Under the pieces are notes generated by a model, which searched no databases, was not told the origin of the DNA, and saw only the letters and a list, made by a program, of their open reading frames with translations. Below are positions 1 to 64,000 of a stretch of DNA of 64,000 nucleotides, piece by piece. The stretch covers positions 992,001-1,056,000 of the forward strand of contig NZ_MWQN01000002.1 of NCBI RefSeq assembly GCF_002024165.1, written 5' to 3'. Numbering within the stretch: the stretch's first letter is position 1; every line of letters begins with the position of its first letter. This DNA comes from Embleya scabrispora (GTDB lineage: Bacteria > Actinomycetota > Actinomycetes > Streptomycetales > Streptomycetaceae). Position numbers and translations under genes: made by a program.

Positions 1-1
1 C

Positions 2-2281
2 CCCGACGCCGCCCACCCCCAGGACTGGCCCTACCAGGAAAAGGTCATCGGCTGGGCCGGCCACCCCCTCGAAGGACTCGAATCACCCGGCAAGATGGTC
101 GCCGGCTACCGCCAGGCGTGGTGGAACGGCCGCGACGGCGACGCCACCACCGTCGGCAACGCCAAGTACTACCGCGCCCAGGCAAAACCCCCGGAGGGCC
201 TCTTCTGCGCCCCCGAGAACGCCTGCGACGCCACCAAGATCACCGACGGCGCCTCCAACGACCCCGGCGTGGGCCCGTGTACCCGCGCCGACCACAAGTG
301 CTGGTGGAACGAACCCGTCACCTACAAACTCGACTGCGACTACTCCTGCGGCAACGACCTCGTCCGGTTCAACACCACCTATCCGGAAGAAGCCGACGGC
401 ACCGCCTACCCGCCCAACTGCGCCCTCGGAGGACTCCCCGCCGGAGCCCTGGTCATCGACGACCTTGCCGACAACGTGCCGTCGATCCGTCCCAACTGTG
501 GACACCCGTGGACCAACGCGGGCACCTTCACCATGACCTTCGGGAACGACCCGGGCGCCACCTCGTTTCCCGCCAAGGTCGACACCCACCAACTCGGAGG
601 CGGATTCGGGGGTCACTTCTACTTCGCGCACACGCGGGTCGACGATGCCAAGGGCCAACTGCTCAAGGTGACGGGCGCCTGGAAACTCGATCCCGGAGTC
701 TGGCAGGCGAACAAGAAGCCGGGAGGGGAGGTCGAAGTCAAGGTCCACCTGCCCGATCACGGCGCCCAGACGACCGCGACGTACGAGGTTCGCACCGACG
801 ACGGACCCCAATTCGTGACGGTCGACCAGAGGACGGCTGGGTCGGGCAGTGGAAATCGGTGGGTCGACATCGGCAGGTTCCGATTCGGCTCGGCCGTACC
901 GGAGGTTCGACTCGCCGGCATCTCTCCCCTGGGTACGGGGGACAAGGACATCGCCTTCGACGCGATAGCCGTCGTCCCGGGCGAGTTCTCGCACATGCCC
1001 GACATCGTGGTCCCGGACGCGGACCCCGATGCCCCGGATCGCGAGGCGGTCGAGGTTCCCCAACCCGTGAACGGCACTCCGTCGGCCAAAGCGGCGGATC
1101 GCGACTGCGGTGCTCCCGACCCGGCCACCGGGATACGCACCTGCATCCGTAGCGGCCCCCTGACCTCGGCGATGCCCACCACCTCGGCCATACCGGGCGC
1201 GGGGCTCGTCCCGTGGTGCTCCACCTATCTCGACGATCGGGTGACGCGGTTCGAAGGGTGTCTGCATTCGACGGTGACCGCCGTCTTCGTGGACCAGAAC
1301 GAGGAACAGGTGGGCGCGGCTCCGTTCGCGATCCAGCAGGAGTTCAGACTGAACAAGGACCTGGCCGAATTCGACCAGGCATTGCTCATCGTGCCGATCG
1401 AGCCGATACCTCCCGTGTTCGGGCAGATCAATCTCTCCACCTTTACCGCCCGTTGCCCGGGGAACTGCGGTACGTCCGGGACCGCCTGGAACGCGTCGCG
1501 AACCTGGCTTGCCGGCGATGGACACGCGCTCATCGGAAACATACGGAATACGTGGACCAATACCCAGGCAGGGCCGGGCATCCAGGAGACGATGCAGCTC
1601 GATTGGCAGCTCATGTTCACCACGCCGAAATCCCCAAAACCGGCGTCCACCACCTGGAACAAGCCCGATCTCAGGGTTCGGTGCGACAAGTTTATCGGGG
1701 GTCGACCACCGGGCTGCGTATTTCCGGAGTACACCCCGTCCTACCTCATCAACACGGCACGGGAACCGATCGCCGCCGCGATGTATTGGGTGGCCCAGAA
1801 ACGGCTGCCGGGGCACTACGGCGACAAGGATGCGAAATCACCGCTCACCCGTGTCGACGATGCCACACGCAAGGCGAATCGCGGCGTTTTGTGCGAGCTT
1901 GCGGTTGCCGAATGGGTGAAGCATCCGCGGACGACAGGTTCCAGCTGTGACGAGTACGCGTTCGCCGTCACCAAACAGAGTGGGCGTACACAGTCCGGAG
2001 TGACGAGCGGTAAACAGTGTGCGCAATTCTTCGCCGAGCAACAGCCCGACAAGTCCTGGAAACTCGACTACGACACCCGGGTGAGTCCGATGCCGACGTG
2101 GAACGAACCATGTGCCCGAGGGAGCATCCCGCTGGCCCAGAACAGCGGGGCCGCCAATCGGATCGGCATCCTCTTCTTCGCGAACAACCGCGTTCTCGTC
2201 GGTGACGACTGGTATGCGCAGACGCCCGGTTTCGAGAATTGCGACCCCATGACGGTCTGCCACGTCAGTACGCGAGGTTAG
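2..2281 (+). CDS. Secreted NucA/NucB-type deoxyribonuclease with golvesin-like domain (5' partial)
   Basis: The frame is open from the first bases, so the gene starts upstream; an ATG at 95 is internal. The last ~120 residues carry the NucA/NucB signature CDEYAFA (near base 1948) and its Cys-rich surround, the family of sporulation and competence nucleases whose Asp-Glu pair is catalytic. Bases ~560-1000 encode a Gly/Asp-rich stretch (motif NRWVDIGRFRF) typical of golvesin C-terminal-like carbohydrate or cell-wall binding modules. The many cysteines suggest an exported, disulphide-bonded protein; any signal peptide lies outside the window. Codon bias is clearly weaker in the 3' two thirds than in neighbouring genes, which fits acquired DNA. 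It could be a secreted DNA scavenger or a polymorphic-toxin-like nuclease; the DNase domain call is firm, the role is inferred. Confidence 0.78.
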   Translation, partial: PDAAHPQDWPYQEKVIGWAGHPLEGLESPGKMVAGYRQAWWNGRDGDATTVGNAKYYRAQAKPPEGLFCAPENACDATKITDGASNDPGVGPCTRADHKCWWNEPVTYKLDCDYSCGNDLVRFNTTYPEEADGTAYPPNCALGGLPAGALVIDDLADNVPSIRPNCGHPWTNAGTFTMTFGNDPGATSFPAKVDTHQLGGGFGGHFYFAHTRVDDAKGQLLKVTGAWKLDPGVWQANKKPGGEVEVKVHLPDHGAQTTATYEVRTDDGPQFVTVDQRTAGSGSGNRWVDIGRFRFGSAVPEVRLAGISPLGTGDKDIAFDAIAVVPGEFSHMPDIVVPDADPDAPDREAVEVPQPVNGTPSAKAADRDCGAPDPATGIRTCIRSGPLTSAMPTTSAIPGAGLVPWCSTYLDDRVTRFEGCLHSTVTAVFVDQNEEQVGAAPFAIQQEFRLNKDLAEFDQALLIVPIEPIPPVFGQINLSTFTARCPGNCGTSGTAWNASRTWLAGDGHALIGNIRNTWTNTQAGPGIQETMQLDWQLMFTTPKSPKPASTTWNKPDLRVRCDKFIGGRPPGCVFPEYTPSYLINTAREPIAAAMYWVAQKRLPGHYGDKDAKSPLTRVDDATRKANRGVLCELAVAEWVKHPRTTGSSCDEYAFAVTKQSGRTQSGVTSGKQCAQFFAEQQPDKSWKLDYDTRVSPMPTWNEPCARGSIPLAQNSGAANRIGILFFANNRVLVGDDWYAQTPGFENCDPMTVCHVSTRG

Positions 2282-2310
2282 CCGTACGACCGATCGCGGG
2301 TCGGACTCGG

Positions 2311-2340
2311 GGGCGGGTGCGAAAGTCATCGCGCCCGCCC
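2311..2340. terminator. Bidirectional hairpin terminator
   Basis: A 12-bp GC-rich stem with one G-T mismatch (2311-2322 pairing with 2329-2340) and a six-base loop lies between two convergent genes ending at 2281 and 2354. There is no clear T run, which is common in this group. Confidence 0.6.
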
Positions 2341-2353
2341 CGGATCGGCACTC

Positions 2354-2959
2354 CTAGGTCGGAATCAGACGAGCGCTCCAAACCGGGTGGCGCATGAGAT
2401 CAGCCTCTCGGATGCCCGCTCCGAAATGCTGCTCGACGAATGTCAGAATCATTGCCAACGGGTCGTCGAAGCCGTCGTCGACGGCGGGGAGAAAGGTGCG
2501 AAATCGTTCGGGATCCGATCCGCCCACTCCTCGGAGCAGTGGATCGCGAAGAGTGTCGAGAACCGTGATGACCACCCCGTCCTCCGCATAGGCGAGGGCG
2601 GTCGAGCCGTCGAGGTTGTGAAAAATCGTCAGGGCGACGGTCCCCGAGGAGACCCGCTTGATCAGTTCCGCGTCCGCGACGCACTGCCAGGACGTCTCCT
2701 CCCAGGCCCAGGCCCAGTCCCCATAGACCCCCGCCCGCACTACATAGCCATCCTCTTCGTAGCTCAGGTCACCAAGTTCCTCTCGGTAGCTCGGGTATCC
2801 GTCCGGATTGAGATCGGCATCCTGACCGCGAAGGGCCACAGTCGTCGGATCGGCACCCATGCGGTGTAAAAGTGTCTCGACTCCCATCTCGCGTCCAAAG
2901 GCGAGACTCAACCCCAGAAGATCGCCTCGCAGCAGCCACGAGAAACCCTCGCCCGCCAT
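2354..2959 (-). CDS. DUF6461 family protein
   Basis: A 201-residue protein of the actinobacterial DUF6461 family, whose function is unknown. It opens with the family-typical FSWLLRGDLLGLSLAF segment and has an acidic, Trp-rich middle (DWAWAWEETSW near residue 90). The ATG at 2959 was chosen because GGAG lies 10 bases upstream; two ATGs at 2980 and 2977 would add seven residues but lack a ribosome site. It is convergent with the nuclease gene, and both show less GC-biased codons than the rest of the window. An immunity role towards the nuclease is conceivable, but the convergent orientation does not support it. Confidence 0.72.
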   Translation of the reverse strand: MAGEGFSWLLRGDLLGLSLAFGREMGVETLLHRMGADPTTVALRGQDADLNPDGYPSYREELGDLSYEEDGYVVRAGVYGDWAWAWEETSWQCVADAELIKRVSSGTVALTIFHNLDGSTALAYAEDGVVITVLDTLRDPLLRGVGGSDPERFRTFLPAVDDGFDDPLAMILTFVEQHFGAGIREADLMRHPVWSARLIPT

Positions 2960-3229
2960 GCCTTCACGTCTCCGCATCATGCAGATCGATTCGAGCTTTT
3001 GACGGATCGAGTCTCGCAGACCCCGGCGGAGTCGGTCATCGACGTATTGCGGCGCGGGAATGAGCGAAGCGTCGTGCCGACTGCCTTCACCCCGGCGCGT
3101 CCATCGGGCGCACCACCCGGGCAAGTAGCCTGTGTGGTAACGGCCTTGGGGGCGCTTGGCGAAGCGGGTGCGGTGACCCCCTGGTAGGGTCCGCCGAGGC
3201 TGCCACGACGTGATGCGACGGAGAAGGTC

Positions 3230-4012
3230 ATGAAGCTGCTCCCGCTGTTCATTCGACGGCCGATCGAGGCGGTGTACGAGCGCCGGCTGGCCTCCACCCT
3301 GGTCGGGCTGCCGCGTCCGCAGAATGTCGGGATCATGCTCGACGGCAATCGGCGCTGGGCGCGCAAGGCGGGACACTCCGACGTCCGCGAGGGCTACCGG
3401 GCCGGTGGTGCGAAGGTGACCGAGTTCCTGGGCTGGTGCAGCGCCGCCGGGATCGAGCACGTGACCCTGTTCATGCTCTCCGACGACAACCTCGGCCGGC
3501 CCGCCGAGGAACTGGGCCCGCTGATCGAGATCATTGAGGAGACCGTCCGGGACATCACCGCCGTAGGCCGCTCCTGGGAGGTCCAGGTGATCGGCTCGCT
3601 GGACATGCTGCCCGGTGCCGGCGCCCGGGTGCTCAAGGAGGCCACCGCCGCGACGGCCGGACGCGGCGGGCTCAGGGTCGACGTCGCGGTCGGGTACGGC
3701 GGCCGGCGGGAGATCGTCGACGCGGTCAAGAGCGCGTTCGAGCAGCACATGGCGGCCGGCGGCGACCCGGCCGAACTGGTCGAGCGGTTCGAGATCGAGG
3801 ACATCTCGCGGCATCTGTACTCGCCGACCGCCGCCCACACCGACTTCATCATCCGCACATCCGGCGAGCAGCGGTTGTCCGGCTTCCTGCTCTGGCAGTC
3901 CGCATACGCCGAGATGCACTGGGTGGACTGCTACTGGCCGGCCTTCCGGCACGTGGACTTCCTGCGCGCACTGCGTTCGTACGCCACGCGCGAGCGCCGC
4001 TTCGGCAAATAG
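3230..4012 (+). CDS. Isoprenyl transferase (cis-prenyltransferase, UppS/Z-FPP synthase family)
   Basis: A 260-residue cytosolic cis-prenyltransferase that condenses isopentenyl diphosphate onto an allylic diphosphate. The hallmark IMLDGNRRWA is at residues 35-44 with catalytic Asp38, and RTSGEQRLSGFLLWQS near the C-terminus is the substrate-binding signature. Its length and N-terminal extension (LLPLFIRRPIEAVYERRL) match the short-chain actinobacterial paralogue used for Z-farnesyl diphosphate as well as undecaprenyl diphosphate synthases, so chain length cannot be told. GGAG six bases before ATG supports the start. It stands alone, convergent with the YCII gene. Confidence 0.9.
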   Translation: MKLLPLFIRRPIEAVYERRLASTLVGLPRPQNVGIMLDGNRRWARKAGHSDVREGYRAGGAKVTEFLGWCSAAGIEHVTLFMLSDDNLGRPAEELGPLIEIIEETVRDITAVGRSWEVQVIGSLDMLPGAGARVLKEATAATAGRGGLRVDVAVGYGGRREIVDAVKSAFEQHMAAGGDPAELVERFEIEDISRHLYSPTAAHTDFIIRTSGEQRLSGFLLWQSAYAEMHWVDCYWPAFRHVDFLRALRSYATRERRFGK

Positions 4013-4024
4013 CGGCCGAGCCGG

Positions 4025-4642
4025 TCAGTCCTCGTCCCGATCCCGGCCGCCGAAGCACCAACCGTGCGCCTCGATGCTCGCGTACAGATCGGCCCGCGCG
4101 TACGGGCTCCGCCCGAGCAGCGCCTCGGCCGCGTCGTGGTCCGGGAGTTCGGCCAGGATCGCGGTGCCCAGCCACCGCGCACCGTCCTCGGACAGCAGCG
4201 GCCCGCACACGATCAGCGACCCGGCGTGCTCGCCGTCGAGCAGATGGCGGCGCTGTTCGGCGTGCAGCGCGTCCCGGGCCGCGGTGCTGCCGGGCCGAGC
4301 GTGGGCGAGGATCAAAAAGCGCGGGCCGGCCGGAGAACTCCCCTCGAAGTCCCACATCTTCCGGCCCAGCGTGTTGCCCCACCGGCGGATCAACACCTCC
4401 GGCTCGTACACACCCGCCCGGTGGTTCGGCTCGTCGTAGGCGAACTCCCGTACGGCGTCGGCATTCGGCAGATCGACGATGTGCACACTGCCGGTCACGG
4501 TCTCCCCGTCGGCGGCGAACGTCGGCCCCCGGGCGATCATGCCCTCGGCGTAGCCGTCCATGAACGCCCAGTGCGCTTCCAGGAGTTCGTCCCGCAGCGG
4601 CCGCGTTCCCGGCCGGTCGCGACAGTAGAACAGGTACTCCAT
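4025..4642 (-). CDS. Tandem YCII-domain protein
   Basis: A 205-residue protein made of two YCII (dimeric ferredoxin-like) domains, about residues 1-95 and 108-200. The second carries the typical VCGPLLSEDG stretch. YCII proteins bind small molecules or act as minor lyases or dehalogenases; no activity can be assigned here. The ATG at 4642 has a run of six Gs seven bases upstream. It is the last gene of a minus-strand series that begins with the permease at 11740, 103 bases after the nitrilase-like gene, so co-expression with the purine/hydroxylase cluster is plausible. Confidence 0.78.
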   Translation of the reverse strand: MEYLFYCRDRPGTRPLRDELLEAHWAFMDGYAEGMIARGPTFAADGETVTGSVHIVDLPNADAVREFAYDEPNHRAGVYEPEVLIRRWGNTLGRKMWDFEGSSPAGPRFLILAHARPGSTAARDALHAEQRRHLLDGEHAGSLIVCGPLLSEDGARWLGTAILAELPDHDAAEALLGRSPYARADLYASIEAHGWCFGGRDRDED

Positions 4643-4745
4643 GTCGGATCCCCCCGTACGGCGGTGTGTCGCCTGCATGCTACGCGCGACGGGCCGACGG
4701 GGGAGCACCCCGCCGGCCCGTCGCGCCCGGCCCGTCGCCGGTGTA

Positions 4746-5645
4746 CTACCCGTGCGGGTACGTCGTCTTCGCCGGGCGCACCAAATCGTCCGCGTAGTTG
4801 GCGATCAGGTCCAGATTGCGGTCCGCCAGGTGGTCGAACACCTGCGGCACGCTCGAACCCGGGGTCAGCGACGCCAACGCGCGCTCCGGGTCGAGCCGGG
4901 CCGAGACCCAGCCCTCGTGGGAGGATCCGCGCGCGATCACCTCGGCGCCCGGCGTGACGATCATCGAGTTGCCGAAGTACAGCACGCCCGCCGGGTCGCT
5001 GCCGGTGGCGTTGGCGCCGACGACGTAGACGTGGTTGTCGTACGCCCGTGCGCGGTTGGTGAGTTCCCACAGGTCGGCGGAGCGCAGCAGCGCCGACGGC
5101 CGGCAGATCACCTCGGCGCCCTGCACGGCCTGGATCCGGCTCAGCTCCGGATAGTCGCCGTCGAAGCAGATGATCATGCCGATCCGACCGAGGTCGGTCT
5201 CCACCACGCTGACGTGCTCGCCCGGCGTGACCCACCCACCGCGCGAGCGCAGTTCGGGGCCGAAGGGGTGGGTCTTGCGGTACACGCCGAGCACCTGCCC
5301 GTCGGGACCGGCCAGCACCGACGAGTTGTACACCTCGCCGCGCCCGGCGCCGCGCTCGTACGTGCCCCACACCAGGTGCACGCCCAACTCCCGGGCCCGC
5401 TCCCGGAACGGCTCGGTGAGTCGGCCGGGGATGGCGTCCACCAGGTCCCACAACTCCTCGGCGGGCAGCGCCGGGGTGAAGCCGGTGGTCACACTCTCCG
5501 GCAGTACCACCAACTCCGCGCCGGTCGACTCGACGCAGCGGGTCACCCACTGCAACGCGTGGGTGATGTTCGCCTCGACCACCGCCGCCGTGAGCGGCCC
5601 CGGGCGAGGCACGACCTGAACGGCCGCCGCCGTGAACGCACGCAT
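4746..5645 (-). CDS. Carbon-nitrogen hydrolase (nitrilase superfamily)
   Basis: A 299-residue cytosolic hydrolase with the nitrilase triad: Glu50 (VVLPES), Lys124 (YRKTHPF) and Cys160 (IICFDGDYPE). It cleaves an amide, N-carbamoyl or nitrile bond through a Cys thioester. The family includes beta-ureidopropionase and N-carbamoyl amino-acid hydrolases, which would suit a purine or pyrimidine breakdown cluster. It lies 31 bases downstream of coxG on the same strand, inside the operon-like block with the molybdenum hydroxylase and nucleobase permease. The substrate is inferred from context only; an omega-amidase or other nitrilase branch remains possible. Confidence 0.86.
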   Translation of the reverse strand: MRAFTAAAVQVVPRPGPLTAAVVEANITHALQWVTRCVESTGAELVVLPESVTTGFTPALPAEELWDLVDAIPGRLTEPFRERARELGVHLVWGTYERGAGRGEVYNSSVLAGPDGQVLGVYRKTHPFGPELRSRGGWVTPGEHVSVVETDLGRIGMIICFDGDYPELSRIQAVQGAEVICRPSALLRSADLWELTNRARAYDNHVYVVGANATGSDPAGVLYFGNSMIVTPGAEVIARGSSHEGWVSARLDPERALASLTPGSSVPQVFDHLADRNLDLIANYADDLVRPAKTTYPHG

Positions 5646-5676
5646 GGTTGTCGCTCCCTTCCCGAAACGAACCGGA

Positions 5677-6339
5677 TCAGCGCCGACGCGCGATCACGCC
5701 GCCGACGATCGCGCCGAGCAGCGCCACCGCCGCGCCGAACAGCGCGCCCTTGGCGAAGTCGTCGCCGGAGAAGGCGGACGCCGGGGCCGCGTACGTACCC
5801 GCCGGAGCCGCGACCGCGCCGCCATCCGCCGTCGCCACCACGGAGGTTCCGTTGACCGCCGCCGGTACGCCGCCCTTCGGCGCGGCCGTCAGCGGCGTCT
5901 GCCCGGTCAGGATCTTGTCCACCGACTTGAAGAACTCGCCGGCCGTCTTCTTGGCCACCCCGGTCAGCATGCGCTGCCCGACACCGCCGATCACGCCGCC
6001 GACCACGGCCTCCGCGTCGTACTCCAACCGCGTCCGGCCGCCGTCGATGTCCTCCAGCGTCACCTTCACCTCGGCGCTGACCGTACCCGGACCGCCCGAG
6101 CCGGACGCCTTGAGCATGAACGAGCCCGGCGGCACCTGGTCGGTCAGCTGCACGTTGCCCAGGTAGGTGCCCTTGATCGAGGCGACGCCCATCGTCACCG
6201 TCATCCGGTACGCGTCGGGACCGGTCTCCTCCAGCTTCTCGCAGCCGGGGATCGTGCGGGTGAGCACGGCAGGGTCGTTCAGCGCCGCCCAGACCTTGTC
6301 GGCAGGGGCGTTCAGGATCGCGTTTCCTTGGACCTTCAT
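5677..6339 (-). CDS. coxG: CoxG-type SRPBCC protein with membrane anchor
   Basis: A 220-residue protein with an SRPBCC (START-like) fold in residues 1-150 (opens MKVQGNAILNAPADKVW) of the carbon monoxide dehydrogenase subunit G family. A flexible Ala/Thr-rich linker leads to one C-terminal transmembrane helix ending in IARRR, so the domain faces the cytoplasm. In Oligotropha CoxG tethers CO dehydrogenase to the membrane and delivers electrons to quinone. Only 15 bases separate it from coxL, confirming membership of the hydroxylase operon. Confidence 0.88.
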   Translation of the reverse strand: MKVQGNAILNAPADKVWAALNDPAVLTRTIPGCEKLEETGPDAYRMTVTMGVASIKGTYLGNVQLTDQVPPGSFMLKASGSGGPGTVSAEVKVTLEDIDGGRTRLEYDAEAVVGGVIGGVGQRMLTGVAKKTAGEFFKSVDKILTGQTPLTAAPKGGVPAAVNGTSVVATADGGAVAAPAGTYAAPASAFSGDDFAKGALFGAAVALLGAIVGGVIARRR

Positions 6340-6354
6340 GCTGGGTCGTGCTCC

Positions 6355-8784
6355 TTAACGGTGGGTGCCGGCGGCATGGTCGGCGCCCCGGCGCAGCGCC
6401 GGGATCTCGCCGGCGGCGAACCGCTTGCGCAGGTGGAAGAGTTCGGACGGCTGGATCGGCATCCGCGTGATCGGGAAGCCCTCGGCGTCCTCGATCGCGG
6501 ACGCGAACACCGCCGCCGCGGGGATCACGCCCGCCTCGCCCGCGCCCTTGATGCCGAGCGGGTTGAGCGGGGAGGGCGTCTCCAGGTGGTCGATCTCGAT
6601 CTTGGGGACCTCGCTGGCGTACGGCATCAGGAAGTCCATGAACGACGCGTTCACCAACTGCCCGTGCTCGTCGTACTCCATACGTTCGTACAGCGCGCCG
6701 CCGACGCCCTGGGCGACGCCGCCGTGCACCTGCCCCTCGACGATCATCGGGTTGATCAGGTGCCCGCAGTCGTGCACGACGCAGTAGCGCAGGATGCGGA
6801 TCTCGGCGGTGTCCGGATCGGTCTCCACGATCACCGCGTGCATCCCGTTGGCGAACGTCGCGGTCGGCGGCGAGTAGTAGTCGCGCCCCTCCAGGCCCGG
6901 TTCGTCGTCCTCGGCGACCGGCGGCTTGGAGAAGTCGGCCTTGCCGGTCAGCTGGGTGGCCGCCTTGGACGCCTCGTCGAACGCGTAGCGCAGCGGGTTG
7001 GACAACACCGCCACGGTGCCCAGCGCGACCGACGCGCCGGGGCTGCCCTTGACCCGCACGTGGCCGTCCACGATCTCCAGGTCGCGCGGGTCGGCCTCCA
7101 GGGCCTCGCCGGCGATCCGCAGCGCCTTGGCCTTGACGTTGCGCGCGGCCAGCGCGATGGCGTTGCCGCTCATCACCGCCGCGCGCGAGGCGAACGTGCC
7201 CACCGCGTACGGGAATCGGCGCGTGTCGCCGGTGGTGACGGTGACATCCTCGATCGGCACGCCCAACTCGTCGGCGACGATCTGCGCGAACACCGTCTGG
7301 TGGCCCTGCCCCTGACTGGTCAGCCCGGTGGCGACGACGACCTTGCCGGTGGTCTCGACCTGGACGTGGCCGCCCTCGTACGGGCCGACGCCGGTGCCCT
7401 CGACGTAGCACGCCACGCCGATGCCCACCCGGCGGCCCTCGGCGCGCGCCTGCGCCCGGTACGCCTCGAACTCGTCCCAGCCGACCAGCTTCTTCAACGC
7501 GTCCAGCGAGCCGGGGAAGTCGCCCGAGTCGTAGATCAGCGGCCGGCCGTCCTGGAACAACAGCCCGTGATCGTAGGGCATTTCGTCGGGCTGGATGAAG
7601 TTGACCGCGCGCACCTCGGTGCGGTCCTTGCCCAGGTGGTCGGCGATCGCGTCCATCGCCCGCTCCATCGCGAACACGCCCTGCGGGCGGCCCGCGCCGC
7701 GATACGGGGTGACGATCACCGTGTTGGTGTACAGGCTGCGGAAGTCGACCCGGTACGCGCCGGGCTTGTACGGGCCGAGCAGCTGCGTCGAGGTGATGAT
7801 CGGGACGATGATCCCGTACGGGGTGTACGCGCCGTTGTCGTGCAGGATCTCCACGTCCAGGCCGAGCAGTCGGCCGTCGTCGTCGAACCCGACCCGTACG
7901 GTCTGGAGTTGGCCGCGCTCGTGTGCGGCGGAGATGAAGTGCTCGCGGCGGTCCTCGGTCCACTTGACCTCGTGGTCGAGCAGCCGGGCCGCCCACGGGA
8001 TCAGGATCTCCTCGGGCCACGGGTGCACGATCTTGACCCCGAAGCCGCCGCCCACGTCGGGGGTGACGCACTCGACGCGGTCCAGCGGCAGGTCCAACTT
8101 GGCGGCCACGGCGGCGCGCACACCCGTGGAGGTCTGGGTCGAGGTGTACACGCGCAGGCTCTCGTCGGCCGCGTCCCAGCGGGCGTAGACGCCCCGGCCC
8201 TCCATCGGCATACAGGCGCTGCGCTCGATGTCCAGTTTCAGTTCGAGCCGGTTGGGCGCGGCGGCGATCGCGGCCGGCGCGTCGCCGACCTCCTGGACCA
8301 GGTGCGCGGCGCAGTTGCCCGGCACGTCGTCGTGCACGAGGCGGTCCGCACGGAACGCGTTCTCGATGCCGACCACCGGCGGCAGCGCCTCGTACTCGAC
8401 GGTGATCCGCTCGCAGGCGTCCTCGGCGAGGTAGCGGTCGGTGGCCACCACCATCACCACGGCCTCGCCGACGTGGTTGACGAACTCCTTGGCCAGCGGG
8501 TACGCGGTGCGCCCGTGGGTGAGCGCGGGGTGCGGGATCAGCAGCGGCAGCGGTTCGGCGACCCGGCCGGCCAGGTCCTCGTAGGTGTAGATCGCGATCA
8601 GGCCGTCGACGTCGAGCGCGCCGGTGACGTCGATCCCGGTGATCCGGGCCCGCGCGTGCGGGCTGCGCACGAACGCGGCCTCGTAGGCGCCCTCGCCCAG
8701 GTCGTCGAGGTAGCGGCCGTTGCCGACCAACAGGCGCAGGTCCTCGGTGCGTTGCACCGGTGCGCCGAACATCTTGGTGGTCAT
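6355..8784 (-). CDS. coxL: Molybdenum hydroxylase large subunit (form II CoxL / xanthine dehydrogenase-like)
   Basis: An 809-residue molybdopterin-cytosine-dinucleotide or molybdopterin subunit. It has the N-terminal a/b hammerhead (to about 130), the VGGGFGVK pterin-contact loop near 244-251, YRGAGR at 361-366 and the C-terminal catalytic GAGEAG with Glu750. The active-site loop is the form II type YRGAGR, not the Cys-containing AYRCSF loop of true form I CO dehydrogenase, so CO oxidation is doubtful and an N-heterocycle or aldehyde substrate is more likely. The ATG at 8784 overlaps the coxS stop by four bases. The gene order M-S-L resembles form I clusters. Confidence 0.92.
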   Translation of the reverse strand: MTTKMFGAPVQRTEDLRLLVGNGRYLDDLGEGAYEAAFVRSPHARARITGIDVTGALDVDGLIAIYTYEDLAGRVAEPLPLLIPHPALTHGRTAYPLAKEFVNHVGEAVVMVVATDRYLAEDACERITVEYEALPPVVGIENAFRADRLVHDDVPGNCAAHLVQEVGDAPAAIAAAPNRLELKLDIERSACMPMEGRGVYARWDAADESLRVYTSTQTSTGVRAAVAAKLDLPLDRVECVTPDVGGGFGVKIVHPWPEEILIPWAARLLDHEVKWTEDRREHFISAAHERGQLQTVRVGFDDDGRLLGLDVEILHDNGAYTPYGIIVPIITSTQLLGPYKPGAYRVDFRSLYTNTVIVTPYRGAGRPQGVFAMERAMDAIADHLGKDRTEVRAVNFIQPDEMPYDHGLLFQDGRPLIYDSGDFPGSLDALKKLVGWDEFEAYRAQARAEGRRVGIGVACYVEGTGVGPYEGGHVQVETTGKVVVATGLTSQGQGHQTVFAQIVADELGVPIEDVTVTTGDTRRFPYAVGTFASRAAVMSGNAIALAARNVKAKALRIAGEALEADPRDLEIVDGHVRVKGSPGASVALGTVAVLSNPLRYAFDEASKAATQLTGKADFSKPPVAEDDEPGLEGRDYYSPPTATFANGMHAVIVETDPDTAEIRILRYCVVHDCGHLINPMIVEGQVHGGVAQGVGGALYERMEYDEHGQLVNASFMDFLMPYASEVPKIEIDHLETPSPLNPLGIKGAGEAGVIPAAAVFASAIEDAEGFPITRMPIQPSELFHLRKRFAAGEIPALRRGADHAAGTHR

Positions 8785-9317
8785 CGGGCGTCCCCCTCGG
8801 CGTGCGCGCAGCCCTTGCGTTCTTCGGTGATCTCGGCGGCGCGCAGCACGGACTTGACGATGTTCTGGTAGCCGGTACAGCGGCACAGGTTGCCCGAGAC
8901 CGCCTCGCGGGCCTCCTCCTCGGTGGGCGTCGGGTTCTCCTCCAGGAAGGCGGAGACGACGGTGAGGAAGCCGGGGGTGCAGAAGCCGCACTGGAGGCCG
9001 TGGCACTCGCGGAAGGCCTGCTGGACGGGGTGCATGGTGCCGTCGGGCTCGGCGAGGCCCTCGACGGTGGTGATCTCGTGGCCCTGGGCGCTGACCGCGA
9101 ACATCAGACAGGCGCGCATCGGCTTGCCGTCGACGCGCACGGTACACGCGCCGCACACGCCGTGTTCGCAGCCGACGTGGGTGCCGGTCAGGCCCAGGTC
9201 GTGGCGCAGGCAGTCGGAGAGCAGTCGGCGCGGGGTGACGGTGGTGGTGTGCGGTACGCCGTTCACGCTCAGCCGGATGTCGAGCCGCTGCTCGGTGGGG
9301 ATCTGCGTCTCGGTCAT
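8781..9317 (-). CDS. coxS: Molybdenum hydroxylase [2Fe-2S] subunit
   Basis: A 178-residue iron-sulphur subunit. The N-terminal plant-type [2Fe-2S] domain carries GCEHGVCGACT, and the C-terminal four-helix domain carries CGFCTPG and NLCRCTGY for the second cluster. It passes electrons from the molybdenum site in CoxL to FAD in CoxM. The ATG at 9317 overlaps the coxM stop, and its own stop overlaps the coxL start (both ATGA), so the three subunits are translationally coupled. Confidence 0.95.
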   Translation of the reverse strand: MTETQIPTEQRLDIRLSVNGVPHTTTVTPRRLLSDCLRHDLGLTGTHVGCEHGVCGACTVRVDGKPMRACLMFAVSAQGHEITTVEGLAEPDGTMHPVQQAFRECHGLQCGFCTPGFLTVVSAFLEENPTPTEEEAREAVSGNLCRCTGYQNIVKSVLRAAEITEERKGCAHAEGDAR

Positions 9318-10231
9318 CGGGCGCTCCGCTCGGTGCTGGTGGTGCCGGTGTTGCCGTTCGGGTCGACCAGGGCCGCGCGCTCGGTGGCGGTGCGCAGTGC
9401 CCGGACGGTGAGTACGCCCGCCAGTTGGGCGCGGTATTCGGCGGTGGCGTGGATGTCGCCCTCGGGCTCCAGGCTCCCGGCGGCCAGCGTCGCCGCGTCC
9501 TGCCACACGGCGGTGTCGGCGGTACGGCCGATCAGCGCGTCGGTGAGGTCGAGCACGAGCGGGACGGGAGAGAGCGAGAGGTACGCGGCGCGGGCCGAGA
9601 CGATGCGCAGGTCGTCGTCGACGGTGACCGCCGCCGCGACCCCGCACATCGCGTAGTCGCCGTGCCGGCGGGCGATCTCGACGAACTCGGTGCCGGTACG
9701 GCCCGGCAGGCGGGGGAAGTAGGCGGCGACGGCGAGTTCGCCCTCCTCGATGGACGCCTCCAGCGGGCCGACGAAGAAGTCCTCGGCGGCCACCGTGCGG
9801 GTTCCGCCCTTGCGGGCCAGCGTCATCGAGCCGCCGAGCAGGGCGAGTACGGCGGTCATCTCGCCGGAGGGGTCGGCGTGCGCGAGGCTGCCCACGGTGG
9901 TGCCGCGGTTGCGGATGACCGGGTGGGCGACCAGGCGCAGGCCCTGGCGCAGCAGTGGGACCACCGCGTGTGCGGCCTCGTCCGCCTCGACCTCGGCGTG
10001 CCGGGCGAGCGCGCCCACCGCGACGCCGCCGGGGTCGGTGCGGACGTAGGCCAACTCGCCGAGCCCGTTGATGTCCACCAGGTGGGCCGGGGCGGCGAGT
10101 CTCATGTTGAGCATCGGGATCAGGCTTTGGCCGCCGGCGAGGACCTTTCCGTCGTGGCCGACCTCGGCGAGGGCGTCGAGGGCCTCGGCCAGGTCGGTCG
10201 GTGCGTGATATCGGAATGCCGGCGGCTTCAC
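9314..10231 (-). CDS. coxM: Molybdenum hydroxylase FAD-binding subunit
   Basis: A 305-residue flavoprotein subunit of the CO dehydrogenase medium-chain family. It begins KPPAFRYHAPTDLAEAL and has the FAD pyrophosphate loop AGGQSLIPMLNMRLA (about 32-46) and the second motif TTVGSLAHADPSGEM. The GTG start at 10231 has GGAGG nine to ten bases upstream; longer readings have no ribosome site. It is the first of the three coupled subunit genes and lies 46 bases after the permease. Confidence 0.93.
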   Translation of the reverse strand: MKPPAFRYHAPTDLAEALDALAEVGHDGKVLAGGQSLIPMLNMRLAAPAHLVDINGLGELAYVRTDPGGVAVGALARHAEVEADEAAHAVVPLLRQGLRLVAHPVIRNRGTTVGSLAHADPSGEMTAVLALLGGSMTLARKGGTRTVAAEDFFVGPLEASIEEGELAVAAYFPRLPGRTGTEFVEIARRHGDYAMCGVAAAVTVDDDLRIVSARAAYLSLSPVPLVLDLTDALIGRTADTAVWQDAATLAAGSLEPEGDIHATAEYRAQLAGVLTVRALRTATERAALVDPNGNTGTTSTERSAR

Positions 10232-10277
10232 GTGTCGTCCCCTCCAGGTGGTGCGTGCGGTGGTGCGGGTGGGTGGG

Positions 10278-11740
10278 TCAGCTTTGCGGCGGCGGGGGCG
10301 CGGCACTGCTGCCGGCCAACGGCTTGCCGCCGGGCGGGTGTTCCCCCACGGTGCCCAGGGACAGCGCGGTGCCGCCCTCGAGTTCGACGTCGGCGGGGGC
10401 CTTGGGGTCGCGCATGTGCGCGGGGGCCAGGGCGTGCAGGGCGTGGTAGACCACCAGGGTGACGATGGTGCCGAGCGCGATGCCCTCGATGACGAAGTCG
10501 TCGTTGAACTTGATCGCGACGCCGCCGATGCCGATGACCACGCCGGCCGCGACCGGGACGAGGTTGATCGGGTTGGCGAAGTCGACCTTGTTCTCGATCC
10601 AGATCTTGGCGCCGAGCAGGCCGATCATGCCGTAGAGCACGACGGTGATGCCGCCGAGCACGCCGCCGGGGGTGGCCGCGATCAGCGCGCCGAACTTCGG
10701 ACACAGACCGAACAGCACGGCGACGACGGCGGCCACGTAGTAGGCGGCCGTGGAGTAGACCCGGGTGGCGGCCATCACGCCGATGTTCTCGGCGTAGGTG
10801 GTGGTCGGCGAACCGCCCACGGCGCTGGCCATCATGGTGCCGACACCGTCGGCGGTGATCGCCTTGCCCAGGCTGCCGTCCAGGTCGGCGCCGGTCATCT
10901 CGGAGACCGCCTTGACGTGGCCGGCGTTCTCCGCGATCAGCGCGATCACCGCGGGCAGCGCGACCAGGATCGCCGAGGTCTTGAAGTCCGGGGCGTGCGT
11001 GGAGGGGAAGCCGAACCAGTCGGCCGAGGTGACGCCGGAGAAGTCGACCCGGTCGTGGGCGAACTCCTTGCCGTCGTGCTGTCCGGGCTGGATCGAGGTG
11101 ATCTGCCCGAACCCCTTGTCGAACAACCACGACAGCGCGTAGCCGAAGACGAGCCCGAGGAAGATCGCGATGCGCGACCAGAAGCCGCGCAGCAGCACGG
11201 TCATCGCGATCACCGCGGTCATCGTCAGGATCGCGATCCACTGGTCCTGCGGCCAGTACGTCTTGGCCACCACGGGGCCAGGTTGAAGCCGATCAGCAAC
11301 ACCACGGCGCCGGTGACCACCGGCGGCAGCGCCTTGTTCACCATGTCGGCGCCGAGCAGGTGGATCAGCACGCCCGCGAGCGCCAGTACGGCGCCGGCGA
11401 CCAGGATCGCGCCGGTGACCGTCGCGCTGGAGCCGCCGGAGGCGCGGATCGTGGTGACCGCGCCGACGAACGCGGCGCTGGTGCCCAGGTAGCTGGGGAT
11501 CTTCCCCTGCACGACGAGCAGGAAGACCACGGTGGCCAGACCCGACATCATGATCGCCAGGTTCGGGTCCAAGCCCATGATCACCGGGAAGACGAATGTC
11601 GCGCCGAACATCGCGACGATGTGCTGTGCTCCCAGACCGATGGTCCGACCCCACGAGAGCCGTTCGTCGGGGCGTACGACCTCACCCGGAGGTGGGGTGC
11701 TGCCGTCCCCGTAGAGCTTCCATCCCAAGCCGAGTGCCAT
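10278..11740 (-). pseudogene. NCS2 uracil/xanthine permease, frameshifted
   Basis: The two reading frames together give a complete nucleobase:cation symporter-2 protein of about 487 residues. The N-terminal part (start 11740) runs through PPVVTGAVVLLIGFNLAP, then the frame is lost; it resumes in the next frame at VVAKTYWPQDQW and continues to 10278, including AENAGHVKAVSEMTG and GGSPTTTYAENIGV. One base is missing in the C4 run at 11274-11277 (minus strand); a fifth C restores NLAPVVA exactly. The family imports xanthine, urate or uracil. It heads the hydroxylase operon. This is either a recent inactivating indel or a homopolymer sequencing error; everything else in the gene is intact. Confidence 0.88.
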
Positions 11741-11999
11741 GTTCAGCCGCCTTCCAGGCGTAGGGGGGTGCGAGGGCGATTCGTTGTCGCACGACCCGGC
11801 ACGGTGAGCGCGATCCGGTGGAGTCCGCCGGTCTCGCCACGAGGTTGGGGGAAGGTTATGGACGGGTCCGTTCCCGGGGCTTGGGTGATAGGTGACAGAG
11901 CTCGCCGGGTGGTGTTGTGGAATTCACCCAAGGTTTGTTGCCGTCGCGTGTCGGCGTATGGATGAACGACCAAGGCTCTCTCCGTACGTGCGCGCCGCG

Positions 12000-13745
12000 C
12001 TACAGCCCGCGCATGCGGCGCACCTGAAGCGCCAGCATGATGTTGAGCCGTAGATGCGAGTCGGTGGTGAACGCGCCGAGCAGTCGTTCCAGCTTGCCGA
12101 TCCGATAGCGCAGCGTGTTGTAGTGGAAATGCAGGATCCGGGCCGTCTCGGCCACGTTCAGGTTGGTGTCGAGAAGCACCTCCAGGGTGGTGCGCAGATC
12201 GGTGGTCTCCTCGTCCTCGCGACTCGCGAGTTCGCCGAGGGTCTCCCGCATGAAGCTGGTCAATTCGGCGGAGTCGGGGACCAGGCTGAGCAGCCGGTAC
12301 ACGCCCAGGCTGTCGAAGTCGGCGATGCCGCCCGGGCCGTGCATCTGGCGGCCCACCTTGGCCGCGCGGCGGGCCTGTTCGTACGCCTCGGGGAGCAGCG
12401 CCGGATCGGTGACCACGCGGCTGACCCCGGTGGAGAACGACCGGCGTCCGCCGCCGCCGTCGCCGGAGACCTGGGTGACCATCTGGCGGACCGTCTCGCC
12501 GGGCGCGGTGCGCTGGGAGGCGCCCATCACGACCACCACCTCCTGGCTGTAGCCGACCACCGCCGCGCGCGCGTCGCGTTCGCGCACGACCATGCCCCAG
12601 GCGGTGGCGAACCGCTCGTGGGCGGGCCGTAGATCGTCGGAGTCGGGGTCGGGGCTCTCGCCCGGCTCCAGCTGGGCGACCACCACGATCAGCGGGCGGT
12701 CGATGGCCCAGCCGAGCGAGGCGCAGTGCCGCACGGTATGCGCGGGATCGCCCGCCCGCCCGGCCAGCAGGTCGCGCATGAAGTCGCCCTGGTACTTGCT
12801 CTCCACGGCGGCGACCGCGAGGTCCTTGGTGATCACGAGGGCGGCGGTGGCCGCGGCCCGTTCCAGCACCTGGATGTCGCTCTCGTCCAGGGTACGACCG
12901 GCGGAGATCAGGACCACCCGACCATGGTCGAGCGCGCCGGCCAGGATCGGGACGAGCGCCACGCCGGTACCGGGATCCTCCAGGGCGCCGGCGCCGTGCT
13001 TGAAGCGCTCGACGCGGAAGCGGCCGGAGGCGTCGAACAGCGCGCGGCGCGTGGCGGGGGCGGCCTGCCGCGCCGCCTCGTCCTCGTTCCGGGAGTCGGA
13101 GGACGCCAGGAGTCGGCCGTCGGGCGTGGTGACCATGACGGTGCCGCCGAGCAGGCGGCTGAGCTCGTCGGTGATCGCTTCGAGGGCGCCGCCGGCGAGT
13201 ACGACGCTGACCAGCGCGCGGTGCGCCTCCTCGGAGCGGGCCAGTACCGCGGCCTGCCGGTTGAGGATGTCGGTGAGCACCTGGTTCAGGATGTCGTCGA
13301 AGGCGACGTCGTCGGGCAGCCGGATGATCGGCAGGCCGACCCGGTCGGCGGCGGCCAGCATGTCGGCGGGCAGCTCGTCCAGGTAGCGGCCGAGCTTGAT
13401 GCCGACCGCGGCCAGCCGGCGCGATTCGAGCGCGGTGACCAGGTCGCACAGCGACTGCGGGGTCTCGCGCAGGGGGTAACCGGTGGTCAGGAGGAGTTCG
13501 TGCGGCTTGGTCCACGGCAGGATGTCCGGGACCTCCATCACGTTGAGTCGCTGCACGACGCGGTCCAGGCCGCGCTCGCCGGCCATCAGTTCGGCGCCCG
13601 ACAGGCTGGAGAGGCTGAGCACGTCGCGGACCGGGACGCCGCGAACGAGCGTGCCGGTACTCGCGGTTCGCACCCCGCCGGGGCCTCCGCCAGGGCTTGG
13701 CAGATTACGCGAATTAAGTGCGCCAAGGTTGGCAACTTGCTCCAT
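12000..13745 (-). CDS. pucR: PucR family transcriptional regulator
   Basis: A 581-residue regulator: PucR N-terminal sensory domain (about 35-165), a CdaR GGDEF-like middle (about 300-430) and a C-terminal PucR helix-turn-helix (NVAETARILHFHYNTLRYRI, about 525-545). PucR controls purine catabolism in Bacillus, and this copy sits between the permease/hydroxylase operon (same strand, 259 bases downstream) and the divergent allHFG genes, so it probably senses an intermediate of this pathway and controls both sides. The start ATG lies close to a palindrome in the shared promoter region, which would permit autoregulation. Confidence 0.9.
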   Translation of the reverse strand: MEQVANLGALNSRNLPSPGGGPGGVRTASTGTLVRGVPVRDVLSLSSLSGAELMAGERGLDRVVQRLNVMEVPDILPWTKPHELLLTTGYPLRETPQSLCDLVTALESRRLAAVGIKLGRYLDELPADMLAAADRVGLPIIRLPDDVAFDDILNQVLTDILNRQAAVLARSEEAHRALVSVVLAGGALEAITDELSRLLGGTVMVTTPDGRLLASSDSRNEDEAARQAAPATRRALFDASGRFRVERFKHGAGALEDPGTGVALVPILAGALDHGRVVLISAGRTLDESDIQVLERAAATAALVITKDLAVAAVESKYQGDFMRDLLAGRAGDPAHTVRHCASLGWAIDRPLIVVVAQLEPGESPDPDSDDLRPAHERFATAWGMVVRERDARAAVVGYSQEVVVVMGASQRTAPGETVRQMVTQVSGDGGGGRRSFSTGVSRVVTDPALLPEAYEQARRAAKVGRQMHGPGGIADFDSLGVYRLLSLVPDSAELTSFMRETLGELASREDEETTDLRTTLEVLLDTNLNVAETARILHFHYNTLRYRIGKLERLLGAFTTDSHLRLNIMLALQVRRMRGL

Positions 13746-13794
13746 TCGAGGACCATAGCCATTGGATTACGTTCACAACAGACATAGAGCCGGT

Positions 13795-13808
13795 CCGATT
13801 CAAATCGG
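13795..13808. promoter_or_regulatory. Palindrome between divergent pucR and allH
   Basis: CCGATT-CA-AATCGG is a perfect 14-bp palindrome 50 bases upstream of pucR and 162 bases upstream of allH, in the most AT-rich part of the intergenic region. It is a candidate operator for PucR or another regulator; no binding evidence exists beyond position and symmetry. Confidence 0.4.
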
Positions 13809-13926
13809 TTCGGAAGTAGCGCCCCACAGGTGCACTCGTGCCTCCGGCGTCACGGGCACACCGTGTCCACGGGTGACTTCGTACCGTTTCCGACGTATAC
13901 GGGACCCACTTCGTACCGCATGACAT

Positions 13927-13956
13927 CGCACCGCACCGCACCGCACCGCATCGCAC
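13927..13956 (+). repeat. CGCAC pentamer run before the allH ribosome site
   Basis: Six consecutive five-base units (five CGCAC, one CGCAT) end two bases before the GGGAGG that serves the allH GTG start. Slippage here would change the spacing between promoter and gene but not the reading frame. Confidence 0.7.
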
Positions 13957-13970
13957 CGGGAGGCACGACC

Positions 13971-14984
13971 GTGGCAGACCGGGGAGAGGTGAACCGCGCG
14001 GCATCGGTGGGCGTGCCGGCCGCGCCCGGCGTCGTGCCGACGGTGGGCGCGGTGTCCGTGCCCGGGTCCGCGTCGACGGTGCTGCGGGCGGTGTTGGCGG
14101 GGCCCGAGCGGGCCGCTCGGGTGCTCGGGGTGTTTGCGGCCGCGGTGTACCTGGCCGATGCCGACTCCGGCGAAGTCGTGACGGTGTGTACGCATGACGC
14201 CGTGCGCCTGCCGAACGCCGTCGTGCTGGCCGCGCGGACGGAGCGGTCGCCGTTTCCGGCCCTGGCCGGTTCCACCGACGCGCGCATCGGCGGTGGTGCG
14301 GTCCGCCTCGGGCCGCTGCGGGTGGACGTGGTGCGGTGGTGGACGCCGCCGCGGCCGCCCGCCCCCGGTGACGTGCGTACCCGCGCCCACGGCGCGACGA
14401 CCCTGCGCGCCGCGCTGGACACCGCCGCCACCGGGCTGCCCGCCGGTGCCCGCGCCGATCCGGCCGAGCTGAGCCGGTACGCGTACACCGACCCCGAGCG
14501 GGCCGCCGGCGCCGCGCTGCGCCTGATCGGGCTCGGCCCGGGGTTGACCCCCAGCGGTGACGACGTGCTCTGCGGATTCCTGCTCGCGCTGCGCCACCTC
14601 GACCCCAGAGCGGCCGGCGCCAGGCACGCGCACACCCTCGGCGCCCGCGTCGCCGCACACGCCCCGGGCCGCACCACCGACCTGTCCGCCGCGCTGCTCG
14701 GCCACGCCGCCCGCGGCGACGGCTGTACGCAACTGATCGACCTGATCGGCGCGATGGGCCGGGATACCGGCGTACTTCCGTGCCTGCGACGTCTGCTGAC
14801 GGTGGGTCACACCTCCGGCGCGGACCTCGCCCTCGGCGTGCTCGCCGGCGCCGAGGCGATGTGCACGGGCGCCGCGCCGGCCGAACTCCCGTACCGGAAA
14901 CTCCCGCAGTCTCCCGTATTCGAACTCCCGTACCCGAAACTCCCGTACCCCGAAGGAAGGAGCGCCCGTGAGCAGCGCGCTTGA
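13971..14984 (+). CDS. allH: DUF2877 protein, AllH-like oxamate carbamoyltransferase subunit
   Basis: A 337-residue DUF2877 protein with the family signature GLGPGLTPSGDDVLCGFLLA (about residues 186-205). DUF2877 (YlbF/AllH) works with FdrA/AllF and YlbE/AllG as an oxamate carbamoyltransferase in the E. coli allantoin pathway, converting oxalurate plus phosphate to oxamate and carbamoyl phosphate. The GTG at 13971 has GGGAGG seven bases upstream; an ATG at 13830 would add 47 low-complexity residues. The C-terminus ends in a repetitive Pro/Tyr tail (LPYRK, LPYPK units) not expected in the family. It overlaps allF by 17 bases. Confidence 0.84.
   Translation: MADRGEVNRAASVGVPAAPGVVPTVGAVSVPGSASTVLRAVLAGPERAARVLGVFAAAVYLADADSGEVVTVCTHDAVRLPNAVVLAARTERSPFPALAGSTDARIGGGAVRLGPLRVDVVRWWTPPRPPAPGDVRTRAHGATTLRAALDTAATGLPAGARADPAELSRYAYTDPERAAGAALRLIGLGPGLTPSGDDVLCGFLLALRHLDPRAAGARHAHTLGARVAAHAPGRTTDLSAALLGHAARGDGCTQLIDLIGAMGRDTGVLPCLRRLLTVGHTSGADLALGVLAGAEAMCTGAAPAELPYRKLPQSPVFELPYPKLPYPEGRSAREQRA
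14881..14953 (+). repeat. AACTCCCGTACC-type short direct repeats in the 3' end of allH
   Basis: Five imperfect copies of ACTCCCGTAYCC/ACTCCCG..., spaced 12-24 bases, encode the tail ELPYRK, KLPQSP, ELPYPK, KLPYPE. They run up to the allF ribosome site (GGAAGGAG at 14955-14962). Confidence 0.65.
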
Positions 14985-16446
14985 GCTGCGCCGCGGAACA
15001 TACCGAGACTCGGTCAGCCTGATGCAGGTGAGCCGATCGGTATCCGCGGTGGATGGGGTGACCAAGGCGCTCGTCGCCATGGCGACGGAACTCAACGTCG
15101 GCCTCTTGGCGGGCATGGGCTTCGAAACCCCCGACGGCGCCGGACCCAACGACCTGATCGTGGCGATCCGGGCCGAGGACGAGGACGCGCTGAACCGTGC
15201 CAAGGCGGTCCTGGAGACGTCCCTGGAGCTGTCCACCGGCGGTGGCGGCGGGATCGGCTCGGCCGGCGGGGTGCCGCCGCGCACGATCCGCACCGCCGCC
15301 GCCTCCGGCGCCGACGCCACCCTCGCCCTGATCTCGGTCCCCGGACCGCACGCCTTCGCCGAGGCCGTCGACGCCCTGGAGGCCGGCCTGGACGTGCTGA
15401 TCTTCAGCGACAACGTGCCGGTCGAGCAGGAGATCCGGCTCAAGGACATGGGCCGCGAGCGCGGCCTGCTCGTGATGGGCCCGGACTGCGGCACCGCGCT
15501 GGTCGGCGGCGTCGGCCTGGGCTTCGCCAACACCGTGCGCGGCGGCCCGATCGGCATCGTGGCCGCCTCCGGCACCGGCTCGCAGGAACTCATGTGCCTG
15601 CTGCACGCGGCCGGCAGCGGGGTCAGCCACTGCCTCGGCGTGGGCGGGCGCGACCTGAGCGAGGCCGTCGGCGCCCGCTCCACGCTCCAGGCGCTGGCCA
15701 TGCTGGACGCCGACCCGAACACCGAGCTGATCGTGGTGGTGTCCAAGCCGCCCGCCGACGCGGTGGCCGCCGAGGTCGAGCGTTATGCCGCGACCCTGGG
15801 CACGCCGGTGCAGTTGGCCTTCCTCGGGCAGGGCCGGGACGACCTGACGGCCGCCGCCACCAAGGCGCTCGCCGCGATCGGCCACGCCGGCGTCGAGGAC
15901 CGGGTGTGGCTGCCCGAGTCGCCGCGCACGCCGCGTACCGGCGCGCTGCGCGGGCTGTTCTGCGGCGGCACGTTGTGCGACGAGGCGATGATCATCGCCG
16001 CCGACCGGCTCGGAACGGTCGCGTCCAACATCCCGCTGCGGCCCGAGTGGGCGCTGCCGGCCGATCTGCGTGCGGCCGGCCACCTGATGATCGACTTCGG
16101 CGACGACGGCCTGACCGCGGGTCGCCCGCACCCGATGATCGACCCGAGCCTGCGCCTGGAACGCCTCGCCGAGGAACTGGCCGACCCGACCGCCGCGGTA
16201 CTGCTCCTGGACGTCGTACTCGGCCACGGCGCCCACGCCGACCCGGCCGCCGACCTGGCCGCGGTGTTGCGCACGGCCGGCCCCGACGCGCCCGTCGTAC
16301 TGATCTCGCTGTGCGGAACCGACCTGGATCCGCAGGACCTGGAGGCCCAGGCCCGCACGCTGGCCGACGCCGGAGCCGAGGTCCACCTGTCCAATGCCGA
16401 GGCCGCCCGGCGCGCCGTGGCGATCGTAGAAGGGCTCGACGCGTGA
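14968..16446 (+). CDS. allF: FdrA family protein, AllF-like oxamate carbamoyltransferase subunit
   Basis: A 492-residue protein related to succinyl-CoA synthetase alpha subunits: two Rossmann-like halves with IGIVAASGTGSQELMCLLH and GVGGRDLSEAVGA in the middle, and MGPDCGTAL near residue 170. FdrA/AllF is one of the three subunits of oxamate carbamoyltransferase. The GTG at 14968 has GGAAGGAG five bases upstream and lies inside the end of allH; its stop overlaps the allG start (GTGA). The three genes are therefore translationally coupled, as expected for subunits of one enzyme. Confidence 0.88.
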   Translation: MSSALELRRGTYRDSVSLMQVSRSVSAVDGVTKALVAMATELNVGLLAGMGFETPDGAGPNDLIVAIRAEDEDALNRAKAVLETSLELSTGGGGGIGSAGGVPPRTIRTAAASGADATLALISVPGPHAFAEAVDALEAGLDVLIFSDNVPVEQEIRLKDMGRERGLLVMGPDCGTALVGGVGLGFANTVRGGPIGIVAASGTGSQELMCLLHAAGSGVSHCLGVGGRDLSEAVGARSTLQALAMLDADPNTELIVVVSKPPADAVAAEVERYAATLGTPVQLAFLGQGRDDLTAAATKALAAIGHAGVEDRVWLPESPRTPRTGALRGLFCGGTLCDEAMIIAADRLGTVASNIPLRPEWALPADLRAAGHLMIDFGDDGLTAGRPHPMIDPSLRLERLAEELADPTAAVLLLDVVLGHGAHADPAADLAAVLRTAGPDAPVVLISLCGTDLDPQDLEAQARTLADAGAEVHLSNAEAARRAVAIVEGLDA

Positions 16447-17852
16447 GCGCTCCCAACCGTCTTCTCACCCAGGACCCGTCGGTGGTCGCGGTCGGCGCCG
16501 AACTGCTCGCCGACGCGCTGGCCGCGCAGGCCGTTCCGGTCACGGCGGTCGACTGGCGTCCGCCGCTGCCCGGCACCTCCGACGCGCTGGCCCGCGTGCT
16601 CGCGGACGCGCGCCGCGACGCGGCCAACAAGGTCGCGATCGAGCGGGTGTTGGCGTCGACACCGCACCTGGTCGACGTCAAGCCGGCGAGCGAGGCACTG
16701 GGCCTGACGGCGGGTCAGTTCCGGCACGCGGGGCCGCCGATCGACTGGGCGCGGGCGTCCGGGCCGATGCGTGGCGCGCTGATCGGCGCGGTGCTCTTCG
16801 AGGGCCTGGCCGACACCCCGGAGGCCGCCGAGAAGTTCCTCGCCGAGGGGCACGCCGAGCTGGACTCCTGTCACCACCACCACGCGGTGGGGCCGATGGC
16901 GGGCGTGGTCAGCCCGTCGATGTGGATGTTCGAGCTGGAGGACACCACGCACGGCACCCGCGCCTGGTGCTCGCTCAACGAGGGCCTGGGCAAGGTGCTG
17001 CGCTACGGCGCGTACGGGCCCGAGGTGATCGAGCGGTTGCAGTGGATGTCGGCGGTGCTCGGCCCGCTGCTGCGCACCGCGGTACGCGCCGGCGAGCCGA
17101 TCGACATCCGCGCGATCATCGCGCAGATGCTCCAGATGGGCGACGAGGGCCACAACCGCAACCGCGCGGGCACGCTCATGCTGCTGCGCGAACTGCTGCC
17201 CAGCATGGTCGACAGCGGCGCGCCGACGTCGGACATCGCCGAGGCGGCCCGCTTCGTCGGCGGCAACGACCACTTCTTCCTGAACCTGGACATGCCGGCG
17301 TGCAAGCTGGCCATGGACGCGGGCCGGGACGTCCCCGGCTCCTCGCTCGTGGTGGCGATGGCCCGCAACGGCACCGACTTCGGCATCCAGGTCTCCGGCA
17401 CCGGCGACCGCTGGTACACCGGCCCGGCCGAGGTGCCGGACGGCCTGTACCTGGGCGCCTACGGCCCCGACGACGCCAACCCGGACATCGGCGACTCGGC
17501 GATCACCGAGACGGCCGGCATCGGCGGCTTCGCGATGGCGGCGGCACCGGCGATCGTGCGCTTCATCGGCGGCGAGGTCGACGACGCACTCGCCGCGACG
17601 CGGCGGATGTACGAGATCACGCTGGCGGAGAACCCGGCCTACCAGATCCCGGTCCTCGACTTCCGAGGCACCCCCACCGGCATCGACGTCACCAAGGTCG
17701 TGCGGACGGGCATCCTCCCGCAGATCAACACCGGCATCGCCGGCAAGGTGGCCGGCACCGGCCAGGTAGGCGCCGGCCTGGTCACCCCTCCGGCAGCCTG
17801 CTTCACCGCAGCCATCGAAGCCTTGGCAGCGTCGGCCCCACCGTCGGCCTGA
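16443..17852 (+). CDS. allG: DUF1116 protein, AllG-like oxamate carbamoyltransferase subunit
   Basis: A 469-residue DUF1116 (YlbE/AllG) protein. Conserved stretches include ELDSCHHHHAVGPMAGVVSP (about residues 140-159), a His-rich candidate active-site segment, GNDHFFLNLDM and AMARNGTDFGIQVSG. The GTG at 16443 overlaps the allF stop; longer in-frame upstream reading is out of register with conserved sequence and overlaps allF. A strong terminator follows 8 bases after the stop, so allHFG is a three-gene unit. The carbamate kinase (allK) and ureidoglycolate enzymes that complete the E. coli pathway are not in this window. Confidence 0.88.
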   Translation: MSAPNRLLTQDPSVVAVGAELLADALAAQAVPVTAVDWRPPLPGTSDALARVLADARRDAANKVAIERVLASTPHLVDVKPASEALGLTAGQFRHAGPPIDWARASGPMRGALIGAVLFEGLADTPEAAEKFLAEGHAELDSCHHHHAVGPMAGVVSPSMWMFELEDTTHGTRAWCSLNEGLGKVLRYGAYGPEVIERLQWMSAVLGPLLRTAVRAGEPIDIRAIIAQMLQMGDEGHNRNRAGTLMLLRELLPSMVDSGAPTSDIAEAARFVGGNDHFFLNLDMPACKLAMDAGRDVPGSSLVVAMARNGTDFGIQVSGTGDRWYTGPAEVPDGLYLGAYGPDDANPDIGDSAITETAGIGGFAMAAAPAIVRFIGGEVDDALAATRRMYEITLAENPAYQIPVLDFRGTPTGIDVTKVVRTGILPQINTGIAGKVAGTGQVGAGLVTPPAACFTAAIEALAASAPPSA

Positions 17853-17860
17853 CCGAGTCG

Positions 17861-17900
17861 AAGGGGCCCGCAGCGCGAACTCCCGCGCACGGGCCCCTTT
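17861..17900 (+). terminator. Rho-independent terminator of allHFG
   Basis: AAGGGGCCCG (17861-17870) pairs perfectly with CGGGCCCCTT (17890-17899), with additional complementarity inside the loop and a short T run at the end. It lies 8 bases after the allG stop. Confidence 0.88.
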
Positions 17901-18214
17901 CCGCACGCGCCTTCGCCGAACCGGTCGGAAACGCCGGTCTGGAGACCGGAGCTGCCCAGCGGAGGTCGAAACCGGATCCCGAGGCACCCCTGAAGCGGCT
18001 CCCATTCGAGCTGACCTGCGCTTTTCTCTCAGGCCGACGGCTGCGGCGCCCAACGTGATCCGGGTTCGCGGACCTTCGCCATCCACCCGCCCACTACATG
18101 CCCGTCCCACAACAGCGGGTCAGGCCTGCTACGCGATGCGCTTCGGATGGGGCGGCTGATCGCGCGCCGGGCGCCGCGTACGCTGTGAGTCCCGAAACGC
18201 GAGGATTCGACACC
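17901..18214. other. Intergenic region with a copy of the dispersed CGAAACCGGATC motif
   Basis: No gene is supported here. Bases 17967-17986 (CGAAACCGGATCCCGAGGCA) recur exactly, in inverted orientation, at 60471-60490 inside the spacer of the large repeat region; two more matching bases and then TGAA also follow in both places after a 2-base length difference. The 12-base core also occurs at 60391 and, inverted, at 60634. Confidence 0.7.
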
Positions 18215-18994
18215 GTGCCGCACAGCCCCGAAGAGCAGATCATCCGCATCGCCGCGACCGCCGGCGAGCCCTTCGGGGTTGCCCTGGGCGGCAGTCGGGG
18301 GCTGGCGCGGCACGGGCTCGTGGATCGGGACGGCGACACCGTCGATTTCGCCCTCGCCACACGTGACGGCAAGCGGCTTGCCGCCGCCCGCGCCGCGATC
18401 GTGGCCGCGTTGGGCGAGGCCGGGTTCGGTGTGGGGGTCGACGGCAAGGCGGCCACGAAGACCCGGGTGCGGCTGAACGTGCGGGCGGTGGGCGCCAAGC
18501 GGGCGATCCCGATGAGCCTGTACGCAGGGCCGCGTCGGCACGAGCCGGTCGTGGTGGGCGACGTGCCCGTGCTGCACCCGGACGACCTCGCCGCCGCGAA
18601 GGTGGTCACCCTCGGGTCGCGGGCCGAACTGCGGGACGCCTTCGACGTGTTCGCGCTCTCCGGCGGCTACGACACCGGGCGGCTGCTCGAACTGGCCCTG
18701 GCCTACGACCCCGAACTGCGGGCCGAGGACTTCCTGACCGGGTTCAAGCACGTCACCGAGCGCGAGGACGCGGAGTTCCGCCGACTGGGGTACACCGTCG
18801 CGCGGGCCGACGAGGTGCGCGCGTACTTCCAGGACTGGTTCGCCGAACTGTCCGCCCGGGGCAGCCGCCCGATCGCCGCCGCGCTCGACCCGGAGGTCTC
18901 GGCCAAACTCGCGCAACTGGCGCAACTGGCGCGACCCGTACAGCCCGCGCAACCCGCGGAGCCGGCGGCGGCCGAAGGGGACCAGGACGCGTGA
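18215..18994 (+). CDS. AbiEii/AbiGii-like nucleotidyltransferase protein
   Basis: A 259-residue protein resembling the nucleotidyltransferase AbiEii/AbiGii toxin family. The N-terminal LGGSRGLARHGLVDRDGDTVDFAL matches the GGTALALHG...DxD core but with a degenerate first Thr and a DTVDF metal site, and HPDDLAAAKVVTLGSRAELRDAFD matches the family's helical second half. The GTG at 18215 has GAGG ten bases upstream; GTG at 18185 is an alternative. No AbiEi-like antitoxin is adjacent, so a toxin-antitoxin role is unlikely. The C-terminus is a low-complexity Gln/Ala/Pro tail. It ends 6 bases from a convergent response regulator. Confidence 0.65.
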   Translation: MPHSPEEQIIRIAATAGEPFGVALGGSRGLARHGLVDRDGDTVDFALATRDGKRLAAARAAIVAALGEAGFGVGVDGKAATKTRVRLNVRAVGAKRAIPMSLYAGPRRHEPVVVGDVPVLHPDDLAAAKVVTLGSRAELRDAFDVFALSGGYDTGRLLELALAYDPELRAEDFLTGFKHVTEREDAEFRRLGYTVARADEVRAYFQDWFAELSARGSRPIAAALDPEVSAKLAQLAQLARPVQPAQPAEPAAAEGDQDA

Positions 18995-19000
18995 GCCGCT

Positions 19001-19678
19001 TCAGGACCGCCGGCCCCCGGGCGTGACCAACCCCGTCTCGTACGCCAACACCACCGCCTGTGCCCGGCTGGACAGGTTCAGCTTGGCCAGCGCCCGGTTG
19101 AAGTGGGTCTTGACGGTGGACTCCGTGACCACGAGCGTGCCGGCGATCTCGGTGTTGGCCAGGCCCTTGCCGACCAGGCGCAGCACCTCCAACTCCCGTC
19201 CGGTCAGCGCGTCCAGGGCCGGCGGGACGTCGTCGTTCGGCGCGGTGGGCGCGGCGGCGACGTACGTCTCGATCAGTCGCCGGGTGACGCTGGGCGCGAA
19301 GAGCATGTCGCCGGCCATCACCGCGTCGATCGCGGCGAGCAGCCGTTGCGGGCCGATCTCCTTGAGCAGGAACCCGGAGGCGCCGGCGCGCAGTGCGGCG
19401 TAGACGTACTCGTCCAGGTCGAAGGTGGTCAACATGACGATGCGGGGCGGGTTGCCCTCGGCGGCGGCGAGGATGCGTTCCGTGGCGACCACGCCGCTCA
19501 CCTCGGGCATCCGGATGTCCATCAGGATCAGTTCGGGTCGCAGCTTCGCCGCCATGTCCACGGCCTCGGCCCCGTCGGACGCCTCGCCCACCACGTCGAT
19601 ACCCGGGGCCGCGCGTAACAGGGCGGCCAGTCCCGCCCGGATCAGGACCTGGTCGTCCACCACAAGTACCTTGGTCAC
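19001..19678 (-). CDS. NarL/LuxR-family response regulator
   Basis: A 225-residue two-component regulator: receiver domain (1-120) with Asp10/Asp9 acidic pocket and phosphoacceptor Asp54 (LILMDIRMPEVSG), and a LuxR-type helix-turn-helix (about 155-215, ALTGRELEVLRLVGKGLANTE). GTG start at 19678. The kinase gene lies 36 bases upstream on the same strand, so they form a cognate pair. Targets are unknown. Confidence 0.93.
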   Translation of the reverse strand: MTKVLVVDDQVLIRAGLAALLRAAPGIDVVGEASDGAEAVDMAAKLRPELILMDIRMPEVSGVVATERILAAAEGNPPRIVMLTTFDLDEYVYAALRAGASGFLLKEIGPQRLLAAIDAVMAGDMLFAPSVTRRLIETYVAAAPTAPNDDVPPALDALTGRELEVLRLVGKGLANTEIAGTLVVTESTVKTHFNRALAKLNLSSRAQAVVLAYETGLVTPGGRRS

Positions 19679-19714
19679 CCCGTCGTTCCTTCCGTCACGT
19701 CGGTCCGAGGCGAC

Positions 19715-21004
19715 CTAGATATCGCCCGTACCCCCGACCTTGCCACCCGACGTGCCGGGCTCGGCCGGGATGGGCAGGACGAGGCCGACCTCGAACCCTC
19801 CTTCCCGGCGCGGTCCGGCGGAGAACGTCCCGCCGTACAGCCTGGCGCGCTCGGACATGCCGATCAGGCCGTGTCCGGACGCGCCCCCGATTCTGCCCGA
19901 ATTCCGGGTCTGTGGGGTCGCGTCGGGGTCGGGTTCTCCACCGTCGTCGCACACCGCTATGCGCAGGCGGGTGGGTTCGTACTCCACCGTCAGTTCCACG
20001 CGCGCGGTGCGGGCGTGTTTGAGCACATTGGTCAGTGCCTCCTGGACGATGCGGTAGGCGCACAACTCGACGCCGGGCGACAGCGGACGGGCGACGCCGA
20101 CCCTGCGAATGGCCACCGCCACCCCCGCCGCCCGGATCCGGCGCACCACGTCGTCCAGGCGGGCCAGACCGGGCGCCGGGTCCATGGTGTGGTCGTCGGC
20201 GGGCCGGTCGGGGCCGCTCACGCGCGCCTCGTCCATGTCCGCGGGGTCGGCGCGCAGCAGCAGCAACATCCGGCGCATCTCGTCCAGCGCCTCGCGGGTG
20301 GTCTCCCCGATGGTGTGCAGCGCCGCCTGGGCGGTGGACGGATCGGAGGTGATCACGTATTCGGCCAGCCCCGCCTGTACCGAGATCACCGAGACGTGGT
20401 GGGCGACCACGTCGTGCAGTTCGCGGGCGATGCGCACCCGCTCGTCGGTGACCGCGCGCCGGGCCCGGGCCTCCTGCTCACGGGCCAGTTTGGCGGTCAG
20501 CAGCGCCAACTGCGCGTTGCGCTCGCCCAGTCGGCGGGCGGCCGTCCCGAACCAGCAGACGACCGGCGGAACGGTCAGGATCTGTCCGACGACGGTGGCC
20601 ATCGAGCCGCCGTCGGCGGCGAGGCCGGCGTAGATCCAGGTGGCGCCCACGGCGGCGATCGCCGCCACCGCGATCCGCACGGGCCGATGCGAGGCGACCG
20701 TGTACAGCGCGAGCAGCGAACCCAGGGAGTTCACCACCGGCCAGTAACCCAGCGCGATGAACCAGATCTGAAGCGTCAGCATTCCGAGGAGCACGGCGAC
20801 GGGGGCGCGCCTGCGGACCAGAAGGGGAAGGTTGATCAGGACGATCAGCACGAAACCGAACGTGTCCGTGTGCCGCCAATTCCCGGTCGGGTCCTCGCGC
20901 GCCAGCAGCAGGCTGACGACCATATCGGCCACCGCCAGCGTCACGTCCACGGCTCGCGGAGGGACACCGGCGGGCAGTCTCTTCCACACCGTTCGGGCCC
21001 GCAT
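19715..21004 (-). CDS. NarL-type sensor histidine kinase
   Basis: A 429-residue kinase with several N-terminal transmembrane helices (about residues 20-150), the HisKA_3 phosphoacceptor segment RIARELHDVVAHHVSV with His197, and a HATPase_c domain (EALTNVLKHA, CDDGG, GHGLIGMSERA). It has no recognisable extracytoplasmic sensor domain, only a membrane-embedded one. It is transcribed with the response regulator downstream. Confidence 0.93.
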   Translation of the reverse strand: MRARTVWKRLPAGVPPRAVDVTLAVADMVVSLLLAREDPTGNWRHTDTFGFVLIVLINLPLLVRRRAPVAVLLGMLTLQIWFIALGYWPVVNSLGSLLALYTVASHRPVRIAVAAIAAVGATWIYAGLAADGGSMATVVGQILTVPPVVCWFGTAARRLGERNAQLALLTAKLAREQEARARRAVTDERVRIARELHDVVAHHVSVISVQAGLAEYVITSDPSTAQAALHTIGETTREALDEMRRMLLLLRADPADMDEARVSGPDRPADDHTMDPAPGLARLDDVVRRIRAAGVAVAIRRVGVARPLSPGVELCAYRIVQEALTNVLKHARTARVELTVEYEPTRLRIAVCDDGGEPDPDATPQTRNSGRIGGASGHGLIGMSERARLYGGTFSAGPRREGGFEVGLVLPIPAEPGTSGGKVGGTGDI

Positions 21005-21292
21005 CGGCGCAGCGTAGCCCGCAGTTGATGCCGCGTCATCAAACCGGCGGTCCAGGTGCGCCTACCGCGCTGGTTGTAGGCCCGTTGCGGGCCCGTAGGG
21101 GGATCGACGGCGGGATCCGCGTCGGCATGGTCCGATTCGGGCAGGTAAGGATGACAGGGATCGGGCCACTCTTTGGCATATGTTGCCGTCGAGAGTACGG
21201 CCGGTACAGCGTGTACTGAACACCGATCGTTCGGGCGGGGCGCCGCCGAGTGCCCCCGCCCGGACGTTACGGGTGTGGCGAAAGGTGTGGGC

Positions 21293-22195
21293 GTGGCGCA
21301 GGCGTGGTGGGGCGGCGAGGACGTCGACGGGCCGGAAGCGGTGGCCGCGCGCCTGGACGGTGTGGACTACCTGGCCGGGGACGGCGTCGGTACCGCCGCG
21401 TACCTCGCGCTGCGGATGGGCCGGCCGCTGCTGGTCGAGGGCGAACCCGGTGTGGGCAAGACCGCACTCGCCCAGGCCCTCGCGCAGGCGTTCGCCGTAC
21501 CGCTGTTCCGGCTCCAGTGCTACGAGGGACTGGACGCCTCGCAGGCGCTCTACGACTGGGACTTCCCGCGCCAGATGTTGCACCTGCGGGCGGCCGGCGC
21601 GGCGGGGGAGAGCGACGCCGCGACGCTGGAGGCGGGGCTGTACGACCGGCGCTATCTGATCTCACGGCCCGTGCTGGCCGCGATCGAGGCGTCGCCCGCC
21701 GTGCTGCTCGTGGACGAGGTGGACCGGGCCGACGACGAGTTCGACGCGTTCCTCCTGGAGGTACTGTCCGATTTCGCGGTGACCGTGCCCGAGTTGGGGC
21801 GGATCGCCGCGACGGTGCCGCCGCTGGTGGTGCTCACCTCCAACCGCACCCGCGAACTGCACGACGCGCTCAAGCGGCGCTGCCTCTACCACTGGCTGGA
21901 CCACCCCGACCACGCCCGCGAGGTGGCCATCGTGCGCCGCCGGCTGCCCGAGGTGAGCACGCGGCTGGCCGAGGACGTGGTGCGCGCGGTGGGCCGGCTG
22001 CGCGCGGCCGACCTGGTCAAGCCGCCCGGCGTCGCGGAGACCCTGGACTGGGCGGGCGCGCTGCTCGTGCTGGGTGTGCGCGAACTGGACCCGGAGGCCG
22101 CCGCCCGCACCCTGGGCGCGGTGCTCAAGCACCGCGAGGACCTGGAGAGCGTACGGGCGGCCGGGTTCGACCGGCTGCTCGCGGTGGGCGGCTGA
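21293..22195 (+). CDS. MoxR-type AAA+ ATPase (CoxD-like)
   Basis: A 300-residue AAA+ ATPase: Walker A GEPGVGKT at 50-57, Walker B VLLVDEVD at about 138-145 and sensor 1 TSNRTRE near 193. MoxR/CoxD proteins assist metal or sulphur insertion into molybdenum hydroxylases and usually partner with a VWA protein, which follows directly here. The GTG at 21293 has AAAGG seven bases upstream; GTG at 21275 and ATG at 21173 are longer alternatives. It starts a three-gene unit with the VWA and XdhC genes. Confidence 0.9.
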   Translation: MAQAWWGGEDVDGPEAVAARLDGVDYLAGDGVGTAAYLALRMGRPLLVEGEPGVGKTALAQALAQAFAVPLFRLQCYEGLDASQALYDWDFPRQMLHLRAAGAAGESDAATLEAGLYDRRYLISRPVLAAIEASPAVLLVDEVDRADDEFDAFLLEVLSDFAVTVPELGRIAATVPPLVVLTSNRTRELHDALKRRCLYHWLDHPDHAREVAIVRRRLPEVSTRLAEDVVRAVGRLRAADLVKPPGVAETLDWAGALLVLGVRELDPEAAARTLGAVLKHREDLESVRAAGFDRLLAVGG

Positions 22196-22196
22196 G

Positions 22197-23366
22197 ATGA
22201 ACGCGCGCAGCCCCCTGGACGCCGCCACGCTGCGCGCCGCGGCGAACGCGCCGACCCGCCGGGACGGGGTGGAGGTCCTGGTCGGGTTCGCCCGCACGGT
22301 GCGCGCCGCCGGGGTCGCGGCCGACCCCGAGCGGGTACGGGTGTTCCTGGCCGCCGCCGCCGAACTGGGCGCCGATCGGCGCGAGGGCACCTACTGGGCC
22401 GGGCGGCTCGCGCTGTGCTCGGCGCCGCAGGAGGTGGCCCGCTACGACGCCGCGTTCGCCGCGTACTTCGGCGCCGAACAGCCGGTACCGGGCCGCCGCC
22501 GACCGCGCGTGGACGTCGAGCGCGCGGTGGGTGTGCCGGACACCGCGTCCGCCCCGCCGCAGGGGGACGAGCGGGACGGGGAGGCGCGGGTGGCCGCCGC
22601 GGACCGGACCGAGATCCTGCGCCGGCGCGACATCGCCTCGCTCGACCCGGCCGCGCGCGCCGAACTGCGCCGACTGCTCGCGCTGCTGCGCCCTGCCGCG
22701 CCCAGTCGCCGCACCCGGCGCCACCGCCCGGCCCGACACGGCCGGATCGACCGCACCCGCACCGTCCGGGCGGCGCTGCGCACCGGCGAGTTGGACCGGC
22801 TGCACCGGGCCGAGCGCACGGTCCGACCGCGCCGCCTGGTGCTGCTTCTGGACGTCAGCGGCTCGATGGCGCCGTACGCGGACGCGCTGCTGCGGTTCGG
22901 CCACGCCGCGGTGCGTCGGCGTCCGGGTACCGAGGTGTTCACCGTCGGTACCCGGCTGACCCGGATCAGTCGCGAGCTGGGCCACACCGACCCGGATCGG
23001 GCCTTGGCCGCCGCGTCCGGCGTGGTGCCGGATTTCAGCGGCGGCACCCGGCTCGGCGACCAGCTGCACGCCTTCCTGACCCATTGGGGCCGGCGCGGCG
23101 TGGCCCGGGGCGCCGTCGTGGTGATCGCCTCCGACGGCTGGGAACGCGGCGATCCGGAGCCGCTGGCGGTGGCCATGGCCCGACTGCATCGGCTCGCGCA
23201 TCGGGTGATCTGGGTCAATCCGCACCGGGCCCGGGACGGGTATCAACCCCTTGCGGCGGGTATGGCCGCGGCCCTCCCGTACGTTGACGACTTTGTCGCC
23301 GGGCACAGCCTGGCCGCCCTGGAGGAACTGTGTGCACTGCTGGTCGACGAGCGAGGGGCCCGGTGA
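22197..23366 (+). CDS. coxE: VWA domain protein (CoxE-like)
   Basis: A 389-residue cytosolic protein. Residues ~215-385 form a VWA domain with the MIDAS motif DVSGSM, and the DGWERGDPEPLAVAM stretch typical of CoxE proteins. The N-terminal half is Arg/Ala-rich and helical. CoxE works with the MoxR ATPase in maturing the active site of CO-dehydrogenase-like hydroxylases. The start is one base after the moxR stop, so translation is coupled. Confidence 0.9.
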   Translation: MNARSPLDAATLRAAANAPTRRDGVEVLVGFARTVRAAGVAADPERVRVFLAAAAELGADRREGTYWAGRLALCSAPQEVARYDAAFAAYFGAEQPVPGRRRPRVDVERAVGVPDTASAPPQGDERDGEARVAAADRTEILRRRDIASLDPAARAELRRLLALLRPAAPSRRTRRHRPARHGRIDRTRTVRAALRTGELDRLHRAERTVRPRRLVLLLDVSGSMAPYADALLRFGHAAVRRRPGTEVFTVGTRLTRISRELGHTDPDRALAAASGVVPDFSGGTRLGDQLHAFLTHWGRRGVARGAVVVIASDGWERGDPEPLAVAMARLHRLAHRVIWVNPHRARDGYQPLAAGMAAALPYVDDFVAGHSLAALEELCALLVDERGAR

Positions 23367-23372
23367 TCGGCC

Positions 23373-24470
23373 GTGCGTGAACTGCTTGACCACCTCGAGG
23401 CGTGGTACCGGACCGGGCGTACCTTCGCCCTGGCCACGGTGGTGTCCACGCTGCGCAGCGCGCCGCGCGACGCCGGTGCGGTGATGGCCGTCTCCGCGGA
23501 CGGCGTGGCGCTCGGCAGCGTGTCGGGCGGGTGCGTCGAGGGCGCGGTGTACGAACTGGCCATGGAGGTCGTCGAGGACGGCCGACCGCGCACCGCGGCC
23601 TACGGGATCAGCGACGACGACGCGTTGATGGTGGGCCTGACCTGCGGCGGCACGCTGGAGGTGTACGTCGAGCCGGTCGACCCGATCCGCTTCCCGGAAT
23701 TCCCCGAGCTGATCACCGCACTGCGCGAGGGCCGCCCGATCGCGGTAGCGACGGTGGTCTCCACGCCCACGCCCGAGCGGCTCGGAACGCGGGTGCTGGT
23801 CGGCCCGGACGAGGGCGACGGGGACGACCCGCGGACGGACTCCATCCGCGCGATGCTCGACGCCGATCGCACCGCGCTGGCGAGCTCGGACGGCGACGGA
23901 TTGGTCCCGGTCCAGGCGCTGGGGGTGCGCCAGGACGAGGTGGTCTTCGTCCGCTCCCACGTGCCGCGCCCGCGGCTGCTGGTGTTCGGCTCCAACGACT
24001 ACGCGGTGGCCGTGGCCCGGGCGGGCGCGTTCGCCGGGTTCCGGGTGACCGTGTGCGACGCCCGGCCGGTATTCGCCACCGCGGACCGCTTCCCCGGCGT
24101 GGACGAGCTGGTGGTGGACTGGCCGGACCGCTACCTGGCGGACACCCGGGTCGACGCGCGCACGGCGATCTGCGTGCTCACCCACGACCCGAAGTTCGAT
24201 GTGCCGGTCCTGGTACGGGCGTTGCGGATGCCGGTCGGCTACGTGGGCGCGATGGGCAGCCGCCGCGCACACGAGGACCGACTGCTCCGGCTGCGAGAGG
24301 CGGGCGTGACGGACGCGGAACTGGAGCGCCTGCACTCCCCCATCGGCCTCGACCTGGGCGCCCGCACCCCCCAGGAGACCGCCATCGCGGTACTGGCCGA
24401 AATCATCCAATCCCACCACGGCGGCACCACCCGCCCCCTGTCCCTCACCAGCGGCCGCATCCACCGCTGA
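23373..24470 (+). CDS. xdhC: XdhC/CoxI family maturation factor
   Basis: A 365-residue XdhC protein: N-terminal XdhC_CoxI domain (ATVVSTLRSAPRDAGAVMAV, GSVSGGCVEGAV) and C-terminal Rossmann domain (LLVFGSNDYAVAVARAGAFA), ending with the conserved GLDLGARTPQETAIAVLAEI. XdhC binds the molybdenum cofactor, helps its sulphuration and inserts it into the hydroxylase. It starts 6 bases after coxE with GTG. This three-gene set almost certainly serves CoxLSM encoded 11 kb away, being separated from it by allHFG and a two-component pair. Confidence 0.92.
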   Translation: MRELLDHLEAWYRTGRTFALATVVSTLRSAPRDAGAVMAVSADGVALGSVSGGCVEGAVYELAMEVVEDGRPRTAAYGISDDDALMVGLTCGGTLEVYVEPVDPIRFPEFPELITALREGRPIAVATVVSTPTPERLGTRVLVGPDEGDGDDPRTDSIRAMLDADRTALASSDGDGLVPVQALGVRQDEVVFVRSHVPRPRLLVFGSNDYAVAVARAGAFAGFRVTVCDARPVFATADRFPGVDELVVDWPDRYLADTRVDARTAICVLTHDPKFDVPVLVRALRMPVGYVGAMGSRRAHEDRLLRLREAGVTDAELERLHSPIGLDLGARTPQETAIAVLAEIIQSHHGGTTRPLSLTSGRIHR

Positions 24471-24493
24471 CCACGCGCATCCCGTGGGTTCAG

Positions 24494-24814
24494 TCACCGG
24501 CGGGACAGGTCGGTGAGTCCGGCCCGAAGGTTGCCGAACCGGTCGACCGGGGCGGCCAGGGCGAGCACCGCGATCGCGAGGCGCGACCCTCGTTCGGGTT
24601 CGAGCACGAAGGCCGAGCCGGCCGGCGACTCGATCGGTCTTCCCCGCAGGTTCGTCGGGTTCGTCGAAGCCCAGTCGACCAGCGCGGCGCGGTCCATGGG
24701 CTCGAACACCCAGGACTGCAAGACCGTGAGCATCCCGGCCGTGAGCAGAAAGGCGATCGGCAGGGACATCGCGCGCACGCGGTGTCGGTATCCGGAGGCG
24801 ACCGGCGGGACCAC
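24494..24814 (-). pseudogene. Truncated rhomboid-like membrane protein
   Basis: A 106-residue frame with a transmembrane helix (MSLPIAFLLTAGMLTVL) followed by DWASTNPTNLRGRPIESPAGSAFVLE and a second hydrophobic helix ending VDRFGNLRA. This order matches the first third of actinobacterial rhomboid-like proteins, which carry TNLxNL...P..S...SAF and then a RxGxLR turn. The remaining helices are missing, so it is probably a fragment. The GTG at 24814 has a poorly placed ribosome site. Confidence 0.45.
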
Positions 24815-25006
24815 TCCTCGGAGTTCGGCGGGAATCGGGCCCCTCGAACCTCGCAGCCGGGCACATGCCGGCGCGTCCGGCGCACGACGGACCGCGGCAC
24901 GTCTGTCCCACGACGGAAACCGGGTCGGGGCTACGACCTGCGGATGACTCCCGAGCGGGTCCGGAGACAGAGGCCGCGCCCGCGCCCGCGCGCGTAGCGT
25001 CGGGAC

Positions 25007-25392
25007 GTGAATTGCACGACCACATTCGGACTGGACGAGTACGCGTTCGGCGCGTTGCGTGCGGGCGCCGGCGGCTTCCTGCTCAAGGACACCCGCCCGG
25101 CCGAACTGCTTGCCGCGATCAGGGTGATCGCCACCGGCGAGGCGCTGTTGGCGCCGCCGGGGACGCGCTGATCGAGGAGTTCGTCAGCCGCCCCGCCGTA
25201 CGGCGGCAATCGCTCGCGGGCCTGGAGAGTGTCACCGACCGCGAGCGCGAGGTGTCGTACCTGATCGCCACCGGCCTTTCCAACGCCGAGATCGCCGCGC
25301 AGTTGTTCCTCGCCGTCGGCACGGTGGCTCGGTGCGGCCGACGTGCGGTGCGCGGTCGCCCGATTGGCGTTGACGCCGACGTCAGCGTCTAG
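25007..25392 (+). pseudogene. Fragment of a NarL/LuxR-type response regulator
   Basis: Bases 25007-25171 encode the C-terminal part of a receiver domain (TTFGLDEYAFGALRAGAGGF, LLKDTRPAELLAAI) up to an early stop; the next frame continues with LIEEFVSRP and the LuxR helix-turn-helix start SVTDREREVSYLIATGLSNA. One base is missing near 25165-25168 (TRRLIEEF expected). The first ~75 residues, including the phosphoacceptor Asp, and the final helix of the DNA-binding domain are absent. It is therefore a decayed gene. Confidence 0.82.
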
Positions 25393-25395
25393 CGT
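25390..25395 (+). promoter_or_regulatory. Candidate -10 box for leaderless transcription
   Basis: TAGCGT ends 8 bases before the ATG at 25404, so a transcript would start at or next to the start codon. A TTGACG at 25370-25375 is a possible but close (14-base) -35 box. The same TAGCGT-to-GTG arrangement precedes the kinase at 49238 and the response regulator fragment at 25007. Confidence 0.35.
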
Positions 25396-25403
25396 CGGGG
25401 TCC

Positions 25404-25850
25404 ATGCGGGACGACGGCGACGGGGGAGTGGGCGCGATGGCCGAGGCGAGTGCTGTGGACACGCACGACGGGCGTGAGGTGGTCGGGGCGGACCTGGCGT
25501 TCTTCGACGCGTTGGTCCGGGCGGACGGGGACGCCCTGGACCGTTTGCTCGCCGCCGACTTCGTGCTGGTGGACGTCATGGCCGGGTCGGTGATCCCGAA
25601 GGCCGACCTGGTTCCGCTGATCGCGTCGCGGCGGCTGGAGTTCGAGGCGATCGGGGCGGACGGGGAGGAGCCGACCGTGCGGTTCTTCGACACGACGGCG
25701 ATCGTGATCGGGCGTACCCGGATGTCCGGCCGCTTCGAGGGGGAGGCGTTCACATCGCGCAGCCGCTACACCCACGTCTTCGTCACCGATCCGGCCGGGC
25801 ATGCCGGCGGATGGACGCTGGTCAACGCGCAGGGCACCCGGCTGGAGTGA
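25404..25850 (+). CDS. SnoaL/NTF2-like (DUF4440) protein
   Basis: A 148-residue single-domain protein of the NTF2-like superfamily. Features are the helix DLAFFDALVRADGDALDRLLAADFVLVD-type pattern split over residues 31-57, followed by paired strands RSRYTHVFV and GGWTLVNAQGTRL. The fold forms a small-molecule pocket and is found as ketosteroid-isomerase-like enzymes or ligand-binding proteins; no catalytic residue can be assigned. It may start at the ATG at 25404 as a leaderless message, or at ATG 25437. Confidence 0.75.
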   Translation: MRDDGDGGVGAMAEASAVDTHDGREVVGADLAFFDALVRADGDALDRLLAADFVLVDVMAGSVIPKADLVPLIASRRLEFEAIGADGEEPTVRFFDTTAIVIGRTRMSGRFEGEAFTSRSRYTHVFVTDPAGHAGGWTLVNAQGTRLE

Positions 25851-25908
25851 CCGCGGGATCGGAGAATCCGCCGGCGGTCGGTGGGGGGCGCCGATCACAA
25901 TGTGATTC

Positions 25909-26364
25909 ATGAGTGAGTGGGGAATCGCGCTGCTCGCGGCCGGGTCGGCGCTCGCCGGTGGCCTGATCACCGGCTGGTTCGCCCGCGGTGCCGGGATGCG
26001 GCAGGCCGACGCGGCCCGGCACGCGGGCGACCGGCAGGCCGACGCCCTCTTGGAGACCGTCCGCACCACGCTCGACGAACAACGCGCGGAGCGACTGATG
26101 GACGCCCGCCGCCAGACCTATCTGCGCTTCCTCGAAGCGGCCGAGACGGTCATCCTGACCCGCCGCACCGGCAGCGGCGGCCACGACGACCTGCCGGCGC
26201 TGCAACGGGCCTACGGCGCGGTCCAGTTGGAGGGGCCGACCGAAGTGACCGACGCGGCCCGCGCGTTCGTCGCCGAGCTGCGCCGAAACGGTCCTCTCGA
26301 CGATCTGGAGCAACTACGCGTGGCCCTGCTCTCCGCCGCGCAGGCCGCCCTGATTCGGCGCTGA
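25909..26364 (+). CDS. Small single-pass membrane protein, unknown function
   Basis: A 151-residue protein with one N-terminal transmembrane helix (GIALLAAGSALAGGLITGWF, residues 5-24) and a charged, helical cytoplasmic part (EQRAERLMDARRQTYLRFLEA). Similar hypothetical proteins occur widely in streptomycetes. No domain is recognised. It is convergent with the lipase-like gene, 37 bases apart. Confidence 0.7.
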   Translation: MSEWGIALLAAGSALAGGLITGWFARGAGMRQADAARHAGDRQADALLETVRTTLDEQRAERLMDARRQTYLRFLEAAETVILTRRTGSGGHDDLPALQRAYGAVQLEGPTEVTDAARAFVAELRRNGPLDDLEQLRVALLSAAQAALIRR

Positions 26365-26401
26365 ACCCGCCGCCGGGGCGGCCGGGTCGAAGACAGCCCG
26401 G

Positions 26402-27778
26402 TCACGTGCGGGCGGCGAACCAGGCCAGGATACGAGGCGCCGACTCGATCCCGGACGGAATGTGCCCGATGTCGCCGAGATCGCTCACCCGGACGTCGGC
26501 GCCGTGCGCGGTCAGCGTACGGGCGCAACTCTCGGTGTTGGCGAACGGCACCTCCCGGTCGCCCCGGGCCGCGAAGAGGACGACGGGCACGCGCGGGCGC
26601 CACGCACACGTCGTGTCGTTCTCGCGCATCGCGGCGAGGAAGCGGCCTGCGGCCTCGTTGCGGCCGGCCAGGAACTCCGCCTGGAACAGCGCCTCTCGAC
26701 GGTCGGGTAGTCCGGCCAGGATCTGCGCCTCGGTGTGCCACCCGTCGAACAGGCGCAGCACGGTGTCCACTTGGTCGGGCAGAAAGACCTCCTCGGGGTG
26801 GCGGTACAGGGGGCGGGCCGCGTTCCAGCCCAGCACCAGATAGCCGACCGCGAGGTTGACCGCGCGCGCGTCGCCGGGAGTACCCATGGCGGCCGGCAGC
26901 ATCACGCCCTCCAGGTCGTAGGGCCCGCTCGCCGGGGCCAGTCCGCCCAGGGTCAGTCGTGGATCGGCGCCCGCGTCCAGGGTCTCGGCCAGCGCCATCG
27001 CGGCGTGCCCGCCCTGGGAGAACCCGGTGACCAGGACCCGCCCGTCGAGCCGGACACCCTCGCGTCGGGCCGGTTCGCGCGCCGCGCGCAGCAGGTCGAC
27101 GGACGCCGACGCCTCGGAGGCGGCGTGATCGTACGGGTGCCGGCCCGGGCCCAGACCGAGGCCGAGGTAGTCCGGCGCCACGGTGAAGTAGCCCGCGCCC
27201 GCGTAGAAGAGCGGGAATGCCCGGTTGTCGTCGGCCCGTTCGCCGGACGGCGCGCCGGCCTTCTCGACCGTGGTCCCGTGCTCGAAGGCGAGCACCCGCT
27301 GGGTCCGGGACCCGCCCCGGGGCACCGCGACCAGGCCACTGGCCACGGTCGGCCGTCCGGCCGCGTCGATCGTGCGGTAGACCACGACATAGGTGACCAC
27401 GCCGTATTCGGCCGGCGGCGCGTCCAGGTCGTAGGGCGACAACTGCTCGCGGACCCGGTCCCGATCGAGGACGTCCACGCGGCGTACCGAGACGACGCTG
27501 CCGCGCCCGTGCGCGGGAGCCCGGGCGGCGTCGGCCCGGCTCTCGGCGTCGGCCCGGCTCTCGGCGGGCGCCCGGTCGGCCCGGCCGGCCGCATGCGCCG
27601 GCGCGGCGCCGTTCGTGAGCAGCGGCAGGAGCAGCAGTGCCGCGCCGGCCGGCACGGCGACGGCCCGCCGGCCCCATCGGCGTCGGCGGGTCGTCGGCGT
27701 CCTTGCGGCGGTGTCGTCACCGACACGAACTCGCTTATTGGGCAAGGCATGTGGTGTCGCACTTCGAGTGGATCGCAT
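26402..27778 (-). CDS. Secreted lipase-like alpha/beta hydrolase
   Basis: A 458-residue hydrolase with a twin-Arg/Lys-rich N-terminus, a hydrophobic signal segment (AVPAGAALLLLPLLTNGAA) and signal cleavage near AHA-AG. After an Ala/Arg linker with two ESRADA repeats comes an alpha/beta hydrolase of the secretory lipase type: nucleophile elbow GFSQGGHA, catalytic Asp likely in ARGDREVPF and His in DIGHIP. Its substrate is an ester or peptide not identifiable here. It lies 107 bases downstream of the lanthipeptide synthetase on the same strand and could be co-transcribed. Confidence 0.85.
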   Translation of the reverse strand: MRSTRSATPHALPNKRVRVGDDTAARTPTTRRRRWGRRAVAVPAGAALLLLPLLTNGAAPAHAAGRADRAPAESRADAESRADAARAPAHGRGSVVSVRRVDVLDRDRVREQLSPYDLDAPPAEYGVVTYVVVYRTIDAAGRPTVASGLVAVPRGGSRTQRVLAFEHGTTVEKAGAPSGERADDNRAFPLFYAGAGYFTVAPDYLGLGLGPGRHPYDHAASEASASVDLLRAAREPARREGVRLDGRVLVTGFSQGGHAAMALAETLDAGADPRLTLGGLAPASGPYDLEGVMLPAAMGTPGDARAVNLAVGYLVLGWNAARPLYRHPEEVFLPDQVDTVLRLFDGWHTEAQILAGLPDRREALFQAEFLAGRNEAAGRFLAAMRENDTTCAWRPRVPVVLFAARGDREVPFANTESCARTLTAHGADVRVSDLGDIGHIPSGIESAPRILAWFAART

Positions 27779-27885
27779 ACCCGGAAACTAGCCGGCCGAG
27801 CCACTCCCGAGCACTCCGGTCACCACCCGCCTTCGGAGTGGGCCCGGACCCACCCCGAACCGGAGGCCACCACCAAACGCGCAGC

Positions 27886-30474
27886 TCACGGACTCGTCGT
27901 CGGCGCCAACAGCCGCTGCCCGCCGCGTTGTCGCACCCGGCGGAAGAAGGAGAGGACACCCGCGCTGCCCGTGCCCCACGCCGGGCTCGACGCGGTGCGG
28001 GAGTTGTCCGGCAGCAGGGGGCGGCGCGCGGTGCCGCCGCTGCGGGCCAGGATCAGGCCGATCACGTCCTCGGCGGCCCGCCACAGTTCGTCGTCGCCGG
28101 TCGCGACGGCGGCGTCCACGAGCAGTTCGCCGATGCCGGACAGGCCGCAACACTGGGACACCAGGCTCATCCGCGGCGCGAGGGAGTGGCACAACCGGGC
28201 GCAGCGCAGGCCCGGTTCGAGCAGCTTCGGGTCCCCATCCGCGACCCCGGCGGCGATCAGCGTCGTACCGATGCCGGCCATGCCGCGGCACCAGGACCCG
28301 AAGTTGCGGGCGGCGCCGGGGAGGGCGGCCGAGGCGAGCAGGTCGGGGGTGCGCGCGGCGAGGTCGGCCAGACCCTCCCGGGCGGCGGCGTGCACGGCCG
28401 GCGCCGCGTGGGGGTCGGTGCGCCGGTAGGCGTCGAGGAAGTACACGATGCCGGCCCGGCCGTGCGCGAACCCGTGGGCGTAGGCCGCACGGGAGGAGGC
28501 CGGGGGCAGCCCGAGTTCGTCGGGTCCAGGCTCGCCGTGGCGGGCCACGAGCAGGCCGGCGCAGTGCGCGGCGGCGGCCAGGTGTACGCCCGCCCGCTCC
28601 GGGTCGCCCGCCGCCCGAGCCGCGGCGGCCAGGAGCAGGTGTCCGGTGCCGCCGCCGGCCGCGCCGCCGATCTGGTCGCCGGTGTCGTCGTAGGGCCTCG
28701 CCGCGGGCGGCGTGTCCGGGGCCGGCGCACCGCCCGGCAGGTCGGCGGCGGCCCAGAGGAAGAGGTCGACGCCGGTGCGGCCGGTGTACAACGTGTCGGA
28801 CAGTTCGCCCAGTTCCGGGTGGGCCGCGGTGCGGTGGGCGAGGTGCGCGACGGCGCCGGCGACGTCCGGGCGGTCGGTGTGGTGCAGCAGTTCGAGGCCG
28901 ACGCCGGCGGCGCCCACGTACAGGGTCAGCGTCGAGCCGGGACGCGGGCCCGAGGCGGCGGGCCAGTCGGCGACACCGCGCACACAGGCGGCGACGGTGT
29001 GGCCGATCACGTCGTCCAGGAGCGCGGCGGTGACCCGGGGCGGCGCCGGCAGTCGGCGGCCGGGCGCCGGTTCGGGCCGCCCGGCCCGCAACCGCCGCGC
29101 GCAGGCGGACCGTTCGGCCGGATCGGGGCTGAGCAGCGCGGCCACCATGGCCCGGACCGGCCGATGGGCGACCCCGGGCAGCGCGGCGGCCAGGCAGGCG
29201 AGCGTACGCTGACGGTTCACCGCCGGATCGGGGTCGACGATCACCGGGTCGAGGCCGGTCAGCGCGTAGTGCAGCGTGGCGCCCAGCGCGTACAGGTCGT
29301 CGACCGGGACCGGCGAGCCGCCGTCCGGATCGGGCGCCGGGGTGTAGCCGGGAGTGCCGCCGGCCGGGCGGCGGGTGTCCAGCGCGCTGATCCCGAAGTC
29401 GACGATCCGGGCGTTGCCGTCGGCGTCCAGCACCACGTTGGCCGGCTTGAGGTCGCACACCACCACGCCGCGCTCGTGGATGCCGTCGAGCACCGCGAGC
29501 AGTCGGCGGGCCAACTCGGAGATCCGTCGGCCGGAGCGGGCGTCGCCCGGGTAGGGGCCGTGGCCGAGCACATCGCGGCGCAGATCGCCGGGGCCACAAT
29601 CGGTGGTGACCAGGTACTCGTCCTCGCCGTGCCGCAGGTGGTCGATCACCCGGGGCACGCCGTCGAGGCCGGACAGCGCGCCCAGCACCGCGCGTTCGTG
29701 CCGCAGCCGGTCCCTGGCGTCCAGGCCGCCGCCGTCCTCCCCGGCGTACGCCCGGGCCTGTTTGATCACCACGCGGTCGCCGGTCGCGTTGTCGAGGGCG
29801 CGGTAGACGTCGCCGTGCGGGGAGCGGGCGATGCCACCGGTGAGCCGGTACCGGCCGCCGATCAGCCGGGCGGTGCGGCCGGGCGTGGGCGCGGCGGCGC
29901 CGAACGGGTCCGCGGCCCAAGGGGGTTGCCGATAGCGCACGGTGGCCCGGCCCGGAAAGCGCTGCCCATCGGGGCCGGTCATCACCAGCGCCGCGTCATC
30001 GCCGCCGCTCGCCCGGAAGGGCCCGTACCGGTAGTAGACGGGAGCGTCGGGCCGGACCCGGCGGTCGCCGAGCACCCGCGGCCCGCCGCGACCGGCCAGC
30101 GCCTCGGCGAGTTCCCGGCCGAGCGCGGCCACGTCCCGCTCGCGCGGGTAGACGGTGATCGCCTTGCCGACGAGGGCGGGATCGCGGACGCCGGCGTTGA
30201 TCTCCTCCAGCACGGCGGTGCCGGCCGCGAACTTGGCCAGGCAGGTGTACCGCAGCAGCACCGGGACCAGCAGGTCCAGCGTCTCGGTGAAGTCCTCGGG
30301 GCGGGTCGAGACGTGCAACTTCCACCCGTGGTCCATCGGAGGCATGCGCGGATCGAACAGGTGGAGCCAGACCGAGTCCGCACGGTGACGTCGATCGTGG
30401 CCGGCGATCAGCGTGTCCAGACGCCGACTCAGGTCCTGTACGGATCCGTCGGGGACCGCCCGCACCTTGCCCAC
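27886..30474 (-). CDS. lanL: LanL-type lanthionine synthetase (lyase-kinase-cyclase) with CCG zinc site
   Basis: An 862-residue three-domain enzyme. Residues 1-205 form the phosphoSer/Thr lyase domain (VYYRYGPF at about 146-153). Residues 205-470 form a Ser/Thr kinase: Lys238 (VVIKQ), catalytic Asp341 (VVCDLKPANV) and DFG Asp359. Residues 495-850 form a LanC-like cyclase: SWCRGMAGIG with Cys729 and SQCCGLSGIG with Cys775-Cys776. Class III enzymes lack zinc ligands, so this is class IV-like, but the usual Cys-His (CHG) is replaced by Cys-Cys, as in the CCG group of LanM enzymes. The GTG at 30474 has AAGGAG six bases upstream; GTG at 30516 is an alternative. The precursor gene lies 199 bases upstream. 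Confidence 0.88.
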   Translation of the reverse strand: MGKVRAVPDGSVQDLSRRLDTLIAGHDRRHRADSVWLHLFDPRMPPMDHGWKLHVSTRPEDFTETLDLLVPVLLRYTCLAKFAAGTAVLEEINAGVRDPALVGKAITVYPRERDVAALGRELAEALAGRGGPRVLGDRRVRPDAPVYYRYGPFRASGGDDAALVMTGPDGQRFPGRATVRYRQPPWAADPFGAAAPTPGRTARLIGGRYRLTGGIARSPHGDVYRALDNATGDRVVIKQARAYAGEDGGGLDARDRLRHERAVLGALSGLDGVPRVIDHLRHGEDEYLVTTDCGPGDLRRDVLGHGPYPGDARSGRRISELARRLLAVLDGIHERGVVVCDLKPANVVLDADGNARIVDFGISALDTRRPAGGTPGYTPAPDPDGGSPVPVDDLYALGATLHYALTGLDPVIVDPDPAVNRQRTLACLAAALPGVAHRPVRAMVAALLSPDPAERSACARRLRAGRPEPAPGRRLPAPPRVTAALLDDVIGHTVAACVRGVADWPAASGPRPGSTLTLYVGAAGVGLELLHHTDRPDVAGAVAHLAHRTAAHPELGELSDTLYTGRTGVDLFLWAAADLPGGAPAPDTPPAARPYDDTGDQIGGAAGGGTGHLLLAAAARAAGDPERAGVHLAAAAHCAGLLVARHGEPGPDELGLPPASSRAAYAHGFAHGRAGIVYFLDAYRRTDPHAAPAVHAAAREGLADLAARTPDLLASAALPGAARNFGSWCRGMAGIGTTLIAAGVADGDPKLLEPGLRCARLCHSLAPRMSLVSQCCGLSGIGELLVDAAVATGDDELWRAAEDVIGLILARSGGTARRPLLPDNSRTASSPAWGTGSAGVLSFFRRVRQRGGQRLLAPTTSP

Positions 30475-30673
30475 GTCCGCTCCTTGCTGTTCCGCGTCGG
30501 GTGGTTCCGAACACACCGCCCGCCGAGCGACCGCGCGTCCGCTCGGGGAGCGTCGTCCACTGGCGCTGTGCGCGGTACGGGGCCGCGCGCCCCGCGCGGA
30601 TGCGTGATCCGTGCGGGGCGGCCGGATCGATGGGCTCCGGGCCGGATCCGGTGTTCGGCGGGTGACGGGCCGG

Positions 30674-30841
30674 TCAGGCCCAGTCGCACCCCACGCGGGT
30701 GGTGGCGGTCACCCACGGGTCGGCCAGACACGACTCGATCCGGCGTTCCGGGTTGGTCTCGTCCTCGAACTCGACCAGTTCCTCCTCGACCTCGACGTCG
30801 AGCGGTCCGGCGTCGCGGATCTCTACCTTCACGGGGCTCAT
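30674..30841 (-). CDS. lanA: Lanthipeptide precursor peptide
   Basis: A 55-residue peptide. The leader (about residues 1-35) is strongly acidic (EVEEELVEFEDETNPE), typical of class III/IV leaders. The probable core is ESCLADPWVTATTRVGCDWA, with Ser37, Thr45, Thr47 and Thr48 as dehydration sites and Cys38 and Cys52 as thiol donors, allowing at most two thioether rings. The ATG at 30841 has AAGGA five bases upstream. It directly precedes lanL on the same strand. No leader peptidase or ABC exporter gene is nearby. Confidence 0.85.
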   Translation of the reverse strand: MSPVKVEIRDAGPLDVEVEEELVEFEDETNPERRIESCLADPWVTATTRVGCDWA

Positions 30842-31209
30842 TTCGATCCTTCCTGCGGCAGTGGCGGGCAGATCAGTACACGAACCTTCGCGGTGGTCGG
30901 CCGATCCCGGTCGCCGCCACACACCTGTGTCCTCCGGTGCTGGTGGGGCGGGTGGGCCGCCGTTCCGCGCCAATAGTCTCCACGCTGCGCAACAAAAGGA
31001 GAACGTCACGAATCAGACGACTTATGGCGCGATTTCGCGTGCGTGAACGGGATTCGACGACCCCGATTCGGGACACGGGCGCGCGCCGCCGGCAGACCCG
31101 CCTTCGACCCCGACGCGATCACCGCGTCGGCGGGCCCGTGCCCGCCCCGCCGGCTCCCGGAGTGGGGGCGCCGGCCACCGGCTGGTTGTCGTGTGCGCAC
31201 AATGGCGGC
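30842..31209. other. Divergent promoter region between lanA and the phosphatase-like gene
   Basis: About 370 bases without a supported gene. Short open frames here lack ribosome sites and coding bias. It must hold the lanA promoter on the minus strand, probably in the more AT-rich stretch near 30970-31030, and the promoter of the plus-strand gene at 31210. Confidence 0.5.
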
Positions 31210-32031
31210 ATGACGACGCCGAACATCCCACCGTCGCCCGACGAGTTGCTCCGGCACCTGATCGCGACCCGCATCGCGGGCCCGATCGCCACCCCACGGG
31301 AGGTCAACCTCCGGCACTACGCCGAACTGGTCCGCGGAAACCTGCGTTTTTGGCTCGGCCTGGACCTGGGCGACCGCTGGAAGACCGAGGAGGACGTGCT
31401 CGCCGTGATGGTCGAGCGCGCGGGCGTGGACCCGAACCCCGAACACCGCGCCGGCCAGGACACCATCGACCCCGAGTTGACCCTGGCCGCCCTCGACCGG
31501 ATGGCCGCCGTACTGCGCGACGCCGCGGCCCGCCGACTGCGCGTGCTCGTCGCCACCGGCCACCCCGGCGGCCTGCTCGACGTACACCGCGCCATCGCCG
31601 AGTCGTTGAGCGCGGCCGGCGCCACCGTCATCGACATCCCGCGCCACCTGCGCACCACCGAGGGGGACGACGAAACCTGGGGCGACGTGCGCCAGTTCGG
31701 CGGTGTCGCGGTCCTGGAACGCGGGGCCACCCTGTGGCACACGCACGCCCCGCAACCGATGAGCGCGATCCTGGACGCGCTCGCGGAGAGCGGCCGACCC
31801 CGCCCCGACCTCGTGGTCGCCGACCACGGCTGGGCGGGCCGCGCCGGGCAACACGGCATCCCCACCGTCGCGTTCGCCGACAGCAACGACCCGGCGCTGT
31901 TCCTCGGCGAGGCCGAGGGCACGGTCACGGTGACCGTCCCGCTCGACGACCACATCGTCGACGCCCGCGACTACGCCCCGATGACCGCCTACCTCCTGGC
32001 CGCCGCCGGCTTGTCCGCCCAGGCCCGCTGA
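31210..32031 (+). CDS. Conserved actinobacterial phosphatase-like protein
   Basis: A 273-residue protein of a family conserved in streptomycetes and commonly labelled phosphatase. Recognisable blocks are NLRHYAELVRGNLRFWLGLD, VLVATGHPGGLLDVHRAIAE, TLWHTHAPQPM and DLVVADHGWAGRAGQHGIPT. The His/Asp-rich loops suggest a metal site, but no reaction is established. The start ATG lies just after CACAAT, suggesting a nearly leaderless message. A perfect palindromic terminator follows. Confidence 0.75.
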   Translation: MTTPNIPPSPDELLRHLIATRIAGPIATPREVNLRHYAELVRGNLRFWLGLDLGDRWKTEEDVLAVMVERAGVDPNPEHRAGQDTIDPELTLAALDRMAAVLRDAAARRLRVLVATGHPGGLLDVHRAIAESLSAAGATVIDIPRHLRTTEGDDETWGDVRQFGGVAVLERGATLWHTHAPQPMSAILDALAESGRPRPDLVVADHGWAGRAGQHGIPTVAFADSNDPALFLGEAEGTVTVTVPLDDHIVDARDYAPMTAYLLAAAGLSAQAR

Positions 32032-32053
32032 CCACACCGATCCGCCGACCAAC

Positions 32054-32083
32054 CGGCCCGGGACACGATCGTGTCCCGGGCCG
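32054..32083 (+). terminator. Perfect 30-bp palindrome terminator
   Basis: Bases 32054-32083 form a perfect palindrome centred on GATC (arms CGGCCCGGGACACGA and its complement), 22 bases after the stop at 32031. No T run follows. Confidence 0.8.
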
Positions 32084-32155
32084 TCGTCGCACCCGCGCCG
32101 TCACCGCCCGCGCGCCGCCGCCGCGTGCCCGATCCGACCGGTCGCGCCGCACGGT

Positions 32156-32530
32156 GACAACCTCGGCGCGTACGCCGCCACCGCCGCGCCGGACGCCGCC
32201 AGGAGCGGACGGCAACGGGTTTTCCGCGGCGGCCACTTCGCGTTGCTCGTGGTCTTCGTGTTGGTGCTGTCGGGAGCCGACGCGGTTCGGCTGCCCTGTG
32301 CCGGGCTCACCCTGCACGGCTGCTTCCACGCCGCGGGGTGCCGATGGCCGCGGCCGCCGAGGTGGTCTCGGCCGAACTTCGGGGCAGCGGGCCGGTGTTG
32401 GTGCAGACCGGACAGGCCCTCGCCCGCTTCGTCTGCCCGATCGCCTTCGGCGCCGCCCCGCACTCACCTCCGCCGCGGTCACGCTCCTGGCCGTGATCGT
32501 TGTCGCGGCCGGTCCCGTCTCGGCGACTAC
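32156..32530 (+). pseudogene. C-terminal remnant of an MFS transporter
   Basis: Three frames in succession give typical late MFS sequence: VFVLVLSGADAVRLPCAGLT then FHAAG (to about 32337), next frame GVPMAAAAEVVSAELRGSG and QTGQALARFVCPIAFGAA (32340-32460), next frame LTSAAVTLLAVIVVAA (from 32463). Two one-base losses and the missing N-terminal half show it is a decayed gene. Where it begins is uncertain. Confidence 0.65.
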
Positions 32531-32624
32531 GGGGCGGATCTGTACGGCGCTGTCGGAGGCGCCGAGGTGGCGTATCCGAGCTGATGGGCCGTGGGGCTCA
32601 TGGCGCTGCCGAGGGTGGGGCGGG

Positions 32625-33059
32625 TCAGGAACGGGGGCGGCGGGCCGGGGTGGGGCGCTCCTGCTCCTTGGCCTCCTTGGCCTCCCTGGCCTGGTTCTTC
32701 TCCTTGATTCGGACCGCTTCCTTGCGGACGTCGGCTTGGACGGCGCGCTCGTGGAGCAGCCACTCCGGGCCCTCCTCCTTCAGCGCGTCGATCTGCTCGG
32801 TGGTCAGCGCCTCGGTGATCCCGCCGCGCGCGAGCCCGGCGATGGACACGCCCAGCTTCGCCGCGACCACGGGACGGGGGTGCGGGCCGTTGGCGCGCAG
32901 CTCGCGCAGCCACTGCGGCGGGTCGGCCTGAAGTGCGTTCAGTTCGTCGCGGGAGACGACACCTTCCCGGAACTCGGCGGGGGTGGCCTCGAGGTATACG
33001 CCCAGCTTCTTCGCCGCGGTCGCGGGCTTCATCGTCTGGGTGGTCTTGTGCGACGTCAT
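32625..33059 (-). CDS. DUF5997 family protein
   Basis: A 144-residue actinobacterial DUF5997 protein, with KPATAAKKLGVYLEATPAEF at the start, HPRPVVAAKLGVSIAGLARG in the middle and a Lys/Glu/Ala-rich basic tail. It may contain a winged-helix-like DNA-binding region (VVAAKLGVSIAGLARGGI). It is divergent from a LysR substrate-binding protein gene only 55 bases away; this pairing is frequent in streptomycetes and suggests that the two act together, perhaps as split DNA-binding and sensing parts. Confidence 0.85.
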   Translation of the reverse strand: MTSHKTTQTMKPATAAKKLGVYLEATPAEFREGVVSRDELNALQADPPQWLRELRANGPHPRPVVAAKLGVSIAGLARGGITEALTTEQIDALKEEGPEWLLHERAVQADVRKEAVRIKEKNQAREAKEAKEQERPTPARRPRS

Positions 33060-33114
33060 GGGGTCAAGAGTAGCGACCGTGTGCGGTGCCGCCGATCATG
33101 GCCGGTAACCTGAC

Positions 33115-33915
33115 GTGGTGACAGGCGCGGAAACACCCTCTTCGTTCCGGCTCGCCTACGTTCCGGGGGTGACCCCCGCCAAATGGGTGCGGATCTGGAA
33201 CGAGCGGTTGCCCGACGTGTCCCTGACGTTGCTCGCGGTGACCGCCGCCGATGCGGGCGAGGCGCTGCGGGGCGGTGGCGCGGACGCGGGTCTGGTGCGG
33301 TTGCCGATGGATCGGACCGGGCTGAACACGATCCCCATGTACACCGAGACCACCGTGGTCGTGATCCCCAAGGACCACGACGTGACGGCGGTTGACGAGG
33401 TCTCCGTCGACGACCTGGCCGACTTCGTGCTGCTGCACCCGCTGGACGACCCGCTCGACTGGACCGGCGGCCCGCCCGGCGTCCCGGCCAAGGAGCGGCC
33501 GGCAACCACGGCGGACGCGATCGAGCTGGTGGCGGCCGGGGTGGGGCTGCTGATCGTCCCGCAGTCGCTGGCCCGACTGCACCACCGCAAGGACCTGACG
33601 TATCGACCGCTGACCGGGGCGGGCGAGACGACCGACGATGCGGCCGACGTGCCGCAGTCGCGGGTCGCGCTGGCCTGGCCGGAGGGGGAGCCCTCCGAGC
33701 TGATGGAGGAATTCATCGGCATCATCCGGGGACGGACGGTCAACAGCTCGCGCGGACGTACACCCACCCCACCGCAGCCCAAGTCGGCGAAGGCGGCGGC
33801 CAAACGCCCCGACACACGCCACAAGCCGAGCGGCACCGGCGCAACCGGCCGGGGCTCACGCGGCGGCCCAGGCTCCGGCAAATCCGGCAAACGCGGAAAA
33901 CCCCGCGGCCGCTGA
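33115..33915 (+). CDS. LysR-type substrate-binding domain protein without DNA-binding domain
   Basis: A 266-residue protein matching the C-terminal effector-binding domain of LysR regulators (FRLAYVPGVTPAKWVRIWNE through AGVGLLIVPQSLARLHHRKD), with no N-terminal helix-turn-helix. The last 55 residues are a Lys/Arg/Gly/Pro-rich tail (SGKSGKRGKPRGR) that could contact nucleic acid. GTG start at 33115 or 33118, with no clear ribosome site. It is divergent from the DUF5997 gene. Confidence 0.82.
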   Translation: MVTGAETPSSFRLAYVPGVTPAKWVRIWNERLPDVSLTLLAVTAADAGEALRGGGADAGLVRLPMDRTGLNTIPMYTETTVVVIPKDHDVTAVDEVSVDDLADFVLLHPLDDPLDWTGGPPGVPAKERPATTADAIELVAAGVGLLIVPQSLARLHHRKDLTYRPLTGAGETTDDAADVPQSRVALAWPEGEPSELMEEFIGIIRGRTVNSSRGRTPTPPQPKSAKAAAKRPDTRHKPSGTGATGRGSRGGPGSGKSGKRGKPRGR

Positions 33916-34340
33916 CCGGGGCGGGCGTCCGTGGTCGAACCGCGCAACGCACCCGCCGCATCCGCGCACGCACCTCACGCACGCGCTCCACGCACCCGCA
34001 CACGCGCCTCACCTGCGCACGCGCCACGCGTCTCGCCCGCGTACGCGCTGCACGCGTCTCACTGCGCACGCGCCACGCGTCTCGCCTGCGTACGCGCTGC
34101 ACGCGTCTCGCCCGCGCACGCGCCACGCGTCTCACCTGCGCACGCGCTGCAGGCGTCTCGCCCGCGCACGCGCTGCACGCGTCTCGCCCCCGCGCACGCG
34201 CGCTTCGCCCGCTTTGCCTGCGCACAGGCCCCGCCCCGGTCCCCGCGCCCGCTTCGCCCCCGCACCGGCCCCGCTCCCGCCCCCGCCCCCGCACCGGCCC
34301 CGCTCCGGGCGCACAGGCTCCGCTTCCGCGTTCGTTTGTC
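33916..34340. other. Non-coding region dominated by simple repeats
   Basis: No gene is supported in these 425 bases. It contains the 25-bp tandem repeat described separately and, from about 34200 to 34320, GC-rich imperfect CCCGCACCGGCCCCGCT-like repeats. It separates two convergent units. Confidence 0.7.
34018..34193. repeat. Seven tandem copies of a ~25-bp unit
   Basis: The unit YACGCGCYRCACGCGTCTCG plus CCCGCG recurs about seven times with 24-26-bp spacing and few substitutions. Each copy contains the palindrome ACGCGT. Confidence 0.85.
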
Positions 34341-34979
34341 TTACCAGCGCACGTGCCTTGTGCGCAGTATGCGGTGGGTCAGGCGGACGGCGGGTGGGAA
34401 TACGTGTCGGATTGCGGGCTCTCGGTCGGCGGGTACCCCTTCGAGGAGCCAGGACAGGAACTGCGCGCCCTCGACCAGGTAGAGCGGTGATCGCTGGGCC
34501 ACGTCGAAGTGGGCCCACTCGCGCGGCGTGATCAGCGTCGAGACCAGCGGGAGCAGGGTCGCGTCCTCGAAGTCGAGGTGCGCGGTGAGCGCGGTGTCCA
34601 ACCGCGTCACATATTCGAACGTGCGGCTCGCCGGCCCGCGTCCGCTCAGGCAGTCGTCGATGGTGGCCACCAGTTCGTCCAGCCGGTGGTGCTCCTCCGC
34701 CATCGCCGCCGTCAGCCGGTGCAGTGGAGACCCCCGGTCGGACATCTCGCGCAGCACCGGCCACAGGGTGGCGTCCTCGGCCCGGTGATGGAGGGTGAGG
34801 TAGTGCCGGAACCGGTTCCACCCGGGGCCGGCCACCGGCACGCAGGTCCGCGCCCATTCGACCAGGTCGGCCAGGTCCCGGCGCAGCGCGTGGTGGACCG
34901 CGTGGATCAGGAGCGGATCGGGGCGCGGCCCGTCGGCGGTACGGCCGTGATGCGAACGGGACGGGACGGTCGAGGGCAT
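34341..34979 (-). CDS. Hemerythrin-like (HHE) domain protein
   Basis: A 212-residue helical protein of the hemerythrin/HHE cation-binding family. Candidate ligands lie on four helices: LIHAVHHALRRDL, HYLTLHHRAED, EEHHRLDELV and HLDFEDATLLPLV. Such proteins bind a diiron centre and sense or carry oxygen or nitric oxide. The ATG at 34979 has GAGGAG seven bases upstream. It lies 77 bases after the qcrB-like gene on the same strand, suggesting a respiratory or redox link. Confidence 0.88.
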   Translation of the reverse strand: MPSTVPSRSHHGRTADGPRPDPLLIHAVHHALRRDLADLVEWARTCVPVAGPGWNRFRHYLTLHHRAEDATLWPVLREMSDRGSPLHRLTAAMAEEHHRLDELVATIDDCLSGRGPASRTFEYVTRLDTALTAHLDFEDATLLPLVSTLITPREWAHFDVAQRSPLYLVEGAQFLSWLLEGVPADREPAIRHVFPPAVRLTHRILRTRHVRW

Positions 34980-35056
34980 GCCGGATCTCCTCGGGGCGGC
35001 GGTGTGGGCGGCGAGGTGTGCGGAGGCGGCCTGCGGGAGGGGCCGCCCCGGGCCGG

Positions 35057-36814
35057 TCAGGAGTGTTCGTGGTGGTGTTCGGGCCCCTCGGTCAGTTCCC
35101 GGAACTCCTCGGGGGTGGCCTTCGCGATCGGCTCGGCGAAATACCAGTGCGACATCCGTACCCGCAACTTCTGCGAGCGGGTGACCCGGCGGGCCACGCC
35201 GTTCTCGTCCACGGCCGGGACCAGGGCGTACGGCCTGGGCTGTTCGTGCGCGGTGAGGCGGTGCCGCAGTGCGGGGTCGAGCGGTTCGTGGATCTCGACG
35301 TACTCGCCGTGCGGGAGCTTCTTGATCACACCGGTCTCGCGGCCGTGCAGCACCTTGTCCCGGTCCCGGCGCTGGAGGCCCTTGCAGATGCGTACGGTGA
35401 CCAGATAGGCGAGGACCGGGGCGATCAGGAAGGCGAAGCGGCCGACCCACGTGATGGTGTTGATCGACAGGTGGAAGCGGGTGGCGATTACGTCGTTGCC
35501 GCCGCAGACCCACAACACGCCGTAGGCGACGATCCAGCCGACGCCCAGCCCGGTGCGGACCGGCATGTTGCGCGGCCGGTCCAGGATGTGGTGCTCGCGC
35601 TTGTCGCCGGTGATCCAGCTCTCCACCCACGGGTACGCGGCGATGAGGGTGAACAGTACGCCCGGGACGATCAGGGTCGGGATCAGCACGTTGAAGCTGA
35701 GCGTGTGGCCCCAGACGTTCCACTCCCAGTTGGGCATGATGCGCAGGGCGCCTTCGAGGAATCCGATGTACCAGTCGGGTTGCGAACCGGCGGTGATCTG
35801 GCCGGGGTTGTAGGGGCCGTAGGACCAGATCGGGTTGATCTGCACCAGGCCGCCCAGGAGCGCGGTGACGCCGAAGACGAGGAAGAAGAAGCCGCCCGCC
35901 TTGGCCGCGTAGACCGGCATGAACGGCGCGCCGACCACGTTCTTCTCGGTCCGGCCCGGGCCGACGAACTGGGTGTGCTTTTGGTACCAGACCAGGGTCA
36001 GGTGCACCGTGACCAGGCCGACCATGATCGCCGGGATCAGCAGGACGTGGATCGTGAACAGGCGCGGCACGATGTCGTCGCCCGGGAACTCCCCGCCGAA
36101 CAGGAAGAATTGCAGGTAGGTACCGACGAGCGGGATGGCCAGACAGACCCCCTCGGCGATGCGCAGGCCGGTGCCGGAGAGCAGGTCGTCGGGGAGTGAA
36201 TAGCCGGCGAAGCCGTTGACCATGGCCAGTACCAGCAACAGGAAGCCGAACAGCCAGTTGAGGTCCCGGGGTTTGCGGAACGCGCCGGTGAAGAAGATCC
36301 GGAACATGTGCACGAACAGCGCGGCGATGAAGATCAGCGCGGCCCAGTGGTGGACCTGACGGATCATCAGGCCACCGCGTGTGTCGAAGCTGATGTCGAG
36401 GGTCGAGGCGTACGCCTGGGACATGTGCACGCCCTGTAGCGGTACGTACGAGCCGTCGTAGACGACCTGGGTCATGCTCGGCTGGAAGAACAGCGTGAGG
36501 AAGACGCCGGTCAGCAGCAGGACGATGAAGCTGTACAGGGCGATCTCGCCGAGCATGAACGTCCAGTGGTCCGGAAAGACCTTGCGCAGGTGTCTCTTGG
36601 TCGCGCCGTAGATGCCCAGTCGGCTGTCGATGGCGTCGGCGAACCGCACGCCCGCGCCGTCCGGGACGGGGAGTCGGGTGTTCTCCCCGCCCTTGGCCGG
36701 GCCGGCGTGCCGCGCGGCGCCGTTGCCTCCCGGTCTGTCGCTCCCCGCGCCATTGCCGCCCGCGCCGTTGCCTGCTGCGCTTATGCCCCCTGTGCTCATG
36801 CCCCCTGCGCTCAT
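35057..36814 (-). CDS. qcrB: Cytochrome b subunit of the bc1 complex (QcrB), orphan copy
   Basis: A 585-residue actinobacterial cytochrome b. Two pairs of haem-ligating His occur in QVHHWAALIFIAALFVHMF and in the HVLLIPAIMVGLVTVHL helix; QPDWYIGFLEGALRIMP is the PEWY-loop equivalent at the quinol site. It oxidises menaquinol within the bc1-aa3 supercomplex. The N-terminal ~45 residues are a Gly/Asn/Ser low-complexity tail absent from typical QcrB. No qcrA, qcrC or cta genes are near, so it looks like a second, lone copy. ATG at 36814 or 36799. Confidence 0.9.
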   Translation of the reverse strand: MSAGGMSTGGISAAGNGAGGNGAGSDRPGGNGAARHAGPAKGGENTRLPVPDGAGVRFADAIDSRLGIYGATKRHLRKVFPDHWTFMLGEIALYSFIVLLLTGVFLTLFFQPSMTQVVYDGSYVPLQGVHMSQAYASTLDISFDTRGGLMIRQVHHWAALIFIAALFVHMFRIFFTGAFRKPRDLNWLFGFLLLVLAMVNGFAGYSLPDDLLSGTGLRIAEGVCLAIPLVGTYLQFFLFGGEFPGDDIVPRLFTIHVLLIPAIMVGLVTVHLTLVWYQKHTQFVGPGRTEKNVVGAPFMPVYAAKAGGFFFLVFGVTALLGGLVQINPIWSYGPYNPGQITAGSQPDWYIGFLEGALRIMPNWEWNVWGHTLSFNVLIPTLIVPGVLFTLIAAYPWVESWITGDKREHHILDRPRNMPVRTGLGVGWIVAYGVLWVCGGNDVIATRFHLSINTITWVGRFAFLIAPVLAYLVTVRICKGLQRRDRDKVLHGRETGVIKKLPHGEYVEIHEPLDPALRHRLTAHEQPRPYALVPAVDENGVARRVTRSQKLRVRMSHWYFAEPIAKATPEEFRELTEGPEHHHEHS

Positions 36815-36994
36815 GCGCGACGTCCCTCTCGCCTCGATCCGCGGTGCGGGGCGCGGCGGCCGGCGCGAGCCGGGTGGATGTCCCGGAGCGGTCCGGGCCG
36901 CGCGTCCCTGGCTATATGACGGGGCTCGGGGCGAGATTGTGACCCGTCGGGCGGGATTCAACGGTTGCGCAATCGAGAAACGGGGGTGTGGAAC

Positions 36995-38542
36995 TCAGCC
37001 GAAGGAGAGGTTGGAGCACGGGTCGTCGTCGGCGGAGCGGACCTTGTCGACGACCGATGCCGGTGGGGGCGCGGGCGTCGAGGTGGAGGGCTCGGTGGGC
37101 TCGGTGGGCTTGGTTGTCGGGGGTGGCTCGGAGGCGAAGGTGCGGCCGAGTGTGATGGTGAGGCCGGTTGCCGAGGTCGGGCGTAGTTCGGCGCCCGGGA
37201 ACAGGGGGACGAGGGCGTCGGCCCGGTCGCGTTCGCCTCGGCCGTACTCGATCACGGTCGCGACGTGGGTGCGGGAGGCGGCGGTTGCCGTGGTGGTGAC
37301 GGTGAATCCGTTGGCTCTGAGGGTGTCCGCGGCGCGGGCGGCCAGGCCGGTTGTGGAGGTGCCGTTGTATACGGCGACGCTGATTCCGGTGCCGGGCACG
37401 GGTACGGGTGCGGCGTTCGTCGGCGGCGAACCGGGGCTCGGCTCCGGGGACTTGCCGCCCGCGTCCTCGCCGTCGACGGTGCGGTCGGCGCGCAGCGCGC
37501 TCCACAGGATGTCGGCTTGCGGGCGGACGATCGCGACCCGTTCGCCCTGGTAGCGCCACGGCACCGTGACGAACTTGGTGTTGTGCAGGTCGATGTCGCG
37601 CAGGGACATCGCGAACGAGGTCAGCTTCGGTACCGACCCGAGGCCGGGGTCGACGGTCAGCGCCTTGGTGGCCGCGTCGGCGAGCGGGACCAGGGTGGTG
37701 GGATCGAGGCCCTTGCCCTTGACCCGGGTGATCAGCGCGGCGACGAACGCCTGTTGGCGGCGGATGCGGCCGATGTCGGAGCCGTCGCCGAGGCCGTGCC
37801 GGATGCGCACGTAGTCGAGCGCCTTGCGGCCGGAGACGGTCTGGCGGCCCTTGGCGAACAGCAGTTCGCCGCGAGCGTGCAGGTTGGGGTTCAGGTCGCC
37901 CGCGTATACGTCGGTGGGTACGCAGACGTCCACGCCGCCGACCGCCGAGGTCATGGCGGCGAAGCCGGCGAAGTCGATCACCACGGTGTGGTCGACGCGC
38001 AGGCCGGTCAGCTTCTCGACGGTGTTCTGCGTACAGGCGGGGTTGCCCCGGGTGGTGTCGCCCACGGAGAAGGCCGCGTTGAACATGGTGTTGGCCTTGG
38101 GCCCGGTCCAGGAGCCGTCGGGCAGACGGCACGGGGGTATCTCCACGAGCGCGTCGCGCGGGATCGAGACGGCGACCGCGTGTCTGCGGTCGGCGTACAC
38201 GTGCAGGAGGAACGCGGTGTCCGAGCGGCCGACGTCGCCCTGTCCGCCGCCGTACGCGTCGTTGCCGCCGGCGCGCGAGTCGGAGCCGATCACCAGCACG
38301 TTCCGGCCGCCGGTCTCCTCGGGGCGGTCGGGGGAGACGCCGTCGGCGGAGAAGGTCCGGATGTTGCCGTTGAGCCGGAGGTAGATCCACCCGGCGCCGG
38401 CCATCAGGAGGATGGCCAGGGAGAGGGCGATGCTGAGGATCCGGCGGCGCCTGCGTGGTCGGCGGGTGCGGGGTGTCGCCTTGGATATCGCGGGCTGCGA
38501 CCCCGACTCGGGCCTTGCGCCCGACCTGTGACTTCCCGACAT
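36995..38542 (-). CDS. LytR-CpsA-Psr (LCP) family cell-wall ligase
   Basis: A 515-residue membrane protein with a short Arg-rich cytoplasmic N-terminus, one transmembrane helix (about 35-54) and an extracytoplasmic LCP domain (about 85-265: VLVIGSDSRAGG, AVAVSIPRDALVEIP, FAGFAAMTSAVGGVDVCVP, YVRIRHGLGDGSDIGRIRRQ). A LytR_C domain (about 360-450, ISVAVYNGTSTTGLAARAAD) and a Pro/Thr tail follow. LCP enzymes transfer lipid-linked glycopolymers to peptidoglycan. The conserved Arg/Asp pyrophosphate-binding residues are present. The ATG at 38542 has GAGGG seven bases upstream. Confidence 0.93.
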   Translation of the reverse strand: MSGSHRSGARPESGSQPAISKATPRTRRPRRRRRILSIALSLAILLMAGAGWIYLRLNGNIRTFSADGVSPDRPEETGGRNVLVIGSDSRAGGNDAYGGGQGDVGRSDTAFLLHVYADRRHAVAVSIPRDALVEIPPCRLPDGSWTGPKANTMFNAAFSVGDTTRGNPACTQNTVEKLTGLRVDHTVVIDFAGFAAMTSAVGGVDVCVPTDVYAGDLNPNLHARGELLFAKGRQTVSGRKALDYVRIRHGLGDGSDIGRIRRQQAFVAALITRVKGKGLDPTTLVPLADAATKALTVDPGLGSVPKLTSFAMSLRDIDLHNTKFVTVPWRYQGERVAIVRPQADILWSALRADRTVDGEDAGGKSPEPSPGSPPTNAAPVPVPGTGISVAVYNGTSTTGLAARAADTLRANGFTVTTTATAASRTHVATVIEYGRGERDRADALVPLFPGAELRPTSATGLTITLGRTFASEPPPTTKPTEPTEPSTSTPAPPPASVVDKVRSADDDPCSNLSFG

Positions 38543-38875
38543 CGTGCGCCCTCGTCCCGGTGGTTCGTTCGAGGCGAAGGGATCGGCCCCGATCTTTGCT
38601 TCTATAGTTGCGCAATATAGCAACTGTTGTGTGGGAGGGGTCGGCGCGCTCCGGGCGTACGGGCCGAGCCGACGGCAGGCCGCGTCACACATCGTGCGCA
38701 GCGGTCCCGTTTTCGCGTCGTGCCCGCTTCGCGTCGTGCCCGCTTCGCGGCAGGCTGCAACTGTGTTTTCCAGGGGCTGGGTTGCTTTCGCTGTTCGGGC
38801 AACTTTCCCGCAGGGAGGGATGATTGTGCTGTGTCGGATCTACCGTTCCCGCAACTCGCGTTCTACGCTGCCGGA
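38543..38875. other. Divergent intergenic region with inverted repeat and 16-bp direct repeats
   Basis: AGTTGC (38606-38611) and GCAACT (38620-38625) form an inverted repeat with an 8-base AT-rich centre, 64 bases upstream of the LCP gene, a possible operator or promoter element. Further right a 16-bp unit (CGCGTCGTGCCCGCTT) is repeated twice in tandem at 38714-38745. No gene is supported. Confidence 0.55.
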
Positions 38876-39193
38876 ATGAGGCATGTGGCGCCTGGGGCGC
38901 GTGAGACCAGAACGGCGGAGCGGATATCGACCCCGACCGCCGACGAACCCATCCGGATGATCGTGGCGCGCAACGTGCGGATGCTCGCCCGGCGCGACGG
39001 CTACACCGACGGGGCCATCGGCGAGGCGCTGGGCCACGGCCGCTCCTGGGCATGGCGGCGGTTCACCGGCGAACTGCCCTTCGACCTCAACGACGTGGAG
39101 CGCCTGGCCGAGCTGTTCCAGGTCGACCCGGCACACCTGCTCGCCCCCGCTCACACGTGGGCGCCCGACCCGTCCCGGAGGGCGGTCTCATGA
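38876..39193 (+). CDS. Small helix-turn-helix protein
   Basis: A 105-residue protein with an XRE-like helix-turn-helix in residues ~28-85 (ARNVRMLARRDGYTDGAIGE, then LGHGRSWAWRRFTGE) and DVERLAELFQVDPAHLLAP, the usual third-helix and dimer segment. It could be a phage- or element-type repressor or a house regulator. ATG at 38876 with weak ribosome site. Its stop overlaps the next gene's ATG (ATGA), so both are translated together. Confidence 0.72.
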   Translation: MRHVAPGARETRTAERISTPTADEPIRMIVARNVRMLARRDGYTDGAIGEALGHGRSWAWRRFTGELPFDLNDVERLAELFQVDPAHLLAPAHTWAPDPSRRAVS

Positions 39194-39696
39194 GCACCGA
39201 ACGTCGCCCCGGCAGCCGCCGCAACCGCGTCGACAGCAAGCACCGCATCGAGCGGGCCACCGCCCGCCGCGCCACGCGCCACAACGACGGGGCGTCCGTG
39301 CCCGCGATGTCCTCGGAGGTGATCGAGGCCGCGCTGTACCGGGCCGCCGAAGGCGACTTCGCGGCACAGGCGACCACGTACATCCTCACCGAGGAGGGCT
39401 CCTTCGTCCGCCGCCCCGACCTGTACGCCGTGTGTCTGGACTGGTCCGACGACGGCCGCTACGCCTCGGTGCGGTGGGAGACGCTGCGCGAGGTGGTCAC
39501 CGCGCCCGACGGGCCTTACCACGACGGGGCGTTGCGCACCATCCTGCTCCTGTGCTGCTCGTTGCACGACGACGGCCCGGCCCCGCTGTCCCGTTTGGCC
39601 TCGCTCGACACCACCAACGCCCGCATCGTCTCCCGGGGCGTACACATCGCCACCGGCGCCCTCCCGTTGCGCCAGGCCCTCGGCAACACCCCCTGA
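39190..39696 (+). CDS. Unknown protein coupled to the helix-turn-helix gene
   Basis: A 168-residue protein with an Arg-rich, disordered N-terminus (residues 1-35) and a folded part (SEVIEAALYRAAEGDFAAQA, CLDWSDDGRYASVRWETLRE). No family is recognised. Translation is coupled to the upstream HTH gene, so a partner or effector of that regulator is likely. Confidence 0.65.
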   Translation: MSTERRPGSRRNRVDSKHRIERATARRATRHNDGASVPAMSSEVIEAALYRAAEGDFAAQATTYILTEEGSFVRRPDLYAVCLDWSDDGRYASVRWETLREVVTAPDGPYHDGALRTILLLCCSLHDDGPAPLSRLASLDTTNARIVSRGVHIATGALPLRQALGNTP

Positions 39697-39727
39697 CCGG
39701 TCGCGGCGGCCGCCCGAGGGCAGGCCG

Positions 39728-39767
39728 CCGCCGCCCTCCCAGCGGGGGAGGCCGGAGGGCGGCGGTT
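39728..39767 (+). terminator. Hairpin terminator after the HTH gene pair
   Basis: CCGCCGCCCTCC (39728-39739) pairs perfectly with GGAGGGCGGCGG (39754-39765) across a 14-base loop, followed by TT. It lies 31 bases after the stop at 39696. Confidence 0.75.
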
Positions 39768-40151
39768 GCGCGATCGGCTGCGCCCGGGGCTTCGTCTCCG
39801 GCCCGCAAACGTTCGAGACGCCGATCACCCAGGCCCGGATCCGGCCGGTCGACGTCCCGAGACGATCGCCGCACCGATCCGACGATCCCTCGCCGGAACC
39901 GCCACCGACATGCTCCGGGGATGGTCGCAAGTCGCCTGACGCGACACGAGCCGCGAGCCGCGAGCCCGTGCGCGTGCACGACCGGGCTCGACTCGATCAA
40001 CCGCGACGCCGCCGACCCCGAGGTCGTCGAACTCGTCCACGTGTCGGCCGAGGTGACGGCCCGTCCGGCGACCGACGCGGGCCGGGGTCGACGGCCGCCG
40101 TGGCATCGGTCCCCGGTCGCGGGCGAGTCCGTTCGGCATCCGCGTCCGGTG
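39768..40151. other. Intergenic stretch without recognisable feature
   Basis: About 380 bases between convergent genes. Open frames on both strands lack ribosome sites and known domains. I see nothing I can name. Confidence 0.5.
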
Positions 40152-41693
40152 TCACCGCGACGTGGAGTCGCGTTCGGGGGTTGGTGCCCCGGCTCCGCCG
40201 GCGGCGGGGGCATGGGCCGCCTTCGGCACGGTGAGCAGGGCCAGTACGCCCGCCGCCAGCCCGAGTGCCCCGCAGAGGAGGAACGCCCGGTCCAGGCCCG
40301 ATGCGAAGGCCTCGCGGATCGTGTCCACCACCGCGTCCCGCCCGCCGGCCGGAGCCGTCGCCACGAGCTGTTGCGCCCGGCCGCCGCCCAGGGCCTCGGC
40401 GGTCGCGTGCGGGTCGGCGGCGAGGGTGGTCCCACCGCCGCGCAGCGCGTGCTCGGCGCCGTCCCGGAAGACCACGCCCACCACCGCGATGCCGAGCGCG
40501 AATCCCAGCTGCCGGAAGGTGTTGAGCGCCCCACCGGCCATCCCGGCCCGGCTCGGCGGCACCGCCGTGAGCGCCGCACCGGCCATCTGCGGCATCGCCA
40601 GGCCGACCCCGATCCCGGCCACGAGCAACCCCGGAAGCAGCGCGGTCCAGTCCGAATCGGCGTTCACCAGGGTCAGCGCGAACGCGCCGAGCCCGATGCA
40701 GAGCGCGCCGATCCCCAGTGGCCACCGGGGCCCCGTACCGTGTGGAAGCCGGCTCGCCACGGCCGAGGCCACGAACGAGACGGCCGCCAGCGGCAGCAGC
40801 GCCAGCCCCGCCCGGACCGGTCCGTACCCGAGCACCGACTGAAGCCACACGGACAGCGCCGGGAACGCCGCGAACGCGGAGAACTGCACGAGCAGACCGG
40901 ACAGCATGATCCCGCTGAACGACGCGCGCCGGAACAGCGCCAGGTCGATCATCGGCTCGGCGACCCGGGCCTCGACCACCACGAACAGCCCGAACGCCAC
41001 GCCGGCGGCGGCGAACACGCCCAGCGTCGGGCCATCCGTCCACCCCTCGGCACCGGCCCGCACGAAGCCGTAGGTGAGCAGTGCCGCGCCGAGGGTGAAG
41101 GTGACCATGCCGGCCGGGTCCGGCCGTGCCGCACGGTTGCCGTGCGATTCGGTGAGCAGGCTCAGGCACATCGCCACGGTCAGCACGCCGATGGGCACGT
41201 TGACCAGGAAGATCGCCTCCCAGCCCAGGTGTTGGGTGAGCAGGCCGCCCATGATCGGCCCCACCGCCGCGGCGGCTCCCGAGATCGACCCCCACACGCC
41301 GAAGGCGACGCCGCGATCGCGGCCCTGGTAGGCGTGTCCGAGCAGGGCGATCGTGGTGGCGAACATGGCCGCGCCGCCCACACCCTGTAGGGCTCGGGCC
41401 GCGATCAGCGTCCCGGTGTCGGGCGCCATCGCGCACAGCAGCGACGCGGCGGTGAACACCACGGTGCCCGAGACGAACACCCGCCTGCGGCCGATCCGGT
41501 CGGCCAGCGATCCGGCGCCGAGCATCAGCGCGGCCAACGCGAGGGAGTAGGCGTCCAGGACCCACTGGAGGTCGGTGTAGGAGGAACCCAGATCGGCGCC
41601 CATGTCGGGCAGCGCGACGATGACGATCGTGACGTCGACAAGCAACATGAACGATCCGAGACAGACCGCGAGCAGCGGTCCCCACTTGCGCAC
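40152..41693 (-). CDS. DHA2-family MFS exporter
   Basis: A 513-residue, 14-helix drug:H+ antiporter-2 (EmrB/QacA type). Markers are VDVTIVIVALPDMGADLG in helix 1, DAYSLALAALMLGAGSLADR, RIGRRR in loop 2-3, and motif C PIMGGLLTQHLGWEAIFLVN in helix 5. The GTG at 41693 was chosen for GGGAG six bases upstream; longer frames lack a ribosome site. It is divergent from an Lrp/AsnC regulator gene (172 bases apart), which probably controls it. The substrate is unknown, a toxic compound or amino acid being likely candidates. Confidence 0.88.
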   Translation of the reverse strand: MRKWGPLLAVCLGSFMLLVDVTIVIVALPDMGADLGSSYTDLQWVLDAYSLALAALMLGAGSLADRIGRRRVFVSGTVVFTAASLLCAMAPDTGTLIAARALQGVGGAAMFATTIALLGHAYQGRDRGVAFGVWGSISGAAAAVGPIMGGLLTQHLGWEAIFLVNVPIGVLTVAMCLSLLTESHGNRAARPDPAGMVTFTLGAALLTYGFVRAGAEGWTDGPTLGVFAAAGVAFGLFVVVEARVAEPMIDLALFRRASFSGIMLSGLLVQFSAFAAFPALSVWLQSVLGYGPVRAGLALLPLAAVSFVASAVASRLPHGTGPRWPLGIGALCIGLGAFALTLVNADSDWTALLPGLLVAGIGVGLAMPQMAGAALTAVPPSRAGMAGGALNTFRQLGFALGIAVVGVVFRDGAEHALRGGGTTLAADPHATAEALGGGRAQQLVATAPAGGRDAVVDTIREAFASGLDRAFLLCGALGLAAGVLALLTVPKAAHAPAAGGAGAPTPERDSTSR

Positions 41694-41865
41694 GAGGACT
41701 CCCGGGACGAGACGCGTGATGAACGCGTGACGGAACGAAGGCGAGGAGGCATGACGGCACAGCCGGCCGCGACCGACGCGACCCCGCCAGGCCCCGCGTT
41801 CGCGTCCCCCGCCGCTGACGGAAACCCTCGCCGCTCTGCGGGATCGCGTCGAGAACACGCGGCGG

Positions 41866-42894
41866 ATGCGGCGGAATCCCGACACGACTACGCTCCCAGT
41901 GGTGGGATCCATCGAATTCGACGCCGTCGACCTGGCGATCGTGCACGCGCTGGACATCGACGGCCGGATGCCCTTCGCGCGCATCGCCGAGGTGCTGGGC
42001 GTGTCCGACGCGACCGTGGTGCGCCGCTACCGGCGGATGCGGGCGAGCGGTGCCATCCGGGTGGTGGCGATCGGCGACACGCGGCGCACCGGGCAGGCCG
42101 CATGGGTGTTGCGGGTGCGCTGCGTTCCGGACGCGGTGGAGGCGGTGGCGGAGGGCCTGGGCCGCCGGTCGGACGTGGCCTGGGTACAGCTGTTGTCGGC
42201 CGGCGCCGAGGTGATGTGCGTGACCCGACCGCGCGGCCCGCAGGCCCGCGGCGACCAACTGCTGCGCAACATCGGGCGCGCGGCCGGGGTCGGCGAGTTG
42301 GAGGCGCACTGCATCCTGCGCGTGGTGGTCGGCGGCCCACCGGGGTGGCGGGCGCAGAACATCGGCCTGGACGCCGACCAGGTCGCCGCGCTGACCCGTT
42401 TCGCGCCGGTGGTCGACCCGGACGCGCCGCTGCCGCCCTGGTCGGACGACGACCGGGCGCTGTTCGCGGCGCTGTCCCGGGACGGGCGCATGTCGTTCGC
42501 GGACCTGGCCCGAACCTGCGGCACCTCGGAGTCGGCGGTCCGCCGCCGGCTGGAAGTGCTGCGCGCCACGGGCGTGTTGTACTTCGAGGTGGAGACCGAC
42601 CCGGAGTATCTGGGCTACGCCATGCCGGCCTTCCTGTGGATGTCGGTGCGCCCCTCGGCGCTGGACGCGGTCGCGGAGGCGGTGGCGGCCGACGCGCGGG
42701 CGGTCTTCGCCGCCGTGTCCACCGGGCGGGCGAACTTCCTGGTGAACGTGCTGTGTCGGGACACCGCCGACCTGTACGACTTCATCGCCCACACGCTCGG
42801 CTCGGTCGAGGGCATCACGAACGTGGAGACCACGCCGATCGTCGAGACGTTCAAACGCGAGGGCCCGATGCCGCAACCGCGCCGCCGACGCTGA
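41866..42894 (+). CDS. Two-module Lrp/AsnC family regulator
   Basis: A 342-residue protein containing two AsnC-type modules in tandem: first helix-turn-helix about residues 18-70 (LAIVHALDIDGRMPFARIAE), a ligand-binding RAM-like segment, then a second helix-turn-helix about 192-245 (DDRALFAALSRDGRMSFADL) and its own RAM domain. Such double proteins are common in actinobacteria and may bind DNA as internal pseudo-dimers. It is divergent from the DHA2 exporter, the likely target. A GTG at 41902 is an alternative start. Confidence 0.88.
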   Translation: MRRNPDTTTLPVVGSIEFDAVDLAIVHALDIDGRMPFARIAEVLGVSDATVVRRYRRMRASGAIRVVAIGDTRRTGQAAWVLRVRCVPDAVEAVAEGLGRRSDVAWVQLLSAGAEVMCVTRPRGPQARGDQLLRNIGRAAGVGELEAHCILRVVVGGPPGWRAQNIGLDADQVAALTRFAPVVDPDAPLPPWSDDDRALFAALSRDGRMSFADLARTCGTSESAVRRRLEVLRATGVLYFEVETDPEYLGYAMPAFLWMSVRPSALDAVAEAVAADARAVFAAVSTGRANFLVNVLCRDTADLYDFIAHTLGSVEGITNVETTPIVETFKREGPMPQPRRRR

Positions 42895-42940
42895 AAAGTA
42901 CGTCCGCCGCGACCCGCCTCCGGCGCCGAACCGGTGTGAC

Positions 42941-44116
42941 TCAGCGGGGGGACTCCGTGGACGCCGACGTGGACGTGGTCGGAGGGCCGAAGGTGTCGGC
43001 GGTGCCGGGCGTACCGCCGCCGGCGGTTCGGGTGGACGTGGCGGCGCCCTCCAGGTCGACGGCGGTGTCGGTCGTCGAGGTCGGCGATCCCGACGCCGAG
43101 GTGGGCGCGGACGTGGTCGGGGCGGCGGCGGTGGACGCGCCGTCGGAGGGGAGCAGCGTCGGCTGGAGGGAGGCGGTGTCGGTCAGCCGGATCGCCGCCA
43201 GCAACGCGCGCAGGCGGTTCGTCTCGATCCCGGGTTCGGACTCGGCGAACGCGCCGTCGGCCCGCGAGATGCGATCGGGGCGCACGTCGTGCGCGCCCGG
43301 TGTGGCGCCGACGCCGACCACGAACGAGGCCGGGTCGCCGCCCTCCGCGTTCGGCGGATCGGTCGTGCCGAAGCGCAGCGCGTACAGCGAGGACTTGTCC
43401 GGCGCCATCGGCGCGATCACCGCGACCACGCGCTCCCCGTTCGGCAGCGCCCCCGGGGCCAGGGTCAGCGGGACGCGCACCGGTACGCGGGCACCGGGAA
43501 GCACACTCTCCGCGATGTGCCGCACCCGTTCGGCGTCGGCGGCCGGGCCGGTGAGCGAGACCACGGCCCACGCGTCCCGGGCCCACTGCCAGGCCAGTTC
43601 GAGCCGGCCGTCGACCGGGGTGGGGCCGATCAGCCACACGGCCGGACGCTCCCGAACCGACGGCGCGCCGGCGCCGGCCGCGCTCGCCGTCGCCGGGAAC
43701 CGCCCCGCCGCGTACATCGTCACCGTCGCGCGCGTGGCCGCCAACTCCGGCGCGGCCCCGGGCTTCTCCGGCCCCAGGGTCACCCGCTGGCGATAGCGGC
43801 CCGTCTCGTAGGACACCGGCGTGTACCCGCCCGCCGAGCCGACCCGGAAGACCCGCTCGCGCACGTCGAAGCCGCCCCCGACGGCCGGCCCGAAGCGCCC
43901 GTCGCGCGACGGCGCCGCGAGCACCACCGTCACCAGCGCGATCATCGCCACCGCGACCGCGCCGCCGACCACCGCCAGCGCCCGGCGGGCCCGCACCGTG
44001 CGGCGCCCGTCGCGGATCGCGCGCGCCACGTACACGCCCGGTTCGTCGGGCCCGACCGGAGGCGTCTCGCGCAACGCGGCCAGCAGTCGGGCGCCCTCGT
44101 ATTCCTCGGTGTCCAT
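42941..44116 (-). CDS. CU044_5270-type membrane protein, probable partner of sigma factor
   Basis: A 391-residue protein: cytoplasmic N-terminus (1-45), one transmembrane helix (about 46-68), an extracellular domain (about 70-310) and a Thr/Ser/Pro-rich tail. It begins 7 bases after the SigE-type sigma gene. This order and topology match the CU044_5270 family that accompanies SigE-like sigma factors in streptomycetes, often thought to act as anti-sigma or signal-sensing partner. No zinc-binding anti-sigma motif is visible. Confidence 0.8.
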   Translation of the reverse strand: MDTEEYEGARLLAALRETPPVGPDEPGVYVARAIRDGRRTVRARRALAVVGGAVAVAMIALVTVVLAAPSRDGRFGPAVGGGFDVRERVFRVGSAGGYTPVSYETGRYRQRVTLGPEKPGAAPELAATRATVTMYAAGRFPATASAAGAGAPSVRERPAVWLIGPTPVDGRLELAWQWARDAWAVVSLTGPAADAERVRHIAESVLPGARVPVRVPLTLAPGALPNGERVVAVIAPMAPDKSSLYALRFGTTDPPNAEGGDPASFVVGVGATPGAHDVRPDRISRADGAFAESEPGIETNRLRALLAAIRLTDTASLQPTLLPSDGASTAAAPTTSAPTSASGSPTSTTDTAVDLEGAATSTRTAGGGTPGTADTFGPPTTSTSASTESPR

Positions 44117-44123
44117 CGCCCGT

Positions 44124-44642
44124 CTACTCCCCTTCCCATCGGGCCACGACGGGCCCGTCCAGCAGTGCGCGCAGGCGCGCGAGGCCCAACGCGGTCTGGC
44201 TCTTCACCGTGCCCTGCGAGCAGTTCAGGACCTCGGCCACCTCGGCGACCGGCAGATCGCACAGGAACCGCAACACCAGCACGACCCGCTGCCTGGGCGG
44301 CACCCGGGACAGCGCGATCCGCACCGCGTCGCGCGTCTCCACGTCGGGGCCGGGCGGCGCGGCGGGCAGCGGGAGGTCCTGCGACGCCCCGATCAGCCGT
44401 ACCCGGGCCCAGGCCAGCCGGCGCTCGTTGAGGAACGCGCGCACCAGCATGCGGTGCACGTAGCGGTCCAGGTCGTCCGCCGCACTGGCGCGCCGCCAGT
44501 GCACGTACAGGCGCGTGATGGTGTTCTGCACGATGTCGTCCGCCCGGTCCGGGTCGCCGCACAGCAGGCGGGCGACGCGGCGCAGCGCGGGCAGCCGGGC
44601 GGACACGTACTCCGTGTACGCGTGCTCGTCGCTCGCCCGCAC
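44124..44642 (-). CDS. SigE-family ECF RNA polymerase sigma factor
   Basis: A 172-residue extracytoplasmic-function sigma factor: region 2 in residues ~10-75 (VARLLCGDPDRADDIVQNTI) and region 4 in ~110-165 (VPPRQRVVLVLRFLCDLPVA, then NCSQGTVKSQTALGLARLR). It belongs to the short SigE (SigE29-like) actinobacterial group. The GTG at 44642 has GAGGGAGGG seven bases upstream. It is transcribed with the downstream membrane partner gene. Confidence 0.92.
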   Translation of the reverse strand: MRASDEHAYTEYVSARLPALRRVARLLCGDPDRADDIVQNTITRLYVHWRRASAADDLDRYVHRMLVRAFLNERRLAWARVRLIGASQDLPLPAAPPGPDVETRDAVRIALSRVPPRQRVVLVLRFLCDLPVAEVAEVLNCSQGTVKSQTALGLARLRALLDGPVVARWEGE

Positions 44643-44745
44643 CCGAGTGCCCTCCCTCGCCCGATCGCCGATGCCGGTGCCTCCGGGGGACCGTAGCGAC
44701 TCCGGGTCGGCCGCGAGTCCCCCGGTCCGATGCGCCGCCACCCGC

Positions 44746-46548
44746 TCAGCCGGCACCGGCCGCACCCCCGTCCCGGGCGTCCACAACCCGGCCGTTCCCA
44801 CCGCGGACGTCCCACACCCACACGCCGCCGGTCTGCCGGCTCGGCCCGAGCAGCAGTTCGAGGGTCGACCACAGCGCGCTCTCCCGATAGTGCGGGCCGA
44901 GCACCACCGCGTCCGCGTGCCAGAAGGCGAGGTCGGCGCGGGCCTGAGCGCGGTCCCGGTCGGTCACCTCCGGAACCTTGCCGCTGTCGCGCACCTCGCG
45001 CAGCAGGTTCGAGGTCGGCCGGGTGACCGCGCCGTAGCCGCCGAGCCGGTCCGGTCCGAACGGGCCGACGAAGTAGCCCTCGGCGAGCGGGAAGCCGAAG
45101 TCGGCGTCGACCTGCCAGCTCAGCGCCCGGGCGTCGGACGGGTCCGGCAGCGGCACCGTCACGATGGCCCGGCCCGACCCCGCGTAGTGGCGCCAGGTGC
45201 CGTCGGTGAAGAACGCGGGCGTCGCCTCGCGGGGCTCGGTGGTCAGCGGTTGCGGCAGCAGCGGCACCAGTGCCTGGAGCGCGGCCACGCACCACAGCAG
45301 CCGGATCCGGCGATCGCGGGTACGGGTGGCGGCCTGCGCGCCGAGCGCGAGCAGCATGCCGAAGGCGGGCACGCAGACCATGGTGAAGCGGCTCTCCAAC
45401 ACCGATTCGTACAGCGGGAGTTGCCCGAACCAGCGCCACGGCCCGTCGATTCCGGTGGGCTCGCCGTTCAGGATGATCTCCGGGCCCAGGGAGAACAGCG
45501 CGGCGCCGACGAGCACGACCGCGAGCGCCCTGGCGAGCGCCGTGCGCCACAGCGCGACGACGAGGGCGAGGGCGAGCAGGAGCAGCGGCCAGCCGAAGAA
45601 CGCGTTCTCCTCGGTTCGGTTCAGCGACAGGCGCGAGGAGACGTCGATGTCGCCGGCGAGGGAGCGGTCGGCGTACGCGGTCAGCGCGGCGAGGTCGTTG
45701 CCCGCCGGGCCGTGCAGCAGATTGGTGTAGCTCTGCGGGCCGTTGAACTGCCACCACAAAGGATAGGCGACCAGCACCAGACACAGCGCCGCGCCGATCG
45801 GGACCCCCCGGGCCAGCGGACGCAGCGCCGCGCGCGCCGCGACGGGAGCGGCGCAGGCGTAGCCGACGGCGAACAGCGCGATCCCGGTGGAGGCGAGCAG
45901 CAGCGCCTCCTCGCCGAGGAAGATCTGATAGGCCGTCAACAGGCCGAGCAGGACGCCGTCGCGGATCGGCCGCAGGCCGCCGGCCACCCGCAGCAGTCGG
46001 TCGATGATCAGCGGGATCACGAACAACACGGCCAGGTTCGGGTGCGCGTTGGCGTGCGAGATCATCGGCGGGGCGAACGCGCAGAACGCGCCGCCGAGGG
46101 CCGCGGCCGGGCGCGAGACGTCCAGGTGACGCGAGATCAGGTAGTACCACGCGGCGGCGGTCGCGGCGAGCCCGAAGGTCAGCACGATCGCCCAGGTCGC
46201 CGACGGCCCGAACAGCCAGGTGATCGGCGCGAGCGGGATGGACAGCCCCGGCATCGAGGTGTTGGCCATCAGGTTGACGCCGTCGGGATGGTTTTGCAGC
46301 GTCGTGGTCAGCGGGTTCTCCGCGTGCGCGACGGCGTGCGCGGTGACCGCGAAGAACCACTCCCACTGGCGCTGGTCCTGGCCGCTGTCCACCAGGTAGC
46401 GCCCGGCGGGCCCGCCCCACCACAGACCGCGGTACAGCAGCAGCGAAGCGGCGAGGTAGACGCCGCACACCAGGGCGTCCAGGGCGCGCCCCGAGCGGGG
46501 CAGCGCGATCGCGCGGATCGGCGCGACGGACTCGCGCACCGCGGTCAC
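44746..46548 (-). CDS. Large polytopic membrane protein, probable glycosyltransferase-like
   Basis: A 600-residue protein with about 10-12 transmembrane helices and a C-terminal extracytoplasmic domain (from about residue 440). The first loop carries VDSGQDQRQWEWFFAVTAHA, an acidic loop like that of GT-C (GT39-type) lipid-linked sugar transferases. The GTG at 46548 overlaps the stop of the upstream GT2 gene (GTGA), so the two are coupled: a GT2 enzyme would charge polyprenyl phosphate and the membrane protein would use it outside. Acceptor unknown. Confidence 0.75.
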   Translation of the reverse strand: MTAVRESVAPIRAIALPRSGRALDALVCGVYLAASLLLYRGLWWGGPAGRYLVDSGQDQRQWEWFFAVTAHAVAHAENPLTTTLQNHPDGVNLMANTSMPGLSIPLAPITWLFGPSATWAIVLTFGLAATAAAWYYLISRHLDVSRPAAALGGAFCAFAPPMISHANAHPNLAVLFVIPLIIDRLLRVAGGLRPIRDGVLLGLLTAYQIFLGEEALLLASTGIALFAVGYACAAPVAARAALRPLARGVPIGAALCLVLVAYPLWWQFNGPQSYTNLLHGPAGNDLAALTAYADRSLAGDIDVSSRLSLNRTEENAFFGWPLLLLALALVVALWRTALARALAVVLVGAALFSLGPEIILNGEPTGIDGPWRWFGQLPLYESVLESRFTMVCVPAFGMLLALGAQAATRTRDRRIRLLWCVAALQALVPLLPQPLTTEPREATPAFFTDGTWRHYAGSGRAIVTVPLPDPSDARALSWQVDADFGFPLAEGYFVGPFGPDRLGGYGAVTRPTSNLLREVRDSGKVPEVTDRDRAQARADLAFWHADAVVLGPHYRESALWSTLELLLGPSRQTGGVWVWDVRGGNGRVVDARDGGAAGAG

Positions 46549-47330
46549 GCGGCCCGCCCCGGGGGGAGCGGCATCCGCAGCGGTTCCGCGCCGGGAGTGC
46601 GGCCGGCGGCCGGCGCCGGGCCGTGCCGCAGCCGTACCCGGGCCAGGTCGGTGAGCACTTCCAGGCAGTGTCCGGGGCGCAGTTTGGAGCCGTCCTGGTG
46701 GGTCCAGGCCACCGGGACCTCGACGAAGCTCCAGCCGAACGCGAGGAAGAGCCGGAGCACTTCGATGTCGAAGGCCCACCCGTCCACGCTCGCGCGCGCG
46801 AACGCGGCCCGGGCGCGATCGCCCCGGAACAGCTTGAACCCGCACTGCGTGTCCACCGTCCCGGGCAGCGCGACGGCCCGGATCAGCCGGCTCCCGACAT
46901 CCGACAACACCCGGCGCACCGGCGGCCGGGCCACCGCGAACGCCGGCCCGCGCGAACCGATCGCCGCGTCGAACCCGGCGTCGAGCGCGGCCTGGAGCCG
47001 GGCCAACTCGTCGATCGGGGTGGCGAGATCCGCGTCGCACAGCAGCACCCGGTCACCGCGCGTGGCCGCGATCCCGACCCGTACGGCATGCCCTTTGCCC
47101 CGATTGACCGGATGTCGCACCAGCCGCACCCGCGGCTCGTCACGGGCGACCGCCGCGGCGACCGTGTACGTATCGTCGGTGGATCCGTCGTCGGAGACGA
47201 CCAGTTCCCAATCGCCTCCGACCTCCCGGAGATGATCGACCACCGCCGCCAGAGTCCCCGGCAGCCGCCGTGACTCGTTGAACACGGGTATCACGACCGA
47301 GAGCCCGATCCCACAACCAGTTCGCTTCAC
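46545..47330 (-). CDS. GT2 glycosyltransferase (polyprenyl-phosphate sugar transferase type)
   Basis: A 261-residue GT-A fold enzyme like dolichyl- or polyprenyl-phosphate mannose/glucose synthases: LSVVIPVFNESRRLPGTL at the start, VVSDDGSTDDTY, NRGKGHAVRVG, the DxD-like LLCDADLATP, and DTQCGFKLFRGD near residue 170. It lacks the C-terminal membrane helices of some relatives. GTG at 47330 chosen because the conserved domain begins there; ATG at 47393 is possible. Coupled to the membrane protein gene downstream. Confidence 0.9.
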   Translation of the reverse strand: MKRTGCGIGLSVVIPVFNESRRLPGTLAAVVDHLREVGGDWELVVSDDGSTDDTYTVAAAVARDEPRVRLVRHPVNRGKGHAVRVGIAATRGDRVLLCDADLATPIDELARLQAALDAGFDAAIGSRGPAFAVARPPVRRVLSDVGSRLIRAVALPGTVDTQCGFKLFRGDRARAAFARASVDGWAFDIEVLRLFLAFGWSFVEVPVAWTHQDGSKLRPGHCLEVLTDLARVRLRHGPAPAAGRTPGAEPLRMPLPPGRAA

Positions 47331-47420
47331 ACCACGATGACCACCCGACTCCGGTATCGCGTTGTGTGACGTGGACCACATTCCCCACCGCATCTCGCCC
47401 GGCCGCCCGACGCCGCGCCG

Positions 47421-47648
47421 TCAGCCGGTGGTCGAGCGCCGTCGATACCGCACACAGCCGCACGACTTGCCGTTGGGCACGAGTTCACCGACATCGAACT
47501 CGTCCCCGCCGCAGCTGCTTCCGTGGTCCGCGGGCAGATGCCCGCAGTTCGCGCAGGCGTCCGGATCCGGCTTGACCAGCGCGATGAAAATGCCGAACAG
47601 CACGAGCGGCGTGACACCGATGGCCAGGACGATCCAACCGTTGTGCAT
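47421..47648 (-). CDS. Small membrane protein with Cys-rich C-terminus
   Basis: A 75-residue protein: N-terminal transmembrane helix (WIVLAIGVTPLVLFGIFIAL) followed by CANCGHLPADHGSSCGGDEF and SCGCVRYRRR. The cysteines (CxxC...H...C...CxC) suggest a small zinc-binding knuckle. The ATG at 47648 has GGAAGGGG six bases upstream. No family is recognised. Confidence 0.72.
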   Translation of the reverse strand: MHNGWIVLAIGVTPLVLFGIFIALVKPDPDACANCGHLPADHGSSCGGDEFDVGELVPNGKSCGCVRYRRRSTTG

Positions 47649-47749
47649 CGCGGCCCCTTCCGACGGTGGGCATCGCACGTACGACGGAGCCGGCGCGGCC
47701 TCGGTACACGTCGGTACACGTCCACCGGGCCGCACCGGCCCGAGGCCGG

Positions 47750-47923
47750 CTACCAACTACCGGTCGCGCCACCACCACCGCTGGATCCGCCACCGAACCC
47801 GCCGTCGGCATCGGCCGCGGCCGGACCGGCGGCGAGGGCCAACATCGCGGTGATCCCGGCCACGGTCAGGGCCGTGACCTTGCACGCCCGGCCGAGACGC
47901 TTGCGAAGGGTCTTTGCAGTCAC
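47750..47923 (-). CDS. Small secreted Gly-rich peptide
   Basis: A 57-residue product: basic N-terminus (VTAKTLRKRLGRACK), hydrophobic core (VTALTVAGITAMLALAA), a signal peptidase site near AAA-DAD and a short mature part GGFGGGSSGGGGATGSW. The GTG at 47923 has GGAG seven bases upstream, and codon third positions are GC-rich. Mature length about 20 residues. Function unknown. It lies upstream of the Cys-rich membrane protein, 101 bases away. Confidence 0.68.
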   Translation of the reverse strand: MTAKTLRKRLGRACKVTALTVAGITAMLALAAGPAAADADGGFGGGSSGGGGATGSW

Positions 47924-48157
47924 GAGAGAACTCCGCTCACTAGGGTCGGATCACGGTCGGAGACCGGATCCAAAGGAGGGTTCCTTTCCGTCGTGCAGCC
48001 GTGCAGCCGTGCAGAAAGAGCATCGCAGCGCGCGCGGGTGAAAAGCACCAGGGAACCCCCGCCTATACGCACCCGTGACCCACGCCCCACCCCCGGGTGC
48101 GCGTGACGCGCGTCACCCTCCGGGAGCGCACGGGCGGCTGCCGGACAGTCGAAGGGT

Positions 48158-48406
48158 GTGGAGACAAGCATGAGATCCCGGATCAGAGCCGGAGACCCCT
48201 ACGCCTTCGAGGAGTTGTTCGCCGAGCACTCGAAGTCCGTCTACAACCACGCCTTTCGGATGACCGGCGACTGGGCCGCGGCCGAGGACGTGGTGGCGCT
48301 GACCTTCCTGGAGGCCTGGCGCCTGCGCACCGACGTGACCGCCGCAGGCGGTTCGCTGCGGCCGTGCGATGAGTTTCGGCCGGGCGCTGCGGTCTCCACC
48401 CCGTGA
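48158..48406 (+). pseudogene. Truncated ECF sigma factor (region 2 only)
   Basis: The frame encodes a sigma-70 region 2: RIRAGDPYAFEELFAEHSKS, VYNHAFRMTGDWAAAEDVVA and LTFLEAWRLR. Similarity ends after GGSLRPC and the frame then stops; region 4 is missing. ATG at 48158 or 48170. It is a fragment of an ECF sigma factor, the rest apparently deleted. Confidence 0.8.
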
Positions 48407-48498
48407 CACCGGAACCGGGCGACGGGGCCTTGCGAGACCGACCCGGCCCGGCAGCCGTCACCCCGGGACCCCGGAACAGGCACGAGGAGCACCACCCC

Positions 48499-48615
48499 AT
48501 GCGGATCGTGATCCGCGAGTTCATCGGCCTCGACGGTGTCGTCCGGGCGCCGGGCGGGCCCGAGGAGGATGTCGACGGCGGCTTTGCTCACGGCGGTTGG
48601 ACGCACTCGTCTCGA
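48499..48615 (+). pseudogene. N-terminal fragment of a RibD-C/dihydrofolate-reductase-like gene
   Basis: The first ~38 codons read MRIVIREFIGLDGVVRAPGG, then PEEDVDGGFAHGGWTH, the typical beginning of DfrA/RibD C-terminal domain family proteins; after that similarity ends. GAGGAG lies nine bases before the ATG. The frame stays open by GC bias but carries nothing recognisable. It joins directly to the sigma fragment, so two genes have lost their ends at the same junction region. Confidence 0.72.
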
Positions 48616-48720
48616 CCGTGGTCGGCGACGCGGGTGTGCACGTGTGCGCCTACCGGTCGGTCGCCAAGGGTTGGCCGGCTTCCTCCGTGTCGGGCCGGCC
48701 CGGAGGTTGGTGTGCTCGGG

Positions 48721-49038
48721 CTACCGCGTCGTGTAGTAGACGTATCCGCCGAGGCCGCCGAGGACGATCAGGTTGTACATGAAGATCTTGATCCGCCCGG
48801 CGGCCGAGACCGGCCCGCGCTGGGGGGTGTAGGTGGGGCCGCCGCCTCCTCCGCCGTGCCCTCCGGTGCCGTTGCAGTTCGGGCACGGCTGCATCTGCGT
48901 GGTGCGACCGCCGCCGCCACAACCCCCACAGCCCATCCCGTCCTGCACCAGCGTGTTCTGGCCGGATCCGCCACACCCGGAGCACATGGTCTCCATCGGC
49001 ATCCAGCCGTTGCCGCCGCAACTTCCGCAGTACCCCAC
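48721..49038 (-). CDS. Small membrane protein with DnaJ-like zinc-finger repeats
   Basis: A 105-residue protein with four CxxCxGxG-type units: CGSCGGNG, CSGCGGSG, CGGCGGGG and CPNCNGTG, the zinc-binding pattern of the DnaJ central domain, then a Gly-rich linker and one C-terminal transmembrane helix (FMYNLIVLGGLGGYVYY). There is no J-domain. The GTG at 49038 has GAGGAG five bases upstream; ATG at 49077 has none. Role unknown; a membrane-tethered disulphide or chaperone-like function is possible. Confidence 0.75.
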   Translation of the reverse strand: MGYCGSCGGNGWMPMETMCSGCGGSGQNTLVQDGMGCGGCGGGGRTTQMQPCPNCNGTGGHGGGGGGPTYTPQRGPVSAAGRIKIFMYNLIVLGGLGGYVYYTTR

Positions 49039-49237
49039 CCTGCCTCCTCGCGAAGATCCCCCGCGCCGAGCTTGCATGAGGAGTGCTCGGGGGTCAACGC
49101 AATCCCGATGAACTTTCGTACCGCGCCCGGGGCCGGCCGGAGGAGGAAGGACCCCTACGTGTGCGACCTCCGGACTAGGGGACCGCTAGCCGCACCGGAT
49201 GACGCCGGTGCGGGCGGAGTGACCGTAGCGTCCGGGT

Positions 49238-50518
49238 GTGCAAAGAATCTACGCCTGGCTGCGCGTCCATCCGCTCGTGGTGGATGTGATGTACATGGTG
49301 CCGCTGCCGCTGCTGAGCGTCAGTCAGCAGAACGCGGAAGACGCGCCGACCGGTCACGCCTGGACCTGGATGTGGGTCGTCGTCGCGGTGTTCAGCCTGG
49401 GCGCGGTGCTGCGCCGGGTCCACCCCCGGGCCGCCTTCCTGGTGGTCACGCTGGGCGGTGTGGGGCAACTGTGCTTCACCGAGGCGATCTCCGCGGCGAG
49501 CTTCGCGGTCCCGATGGTGTTGTACACGACGGCGAAGTGGGGCAGTCGGCGGCGCGCGCGGATCGCGCTCGTCGCCGTGTTCGTCGGACCGGGACTCTAC
49601 TTCGCGCGATGGGGCACCAGCCTCGAACTCGATCTGCGCAACGGCCTGTTCGGCTACTGCTTCCTGGTGACCAGCCTCGGTATCGCCTGGGTTCTGGGCG
49701 ACTCGATGCGCACCCGTCGGGCCTACTACGCCGAACTCGAGGAACGCGCGGCGCGCCTGGAGTTCGAGCGCGACCAGCAGGCACGAATCGCGGCGGCGGC
49801 CGAACGCTCCCGGATCGCCCGCGAGTTGCACGACGTGGTGGCACACAACGTGTCGGTGATCGTGGTCCAGGCCGACGGCGCCGGACGGGCCATCGGCACC
49901 GCCCCGGACAAGGCCCGTGAGGCACTGGACACCATCGCCAAGACCGGCCGTGAGGCACTGGTGGAGATGCGCCGACTGCTCGGCGTACTGCGCGCGGAGA
50001 GCGAGACCGAGGGCACGACCCCGCAACCGAGCCTGGGCCATCTGGACGACCTGGTCGCCCAGGTCGGCCGCGCGGGGATGTCGGTGAGCCTGACCGTCGA
50101 GGGGGTACCGATCGATCCCTCCCTGACCGTCGCCCTGACCGCCTACCGCATCATCCAGGAGGCGCTGACCAACACCCGCAAACACGCCGGTCCACAGGCC
50201 ACCGCGAACGTGCTGGTCAGATACCTGGACCAGGCGGTGGAGTTGCGCATCGGCGACGACGGTCGCGGCGCGCAGGCACCGGGCGACGGAATGGGCCACG
50301 GGCTGATCGGCATGCGCGAACGGGTCGCGATGCTCGACGGGCGGCTCGACATCGGCCCGGATCCCGCCGGCGGATGGACGGTGTACGCCCTGCTGCCCTA
50401 TGGCACGGCCGGGAACGGGAGGCAGCCTGTGGCGGCGGCGTCGACGCCCGCGCGGCGGCCGGGGCTCGGGGGGCCCGGGCGGTGTCGGGTGCCTCGAAGT
50501 GTCGAGGTGTCGGAGTGA
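49238..50518 (+). CDS. NarL-type sensor histidine kinase without adjacent cognate regulator
   Basis: A 426-residue kinase: N-terminal transmembrane helices (about 15-155), HisKA_3 motif RIARELHDVVAHNVSV with His198, and HATPase_c (EALTNTRKHA, GDDGRG, GHGLIGMRERV). The last ~35 residues are an Arg/Pro-rich tail unlike the family end. A NarL/LuxR regulator normally follows directly; here an OmpR-type pair follows instead, so the partner appears lost or remote. TAGCGT ends six bases before the GTG, suggesting leaderless translation. Confidence 0.88.
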   Translation: MQRIYAWLRVHPLVVDVMYMVPLPLLSVSQQNAEDAPTGHAWTWMWVVVAVFSLGAVLRRVHPRAAFLVVTLGGVGQLCFTEAISAASFAVPMVLYTTAKWGSRRRARIALVAVFVGPGLYFARWGTSLELDLRNGLFGYCFLVTSLGIAWVLGDSMRTRRAYYAELEERAARLEFERDQQARIAAAAERSRIARELHDVVAHNVSVIVVQADGAGRAIGTAPDKAREALDTIAKTGREALVEMRRLLGVLRAESETEGTTPQPSLGHLDDLVAQVGRAGMSVSLTVEGVPIDPSLTVALTAYRIIQEALTNTRKHAGPQATANVLVRYLDQAVELRIGDDGRGAQAPGDGMGHGLIGMRERVAMLDGRLDIGPDPAGGWTVYALLPYGTAGNGRQPVAAASTPARRPGLGGPGRCRVPRSVEVSE

Positions 50519-50566
50519 TCCCTCGGCCATACGCGATCCATATGTGTCGGCTGGGATGCTGCCTGG

Positions 50567-51238
50567 ATGCGAGTGCTTCTGGTCGAGGACGAGCAGCCGC
50601 TGGCCGGCTACATCGCCGCCGGACTGCGCAAACACGGATTTGCCGTCGATGTCGCGGGGGACGGGCAAAGCGCCCTGGATAAAGGAGAGTTCACTCCCTA
50701 CGACGTGGTCGTGTTGGATCGGGATCTGCCGATCGTGCACGGGGACACCGTCTGTCGGCGGCTCGCCGAGTCGGGCACCTCGCGGATCTTGATGCTCACC
50801 GCGTCCGGTGCCGTTCGGGACCGGGTCGACGGGCTCACCCTCGGCGCGGACGACTACCTGGGCAAGCCGTTCGCGTTCGCCGAACTGGTGGCCCGTGTAC
50901 AGGCGTTGTCCCGCCGCAGCGCGCCCGCGCGGCCACCGGTGCTGCGTGCCGCCGACGTGACGCTCGATTCCTCTCGGCGCTGCGCCGAACGCGGCGGCAG
51001 AGCCCTGCACTTGACGCCCAAGGAATTCGGCGTGCTCGAACAGCTGCTCGCCGGTGCCGGGGACGTGGTCAGCGCCGAGACGCTGTTGGAGAAGGTCTGG
51101 GACGAACACGCCGACCCGTTCACCAACGCGGTCCGGATCGCCGTCGGCACGCTGCGTCGCAAGCTCGGCGATCCGGCCCTGATCGAGACCGTGACGGGCG
51201 CCGGATACCGGATCGCGGCCCGGCCGGCGTGCGACTGA
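50567..51238 (+). CDS. OmpR-family response regulator
   Basis: A 223-residue regulator: receiver (1-115) with phosphoacceptor Asp51 (VVVLDRDLP) and the conserved Lys in LGKPFAF, then an OmpR/PhoB winged helix (about 125-220; LHLTPKEFGVLEQLLAGAGD, VRIAVGTLRRKLG). Its stop overlaps the kinase start by 10 bases, forming a coupled pair. Confidence 0.93.
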   Translation: MRVLLVEDEQPLAGYIAAGLRKHGFAVDVAGDGQSALDKGEFTPYDVVVLDRDLPIVHGDTVCRRLAESGTSRILMLTASGAVRDRVDGLTLGADDYLGKPFAFAELVARVQALSRRSAPARPPVLRAADVTLDSSRRCAERGGRALHLTPKEFGVLEQLLAGAGDVVSAETLLEKVWDEHADPFTNAVRIAVGTLRRKLGDPALIETVTGAGYRIAARPACD

Positions 51239-52545
51239 CCGCGCGCGGCCGGCTCACCGCGCTGTACACCGCGCTGGTCCTGGCCGCGGGGGTGGTGCTC
51301 ACCGCGCTGACGTACCTGCTGGTGCGGCGGAGCCTGCGGCACCGGATCCGGATCGAGGTCCTGGGCGGCCCCGGGACCGACGCCGAACCGCCCCCGAACA
51401 TGGGGGAGATGACCGCCCTCGCCGAGCGCATGCGGGCCACCACGTTGTCCGACCTGCTCACCCGGGCCGGGATCGCGCTCGCCGTGGTGACCGTACTGGG
51501 CGCCGTCCTGGGGTGGTTGGTCGCCGGGCGGGTATTGCGGCCGATCCGGGCCATCGCGGCCACCGCACAGCGCCTGTCCGCCGAGAACCTGTCCGAGCGG
51601 GTGCCGGTGGGCACACCACCGGACGAACTCGCCGACCTCGCGGCCACGATCAACGGCATGCTGGACCGGATCCGCACCGGGGTCGCCCAACGCGACCGGG
51701 TCCTGTCCGGACAACGGCTGTTCACGGCCAACGCCGCACACGAACTGCGCACCCCGCTCACCACGATCCGCACCGCGATCGACGTGACCTTGGACGGCGA
51801 GCCCGACCGGGCCGAACTGCTCGCGATGGCCGACGACATCCGGGCCGCGATCGACCACAGCCGGCGTACGCTCGACGGCCTGCTCGCACTGGCCCGCAGC
51901 GAAAGCGATCCCGGCCGACACCGCCTCGTCGACCTGGCCGAGATCGCGACCGGGGTCCTGAACGGCACCGCCGACGCGGCGAGCGCCCGGCGGCTCGCCC
52001 TGCGTGTCGAGACCCGCCCCGCGCGGATGTACGGCGAACCGGTCCTGCTGGAGCGGCTGATCGGCAATCTGGTCGACAACGCCGTCCGGTACAACCACGT
52101 CGACGGCCGCGTCACGCTCCGCACCGACCGGATCGGCGACCACGTATTCCTCCGGGTGACCAACACCGGCCCGCCGATCCCGCCGCAGGACGCAATGGGC
52201 CTGCTGGAGCCGTTCGTTCGGGGCCGCGACACCCGCCGATCCGCCGACGGCGGTGCCGGTCTGGGCCTGTCCATCGTCCGCGCGATCAGCACCGTCCACC
52301 ACGGCCGGCTCACCCTCACCGCCCGGGACGGCGGCGGGTTGCACATCACCATCCGCTTCCCGGCCGCGCGGGAACCCTACGCCGACGAACCGCCGCCGTC
52401 GCCGCCGTCCGCCGCCGAATCCGGACCTGCCCCCGCCCCCGATTCGGCTCCGGCTCCATCCACAATGCCCGCGACCATCGCATCGAAGACCCGGGCCGCC
52501 CGCTCGTCCAGTTCGTCGAGCGGAATGCCCGTGTCCCGAGCGTAG
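51229..52545 (+). CDS. HAMP-containing sensor histidine kinase with antisense 3' extension
   Basis: A 438-residue kinase: two transmembrane helices (about 10-32 and 80-100) around a short sensor loop, HAMP (about 100-155), HisKA with His171 (NAAHELRTPL) and HATPase_c (NLVDNAVRYNH, GGAGLGLSIVRAI) ending near residue 382 (LHITIRFPA). The remaining ~55 residues are a Pro/Ala/Ser tail read from DNA that is the antisense of the 3' end of tetR. The domain set is complete, so activity is likely unaffected. GTG start at 51229. Confidence 0.9.
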   Translation: MRLTARGRLTALYTALVLAAGVVLTALTYLLVRRSLRHRIRIEVLGGPGTDAEPPPNMGEMTALAERMRATTLSDLLTRAGIALAVVTVLGAVLGWLVAGRVLRPIRAIAATAQRLSAENLSERVPVGTPPDELADLAATINGMLDRIRTGVAQRDRVLSGQRLFTANAAHELRTPLTTIRTAIDVTLDGEPDRAELLAMADDIRAAIDHSRRTLDGLLALARSESDPGRHRLVDLAEIATGVLNGTADAASARRLALRVETRPARMYGEPVLLERLIGNLVDNAVRYNHVDGRVTLRTDRIGDHVFLRVTNTGPPIPPQDAMGLLEPFVRGRDTRRSADGGAGLGLSIVRAISTVHHGRLTLTARDGGGLHITIRFPAAREPYADEPPPSPPSAAESGPAPAPDSAPAPSTMPATIASKTRAARSSSSSSGMPVSRA

Positions 52546-53048
52546 ATCTCCCGGAAGACGATGTAGCCGATCTGCGCCGCCCCGGTCATCACGTGCGCCG
52601 CGATCGGGTCCGCGTCGGCCGGCAAGTCCCCGCGGGCCTGGTCGCGTTCGAGGCTGCGCCGGGTGCGGTCGAACCTGGGCAGCGCGGACAGTTCCTCGTC
52701 CCCGTCCAGCGCGAGCAGCGCCTCCAGCTTGACCAGGTCCGGCGAATTCAGCCGGCGCTCGAACATGGCGCGGCGGCGTTCGGCGAAGGGGCGGTCCCAG
52801 TGGCCGTCCTGTCCGGCGGTCTCCCGCTCCACGAGATCCGCGGCGGCGGCCCGGAGCAGGGCCTGGCGCGAGCCGAAGTATTGGTAGATCTGACCGTGAT
52901 TGACCCCGGCCTCGGCGGCGATCTCGCGCAGGTTGACCCCCGCGAGCACGCCGTCGCGCTCCAGCAGTCGACGGGCGGCGGCCAGCAGGTCCGCCTCGGT
53001 CTCCTGCCGGGAACGCCGCCGCCGGCGCGGCTGCCTGGCCTCGGTCAC
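52377..53048 (-). CDS. TetR-family repressor
   Basis: A 223-residue regulator with an N-terminal TetR helix-turn-helix (about 16-62: LREIAAEAGVNHGQIYQYFG) and a ligand-binding C-terminal half ending in a Gly/Ala/Asp-rich tail. The GTG at 53048 has AGGAGG six bases upstream. It is divergent from the CaiB-MFS-amidase genes with a perfect palindrome between, so it most likely represses that operon and itself. Its last 169 bases overlap the convergent kinase gene. Confidence 0.92.
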   Translation of the reverse strand: MTEARQPRRRRRSRQETEADLLAAARRLLERDGVLAGVNLREIAAEAGVNHGQIYQYFGSRQALLRAAAADLVERETAGQDGHWDRPFAERRRAMFERRLNSPDLVKLEALLALDGDEELSALPRFDRTRRSLERDQARGDLPADADPIAAHVMTGAAQIGYIVFREIYARDTGIPLDELDERAARVFDAMVAGIVDGAGAESGAGAGPDSAADGGDGGGSSA

Positions 53049-53128
53049 GGATGCCTCCTGGGTGCCGCTTTCCCGGTCGTCGGGACTCTTGTCACGGCGT
53101 CGGCCCTATATTAACGTTCCGATAGCAA

Positions 53129-53149
53129 CGTTTCGTTAATAACGAAACG
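53129..53149. promoter_or_regulatory. TetR operator candidate
   Basis: CGTTTCGTTA (53129-53138), one centre base, then TAACGAAACG (53140-53149): a perfect 10-bp inverted repeat in an AT-rich stretch, 80 bases before tetR and 85 before the CoA-transferase gene. Flanking ATAG/CTAT extend the symmetry. Confidence 0.8.
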
Positions 53150-53233
53150 CTATTAGGCGATCGGCCGACGACGACCAGCCAACGACGACCAGCCGACGAG
53201 AACGCCTGTCGACGACAACATTTGGGGTGAGCC

Positions 53234-54427
53234 ATGGCGACACCGCCGCTGACCGGCATCCGGGTCCTGGACATGTCGACGGTGCTGGCCGCACCCGTGA
53301 CCGCGACGTTCCTGGGCGACTTCGGCGCAGACGTGGTCAAGATCGAGGAACCGCGACACGGCGACTTCACCCGAGGCGGCCGCGCCGGCGAGCGCTCCCC
53401 GTACTGGGCCCAGGAGGCCCGCAACAAGAAGTCCGTCACCCTCGACCTGCGCACCGAACGCGGCCAACACATCGCCCGCGACCTGGTCCGCCACTTCGAC
53501 GTGGTGATCACCAACTACCGGCCGCCGACGCTGACCGCGTGGGGCCTGGATCCCGACTCGCTGCGGGCGATCAATCCGCGCGCGATCCTGGTCTACGTCA
53601 CCGGCTACGGACTGACCGGCCCCTACCGCGACCGGGGCGCCTTCGATCGCATCGCCAGCGCGTACGCCGGGCTGACCCACGTCACCGGCGAGCCCGACCG
53701 CGACCCGGTGCGCAGCGGCTACTCGGTGATCGACTACATGGCCGCCTACCTCGGCGCGTTCGCCGTGGTCACCGCGCTCTACCACCGCGACACCACCACC
53801 GACGGCGAAGGGCAGGTTGTCGACCTGGCGCTGTACGAGGCGGGCTTTCGCGCCTCGGAGGACGCACTGGTCGGCCACGCCACCGACGGCAGGGTCCGCG
53901 AACGCACCGGCAACGTCAATCCGCAGATCGTGCCCGCGAGCGACTTCACCACCGCCGACGGACGGCGGGTGTCGATCCACGCCGGCACCGATTCGCTGTT
54001 CCGGCGACTGGGCGCGCTGATCGGCCGCCCCGAACTGGCCACGGATCCGCGCTTCGCGACCCGGGTCGAACGCGCTCGGCACGCCGACGAGTTGTACCGG
54101 ATCCTCGACGCGTGGGCGGCCGAGCACCAGGCCGCGGCGCTCGCGGACCTGCTCAACGACGCGGGGATCCCCGCCGCGCCGTTGATGAGCATCGCCGACA
54201 TCGCGGCCGACCCGCACTACCGCGAGCGCGGCACCATCGTCACCGTCGAGGATTCCGAGTACGGCGAACTGCCCATGCCGGCACCGATTCCGCACCTGTC
54301 CGCGACGCCCGGGAGCATCCGCAGCACCGGTCCCGCGCTGGGCGCGCACAACGCGGAGATCTACCGCGACCTGCTCGGTCTCGACGGGGCCGAACTGGCC
54401 GCGCTCGCCGCCGACGGCGTGATCTGA
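53234..54427 (+). CDS. CaiB/BaiF (class III) CoA-transferase
   Basis: A 397-residue class III CoA-transferase: VLDMSTVLAAPVTATFLGDF with the CoA-binding loop, the GADVVKIEEP motif, YVTGYGLTGPYRDRGAFD and catalytic Asp167 (VIDYMAAYLGAF). It moves CoA between carboxylic acids through an aspartyl-CoA anhydride. First gene of the presumed TetR-controlled unit with an importer and amidase; the acid is not identifiable, perhaps one released by the amidase or brought in by the importer. Confidence 0.92.
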   Translation: MATPPLTGIRVLDMSTVLAAPVTATFLGDFGADVVKIEEPRHGDFTRGGRAGERSPYWAQEARNKKSVTLDLRTERGQHIARDLVRHFDVVITNYRPPTLTAWGLDPDSLRAINPRAILVYVTGYGLTGPYRDRGAFDRIASAYAGLTHVTGEPDRDPVRSGYSVIDYMAAYLGAFAVVTALYHRDTTTDGEGQVVDLALYEAGFRASEDALVGHATDGRVRERTGNVNPQIVPASDFTTADGRRVSIHAGTDSLFRRLGALIGRPELATDPRFATRVERARHADELYRILDAWAAEHQAAALADLLNDAGIPAAPLMSIADIAADPHYRERGTIVTVEDSEYGELPMPAPIPHLSATPGSIRSTGPALGAHNAEIYRDLLGLDGAELAALAADGVI

Positions 54428-54473
54428 CACCGATTCGTGTTTCCCGTCCCCGAATCGAGAGGGATCGCGCACC

Positions 54474-56024
54474 ATGGCACACCACACCGCCGCGTCCGTG
54501 GGCGCGCGGCTCGACCGGATACCGCTGTCCGGATTCCATCGCCGACTCGTGCTCGCGCTGGCCGGGATGATCCTGTTCGAATGGGTCGAGGCGTACTCGT
54601 TCGCGTTCGTCGCCCCGGTTTTGCGCGACCAGTGGCACATCTCGCTGCGCACCGTCGGTGTCATCGCCGGTGTCACCTCGCTCGGCGCGTTCGCGGGCGG
54701 AGTGGCGGCCGGCTATCTCGCCGACCGGATCGGCCGCCGTCGCACCATGCTCGGCTTCAGCGTCACCTATTGCGTGTTCGCCGTACTGTGCGCCTTCGTG
54801 CAGGGCCCCGGGCAACTCGTGATCGCCCGCACCCTTGCCCAGTTCGGGACCCAGGGCATGGCGGTGTGCGCGATCGTCGTGCTCACCGAATTCGTGCCGG
54901 CCCGGGCTCGGGGCCGATTGCAGACTCGGAAGGTCGTGATCGGTGCCATGGGCATTCCGATCGCCGCCTGGACCAGCTACTTCGTGGTCCCGCACTGGAG
55001 TTGGGGTTGGCGACTGGTGTTCGGCATCGGCGCGGTGGGCGTGGTGTTCGCCGTACTGGTGTGGCGCTGGGTGCCGGAAAGCCCACGTTGGCTGGTCACC
55101 CAGGGGCGGACGGCGGAGGCGGAGGCGATCGTGGCGGCGATCGAGCGTGCGTCGGGTGTGGGGGCGGGGGCGGGGATGGAGGGCGGAGCCGGACGGGCTC
55201 CGGGACTTCCGGACGGTGGGGAGGGGTCGCGCCCCGAGGCCGTTGGTGAGGCCGATGCCGCCGACGACGCCGTTGGTGATGCCCACGCCGTCGTTGCCGC
55301 CGACGCCGGTTCCCCGGCGCCGCCGGCCGTCTCGTCGGCGGGACAGAGGCGGACGCGCGTAGCGGAGCTGTGGACCGGCCCGCATCGCCGGACCTTCCTG
55401 GTCACCACCGCCATGTGGGTGACCGGATTGGCCGCCTACTCGGCCTTCAACACCTGGACCCCCACCCTCCTGGAGGAGAACGGCCTCGAACTGTCCGACA
55501 CCCTCCTCGTCTCGGCCGTCCTGGCCACCGCCGCCCCGCTCGGCTCACTGCTCGCCGCGCCGTTGATCGACCGCTGGGAACGCACGACGTCCCTGCTGGT
55601 CCTGTGCCTGATCAGCGCCGGCCTGCTGTTGCTGTTCGGCGTCACCCACGCGCGCGCGGCGATCCTGGTGCTCGGCTGCCTGGTCACCCTGCTGTTCCAC
55701 GCTTCGACGCCGTTCCTCCAGATCTACTCGGCCGAGGTCTTCCCCACGTCGATCCGAGCCCTGGGTTCCGGAACGGCCAACGCGCTCTCCCGAATCGTCA
55801 ACTTCGGCGGACCGATGCTGATCGCCGCCATCTATGCCGGCCTCGGCTACGCGGCGGTCTTCGCCTGGATCGCCCTGCTGGCCGGCAGCGGCGGCGTGAT
55901 AGCCCACCGCTTCGGGCCCCGAACCACCGGCCGCCCCCTGGAGGCATTGGGCCGGACGGCCTCCGACACGCCCGCCGAGCCGACCGGCAGCCCACAGGCG
56001 ACACCGCCGTCTTCGACGATGTGA
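54474..56024 (+). CDS. MFS importer of the sugar/aromatic-acid symporter type
   Basis: A 516-residue, 12-helix transporter: loop 2-3 motif YLADRIGRRR, helix-4/5 region TEFVPARARGRLQT and the SP/AAHS-type WRWVPESPRWLV at the end of helix 6. The central loop contains an unusual ~55-residue Gly/Ala/Asp/Val insertion (about 225-280). It probably brings in an organic acid or amide for the CoA-transferase and amidase. ATG at 54474 with GAGAGGGA upstream; 46 bases after the CoA-transferase stop. Confidence 0.88.
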   Translation: MAHHTAASVGARLDRIPLSGFHRRLVLALAGMILFEWVEAYSFAFVAPVLRDQWHISLRTVGVIAGVTSLGAFAGGVAAGYLADRIGRRRTMLGFSVTYCVFAVLCAFVQGPGQLVIARTLAQFGTQGMAVCAIVVLTEFVPARARGRLQTRKVVIGAMGIPIAAWTSYFVVPHWSWGWRLVFGIGAVGVVFAVLVWRWVPESPRWLVTQGRTAEAEAIVAAIERASGVGAGAGMEGGAGRAPGLPDGGEGSRPEAVGEADAADDAVGDAHAVVAADAGSPAPPAVSSAGQRRTRVAELWTGPHRRTFLVTTAMWVTGLAAYSAFNTWTPTLLEENGLELSDTLLVSAVLATAAPLGSLLAAPLIDRWERTTSLLVLCLISAGLLLLFGVTHARAAILVLGCLVTLLFHASTPFLQIYSAEVFPTSIRALGSGTANALSRIVNFGGPMLIAAIYAGLGYAAVFAWIALLAGSGGVIAHRFGPRTTGRPLEALGRTASDTPAEPTGSPQATPPSSTM

Positions 56025-56046
56025 GCGACGCGCACCCGACACGAAG

Positions 56047-56076
56047 CCCTCGCCCTCGCCCTCGCCCTCGCCCTCG
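56047..56076 (+). repeat. Five tandem CCCTCG hexamers before the amidase gene
   Basis: Perfect hexamer repeats at 56047-56076, ending 17 bases before the amidase ATG. A change in copy number would alter the leader of the third gene of the operon in 6-base steps. Confidence 0.85.
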
Positions 56077-56093
56077 CACAGAGAGTTCCCCGG

Positions 56094-57533
56094 ATGACCG
56101 ACCTCGCCCTGCTCCCCGCCCACGAACTCGCCCGGCTGATCCGGGTCCGCGAGTTGTCGCCGACCGAATTGATGCGGCACACCCTCGACCGCGTCGAACG
56201 GCTGAACCCCGCCCTCGGCGCCGTGGTCTCCCCGGACCCGGAACGTGCCCTCGCCGAGGCCGCGGCGCAGACCCGTCGGGTGGCGGCCGGCGCGGACCTC
56301 GGACCCCTGGGCGGACTCCCGCTCGCAGTCAAGGACTTGGAGGACGCGGCGGGCTTTCCCACCAGCCGGGGTACCCGGGCCTTCCACGGCCGCCCGCCGG
56401 CGTCCGCGGACAGCGTGCACACCGCGCGACTGCGCGCGGCCGGCGCGATCGTGATCGGCAAGACCAACACGCCTCCGCTGGGCGCCGCGGTACACACCAC
56501 CAACGGCGCGTTCGGCACCACCCGCAACCCCTGGGCCCCCGACCGCTCGCCCGGCGGCTCCAGCGGCGGCTCGGCCGCGGCGGTGGCAGCCGGGCTGGTC
56601 CCGCTCGCCACGGCGGGGGACGGCGGCGGCTCGACCCGGATCCCGGCCGCGCTGTGCGGCCTGTTCGGGCTCAAGACCAGCCGGGGCCGGATCCCTCATG
56701 GGCCACAGGGCGCGATCGACTGGACCCACCACAGCTGCCCCACCCCGATGACCCGCACGGTCCACGACGCCGCCCTGCATCTGGACCTCACCGCCGGATA
56801 CCACCGCGCCGACCCCTGGTCACTCGAACCGCCCGGCATCTCCTATGTCGCCGAACTCGCCCGCTCGCTCCCGGCATTGCGCATCGTCATGGACGCGAGC
56901 CTGGGCGTCGCCGAACCTACGGCCGACGTGCGTGACGCGTTGGTCCGGGTCGCCGGGGTGCTGCGCGACCTCGGACACCACGTTGTCGAGGACGCCGCGA
57001 CGACCACCCTTCCGCACGCCGATACGTTCGACCGGCATATCCGCACCCGGCAGCGCGTACTCGCCCATCAGCGACTGGTGTCCGTCCTGGACGACTTCGA
57101 GCGCCGCCCGGAGGACTTCGAACCCGGCTTCGCGAGCCTCCTGGCCGACGCGGGTTCGCTCGGTCCTCGGGACACTCGCGAATACTGGCTGTATCGCGGC
57201 CGATTGCACGTGTGGGCCGATGACGTGTTCGACGGCCACGACCTGCTCCTGACGCCCACCACGCCCGTGACCGCATGGCCCGCCGAGGGCCCGGACATCG
57301 CCCGCGCGGTCCGGGAACGCACCATCCCCATCGCGTACACGGCCGTCTTCAACGACACCGGCCACCCCGCGATCAGCGTGCCCGCCGGGCTCGACGCGCA
57401 CGGCCTGCCGATCGGTGTGCAACTGGTCGCCCCACGGGGGCGGGACGACCTGGCACTGCGGGTGGCGGCGGCGTACGAGCAGGCGGCCGACGGCCTGATT
57501 CCGGACCTGGCGGGTGCGGTCGTCAACAGGTAG
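56094..57533 (+). CDS. Amidase (amidase signature family)
   Basis: A 479-residue amidase with the Ser-cisSer-Lys triad: Lys80 (LPLAVKDLED), cis-Ser156 (SPGGSSGGSAAA) and nucleophile Ser180 (GDGGGSTRIPAA). It hydrolyses a carboxamide to acid plus ammonia; related enzymes act on aryl- or aminoamides. In this operon it could release an acid that the CoA-transferase activates. ATG at 56094, weak AGAG ribosome site. Confidence 0.9.
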   Translation: MTDLALLPAHELARLIRVRELSPTELMRHTLDRVERLNPALGAVVSPDPERALAEAAAQTRRVAAGADLGPLGGLPLAVKDLEDAAGFPTSRGTRAFHGRPPASADSVHTARLRAAGAIVIGKTNTPPLGAAVHTTNGAFGTTRNPWAPDRSPGGSSGGSAAAVAAGLVPLATAGDGGGSTRIPAALCGLFGLKTSRGRIPHGPQGAIDWTHHSCPTPMTRTVHDAALHLDLTAGYHRADPWSLEPPGISYVAELARSLPALRIVMDASLGVAEPTADVRDALVRVAGVLRDLGHHVVEDAATTTLPHADTFDRHIRTRQRVLAHQRLVSVLDDFERRPEDFEPGFASLLADAGSLGPRDTREYWLYRGRLHVWADDVFDGHDLLLTPTTPVTAWPAEGPDIARAVRERTIPIAYTAVFNDTGHPAISVPAGLDAHGLPIGVQLVAPRGRDDLALRVAAAYEQAADGLIPDLAGAVVNR

Positions 57534-57816
57534 GCGGGGGAGGGGTGAGGCGCGTGAGGTGGGTGGGGGTACCTCGGGGTGACCAACGTCGGTTGTGCGC
57601 AAGGGTGTCGGGCGAATCGGGTGTGCCCGGGGGATGAATTGTCATCCGAAGTCCGCCGAAGTCTGGACGGCCGGCGCAGTCGTCCGGTGGGATGGCTTCC
57701 GCTCCCGCGTTGCCGACCGGTCGTGGGGAGCCCTGAGTTCGGAGCTCGGCCGTACCACCTGCATCCCCTGCCCACGGCACTCCACACCGGGAGCGTCGGC
57801 ACCCTGGAGGTATTCG

Positions 57817-58266
57817 ATGCGTCGACTGTCCACGGCACTTGCCGCCACCGCGATGACGATCGGCGTCGGAGTCGGCGTGGCCACGCCGGTCCAGGCCGCT
57901 CCGGCGGACAAGCCGCAAGTGCTCTCCAGTTGGACCCAGACCAGCGCCGCCAGCTACAACGCCTGGTGGTCCGCCCGGCAGAACCAGGGCAACTGGGCCG
58001 CCTACAACTTCGACTGGTCCACCGACTACTGCAGCAGCTCGCCCGACAACCCGCTCGGCTTCCCGTTCCAGAACTCCTGTGCCCGGCACGACTTCGGCTA
58101 CCGCAACTACAAGGCGGCGGGTACCTTCGCCGCCAACAAGCCTCGCCTGGACAGCGCGCTGTACGAGGACCTGAAGCGGGTCTGCGCCCCGTACGGCGCG
58201 GTGGCCCGGGCGACCTGCAACAGCACGGCCTGGACCTACTACCAGGCGGTCAAGCTCCTCGGCTGA
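57817..58266 (+). CDS. Secreted prokaryotic phospholipase A2
   Basis: A 149-residue protein: signal peptide (MRRLSTALAATAMTIGVGVG, cleavage near VQA-AP) and a mature ~120-residue phospholipase A2 of the streptomycete type. The catalytic helix reads CARHDFGYRN with His-Asp; the calcium loop is in the preceding DYCSSSPDNPLGFPF. Four mature Cys (DYC, NSC, RVC, ATC) would form two disulphides. ATG at 57817 with TGGAGG six bases upstream. It releases fatty acids from glycerophospholipids outside the cell. Confidence 0.92.
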   Translation: MRRLSTALAATAMTIGVGVGVATPVQAAPADKPQVLSSWTQTSAASYNAWWSARQNQGNWAAYNFDWSTDYCSSSPDNPLGFPFQNSCARHDFGYRNYKAAGTFAANKPRLDSALYEDLKRVCAPYGAVARATCNSTAWTYYQAVKLLG

Positions 58267-58274
58267 GCCGAAGT

Positions 58275-58310
58275 CCCCGGACCGGCGGCGGCAGCGTCGT
58301 CGGCCCGGGG
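58275..58310. terminator. Bidirectional hairpin between PLA2 and trmO
   Basis: CCCCGGACC (58275-58283) pairs, with one mismatch, with GGCCCGGGG (58302-58310) in the 49-bp gap between two convergent genes. Confidence 0.6.
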
Positions 58311-58315
58311 TACGG

Positions 58316-58768
58316 TCAGCGCTCGCCGATGCCCCCCAGTACCGGCTTGACGTCCACGATCGGGGTGCCGTCGAGCGCTTCGAGGTCGCGGACGCCCATC
58401 CGCAGGCCATCGATCGTGATGATGCGTACGCGGTGCAGACCGATCGGGTTGGGCCGGTCCGGCGAGCGGGTGTCGAACACCCCCCGCACAGGCGTGCGGG
58501 CGTCGCCGCGCGGGTGCACGGACAACACGTCCCGGTCCGCTCGGTCGAGCCAGGTCAGCACCAGGACGTCGGCGCCGACCGCCAGATCCCGGAGCCCGTC
58601 GGCCACGTCCGGCTCGAACACGATCCAGGCCTCCGGCGAACCCTCGTCCCCCTGCCTGGGCGCGGACGCCCGATCCACCAGCGGGGATCGGACCCGGCCG
58701 ATCGGCCGCAGCACATACCCGCCCTCGTCCCGACCGCTCTCCGGCCCCTGCCGCGTGTCGTCGTTCAC
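58316..58768 (-). CDS. trmO: tRNA (N6-threonylcarbamoyladenosine-37 N6)-methyltransferase TrmO
   Basis: A 150-residue TrmO-fold protein (UPF0066): IGRVRSPLVDR at the start, VLTWLDRADRDVL, and the signature TRSPDRPNPIGLHRVRI with an SAM-binding loop. TrmO methylates t6A37 of tRNA-Thr; some family members in actinomycetes act on small molecules. It is shorter than E. coli TrmO (235), matching the archaeal-type short form. GTG at 58768. Stand-alone gene. Confidence 0.88.
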   Translation of the reverse strand: MNDDTRQGPESGRDEGGYVLRPIGRVRSPLVDRASAPRQGDEGSPEAWIVFEPDVADGLRDLAVGADVLVLTWLDRADRDVLSVHPRGDARTPVRGVFDTRSPDRPNPIGLHRVRIITIDGLRMGVRDLEALDGTPIVDVKPVLGGIGER

Positions 58769-58882
58769 CGTTGTGCACCCTTCGTCTTCGATCCCACCCG
58801 CCGTCGCCGGCTTGACCGATGCGCGACGGCGGATGTGACGAAGACCGTCGGCGGGACGCGGGACGCGGGACGCGGGGCAGGG

Positions 58883-59236
58883 TCAGTCGGCGACGTCGAA
58901 GAACACCGAGCGCACCTCGAGGTCGTCCCGGGTGGGCTTGCCATGCGGCTTCAGACGCCACTCGGCGCCGGTGCAGTCGGCCCCCCGGTAGACGGTGACC
59001 CAGTCGTCGGTCTCGTTGTGCGGGCCGAAGCCGGGCGGCACGTCGTCCGAACCGACGCCGTACAGGTCGATGCACAGGCCGCTGCGCGGGTCGTGCAGGG
59101 TGACCTGATGTTCCTGCCCGGACGCGTCGACGTACTTGTAGTGGAACCGTCCCTCGGCGGCCACGGAGGTTCCGGGCAGAGACAGGACCAGCGCGAGGGC
59201 GGCCACGGCAGCGCCGGCGGCATTACGAAGCTTCAA
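58883..59236 (-). CDS. Small secreted protein, unknown function
   Basis: A 117-residue protein with a signal peptide (LKLRNAAGAAVAALALVLSL, cleavage near SVAA-EG) and a mature part of about 90 residues rich in Asp and aromatic residues, two Cys (LCIDLYG and DCTGAEW). The TTG at 59236 is supported by GGAAGGG seven to eight bases upstream and by the signal peptide starting there. No family recognised. Confidence 0.72.
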   Translation of the reverse strand: MKLRNAAGAAVAALALVLSLPGTSVAAEGRFHYKYVDASGQEHQVTLHDPRSGLCIDLYGVGSDDVPPGFGPHNETDDWVTVYRGADCTGAEWRLKPHGKPTRDDLEVRSVFFDVAD

Positions 59237-59396
59237 GGCAAATCCCTTCCAAAAGGTTACTTGGTCGACTTTAAAGGGACTTCCCAAGAAAGAAGCGGAC
59301 ATTTCAACGAAACGCTGCGTGAAGTCCGGCAGCCCCGCGCGGTGCACACCTTCCGTGGCGTGTGGGCGTGTGATGCGGGCTGGAGGCTGTTGAGGT

Positions 59397-60408
59397 TTGC
59401 GCTTGTGGTTGCGGGGGCGCCGGCGCGGGGTGAGCCGCCGCCGGCACTCGGGGCTCCAACCCCCGAAACCCCCGACGAGACGGGCACATTGCTCGGCAGA
59501 ACCCGGCTGGCAACGGGGGAGCGGGAGGGCGACCCGGCGGGCGTCGCGCTTGTGGTTGCGGGTGGCCGGTGCGGGGCCGGTCCGAGTCGATGGTGGGCCG
59601 CCGCCAGCGTTCGGGGCTCCGAGACTTGGCGGTTCCGACGAGGCGGGCGTGTTGCTCGGCGAAAACCGGCTGGCAGCGGGGGCGGGGAGGGCGGTCGAGT
59701 CGGGTCCTCCGCGGGGCCTTCCCCAGTGGGCCGTGCGCTTCCGGCGGGCGTCGCGCTGTTGGTTGCGGGTGGCCGGTGCGGGGCCGGTCCGAGTCGATGA
59801 TGGGCCGCCGCCAGCGTTCGGGGCTCCAAGACTTGGCAGCTCCGACGAGGCGGGCACGTTGCTCGGCGAAAACCGGCTGGCAACGGGGGGAGGGCGCTTG
59901 GGTCGAGTCCTCCGGGGAGCCTTCCCGAGTAGGTCGGGCGTCTCCGGCGGGCGTCGCGCTGTTGGTTGCGGGTGGCTGGTGCGGGGCCGGTCCGAGTCGG
60001 TGGTGGGCCGCCGCCAGCGTTCGGGGCTCCGAGACTTGGCGGTCCCGGCGAGGCGGGCGTGTTGCTCGGCGAAAACCGGCTGGCAGCGGGGGCGGGGAGG
60101 GCGCTTGGGTCGGGTCCTCCGCGGGGCCTTCCCCAGTGGGCCGTGCGCTTCCGGCGGGCGTCGCGCTGTTGGTTGCGGGTGGCCGGTGCGGGGCCGGTCC
60201 GAGTCGATGATGGGCCGCCGCCAGCGTTCGGGGCTCCGAGACTTGGGGGTTCCGGCGAAGGGGGTGTGTTGCTTGGCGAAAACCGGCTGGCAGCGGCGGG
60301 CCGGAGTGGGGGCTCGGGTCGAGTCCGCCGGGCTCGCGTTCCCCAGTGGGCTGGCTGTCCTCGGCGGGGGTTGGGAGAGGAGTTGGGGCTCGAAACCGGA
60401 TCGCGAGG
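59397..60408 (+). repeat. Left arm of a large inverted repeat: tandem ~207-bp units
   Basis: The anchor GTTGCTCGGCGAAAACCGG recurs at 59651, 59858, 60061 and 60268, with a degenerate, shorter copy at 59488, giving unit lengths of 163, 207, 203 and 207. Other strongly kept blocks are GGGCCGCCGCCAGCGTTCGG and GGTGCGGGGCCGGTCCGAGT. Long open frames cross it only because GC is high; unit lengths are not all multiples of three and no ribosome site or domain is seen. Confidence 0.93.
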
Positions 60409-60621
60409 GGTGTTCTTACCTCGGTGTGGGAGAAAACCGCTGGTCAGTGCGGGCACGCGGCTGTTTCAGGTGCCTCGGGATCCGGTTTCGGCCCCGACTG
60501 GGCACTTTCGGTCTTTTCGCCGGCGTTGAGGGCGTCGGAGCGCGCGAAACCGGCACTCGACGCCCGACGTTCCACCCAGACGGCACAAGACCGCAGGTCA
60601 CCGAAGCCCGAAGCTCACAAC
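60409..60621. other. Spacer of the large inverted repeat
   Basis: 213 bases between the arms. It contains a seventh-like degenerate anchor (GAGAAAACCGCTGG near 60430) and TGCCTCGGGATCCGGTTTCG at 60471-60490, the inverted copy of the sequence at 17967-17986. No gene is visible. Confidence 0.75.
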
Positions 60622-61680
60622 CACCCGTTGCGATCCGGTTTCGAGCCCCAACCTCCTCCCCCACGCCCTCGGAGTACCCCGACCCACTCGTGAACGCAAG
60701 CCCGGCAGACACGACTTGAGCCCCCTCCCGGCCCGCCGCAGCCGGCCGCTTTTTCACCGAGCAACGCACCGTCCTCGCCGAAACCCCCAAGGCTCGGAGC
60801 CCCGAATGCCGGCGGCGGCCCACTACGCGTGCCGGACAAACCCCGCACCGGGCGCCGCGCAACCACAAGCGCAACGCCCGCCGGAGATGTCCGGCCTACT
60901 CGGGAAGGCTCCTCGAAGGACTCGACGCGGCCGCCCTCCCCGGCCCCCGTTGCCAGCCGGTTTTCGCCGATCAACGCGCCCGCCTCGTCGGGAGCTTCGA
61001 GTCTTGGAGCCCCGAACGCTGGCGGCGGCCCATCACCGACTCGGACAAACCCCGCACCGGCCGGCGCGCAGCCAAAGGCGCAACGCCAGTCGGGAACGCC
61101 CGGCCTACTCGGGAAGGCTCCCCGGAGGACTCGACCCGGCCGCCCTCCCTGCCCCCCGTTGCCAGCCGGTTTTCGCCGACTAACGCGCCCGCCTCGTCGG
61201 AGCTGCCAAGTCTCGGAGCCCCGAACGCTGGCGGCGGCCCATCACCGACTCGGACGAGCCCCGCACCGGCCACCCGCAACCAACAGCGCGACGCCCGCCG
61301 GAAGCGCCCGGCCCATTCGGGAAGGCTCCTCGGAGGACTCGACGCGGCCGCCCTCCCTGCCCCCCGTTGCCAGCCGGTTTTCGCCGAGCAACGCGCCCGC
61401 CTCGTCGGAGCTGCCAAGTCTTGGAGCCCCGAACGCTGGCGGCGGCCCATCACCGACTCGGACCGGCCCCGCACCGGCCATCCGCATCCACAAGCGCGGC
61501 GCCCGCCGGAGACGCGCCGGCCCATTCGGGAAGGCCCCGCGGAGGACCCGACTCGACCGCCCTCCCCGCCCCCGCTGCCGGCCGGTTTTCGCCGAGCAAC
61601 GCGCCCGCCTCGTCGGAGCCCCCAAGTCTCGGAGCCCCGGACGCCGGGCGCGGCTTACCCCACGTGCCGGGCCTGCCCCG
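60622..61680 (-). repeat. Right arm of the large inverted repeat: tandem ~208-bp units in opposite orientation
   Basis: The complementary anchor (CCGGTTTTCGCCGAGCAAC) ends at 60975, 61184, 61392 and 61600, with a degenerate copy ending at 60765; unit lengths 210, 209, 208, 208. The copies mirror the left-arm copies around a common centre near 60517-60521, and TTGGGGCTCGAAACCGGATC (60383-60402) is matched exactly by its complement at 60632-60651. The arms are therefore one inverted duplication of a whole array, not two independent arrays. Confidence 0.93.
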
Positions 61681-61711
61681 CATCGGCGTCCTGTGGCCGG
61701 AAGTGGGGGCC

Positions 61712-62377
61712 TCAGCGGTCGGTGTTCTGGTGGGGCTGGGGGCGGTAGCGGGCCAGGAACATGTCCACGCCGCCGGTGATCAGGCGGGCCGTCAGGTCCG
61801 CGTCGGGGGCGGCGCCCGTGGAGCCGTACGCGATGTGTGGCATCAGTACCAGGCCGGACAGCTGGATTGCGGCCAAGGGCACGTCGTCGATGGCGAGTTC
61901 GCCGCGTTCGACCAATCTGGTGAGCGCGGTGCGGACCACCACGTGGAAGCGGTCCGGGCCCAACTCCTGCCAGGTGCGGCCCAGTTCGGGTAGGCGGGGC
62001 ATCGAGCCCAGTACCACGTTGTGCAGCGCGAGCACCTCCGGGGTGGCGTGGCCGGCCACCCACGCCTCACAGATGGCGATCAGGTCGGCCCGTACGTCGG
62101 TGGAGGAGCCCAGGCGTTCCTCGATCAGGTGCATGGAGTCGAACAGCGCCCGATCGAGCATGTCGCCGACGATCGCGATGAACAGTGCCTCCTTGCTGCC
62201 GAAGTGGTTGTAGACGGTCACCTTCGCGACGCCGGCCTCGGCGGCGATGGTGTCCATGCCCACCCCGTAGCCGTCGCGCAGGAAGGCGTCGGTCGCCGCC
62301 TTCAGGATCGCCGCGCGCTTGCGTGCCGCGCGGTCACCCGAGGGGATGCGCTTGGGGGTCTGCTCGGCTGCCCACAC
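61712..62377 (-). CDS. TetR-family repressor
   Basis: A 221-residue regulator: TetR helix-turn-helix (about 20-66: MDTIAAEAGVAKVTVYNHFG) and a C-terminal TetR_C_AefR/WHG-like helical domain. The GTG at 62377 has GAGGAG seven bases upstream. It is divergent from a DHA2-type transporter, which it probably represses until a transported compound binds. Confidence 0.92.
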   Translation of the reverse strand: MWAAEQTPKRIPSGDRAARKRAAILKAATDAFLRDGYGVGMDTIAAEAGVAKVTVYNHFGSKEALFIAIVGDMLDRALFDSMHLIEERLGSSTDVRADLIAICEAWVAGHATPEVLALHNVVLGSMPRLPELGRTWQELGPDRFHVVVRTALTRLVERGELAIDDVPLAAIQLSGLVLMPHIAYGSTGAAPDADLTARLITGGVDMFLARYRPQPHQNTDR

Positions 62378-62585
62378 GGTCGACTCCTCTGCTTGTCGTT
62401 GCGATCATGCGTTGCCGCGCGTGCGTTCGGCACGGCGCATGAGCGCTGGATCGTTACTCAGTCTAATCAATACTGAACCGTACGGATCGGTTTGGATCAA
62501 CTGAACTGCACTGTTGAGTTCATGTGAACTGGACTGTATGGTTTGGTTTATCGAGCGGCGTCGCACACCTGAAAGAGGGCGGCAG
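62378..62585. promoter_or_regulatory. AT-rich divergent promoter region of the TetR/MFS pair
   Basis: The lowest-GC stretch of the window (about 62450-62560). It contains AACCG (62476-62480) facing CGGTT (62488-62492), and GAACT facing AGTTC (62503-62521), candidates for TetR half-sites overlapping both promoters. Confidence 0.55.
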
Positions 62586-64000
62586 ATGAACCACGACACG
62601 GCTACGAACCCGAAGGTGGCACCGGCGGCGCCCGCCACCCCGGCATCCACGGCAACCGCCGCCCCGGCAACCACCGTCGCCGCCCGAACCGGCGCCGCCT
62701 TCGCGCTGCTGGCCGCCGTACAGGCCGTCCTCAACACCTCGGTCACCATCACCTCGGCCGCCGGCCCCGACATCGCCGCCGACCTCGGCCTCGGTGCCTC
62801 CGGCCTGGTCTGGACCGGCGCCGCCTACACCCTCGCCTTCAGCGGCCTGCTCCTGCTCGGCGGCCGGATGGCCGACCGGTACGGCCGCCGCAACGCCTTC
62901 CGGGCCGGCATCGCCCTGTTCGCCGCCGCCTCGCTGGCCGGCGCGCTCGTCCCCGGCGGAAGTTGGCTGATCACCATCCGGCTGCTCCAGGGCGCCGGTG
63001 CCGCGGTGGCCGCACCCGCCGCGATGGCCCTGGTCGGCGACGTGTTCCCGGTCGAGGCCGCCCGACGACGTGCGATGGCCGCGTGGGGCGGACTCTCCGG
63101 CGTCGGCGCCGCGTTGGGCATGCAACTCGCCGGCGCCACCGCCACCTGGGCCTCGTGGCGATGGTCCTTCGTCGCCCTCGCCCTGGTCGGCTTCATGGTC
63201 GCGGCCCTGGCCGGGCGATACCTGCCGGCGGGCCCGACGCCGACGCGCGGTCGGGTGGACGTACTCGGCGCGGCCCTCGTCACCGGCGGTGTCGCGCTGC
63301 TCAGCCTGGGCCTGGTGGCCGTCGGCACACACGGCTGGCTCACCTCCGCCGTACTGCTGCCGATCGGCGCCGGATTCGGGCTCCTGCTCGGCTTCGGCGT
63401 GGCCGAGAACCGGGTCGCCGCGCCGCTGATGCCGCTGCGCTTCCTGGCCTCGGGCCGTCGGGTCGGCGCGCTGGCCACCGGCATGCTCGCACCGATCGCC
63501 GGATCGTCGGCGGCGTTCCTGATGTCGCTCTACTTCCAGCGCGTGCTCGGCTGGTCCGCGCTGCGCTCGGCGCTGGGCTTCGTCCCGTACACCCTCGCGC
63601 TGATCGCGGTCAGCGCCACCAGTGTGCCGATCGTGGCCCGGCTCGGCGCCCGGCGGACCGCGTTCCTCGGACTGGTCACGATGGCGCTCGCGTTCCTGCT
63701 GTTCGGCCGGATCGACGCGGAATCCGCCTACGTCGGCGCGCCGTTGGTGGGCATGCTCGTCCTTCCCGTCGGGATCGGACTGACCGCCGCCGCAGCGGTG
63801 GTCGGCGCGACGCGGGGCGTGTCGGCCGGGGACGCCGCACTGGCCGGCGGCGCCTTCAACACCTCGATGCTGATGGGCCCGACCATCGGCATGGCCCTGT
63901 TCGCCTCGCTCGCCGACGCCCACACCGGCACCGGCCCGTCCCCGGAGCAGGCCGCCACCGACGGCTACGTCTTCGCCTTCCACGCCGCGGCAGCGCTGTT
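62586..64000 (+). CDS. DHA2-family MFS exporter (3' partial)
   Basis: At least 471 residues, running off the window end. After an Ala/Pro/Thr-rich N-terminus (1-32) come MFS helices with VLNTSVTITSAAGPDIAADL (helix 1), GGRMADRYGRRNA in loop 2-3 and motif C-like LSGVGAALGMQLAG. About 13 helices are visible, consistent with a 14-helix drug exporter. ATG at 62586 with AAGAGGG six to seven bases upstream. Controlled most likely by the divergent TetR. Confidence 0.9.
   Translation, partial: MNHDTATNPKVAPAAPATPASTATAAPATTVAARTGAAFALLAAVQAVLNTSVTITSAAGPDIAADLGLGASGLVWTGAAYTLAFSGLLLLGGRMADRYGRRNAFRAGIALFAAASLAGALVPGGSWLITIRLLQGAGAAVAAPAAMALVGDVFPVEAARRRAMAAWGGLSGVGAALGMQLAGATATWASWRWSFVALALVGFMVAALAGRYLPAGPTPTRGRVDVLGAALVTGGVALLSLGLVAVGTHGWLTSAVLLPIGAGFGLLLGFGVAENRVAAPLMPLRFLASGRRVGALATGMLAPIAGSSAAFLMSLYFQRVLGWSALRSALGFVPYTLALIAVSATSVPIVARLGARRTAFLGLVTMALAFLLFGRIDAESAYVGAPLVGMLVLPVGIGLTAAAAVVGATRGVSAGDAALAGGAFNTSMLMGPTIGMALFASLADAHTGTGPSPEQAATDGYVFAFHAAAAL

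What the first reader, a model, noticed from the sequence alone, without database searches (positions are those of the whole stretch)
27886..30841. Lanthipeptide locus with a three-cysteine (CCG) LanL cyclase and a small precursor
The synthetase has the class III/IV layout (lyase-kinase-cyclase) but, unlike class III, keeps zinc ligands, and unlike the usual class IV Cys-Cys-His it has WCRG plus CCG. Three-thiolate sites are known in the CCG group of LanM enzymes, where they are linked to altered reactivity and selectivity. The 55-residue precursor at 30674-30841 has a compact core with two Cys and four Ser/Thr. No exporter or leader protease is close, and a secreted hydrolase follows.
Basis: partly seen in the sequence, partly recalled or inferred. 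Interest (0 to 1): 0.7.

Follow-up and report, generated by a model that had tools for sequence, protein, structure and literature searches.

The report
SflA-type class IV lanthipeptide gene pair
An Embleya bacterium carries an ordinary two-gene set, one small precursor peptide and one enzyme, for a ring-containing peptide of the already known SflA kind; the enzyme's unusual-looking three-cysteine zinc site turns out to be standard for this branch of the enzyme family.

Summary
Window 27886-30516 (-) encodes a class IV lanthipeptide synthetase, LanL (NCBIfam NF038150, 763 bits against a cut-off of 650). Its zinc ligands are Cys743 (WCRG) and Cys789-Cys790 (CCG). Just upstream, 30674-30841 (-) encodes a 55-aa precursor of a named family, 'SflA family class IV lanthipeptide' (NF038148, 89 bits against 25). 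The genome is an Embleya: the LanL is 94% identical to that of E. hyalina. CCG is not an oddity. It is invariant in all readable relatives of this lineage across several actinobacterial genera. On the LanL tree, CCG and CHG enzymes form two clades separated by one change. SflA precursors sit only next to CCG enzymes. A CCG LanL, the curvocidin synthetase CuvL (PDB 8CAR/8CAV), has a solved structure at 39% identity to this one. A 2024 survey (PMC11251773) lists lyase-type 'L-CCC' synthetases. The product is most likely a bicyclic peptide with two non-overlapping methyllanthionine rings (Cys38-Thr45 and Thr48-Cys52), with the leader removed by a protease encoded elsewhere. The locus is a new member of a known kind. 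Embleya-specific touches are Ser37 next to Cys38 and the C-terminal Trp-Ala.

The parts
30674..30841 (-). LanA precursor, 55 aa (SflA family): leader about residues 1-37, core from about Cys38; MSPVKVEIRDAGPLDVEVEEELVEFEDETNPERRIESCLADPWVTATTRVGCDWA
   Evidence: translation; NF038148 E=1e-25, 89.4 bits over cut-off 25; ribosome site GGAAGGATCGAA-ATG; homologues upstream of the LanL in relatives
30686..30700 (-). predicted ring B: Thr48-Arg-Val-Gly-Cys52 (inferred)
   Evidence: Thr48, Arg49 and Cys52 invariant in 29 of 29 subtype-1 precursors; ring is inference
30707..30730 (-). predicted ring A: Cys38-Leu-Ala-Asp-Pro-Trp-Val-Thr45 (inferred)
   Evidence: Cys38, Pro42 and Thr45 invariant in 29 of 29; ring is inference
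27886..30474 (-). lanL, class IV lanthipeptide synthetase; likely start GTG 30474 (the mechanical ORF reaches 30516; residue numbers in this report count from 30516)
   Evidence: NF038150 763 bits over cut-off 650; LanKC model 319 under cut-off 575; AAGGAG 5 nt before GTG30474 and the E. scabrispora match begins at residue 15
29875..30399 (-). lyase domain (RamC_N), residues 40-214
   Evidence: Pfam PF25816 E=3.7e-39; Lys66, His68, Lys95 conserved
29101..29814 (-). Ser/Thr kinase domain, residues 235-472; Lys252, Asp355, Asn360, DFG373-375
   Evidence: Pfam PF00069 E=3.6e-16; invariant residues
27886..29025 (-). LanC-like cyclase domain, about residues 498-876
   Evidence: Pfam PF05147; AlphaFold model of the whole protein aligns with CuvL over 826 residues, Z 47
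28288..28290 (-). zinc ligand Cys743 (SWCRG)
   Evidence: invariant column
28147..28152 (-). zinc ligands Cys789-Cys790 (QCCG)
   Evidence: Cys790 in 27 of 27 CCG-lineage enzymes, His in 32 of 32 others

Best explanation
This is a minimal two-gene class IV lanthipeptide locus of the SflA family in an Embleya. LanL binds the leader of the 55-aa precursor. Its kinase phosphorylates the core threonines, its lyase eliminates phosphate to leave dehydrobutyrines, and its Cys-Cys-Cys zinc cyclase activates Cys38 and Cys52 to add to them. The likely product has two non-overlapping methyllanthionine rings: Cys38 onto Thr45 (the Cys lying N-terminal to its partner) and Thr48 with Cys52. Thr47, and in Embleya also Ser37, may be left dehydrated. 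The leader is then removed by a protease encoded elsewhere in the genome. Family membership, domain layout, zinc ligands and lineage are shown here. Ring connectivity, leader cleavage, export and bioactivity are inferred.
For: Curated equivalog model for LanL and curated SflA precursor model, both over cut-off. Catalytic residues are conserved. The AlphaFold model (pLDDT 81) matches CuvL over 826 residues at 39% identity, Z 47, well above the class III enzymes at Z 24-32. SflA precursors are found next to CCG enzymes in every readable case and next to no CHG enzyme. CCG/CHG needs one change on the tree, also with the lyase-kinase part or the cyclase part alone, SH-aLRT 100. Thr45, Thr48, Cys38 and Cys52 are invariant in 29 precursors, Thr47 is not; a review of Ren et al. 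2020 describes modified SflA as having two non-interlaced rings (PMC8358304). SflA is cut after PDLLK by an unclustered AplP-like protease (PMC10885120), and PDLLK is present in the CCG-lineage precursors of L053 and L072. M1 peptidases are encoded elsewhere in the genome.
Against: No expression or mass data for this locus. The Embleya precursor lacks the PDLLK site, so the leader protease may differ. Ring connectivity was not tested here, and the Ren 2020 paper itself could not be read. Ser37 next to Cys38 occurs only in this genome and E. hyalina among 29 precursors and could alter the rings.
Confidence: 0.88

Rival explanations
1. A LanL with an unusual, hyper-reactive CCG cyclase that is promiscuous like ProcM and modifies several scattered precursors.
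For: Same Cys-Cys-Cys triad as ProcM-type LanM, which reviews link to low substrate specificity (PMC12328550; PMC10027976).
Against: Only one SflA-family precursor in this genome and one in each of the 17 other genomes with hits, next to the enzyme where the LanL was read. Core strongly conserved. CCG is a lineage marker with a single change on the tree. Precursors outside the SflA family would not have been seen.
Confidence: 0.05
2. The rings overlap or run otherwise (for example Cys38-Thr48 with Thr47-Cys52, or a Ser37-derived bridge) so that the product differs from SflA.
For: Ser37 is present only in this genome and E. hyalina; Thr47 is available.
Against: L049 and L050 precursors keep only Thr45 and Thr48 in the core and still pair with a CCG LanL; a review describes SflA rings as non-interlaced.
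Confidence: 0.12
3. A decayed or silent cluster whose enzyme is kept for another reason.
For: No exporter, protease or regulator next to it; no sigma-70-like promoter was found.
Against: Intact frames; dN/dS about 0.23 against E. hyalina, with the precursor kept but for one residue; two-gene clusters without conserved neighbours are the norm in the Streptomycetaceae branch.
Confidence: 0.04

Closest known systems
SflA (Ren et al. 2020, Streptomyces sp. NRRL S-1022; NCBIfam NF038148)
   Same: Precursor scores 89 bits against the family model; shares leader DAGPLD...FED and core CLADPWVTATTR-C with the other family members; protease not in the cluster
   Different: No PDLLK cleavage site; Ser37 where nearly all relatives have Ala; C-terminal Trp-Ala tail, where the PDLLK-bearing relatives end in Leu-Asn-Ser
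CuvL, curvocidin synthetase (PDB 8CAR, 8CAV; 2023)
   Same: Lyase-kinase-cyclase; CQG plus CCG zinc motifs; 39% identity over the whole protein; Z 47
   Different: Separate branch of the CCG clade; WCRG is FCQG there; its own precursor was not compared
VenL and other CHG LanL enzymes (NF038150)
   Same: Class IV domain layout; zinc-dependent cyclase
   Different: Cys-Cys-His triad; other clade; on average 26% (cyclase) and 31% (lyase-kinase) identity; no SflA-type precursor
ProcM-type LanM (class II, CCG)
   Same: Cys-Cys-Cys zinc triad in a LanC-like cyclase
   Different: Unrelated dehydratase; many scattered substrates; the CCC clades were reported as independent, each with its own dehydratase (PMC11251773)

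Membership tests
Class IV lanthipeptide synthetase (LanL) | OspF/RamC-like lyase, Ser/Thr kinase and LanC cyclase in one chain | tested here: met
   Pfam hits; full-length NF038150 match over cut-off
Class IV lanthipeptide synthetase (LanL) | zinc ligands present in the cyclase (absent in class III LanKC) | tested here: met
   Cys743, Cys789, Cys790 invariant in the lineage
LanL subgroup with Cys-Cys-His triad (VenL/CHG clade) | His as third zinc ligand | tested here: not met
   Cys790 in place of His; CuvL and the whole SflA-linked clade also have Cys, so it belongs to the other LanL clade
Class III LanKC | passes the LanKC equivalog cut-off; lacks zinc ligands | tested here: not met
   319 bits against 575; zinc ligands present
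SflA family class IV lanthipeptide | precursor passes NF038148 | tested here: met
   89.4 bits against 25
SflA family class IV lanthipeptide | precursor gene adjacent to a LanL | tested here: met
   199 nt between precursor stop and GTG30474; same arrangement in the relatives
SflA family class IV lanthipeptide | two non-overlapping thioether rings in the product | not testable with these tools
   needs mass spectrometry; conserved residues are compatible
SflA family class IV lanthipeptide | leader cut after PDLLK by an unclustered AplP-like protease | tested here: inconclusive
   PDLLK absent from this leader; M1 peptidases present in the genome

The most novel reading that the evidence does not exclude
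The Cys-Cys-Cys zinc site arose once within LanL together with SflA-type precursors, and the third thiolate is what allows the cyclase to close a ring in which the Cys lies N-terminal to its dehydrobutyrine. The Embleya variant with Ser37 makes a ring pattern different from SflA.
Probability: 0.1. Interest if true: 0.45.

Novelty: new member of a known kind. Interest (0 to 1): 0.18.

Why it matters
It qualifies the usual statement that class IV cyclases are Cys-Cys-His: among the enzymes sampled there are two LanL clades, and the Cys-Cys-Cys one goes with SflA-type precursors. That gives a clean natural pair for testing what the third thiolate does. The Embleya locus itself is a routine addition to the SflA family.

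Tried and rejected
Considered and rejected: class III LanKC (below cut-off, zinc ligands present). A swap of the cyclase domain between LanL clades: the lyase-kinase and cyclase parts give the same CCG/CHG split. No CCG LanM was among the LanMs fetched from this phylum, so a direct tree against ProcM-type cyclases was not made and a swap from LanM was not tested directly. A conserved tailoring gene or hydrolase: no neighbour recurs in most Streptomycetaceae loci, and the LIP hydrolase is found only in E. hyalina. An attenuator hairpin between precursor and lanL: stable, but no more than shuffles (z -0.5). Sigma-70 promoter scan: nothing. The primary papers on SflA, SgbL and Zhang 2012 are not held and no CuvL paper is in the library, so statements about SflA rest on reviews, and the CuvL zinc motif rests on the deposited sequence as aligned. 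The link between SflL and the CCG clade is inferred from the PDLLK leader; the SflL sequence itself was not retrieved.

Full report
What is there. On the minus strand the window holds a GTG-started ORF at 27886-30516 and, 157 nt upstream of it, a 55-codon ORF at 30674-30841. The large protein matches RamC_N (lyase), Pkinase and LANC_like in order and passes the NCBIfam equivalog model for class IV LanL at 763 bits (cut-off 650). The class III LanKC model gives only 319 (cut-off 575). The small protein passes NF038148, 'SflA family class IV lanthipeptide', at 89 bits against a cut-off of 25. So both genes belong to named, curated families.

Host and gene starts. The nearest relative is Embleya hyalina (94% over the LanL), then E. 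scabrispora (75%). The true LanL start is probably the GTG at 30474: AAGGAG lies 5 nt before it, and the E. scabrispora match begins exactly there, at residue 15. The precursor ATG has a clear GGAAGGA site. Against E. hyalina the LanL has dN 0.029 and dS 0.128; the precursor differs by one residue.

Is CCG unusual? No. In an alignment of 27 enzymes of this lineage and 32 others, the first two zinc Cys are invariant in both sets. The third position is Cys in 27 of 27 and His in 32 of 32. Taking in further loci, all 44 loci with both a readable motif and an SflA-type precursor are CCG, and none of 44 CHG loci has such a precursor. Seven CCG loci lack one; two of these (L007, L065) are cut off before the place where it would lie. 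The CHG loci carry about 1.1-1.5 kb of flank on each side, which would cover an adjacent precursor but not a distant one. Some genomes entered by two routes, so the non-redundant set is smaller: 40 CCG with SflA, 5 CCG without, 44 CHG. On a tree of 69 LanL rows CCG/CHG needs one change. It also needs one change on trees of the lyase-kinase part alone and of the cyclase part with the zinc columns left out, SH-aLRT 100 in both. The CCG state is therefore an old, single-change lineage feature within the LanL sampled here; the direction of the change was not tested.

Already in the literature. The AlphaFold model (mean pLDDT 81) aligns best with PDB 8CAV/8CAR, CuvL, the curvocidin synthetase (Z 47.0, 826 residues, 39% identity), far ahead of class III enzymes (Z 31.6 and below). 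The sequence alignment shows that CuvL has CQG and QCCG at the zinc positions. A 2024 survey tabulates lyase-type synthetases with a Cys-Cys-Cys triad ('L-CCC', 8 peptides) and reports three independent CCC subclades, each with a different dehydratase (PMC11251773). The review PMC12328550 mentions the CCG motif once, for LanM.

Product. Across 29 non-identical precursors of the Streptomycetaceae-type core, Cys38, Pro42, Thr45, Thr48, Arg49 and Cys52 are invariant, as are Leu14, Phe25 and Glu26 of the leader. Thr47 is Pro in two, and Ser37 is Ala in 27. Thr45 and Thr48 are therefore the likely ring partners. Because Cys38 precedes all conserved core threonines, its ring would run from Cys38 forward to Thr45, with the second ring Thr48-Cys52. 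Two non-overlapping rings fit what a review says of SflA: 'two non-interlaced thioether rings' (PMC8358304). A second core type, ACVNTCKRTVCSxxPCCPSIV, occurs in Saccharopolyspora, Actinomadura, Actinoallomurus and Amycolatopsis.

Link to SflA itself. SflA is reported to be cut after PDLLK by an AplP-like protease encoded outside its cluster (PMC10885120). The same PDLLK stands in CCG-lineage precursors such as those of L053 and L072, which places SflA in this clade by inference. The Embleya leader lacks PDLLK. The genome has nine M1-peptidase matches elsewhere, which shows only that candidates exist.

Surroundings. No exporter or peptidase gene was found among the flanking genes tested. On one side lies a Pfam LIP-type hydrolase, shared only with E. 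hyalina; on the other a divergent Phosphatase-family gene (PF15698), shared with both Embleya. In the Saccharopolyspora/Actinomadura-type loci an ABC transporter gene of about 630 aa stands divergently just upstream of the precursor in a dozen or so loci. It was not found in the Embleya and Streptomyces loci, apart from one unrelated-looking ABC ATPase in L048.

Promiscuity. Of 391 genomes of the order, 18 have an SflA-family precursor, one each. That is unlike the many scattered substrates of ProcM.

Verdict. A sound reading of sequence, correctly placed, but a new member of a known kind. What would be worth testing is the role of the third thiolate and the effect of Ser37 in Embleya.

Noticed in passing
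G000:C2:1066811-1069429 (L003), about 11 kb beyond the window end: The same genome has a second LanL of the CHG type close by, and a third at C1:1683891-1686743 (L002).
   Followed up: partly
L117, L118, L119, L120, L123: Five LanL enzymes of the CCG clade, just under the NF038150 cut-off, have no SflA-type precursor in the stretch fetched; their substrates were not identified.
   Followed up: no
L064:7665-7832 and L066:7665-7832: Second, divergent precursor copy (core GCADTCKRTVCTLWPCCQTLV) in tandem with the first in two Saccharopolyspora loci.
   Followed up: no
L056:5531-7414, L057:5505-7397 and similar: An ABC transporter gene divergent from the precursor is conserved in Pseudonocardiaceae and Thermomonosporaceae SflA loci but missing from the Streptomycetaceae ones.
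   Followed up: partly
L068:7417-7626: Actinomadura parmotrematis precursor with a duplicated core-like segment (CVSTCVSGFTIRCDG...CVTGATLRCDG).
   Followed up: no
window 18098-18991: Protein with a weak AbiEii nucleotidyltransferase match (25.4 bits, cut-off 22.5), next to a two-component system (19001-21004).
   Followed up: no

What the first reader, a model, noticed from the sequence alone, without database searches (positions are those of the whole stretch)
59397..61680. Mirror-image array: five ~207-bp repeats inverted against five more around a 213-bp spacer
Seen directly: a conserved 19-base anchor recurs every ~207 bp (59651, 59858, 60061, 60268, degenerate 59488) and its complement recurs every ~208 bp (ends 60765, 60975, 61184, 61392, 61600). 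Paired copies share one symmetry centre (60517-60521 for four of five pairs), and a 21-bp inverted match flanks the spacer exactly. So a whole tandem array was duplicated in inverted orientation and has since drifted. It is non-coding as far as can be read, has no IS features and matches no named element I know. Possible roles: very long RNA hairpin or convergent/divergent non-coding RNA, recombination or fork-stalling site, nucleoid or partition site, or a retired recombination cassette.
Basis: partly seen in the sequence, partly recalled or inferred. Interest (0 to 1): 0.85.

Follow-up and report, generated by a model that had tools for sequence, protein, structure and literature searches.

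The report
Dispersed mirror-image repeat arrays in Embleya
This is one of about 43 copies in one soil-bacterium genome of a previously undescribed non-coding DNA element, in which two tandem arrays of ~208-base repeats face each other across a conserved centre; it resembles the foldback transposons of animals and plants, and no such family was found described in bacteria.

Summary
The mirror array (59393-61704) is one of about 43 copies dispersed through its genome, Embleya scabrispora NF3 (8 contigs, 10,958,352 bp). In the copies with both arms and the centre intact, the layout is the same: n units facing inward, a conserved ~380-390-bp core, then m units inverted (n, m = 1-7). The family is also in E. 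hyalina, with traces in a third Embleya draft genome. It is absent from a fourth Embleya genome and from all 146 other Streptomycetaceae genomes sampled. It is intergenic, non-coding, has no covarying RNA structure, and matches no Rfam, plasmid or phage record. It carries conserved DNA sites (unit AAAACCGGCTGGCA; core TGACCTGCGGTTTT twice, mostly 215 bp apart; GAAACCGG). 12 of 20 E. hyalina loci share sites with NF3, yet sequences at shared sites are hardly closer than those at unrelated sites (concerted turnover). The window's own site is empty in E. hyalina. Best reading: a foldback-like, non-autonomous dispersed element whose arms are arrays of protein-binding sites, homogenised by recombination. 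No transposase, target duplication or common terminus was found, so how it moves is inferred. A host nucleoprotein or 3'-end role is not excluded.

The parts
59393..59534 (+). outermost left unit, partial/degenerate (unit positions 5-162)
   Evidence: nhmmer unit profile, L061 4014-4155
59537..60354 (+). left arm: four full ~208-bp units in + orientation (59537-59735, 59744-59939, 59947-60145, 60154-60354)
   Evidence: nhmmer; TRF 59534-60351 period 207
60355..60678 (-). central core (conserved ~390-bp sequence, shortened here), imperfect palindrome, in minus orientation relative to the family consensus
   Evidence: core profile hit 60364-60675, 228.9 bits minus vs 185.0 plus
60433..60446 (+). 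conserved core site AAAACCGCTGGTCA (reverse complement of the TGACC(T/A)GCGGTTTT type)
60587..60600 (+). second core site AAGACCGCAGGTCA
60386..60406 (+).
60679..61704 (-). right arm: five units in - orientation (60679-60881, 60891-61089, 61098-61298, 61306-61506, 61517-61704), with TGCC(A/G)GCCGGTTTTC in the last four
   Evidence: nhmmer; site positions 60952, 61161, 61369, 61577; TRF 60723-61644
61712..62377 (-). flanking TetR-family regulator whose stop codon is ~8 bp from the element (element at the gene's 3' end); not part of the element
   Evidence: Pfam TetR_N 3.8e-14, TetR_C_7 7.8e-22; gap 8 bp

Best explanation
The array is one copy of a genus-restricted, non-coding, dispersed element with foldback-type anatomy: (unit)n - core - (inverted unit)m. 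SHOWN: dispersal (about 43 loci), fixed layout, conserved core and sites, variable copy number, presence/absence at orthologous sites, concerted turnover of sequence, more similarity between mirror-placed units than expected, core-deleted derivatives. INFERRED: the repeated AAAACCG-type sites are binding sites of one sequence-specific protein, so each arm is a multi-site platform and the two arms can be brought together. The long inverted homology lets arms recombine and copy each other (mirror homogenisation, core inversion), arrays grow and shrink by unequal exchange or slippage, and hairpin formation deletes centres. Copies spread rarely into intergenic DNA, mostly just downstream of genes, driven in trans or by ectopic recombination. 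It is then maintained mainly as selfish, satellite-like DNA.
For: Whole-genome search gives 169+ matches; 39 loci mapped, all inward-facing, plus 4 more. The core runs in either orientation relative to the chromosome while the arms always face inward. The window site is empty in E. hyalina, flanks 10 bp apart, with no relic detected. E. hyalina L096 is missing from NF3 and from G002. None in G002 or 146 other Streptomycetaceae. Core rate heterogeneity 7.5x binomial with near-invariant sites. GACCTGCGGTTTT occurs 58x in NF3, 40x in E. hyalina, 0 in G002, reversed-pattern control 0. Concerted turnover: units at orthologous loci 0.741 vs 0.748 at unrelated loci across species vs 0.771 within NF3, although flanks are mostly ~90-97% identical. 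Mirror-rank units more alike than permuted (0.836 vs 0.820, p=0.0005). Arm lengths correlate (rho 0.59, p=9e-5). Core-deleted copies L033, L089, L101. Random-like spacing on C1.
Against: No target-site duplication signal in 20- and 40-bp windows (a small excess at 80 bp). No common terminal sequence, although 43 of 78 outer ends fall within the first 20 unit positions. No Y1 transposase in the four Embleya genomes, and no transposase recognised in the two cores that carry an extra gene. 12 of 20 E. hyalina loci are at sites shared with NF3, so movement is rare or old. The NF3 L096 site holds a possible 17-bp relic (not significant by profile, E 2.5), so absence can also mean loss. Protein binding is not shown.
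Confidence: 0.5

Rival explanations
1. Host-functional nucleoprotein sites: a sequence-specific chromosome protein binds the periodic sites (one per ~208 bp; core sites 215 bp apart), pairing arms to form a topological or insulating node.
For: Conserved sites against a variable background; tight unit spacing with median 208 bp and core spacing about 215 bp; 12 of 20 sites shared between species; present on contigs C1-C4.
Against: Absent from G002, a congener; random-like spacing on C1; copy number 1-7 per arm; window site empty in E. hyalina; strongly genus-restricted.
Confidence: 0.25
2. 3'-end elements: long inverted arrays act as bidirectional transcription terminators, insulators or mRNA 3' stabilisers, like oversized BIMEs.
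For: Elements lie nearer 3' than 5' gene ends (median 145 vs 274 bp, p=2.8e-5); convergent spacers over-represented (12 of 36 vs 17% expected) and divergent ones under-represented; neighbouring 3' ends rarely have their own strong hairpin (2 of 36 vs 24 of 118, Fisher p=0.04, post hoc; rank test p=0.23).
Against: No covarying RNA structure in unit or core; unit segment folds no better than shuffles; avoidance of promoters alone gives the same bias; 4 divergent cases.
Confidence: 0.13
3. Structured or long double-stranded RNA locus: transcripts across the mirror fold into a kilobase hairpin.
For: Arms complementary at 86-92% over 200+ nt, a by-product of any inverted array.
Against: Few compensatory changes (5 of 1829 cells in units, 7-19 of ~1400-1500 in core); Rfam blank; single loci with core or arm lost.
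Confidence: 0.05
4. Decayed remains of an extinct transposon or phage whose ends were repeat-rich, now inert.
For: Half-core relics (L159, L161, L164), core-deleted copies, no coding capacity.
Against: Sites remain conserved between species while other positions are variable; closely paired NF3 cores (support 0.999-1.0; up to 0.964 identity) point to recent copying.
Confidence: 0.07

Closest known systems
Foldback transposons (Drosophila FB, Galileo, Tetris with TIR-220 repeats; PMC4079207, PMC3688188)
   Same: Long inverted arms made of a variable number of ~220-bp tandem repeats (Tetris) around a non-coding middle; non-autonomous; arrays change copy number; Galileo arms carry multiple transposase-binding sites.
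   Different: Those are eukaryotic, with 8-10-bp target duplications (Tetris) and a flanking terminal domain. Here no target duplication, no common terminus, no transposase, an oriented conserved core, and the host is a bacterium.
BIME/REP and REPIN elements (RAYT-mobilised)
   Same: Extragenic, dispersed, palindromic arrangement, bias to 3' gene ends (the last from general knowledge).
   Different: REPs are 20-40 bp (PMC3733652); here units are ~208 bp and elements up to ~2.6 kb. No Y1 (Pfam PF01797) protein in any of the four Embleya genomes.
MITEs / enterobacterial RU elements
   Same: Short non-autonomous, non-coding intergenic repeats.
   Different: MITEs have fixed short TIRs, target duplications and fixed length (general knowledge); not seen here.
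Satellite DNA with concerted evolution
   Same: ~208-bp tandem unit, concerted turnover, more degenerate units at array edges.
   Different: Satellites are long head-to-tail blocks; here short mirrored arrays at ~43 intergenic sites around a core.

Membership tests
Foldback transposon | inverted arms made of variable-number tandem repeats around a middle domain | tested here: met
Foldback transposon | target-site duplication | tested here: not met
   longest direct repeat at ends equals shuffled pairing in 20- and 40-bp windows: 4.08 vs 4.12, 5.62 vs 5.61; small excess at 80 bp, 7.26 vs 6.75
Foldback transposon | common terminal sequence | tested here: inconclusive
   43 of 78 outer ends within the first 20 unit positions, the rest scattered; few flank similarities
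Foldback transposon | mobilised by an identified transposase | not testable with these tools
Foldback transposon | presence/absence at orthologous sites | tested here: met
   window site empty in E. hyalina; L096 absent in NF3 and G002
REPIN/BIME | short (20-40 bp) palindromic REP unit | tested here: not met
   unit period 208 bp
REPIN/BIME | associated RAYT (Y1_Tnp) transposase in the genome | tested here: not met
   PF01797: 0 of 4 Embleya genomes, controls positive
Structured non-coding RNA | covarying secondary structure | tested here: not met
   Rfam none
Protein-coding repeat | frame kept across units, triplet pattern, protein family | tested here: not met
   entropy by codon phase flat; spacing multiple of 3 in 57 of 143 listed; two arm ORFs without Pfam match

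The most novel reading that the evidence does not exclude
A new class of bacterial repetitive element: a self-propagating or host-serving mirror-satellite that works by pairing two inverted arrays of protein-binding sites across an invertible core, spread over the chromosome of one actinobacterial genus.
Probability: 0.3. Interest if true: 0.85.

Novelty: new variant of a known kind. Interest (0 to 1): 0.72.

Why it matters
Bacterial dispersed repeats described so far are mostly short. A family of roughly 1-2.6 kb mirrored satellite arrays at ~43 intergenic sites brings a eukaryote-like anatomy (foldback element, satellite, concerted evolution) into a bacterium with a very large genome. It makes testable questions about what protein reads such arrays, whether they move, and whether they fragment short-read Embleya assemblies (several E. 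hyalina contigs end in them).

Tried and rejected
Assembly artefact: rejected (long reads, dozens of loci, second species). Coding repeat: rejected. Structured RNA: rejected. Plasmid or phage origin: no match. Viral-contig scan with a 16-mer gave only single chance hits, two with weak profile scores. Genome-wide 19-mer scan: 16 hits, of which the two from E. hyalina NBRC 13850 are real; the other two records checked (L076, L081) had no profile hit, and the rest are single 19-mer matches judged chance. RAYT mobilisation: no Y1 protein. Core-borne transposase: L055 and L095 inserts carry genes without Pfam match. Family-wide profile search failed on the server and was replaced by a DNA search. 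Contig-end fragments were fetched for a telomere comparison that was not made. No paper found describing the repeats (the NF3 paper only counts '156 repeat regions').

Full report
Observation. The mirrored array is real. TRF and the repeat finder recover a 207-bp array at 59534-60351 and a 208-bp array at 60723-61644 in opposite orientation. A profile of the unit gives five + and five - units spanning 59393-61704. The centre is not a neutral spacer but a copy of a conserved core (about 60355-60678).

It is a family. The window lies at G000:C2:992001-1056000. G000 has 8 contigs and 10,958,352 bp, which is exactly the published figure for Streptomyces (now Embleya) scabrisporus NF3, GCA_002024165 (PMC5813959). 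The 2.3-kb query has 169+ matches. Thirty-nine loci were fetched and four more found later. In all 39, units on the left are + and units on the right are -; the core between them is 324-423 bp in nearly all (L048 is read as shorter because of an extra partial unit, L055 has a gene inserted in the core, and L033 has lost its core). Copy number is 1 to 7 per arm, partial units counted, and arm lengths correlate (rho 0.59, p=9e-5). The core is an imperfect palindrome (66% to its own reverse complement) but has a direction, and it occurs in both directions relative to the chromosome. Among the four later loci the layout is less regular: L117 holds two elements, L119 has lost its left arm.

What is conserved. 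In 49 aligned cores the variance of site conservation is 7.5 times binomial. The conserved blocks are TGACCTGCGGTTTT (twice), CGAAACCGGATC and GCCGGTTTCG. In each unit a strong block is CGGCGAAAACCGGCTGGCA. By eye, AAAACCGGCTGGCA and the complement of TGACCTGCGGTTTT (AAAACCGCAGGTCA) are variants of one site. The two core sites are mostly 213-217 bp apart. Unit spacing has a median of 208 bp. GACCTGCGGTTTT occurs 58 times in NF3, 40 in E. hyalina, 0 in G002, once in G003; the reversed-pattern control is 0 in all. There is no triplet pattern and no conserved frame, no supported RNA structure, and no plasmid or phage match.

Distribution. Of 150 Streptomycetaceae genomes searched, including the four Embleya, only NF3, E. 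hyalina (G001; its contig lengths equal those of NZ_BIFH01000013 and 15) and G003 match. The G003 match is at the very end of a contig, and one G003 contig ends near the site where NF3 L059 carries an element, so G003, with 1650 contigs, may hold unassembled copies; this is suggestive only. G002 has none.

Context. Elements are intergenic. Of 36 classifiable loci, 20 lie between tandem, 12 between convergent and 4 between divergent genes; length-weighted expectation is 56%, 17% and 27% (p=0.011). They lie closer to 3' ends (median 145 bp) than to 5' ends (274 bp; p=2.8e-5). Gene calls come from a home-made codon-bias caller, so single boundaries are approximate. Loci on C1 are spaced roughly at random (CV 0.93).

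Gain, loss and turnover. The window's site is empty in E. hyalina: flanks matching 59386 and 61720 lie 10 bp apart, with no relic detected by profile. E. hyalina L096 is missing in NF3 and G002, but NF3 keeps a 17-bp string there that may be a relic (E 2.5 by profile), so loss also happens. Twelve of 20 E. hyalina loci are at sites shared with NF3. Despite flanks that are mostly ~90-97% identical, units at shared sites are no more alike (0.741) than units at unrelated sites across species (0.748), while units within NF3 are more alike (0.771). Cores show at most a weak orthology signal (mean 0.821 vs 0.801; ranks 3-20 of 37), and the core tree is star-like with a few closely paired NF3 cores, such as L063 and L031, which sit at sites that are both occupied in E. 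hyalina. I read this as ectopic conversion between loci; repeated independent insertion at the same sites, or saturation of free positions, is not excluded. Mirror-placed units in opposite arms are more alike than permuted pairings (0.836 vs 0.820, p=0.0005). In 3 of 7 ortholog pairs the core direction differs, as expected if inverted arms recombine, but because orthologous cores are barely closer than unrelated ones, replacement is an alternative. L033, L089 and L101 have lost the centre, as expected for hairpin deletion.

Interpretation. The anatomy matches foldback transposons: Tetris of Drosophila has arms with a variable number of ~220-bp tandem repeats around a non-coding middle and no autonomous copy (PMC4079207), and Galileo arms carry multiple transposase-binding sites (PMC3688188). 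It therefore works like a foldback element in layout and turnover. It is not filed as one: target duplication was tested and not found in 20- and 40-bp windows (small excess at 80 bp), there is no common terminus, and no transposase was found. The REPIN/BIME family is excluded by unit size and absence of Y1_Tnp. Protein binding, the driving enzyme and any host role are inferences.

Weak points. E. hyalina is a fragmented assembly with scaffold gaps inside several arrays. Only four Embleya genomes were available. The 3'-end and terminator results are post hoc; the hairpin deficit next to elements is p=0.04 by Fisher test and not significant by rank test.

Noticed in passing
L043, L045, L046, L052 left flanks; L057 right flank (200 bp outside the arrays): A 22-26-nt motif close to GGCCTCAAACGCCGGCCGGGCTGA recurs in the flanks of several elements, a separate small dispersed repeat.
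   Followed up: no
L055 5720-6499 (+) and L095 6249-7124 (-): Single genes without Pfam match sit inside the core of two elements, one in each species.
   Followed up: partly
L159, L161, L164: Solitary partial-core relics without recognisable full arrays.
   Followed up: partly
L117 3654-5041: Two elements lie side by side in one locus.
   Followed up: no
window 34001-34303: Short-period tandem repeats (26/50 bp and 29/40 bp) unrelated to the element.
   Followed up: no
window 57844-58266: Prokaryotic phospholipase A2 (PF09056, 1.3e-35) next to a TrmO-like gene.
   Followed up: partly
L032 right flank and L044 left flank: 210 bp of flank is 93% identical between two element loci, suggesting a duplicated segment.
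   Followed up: no
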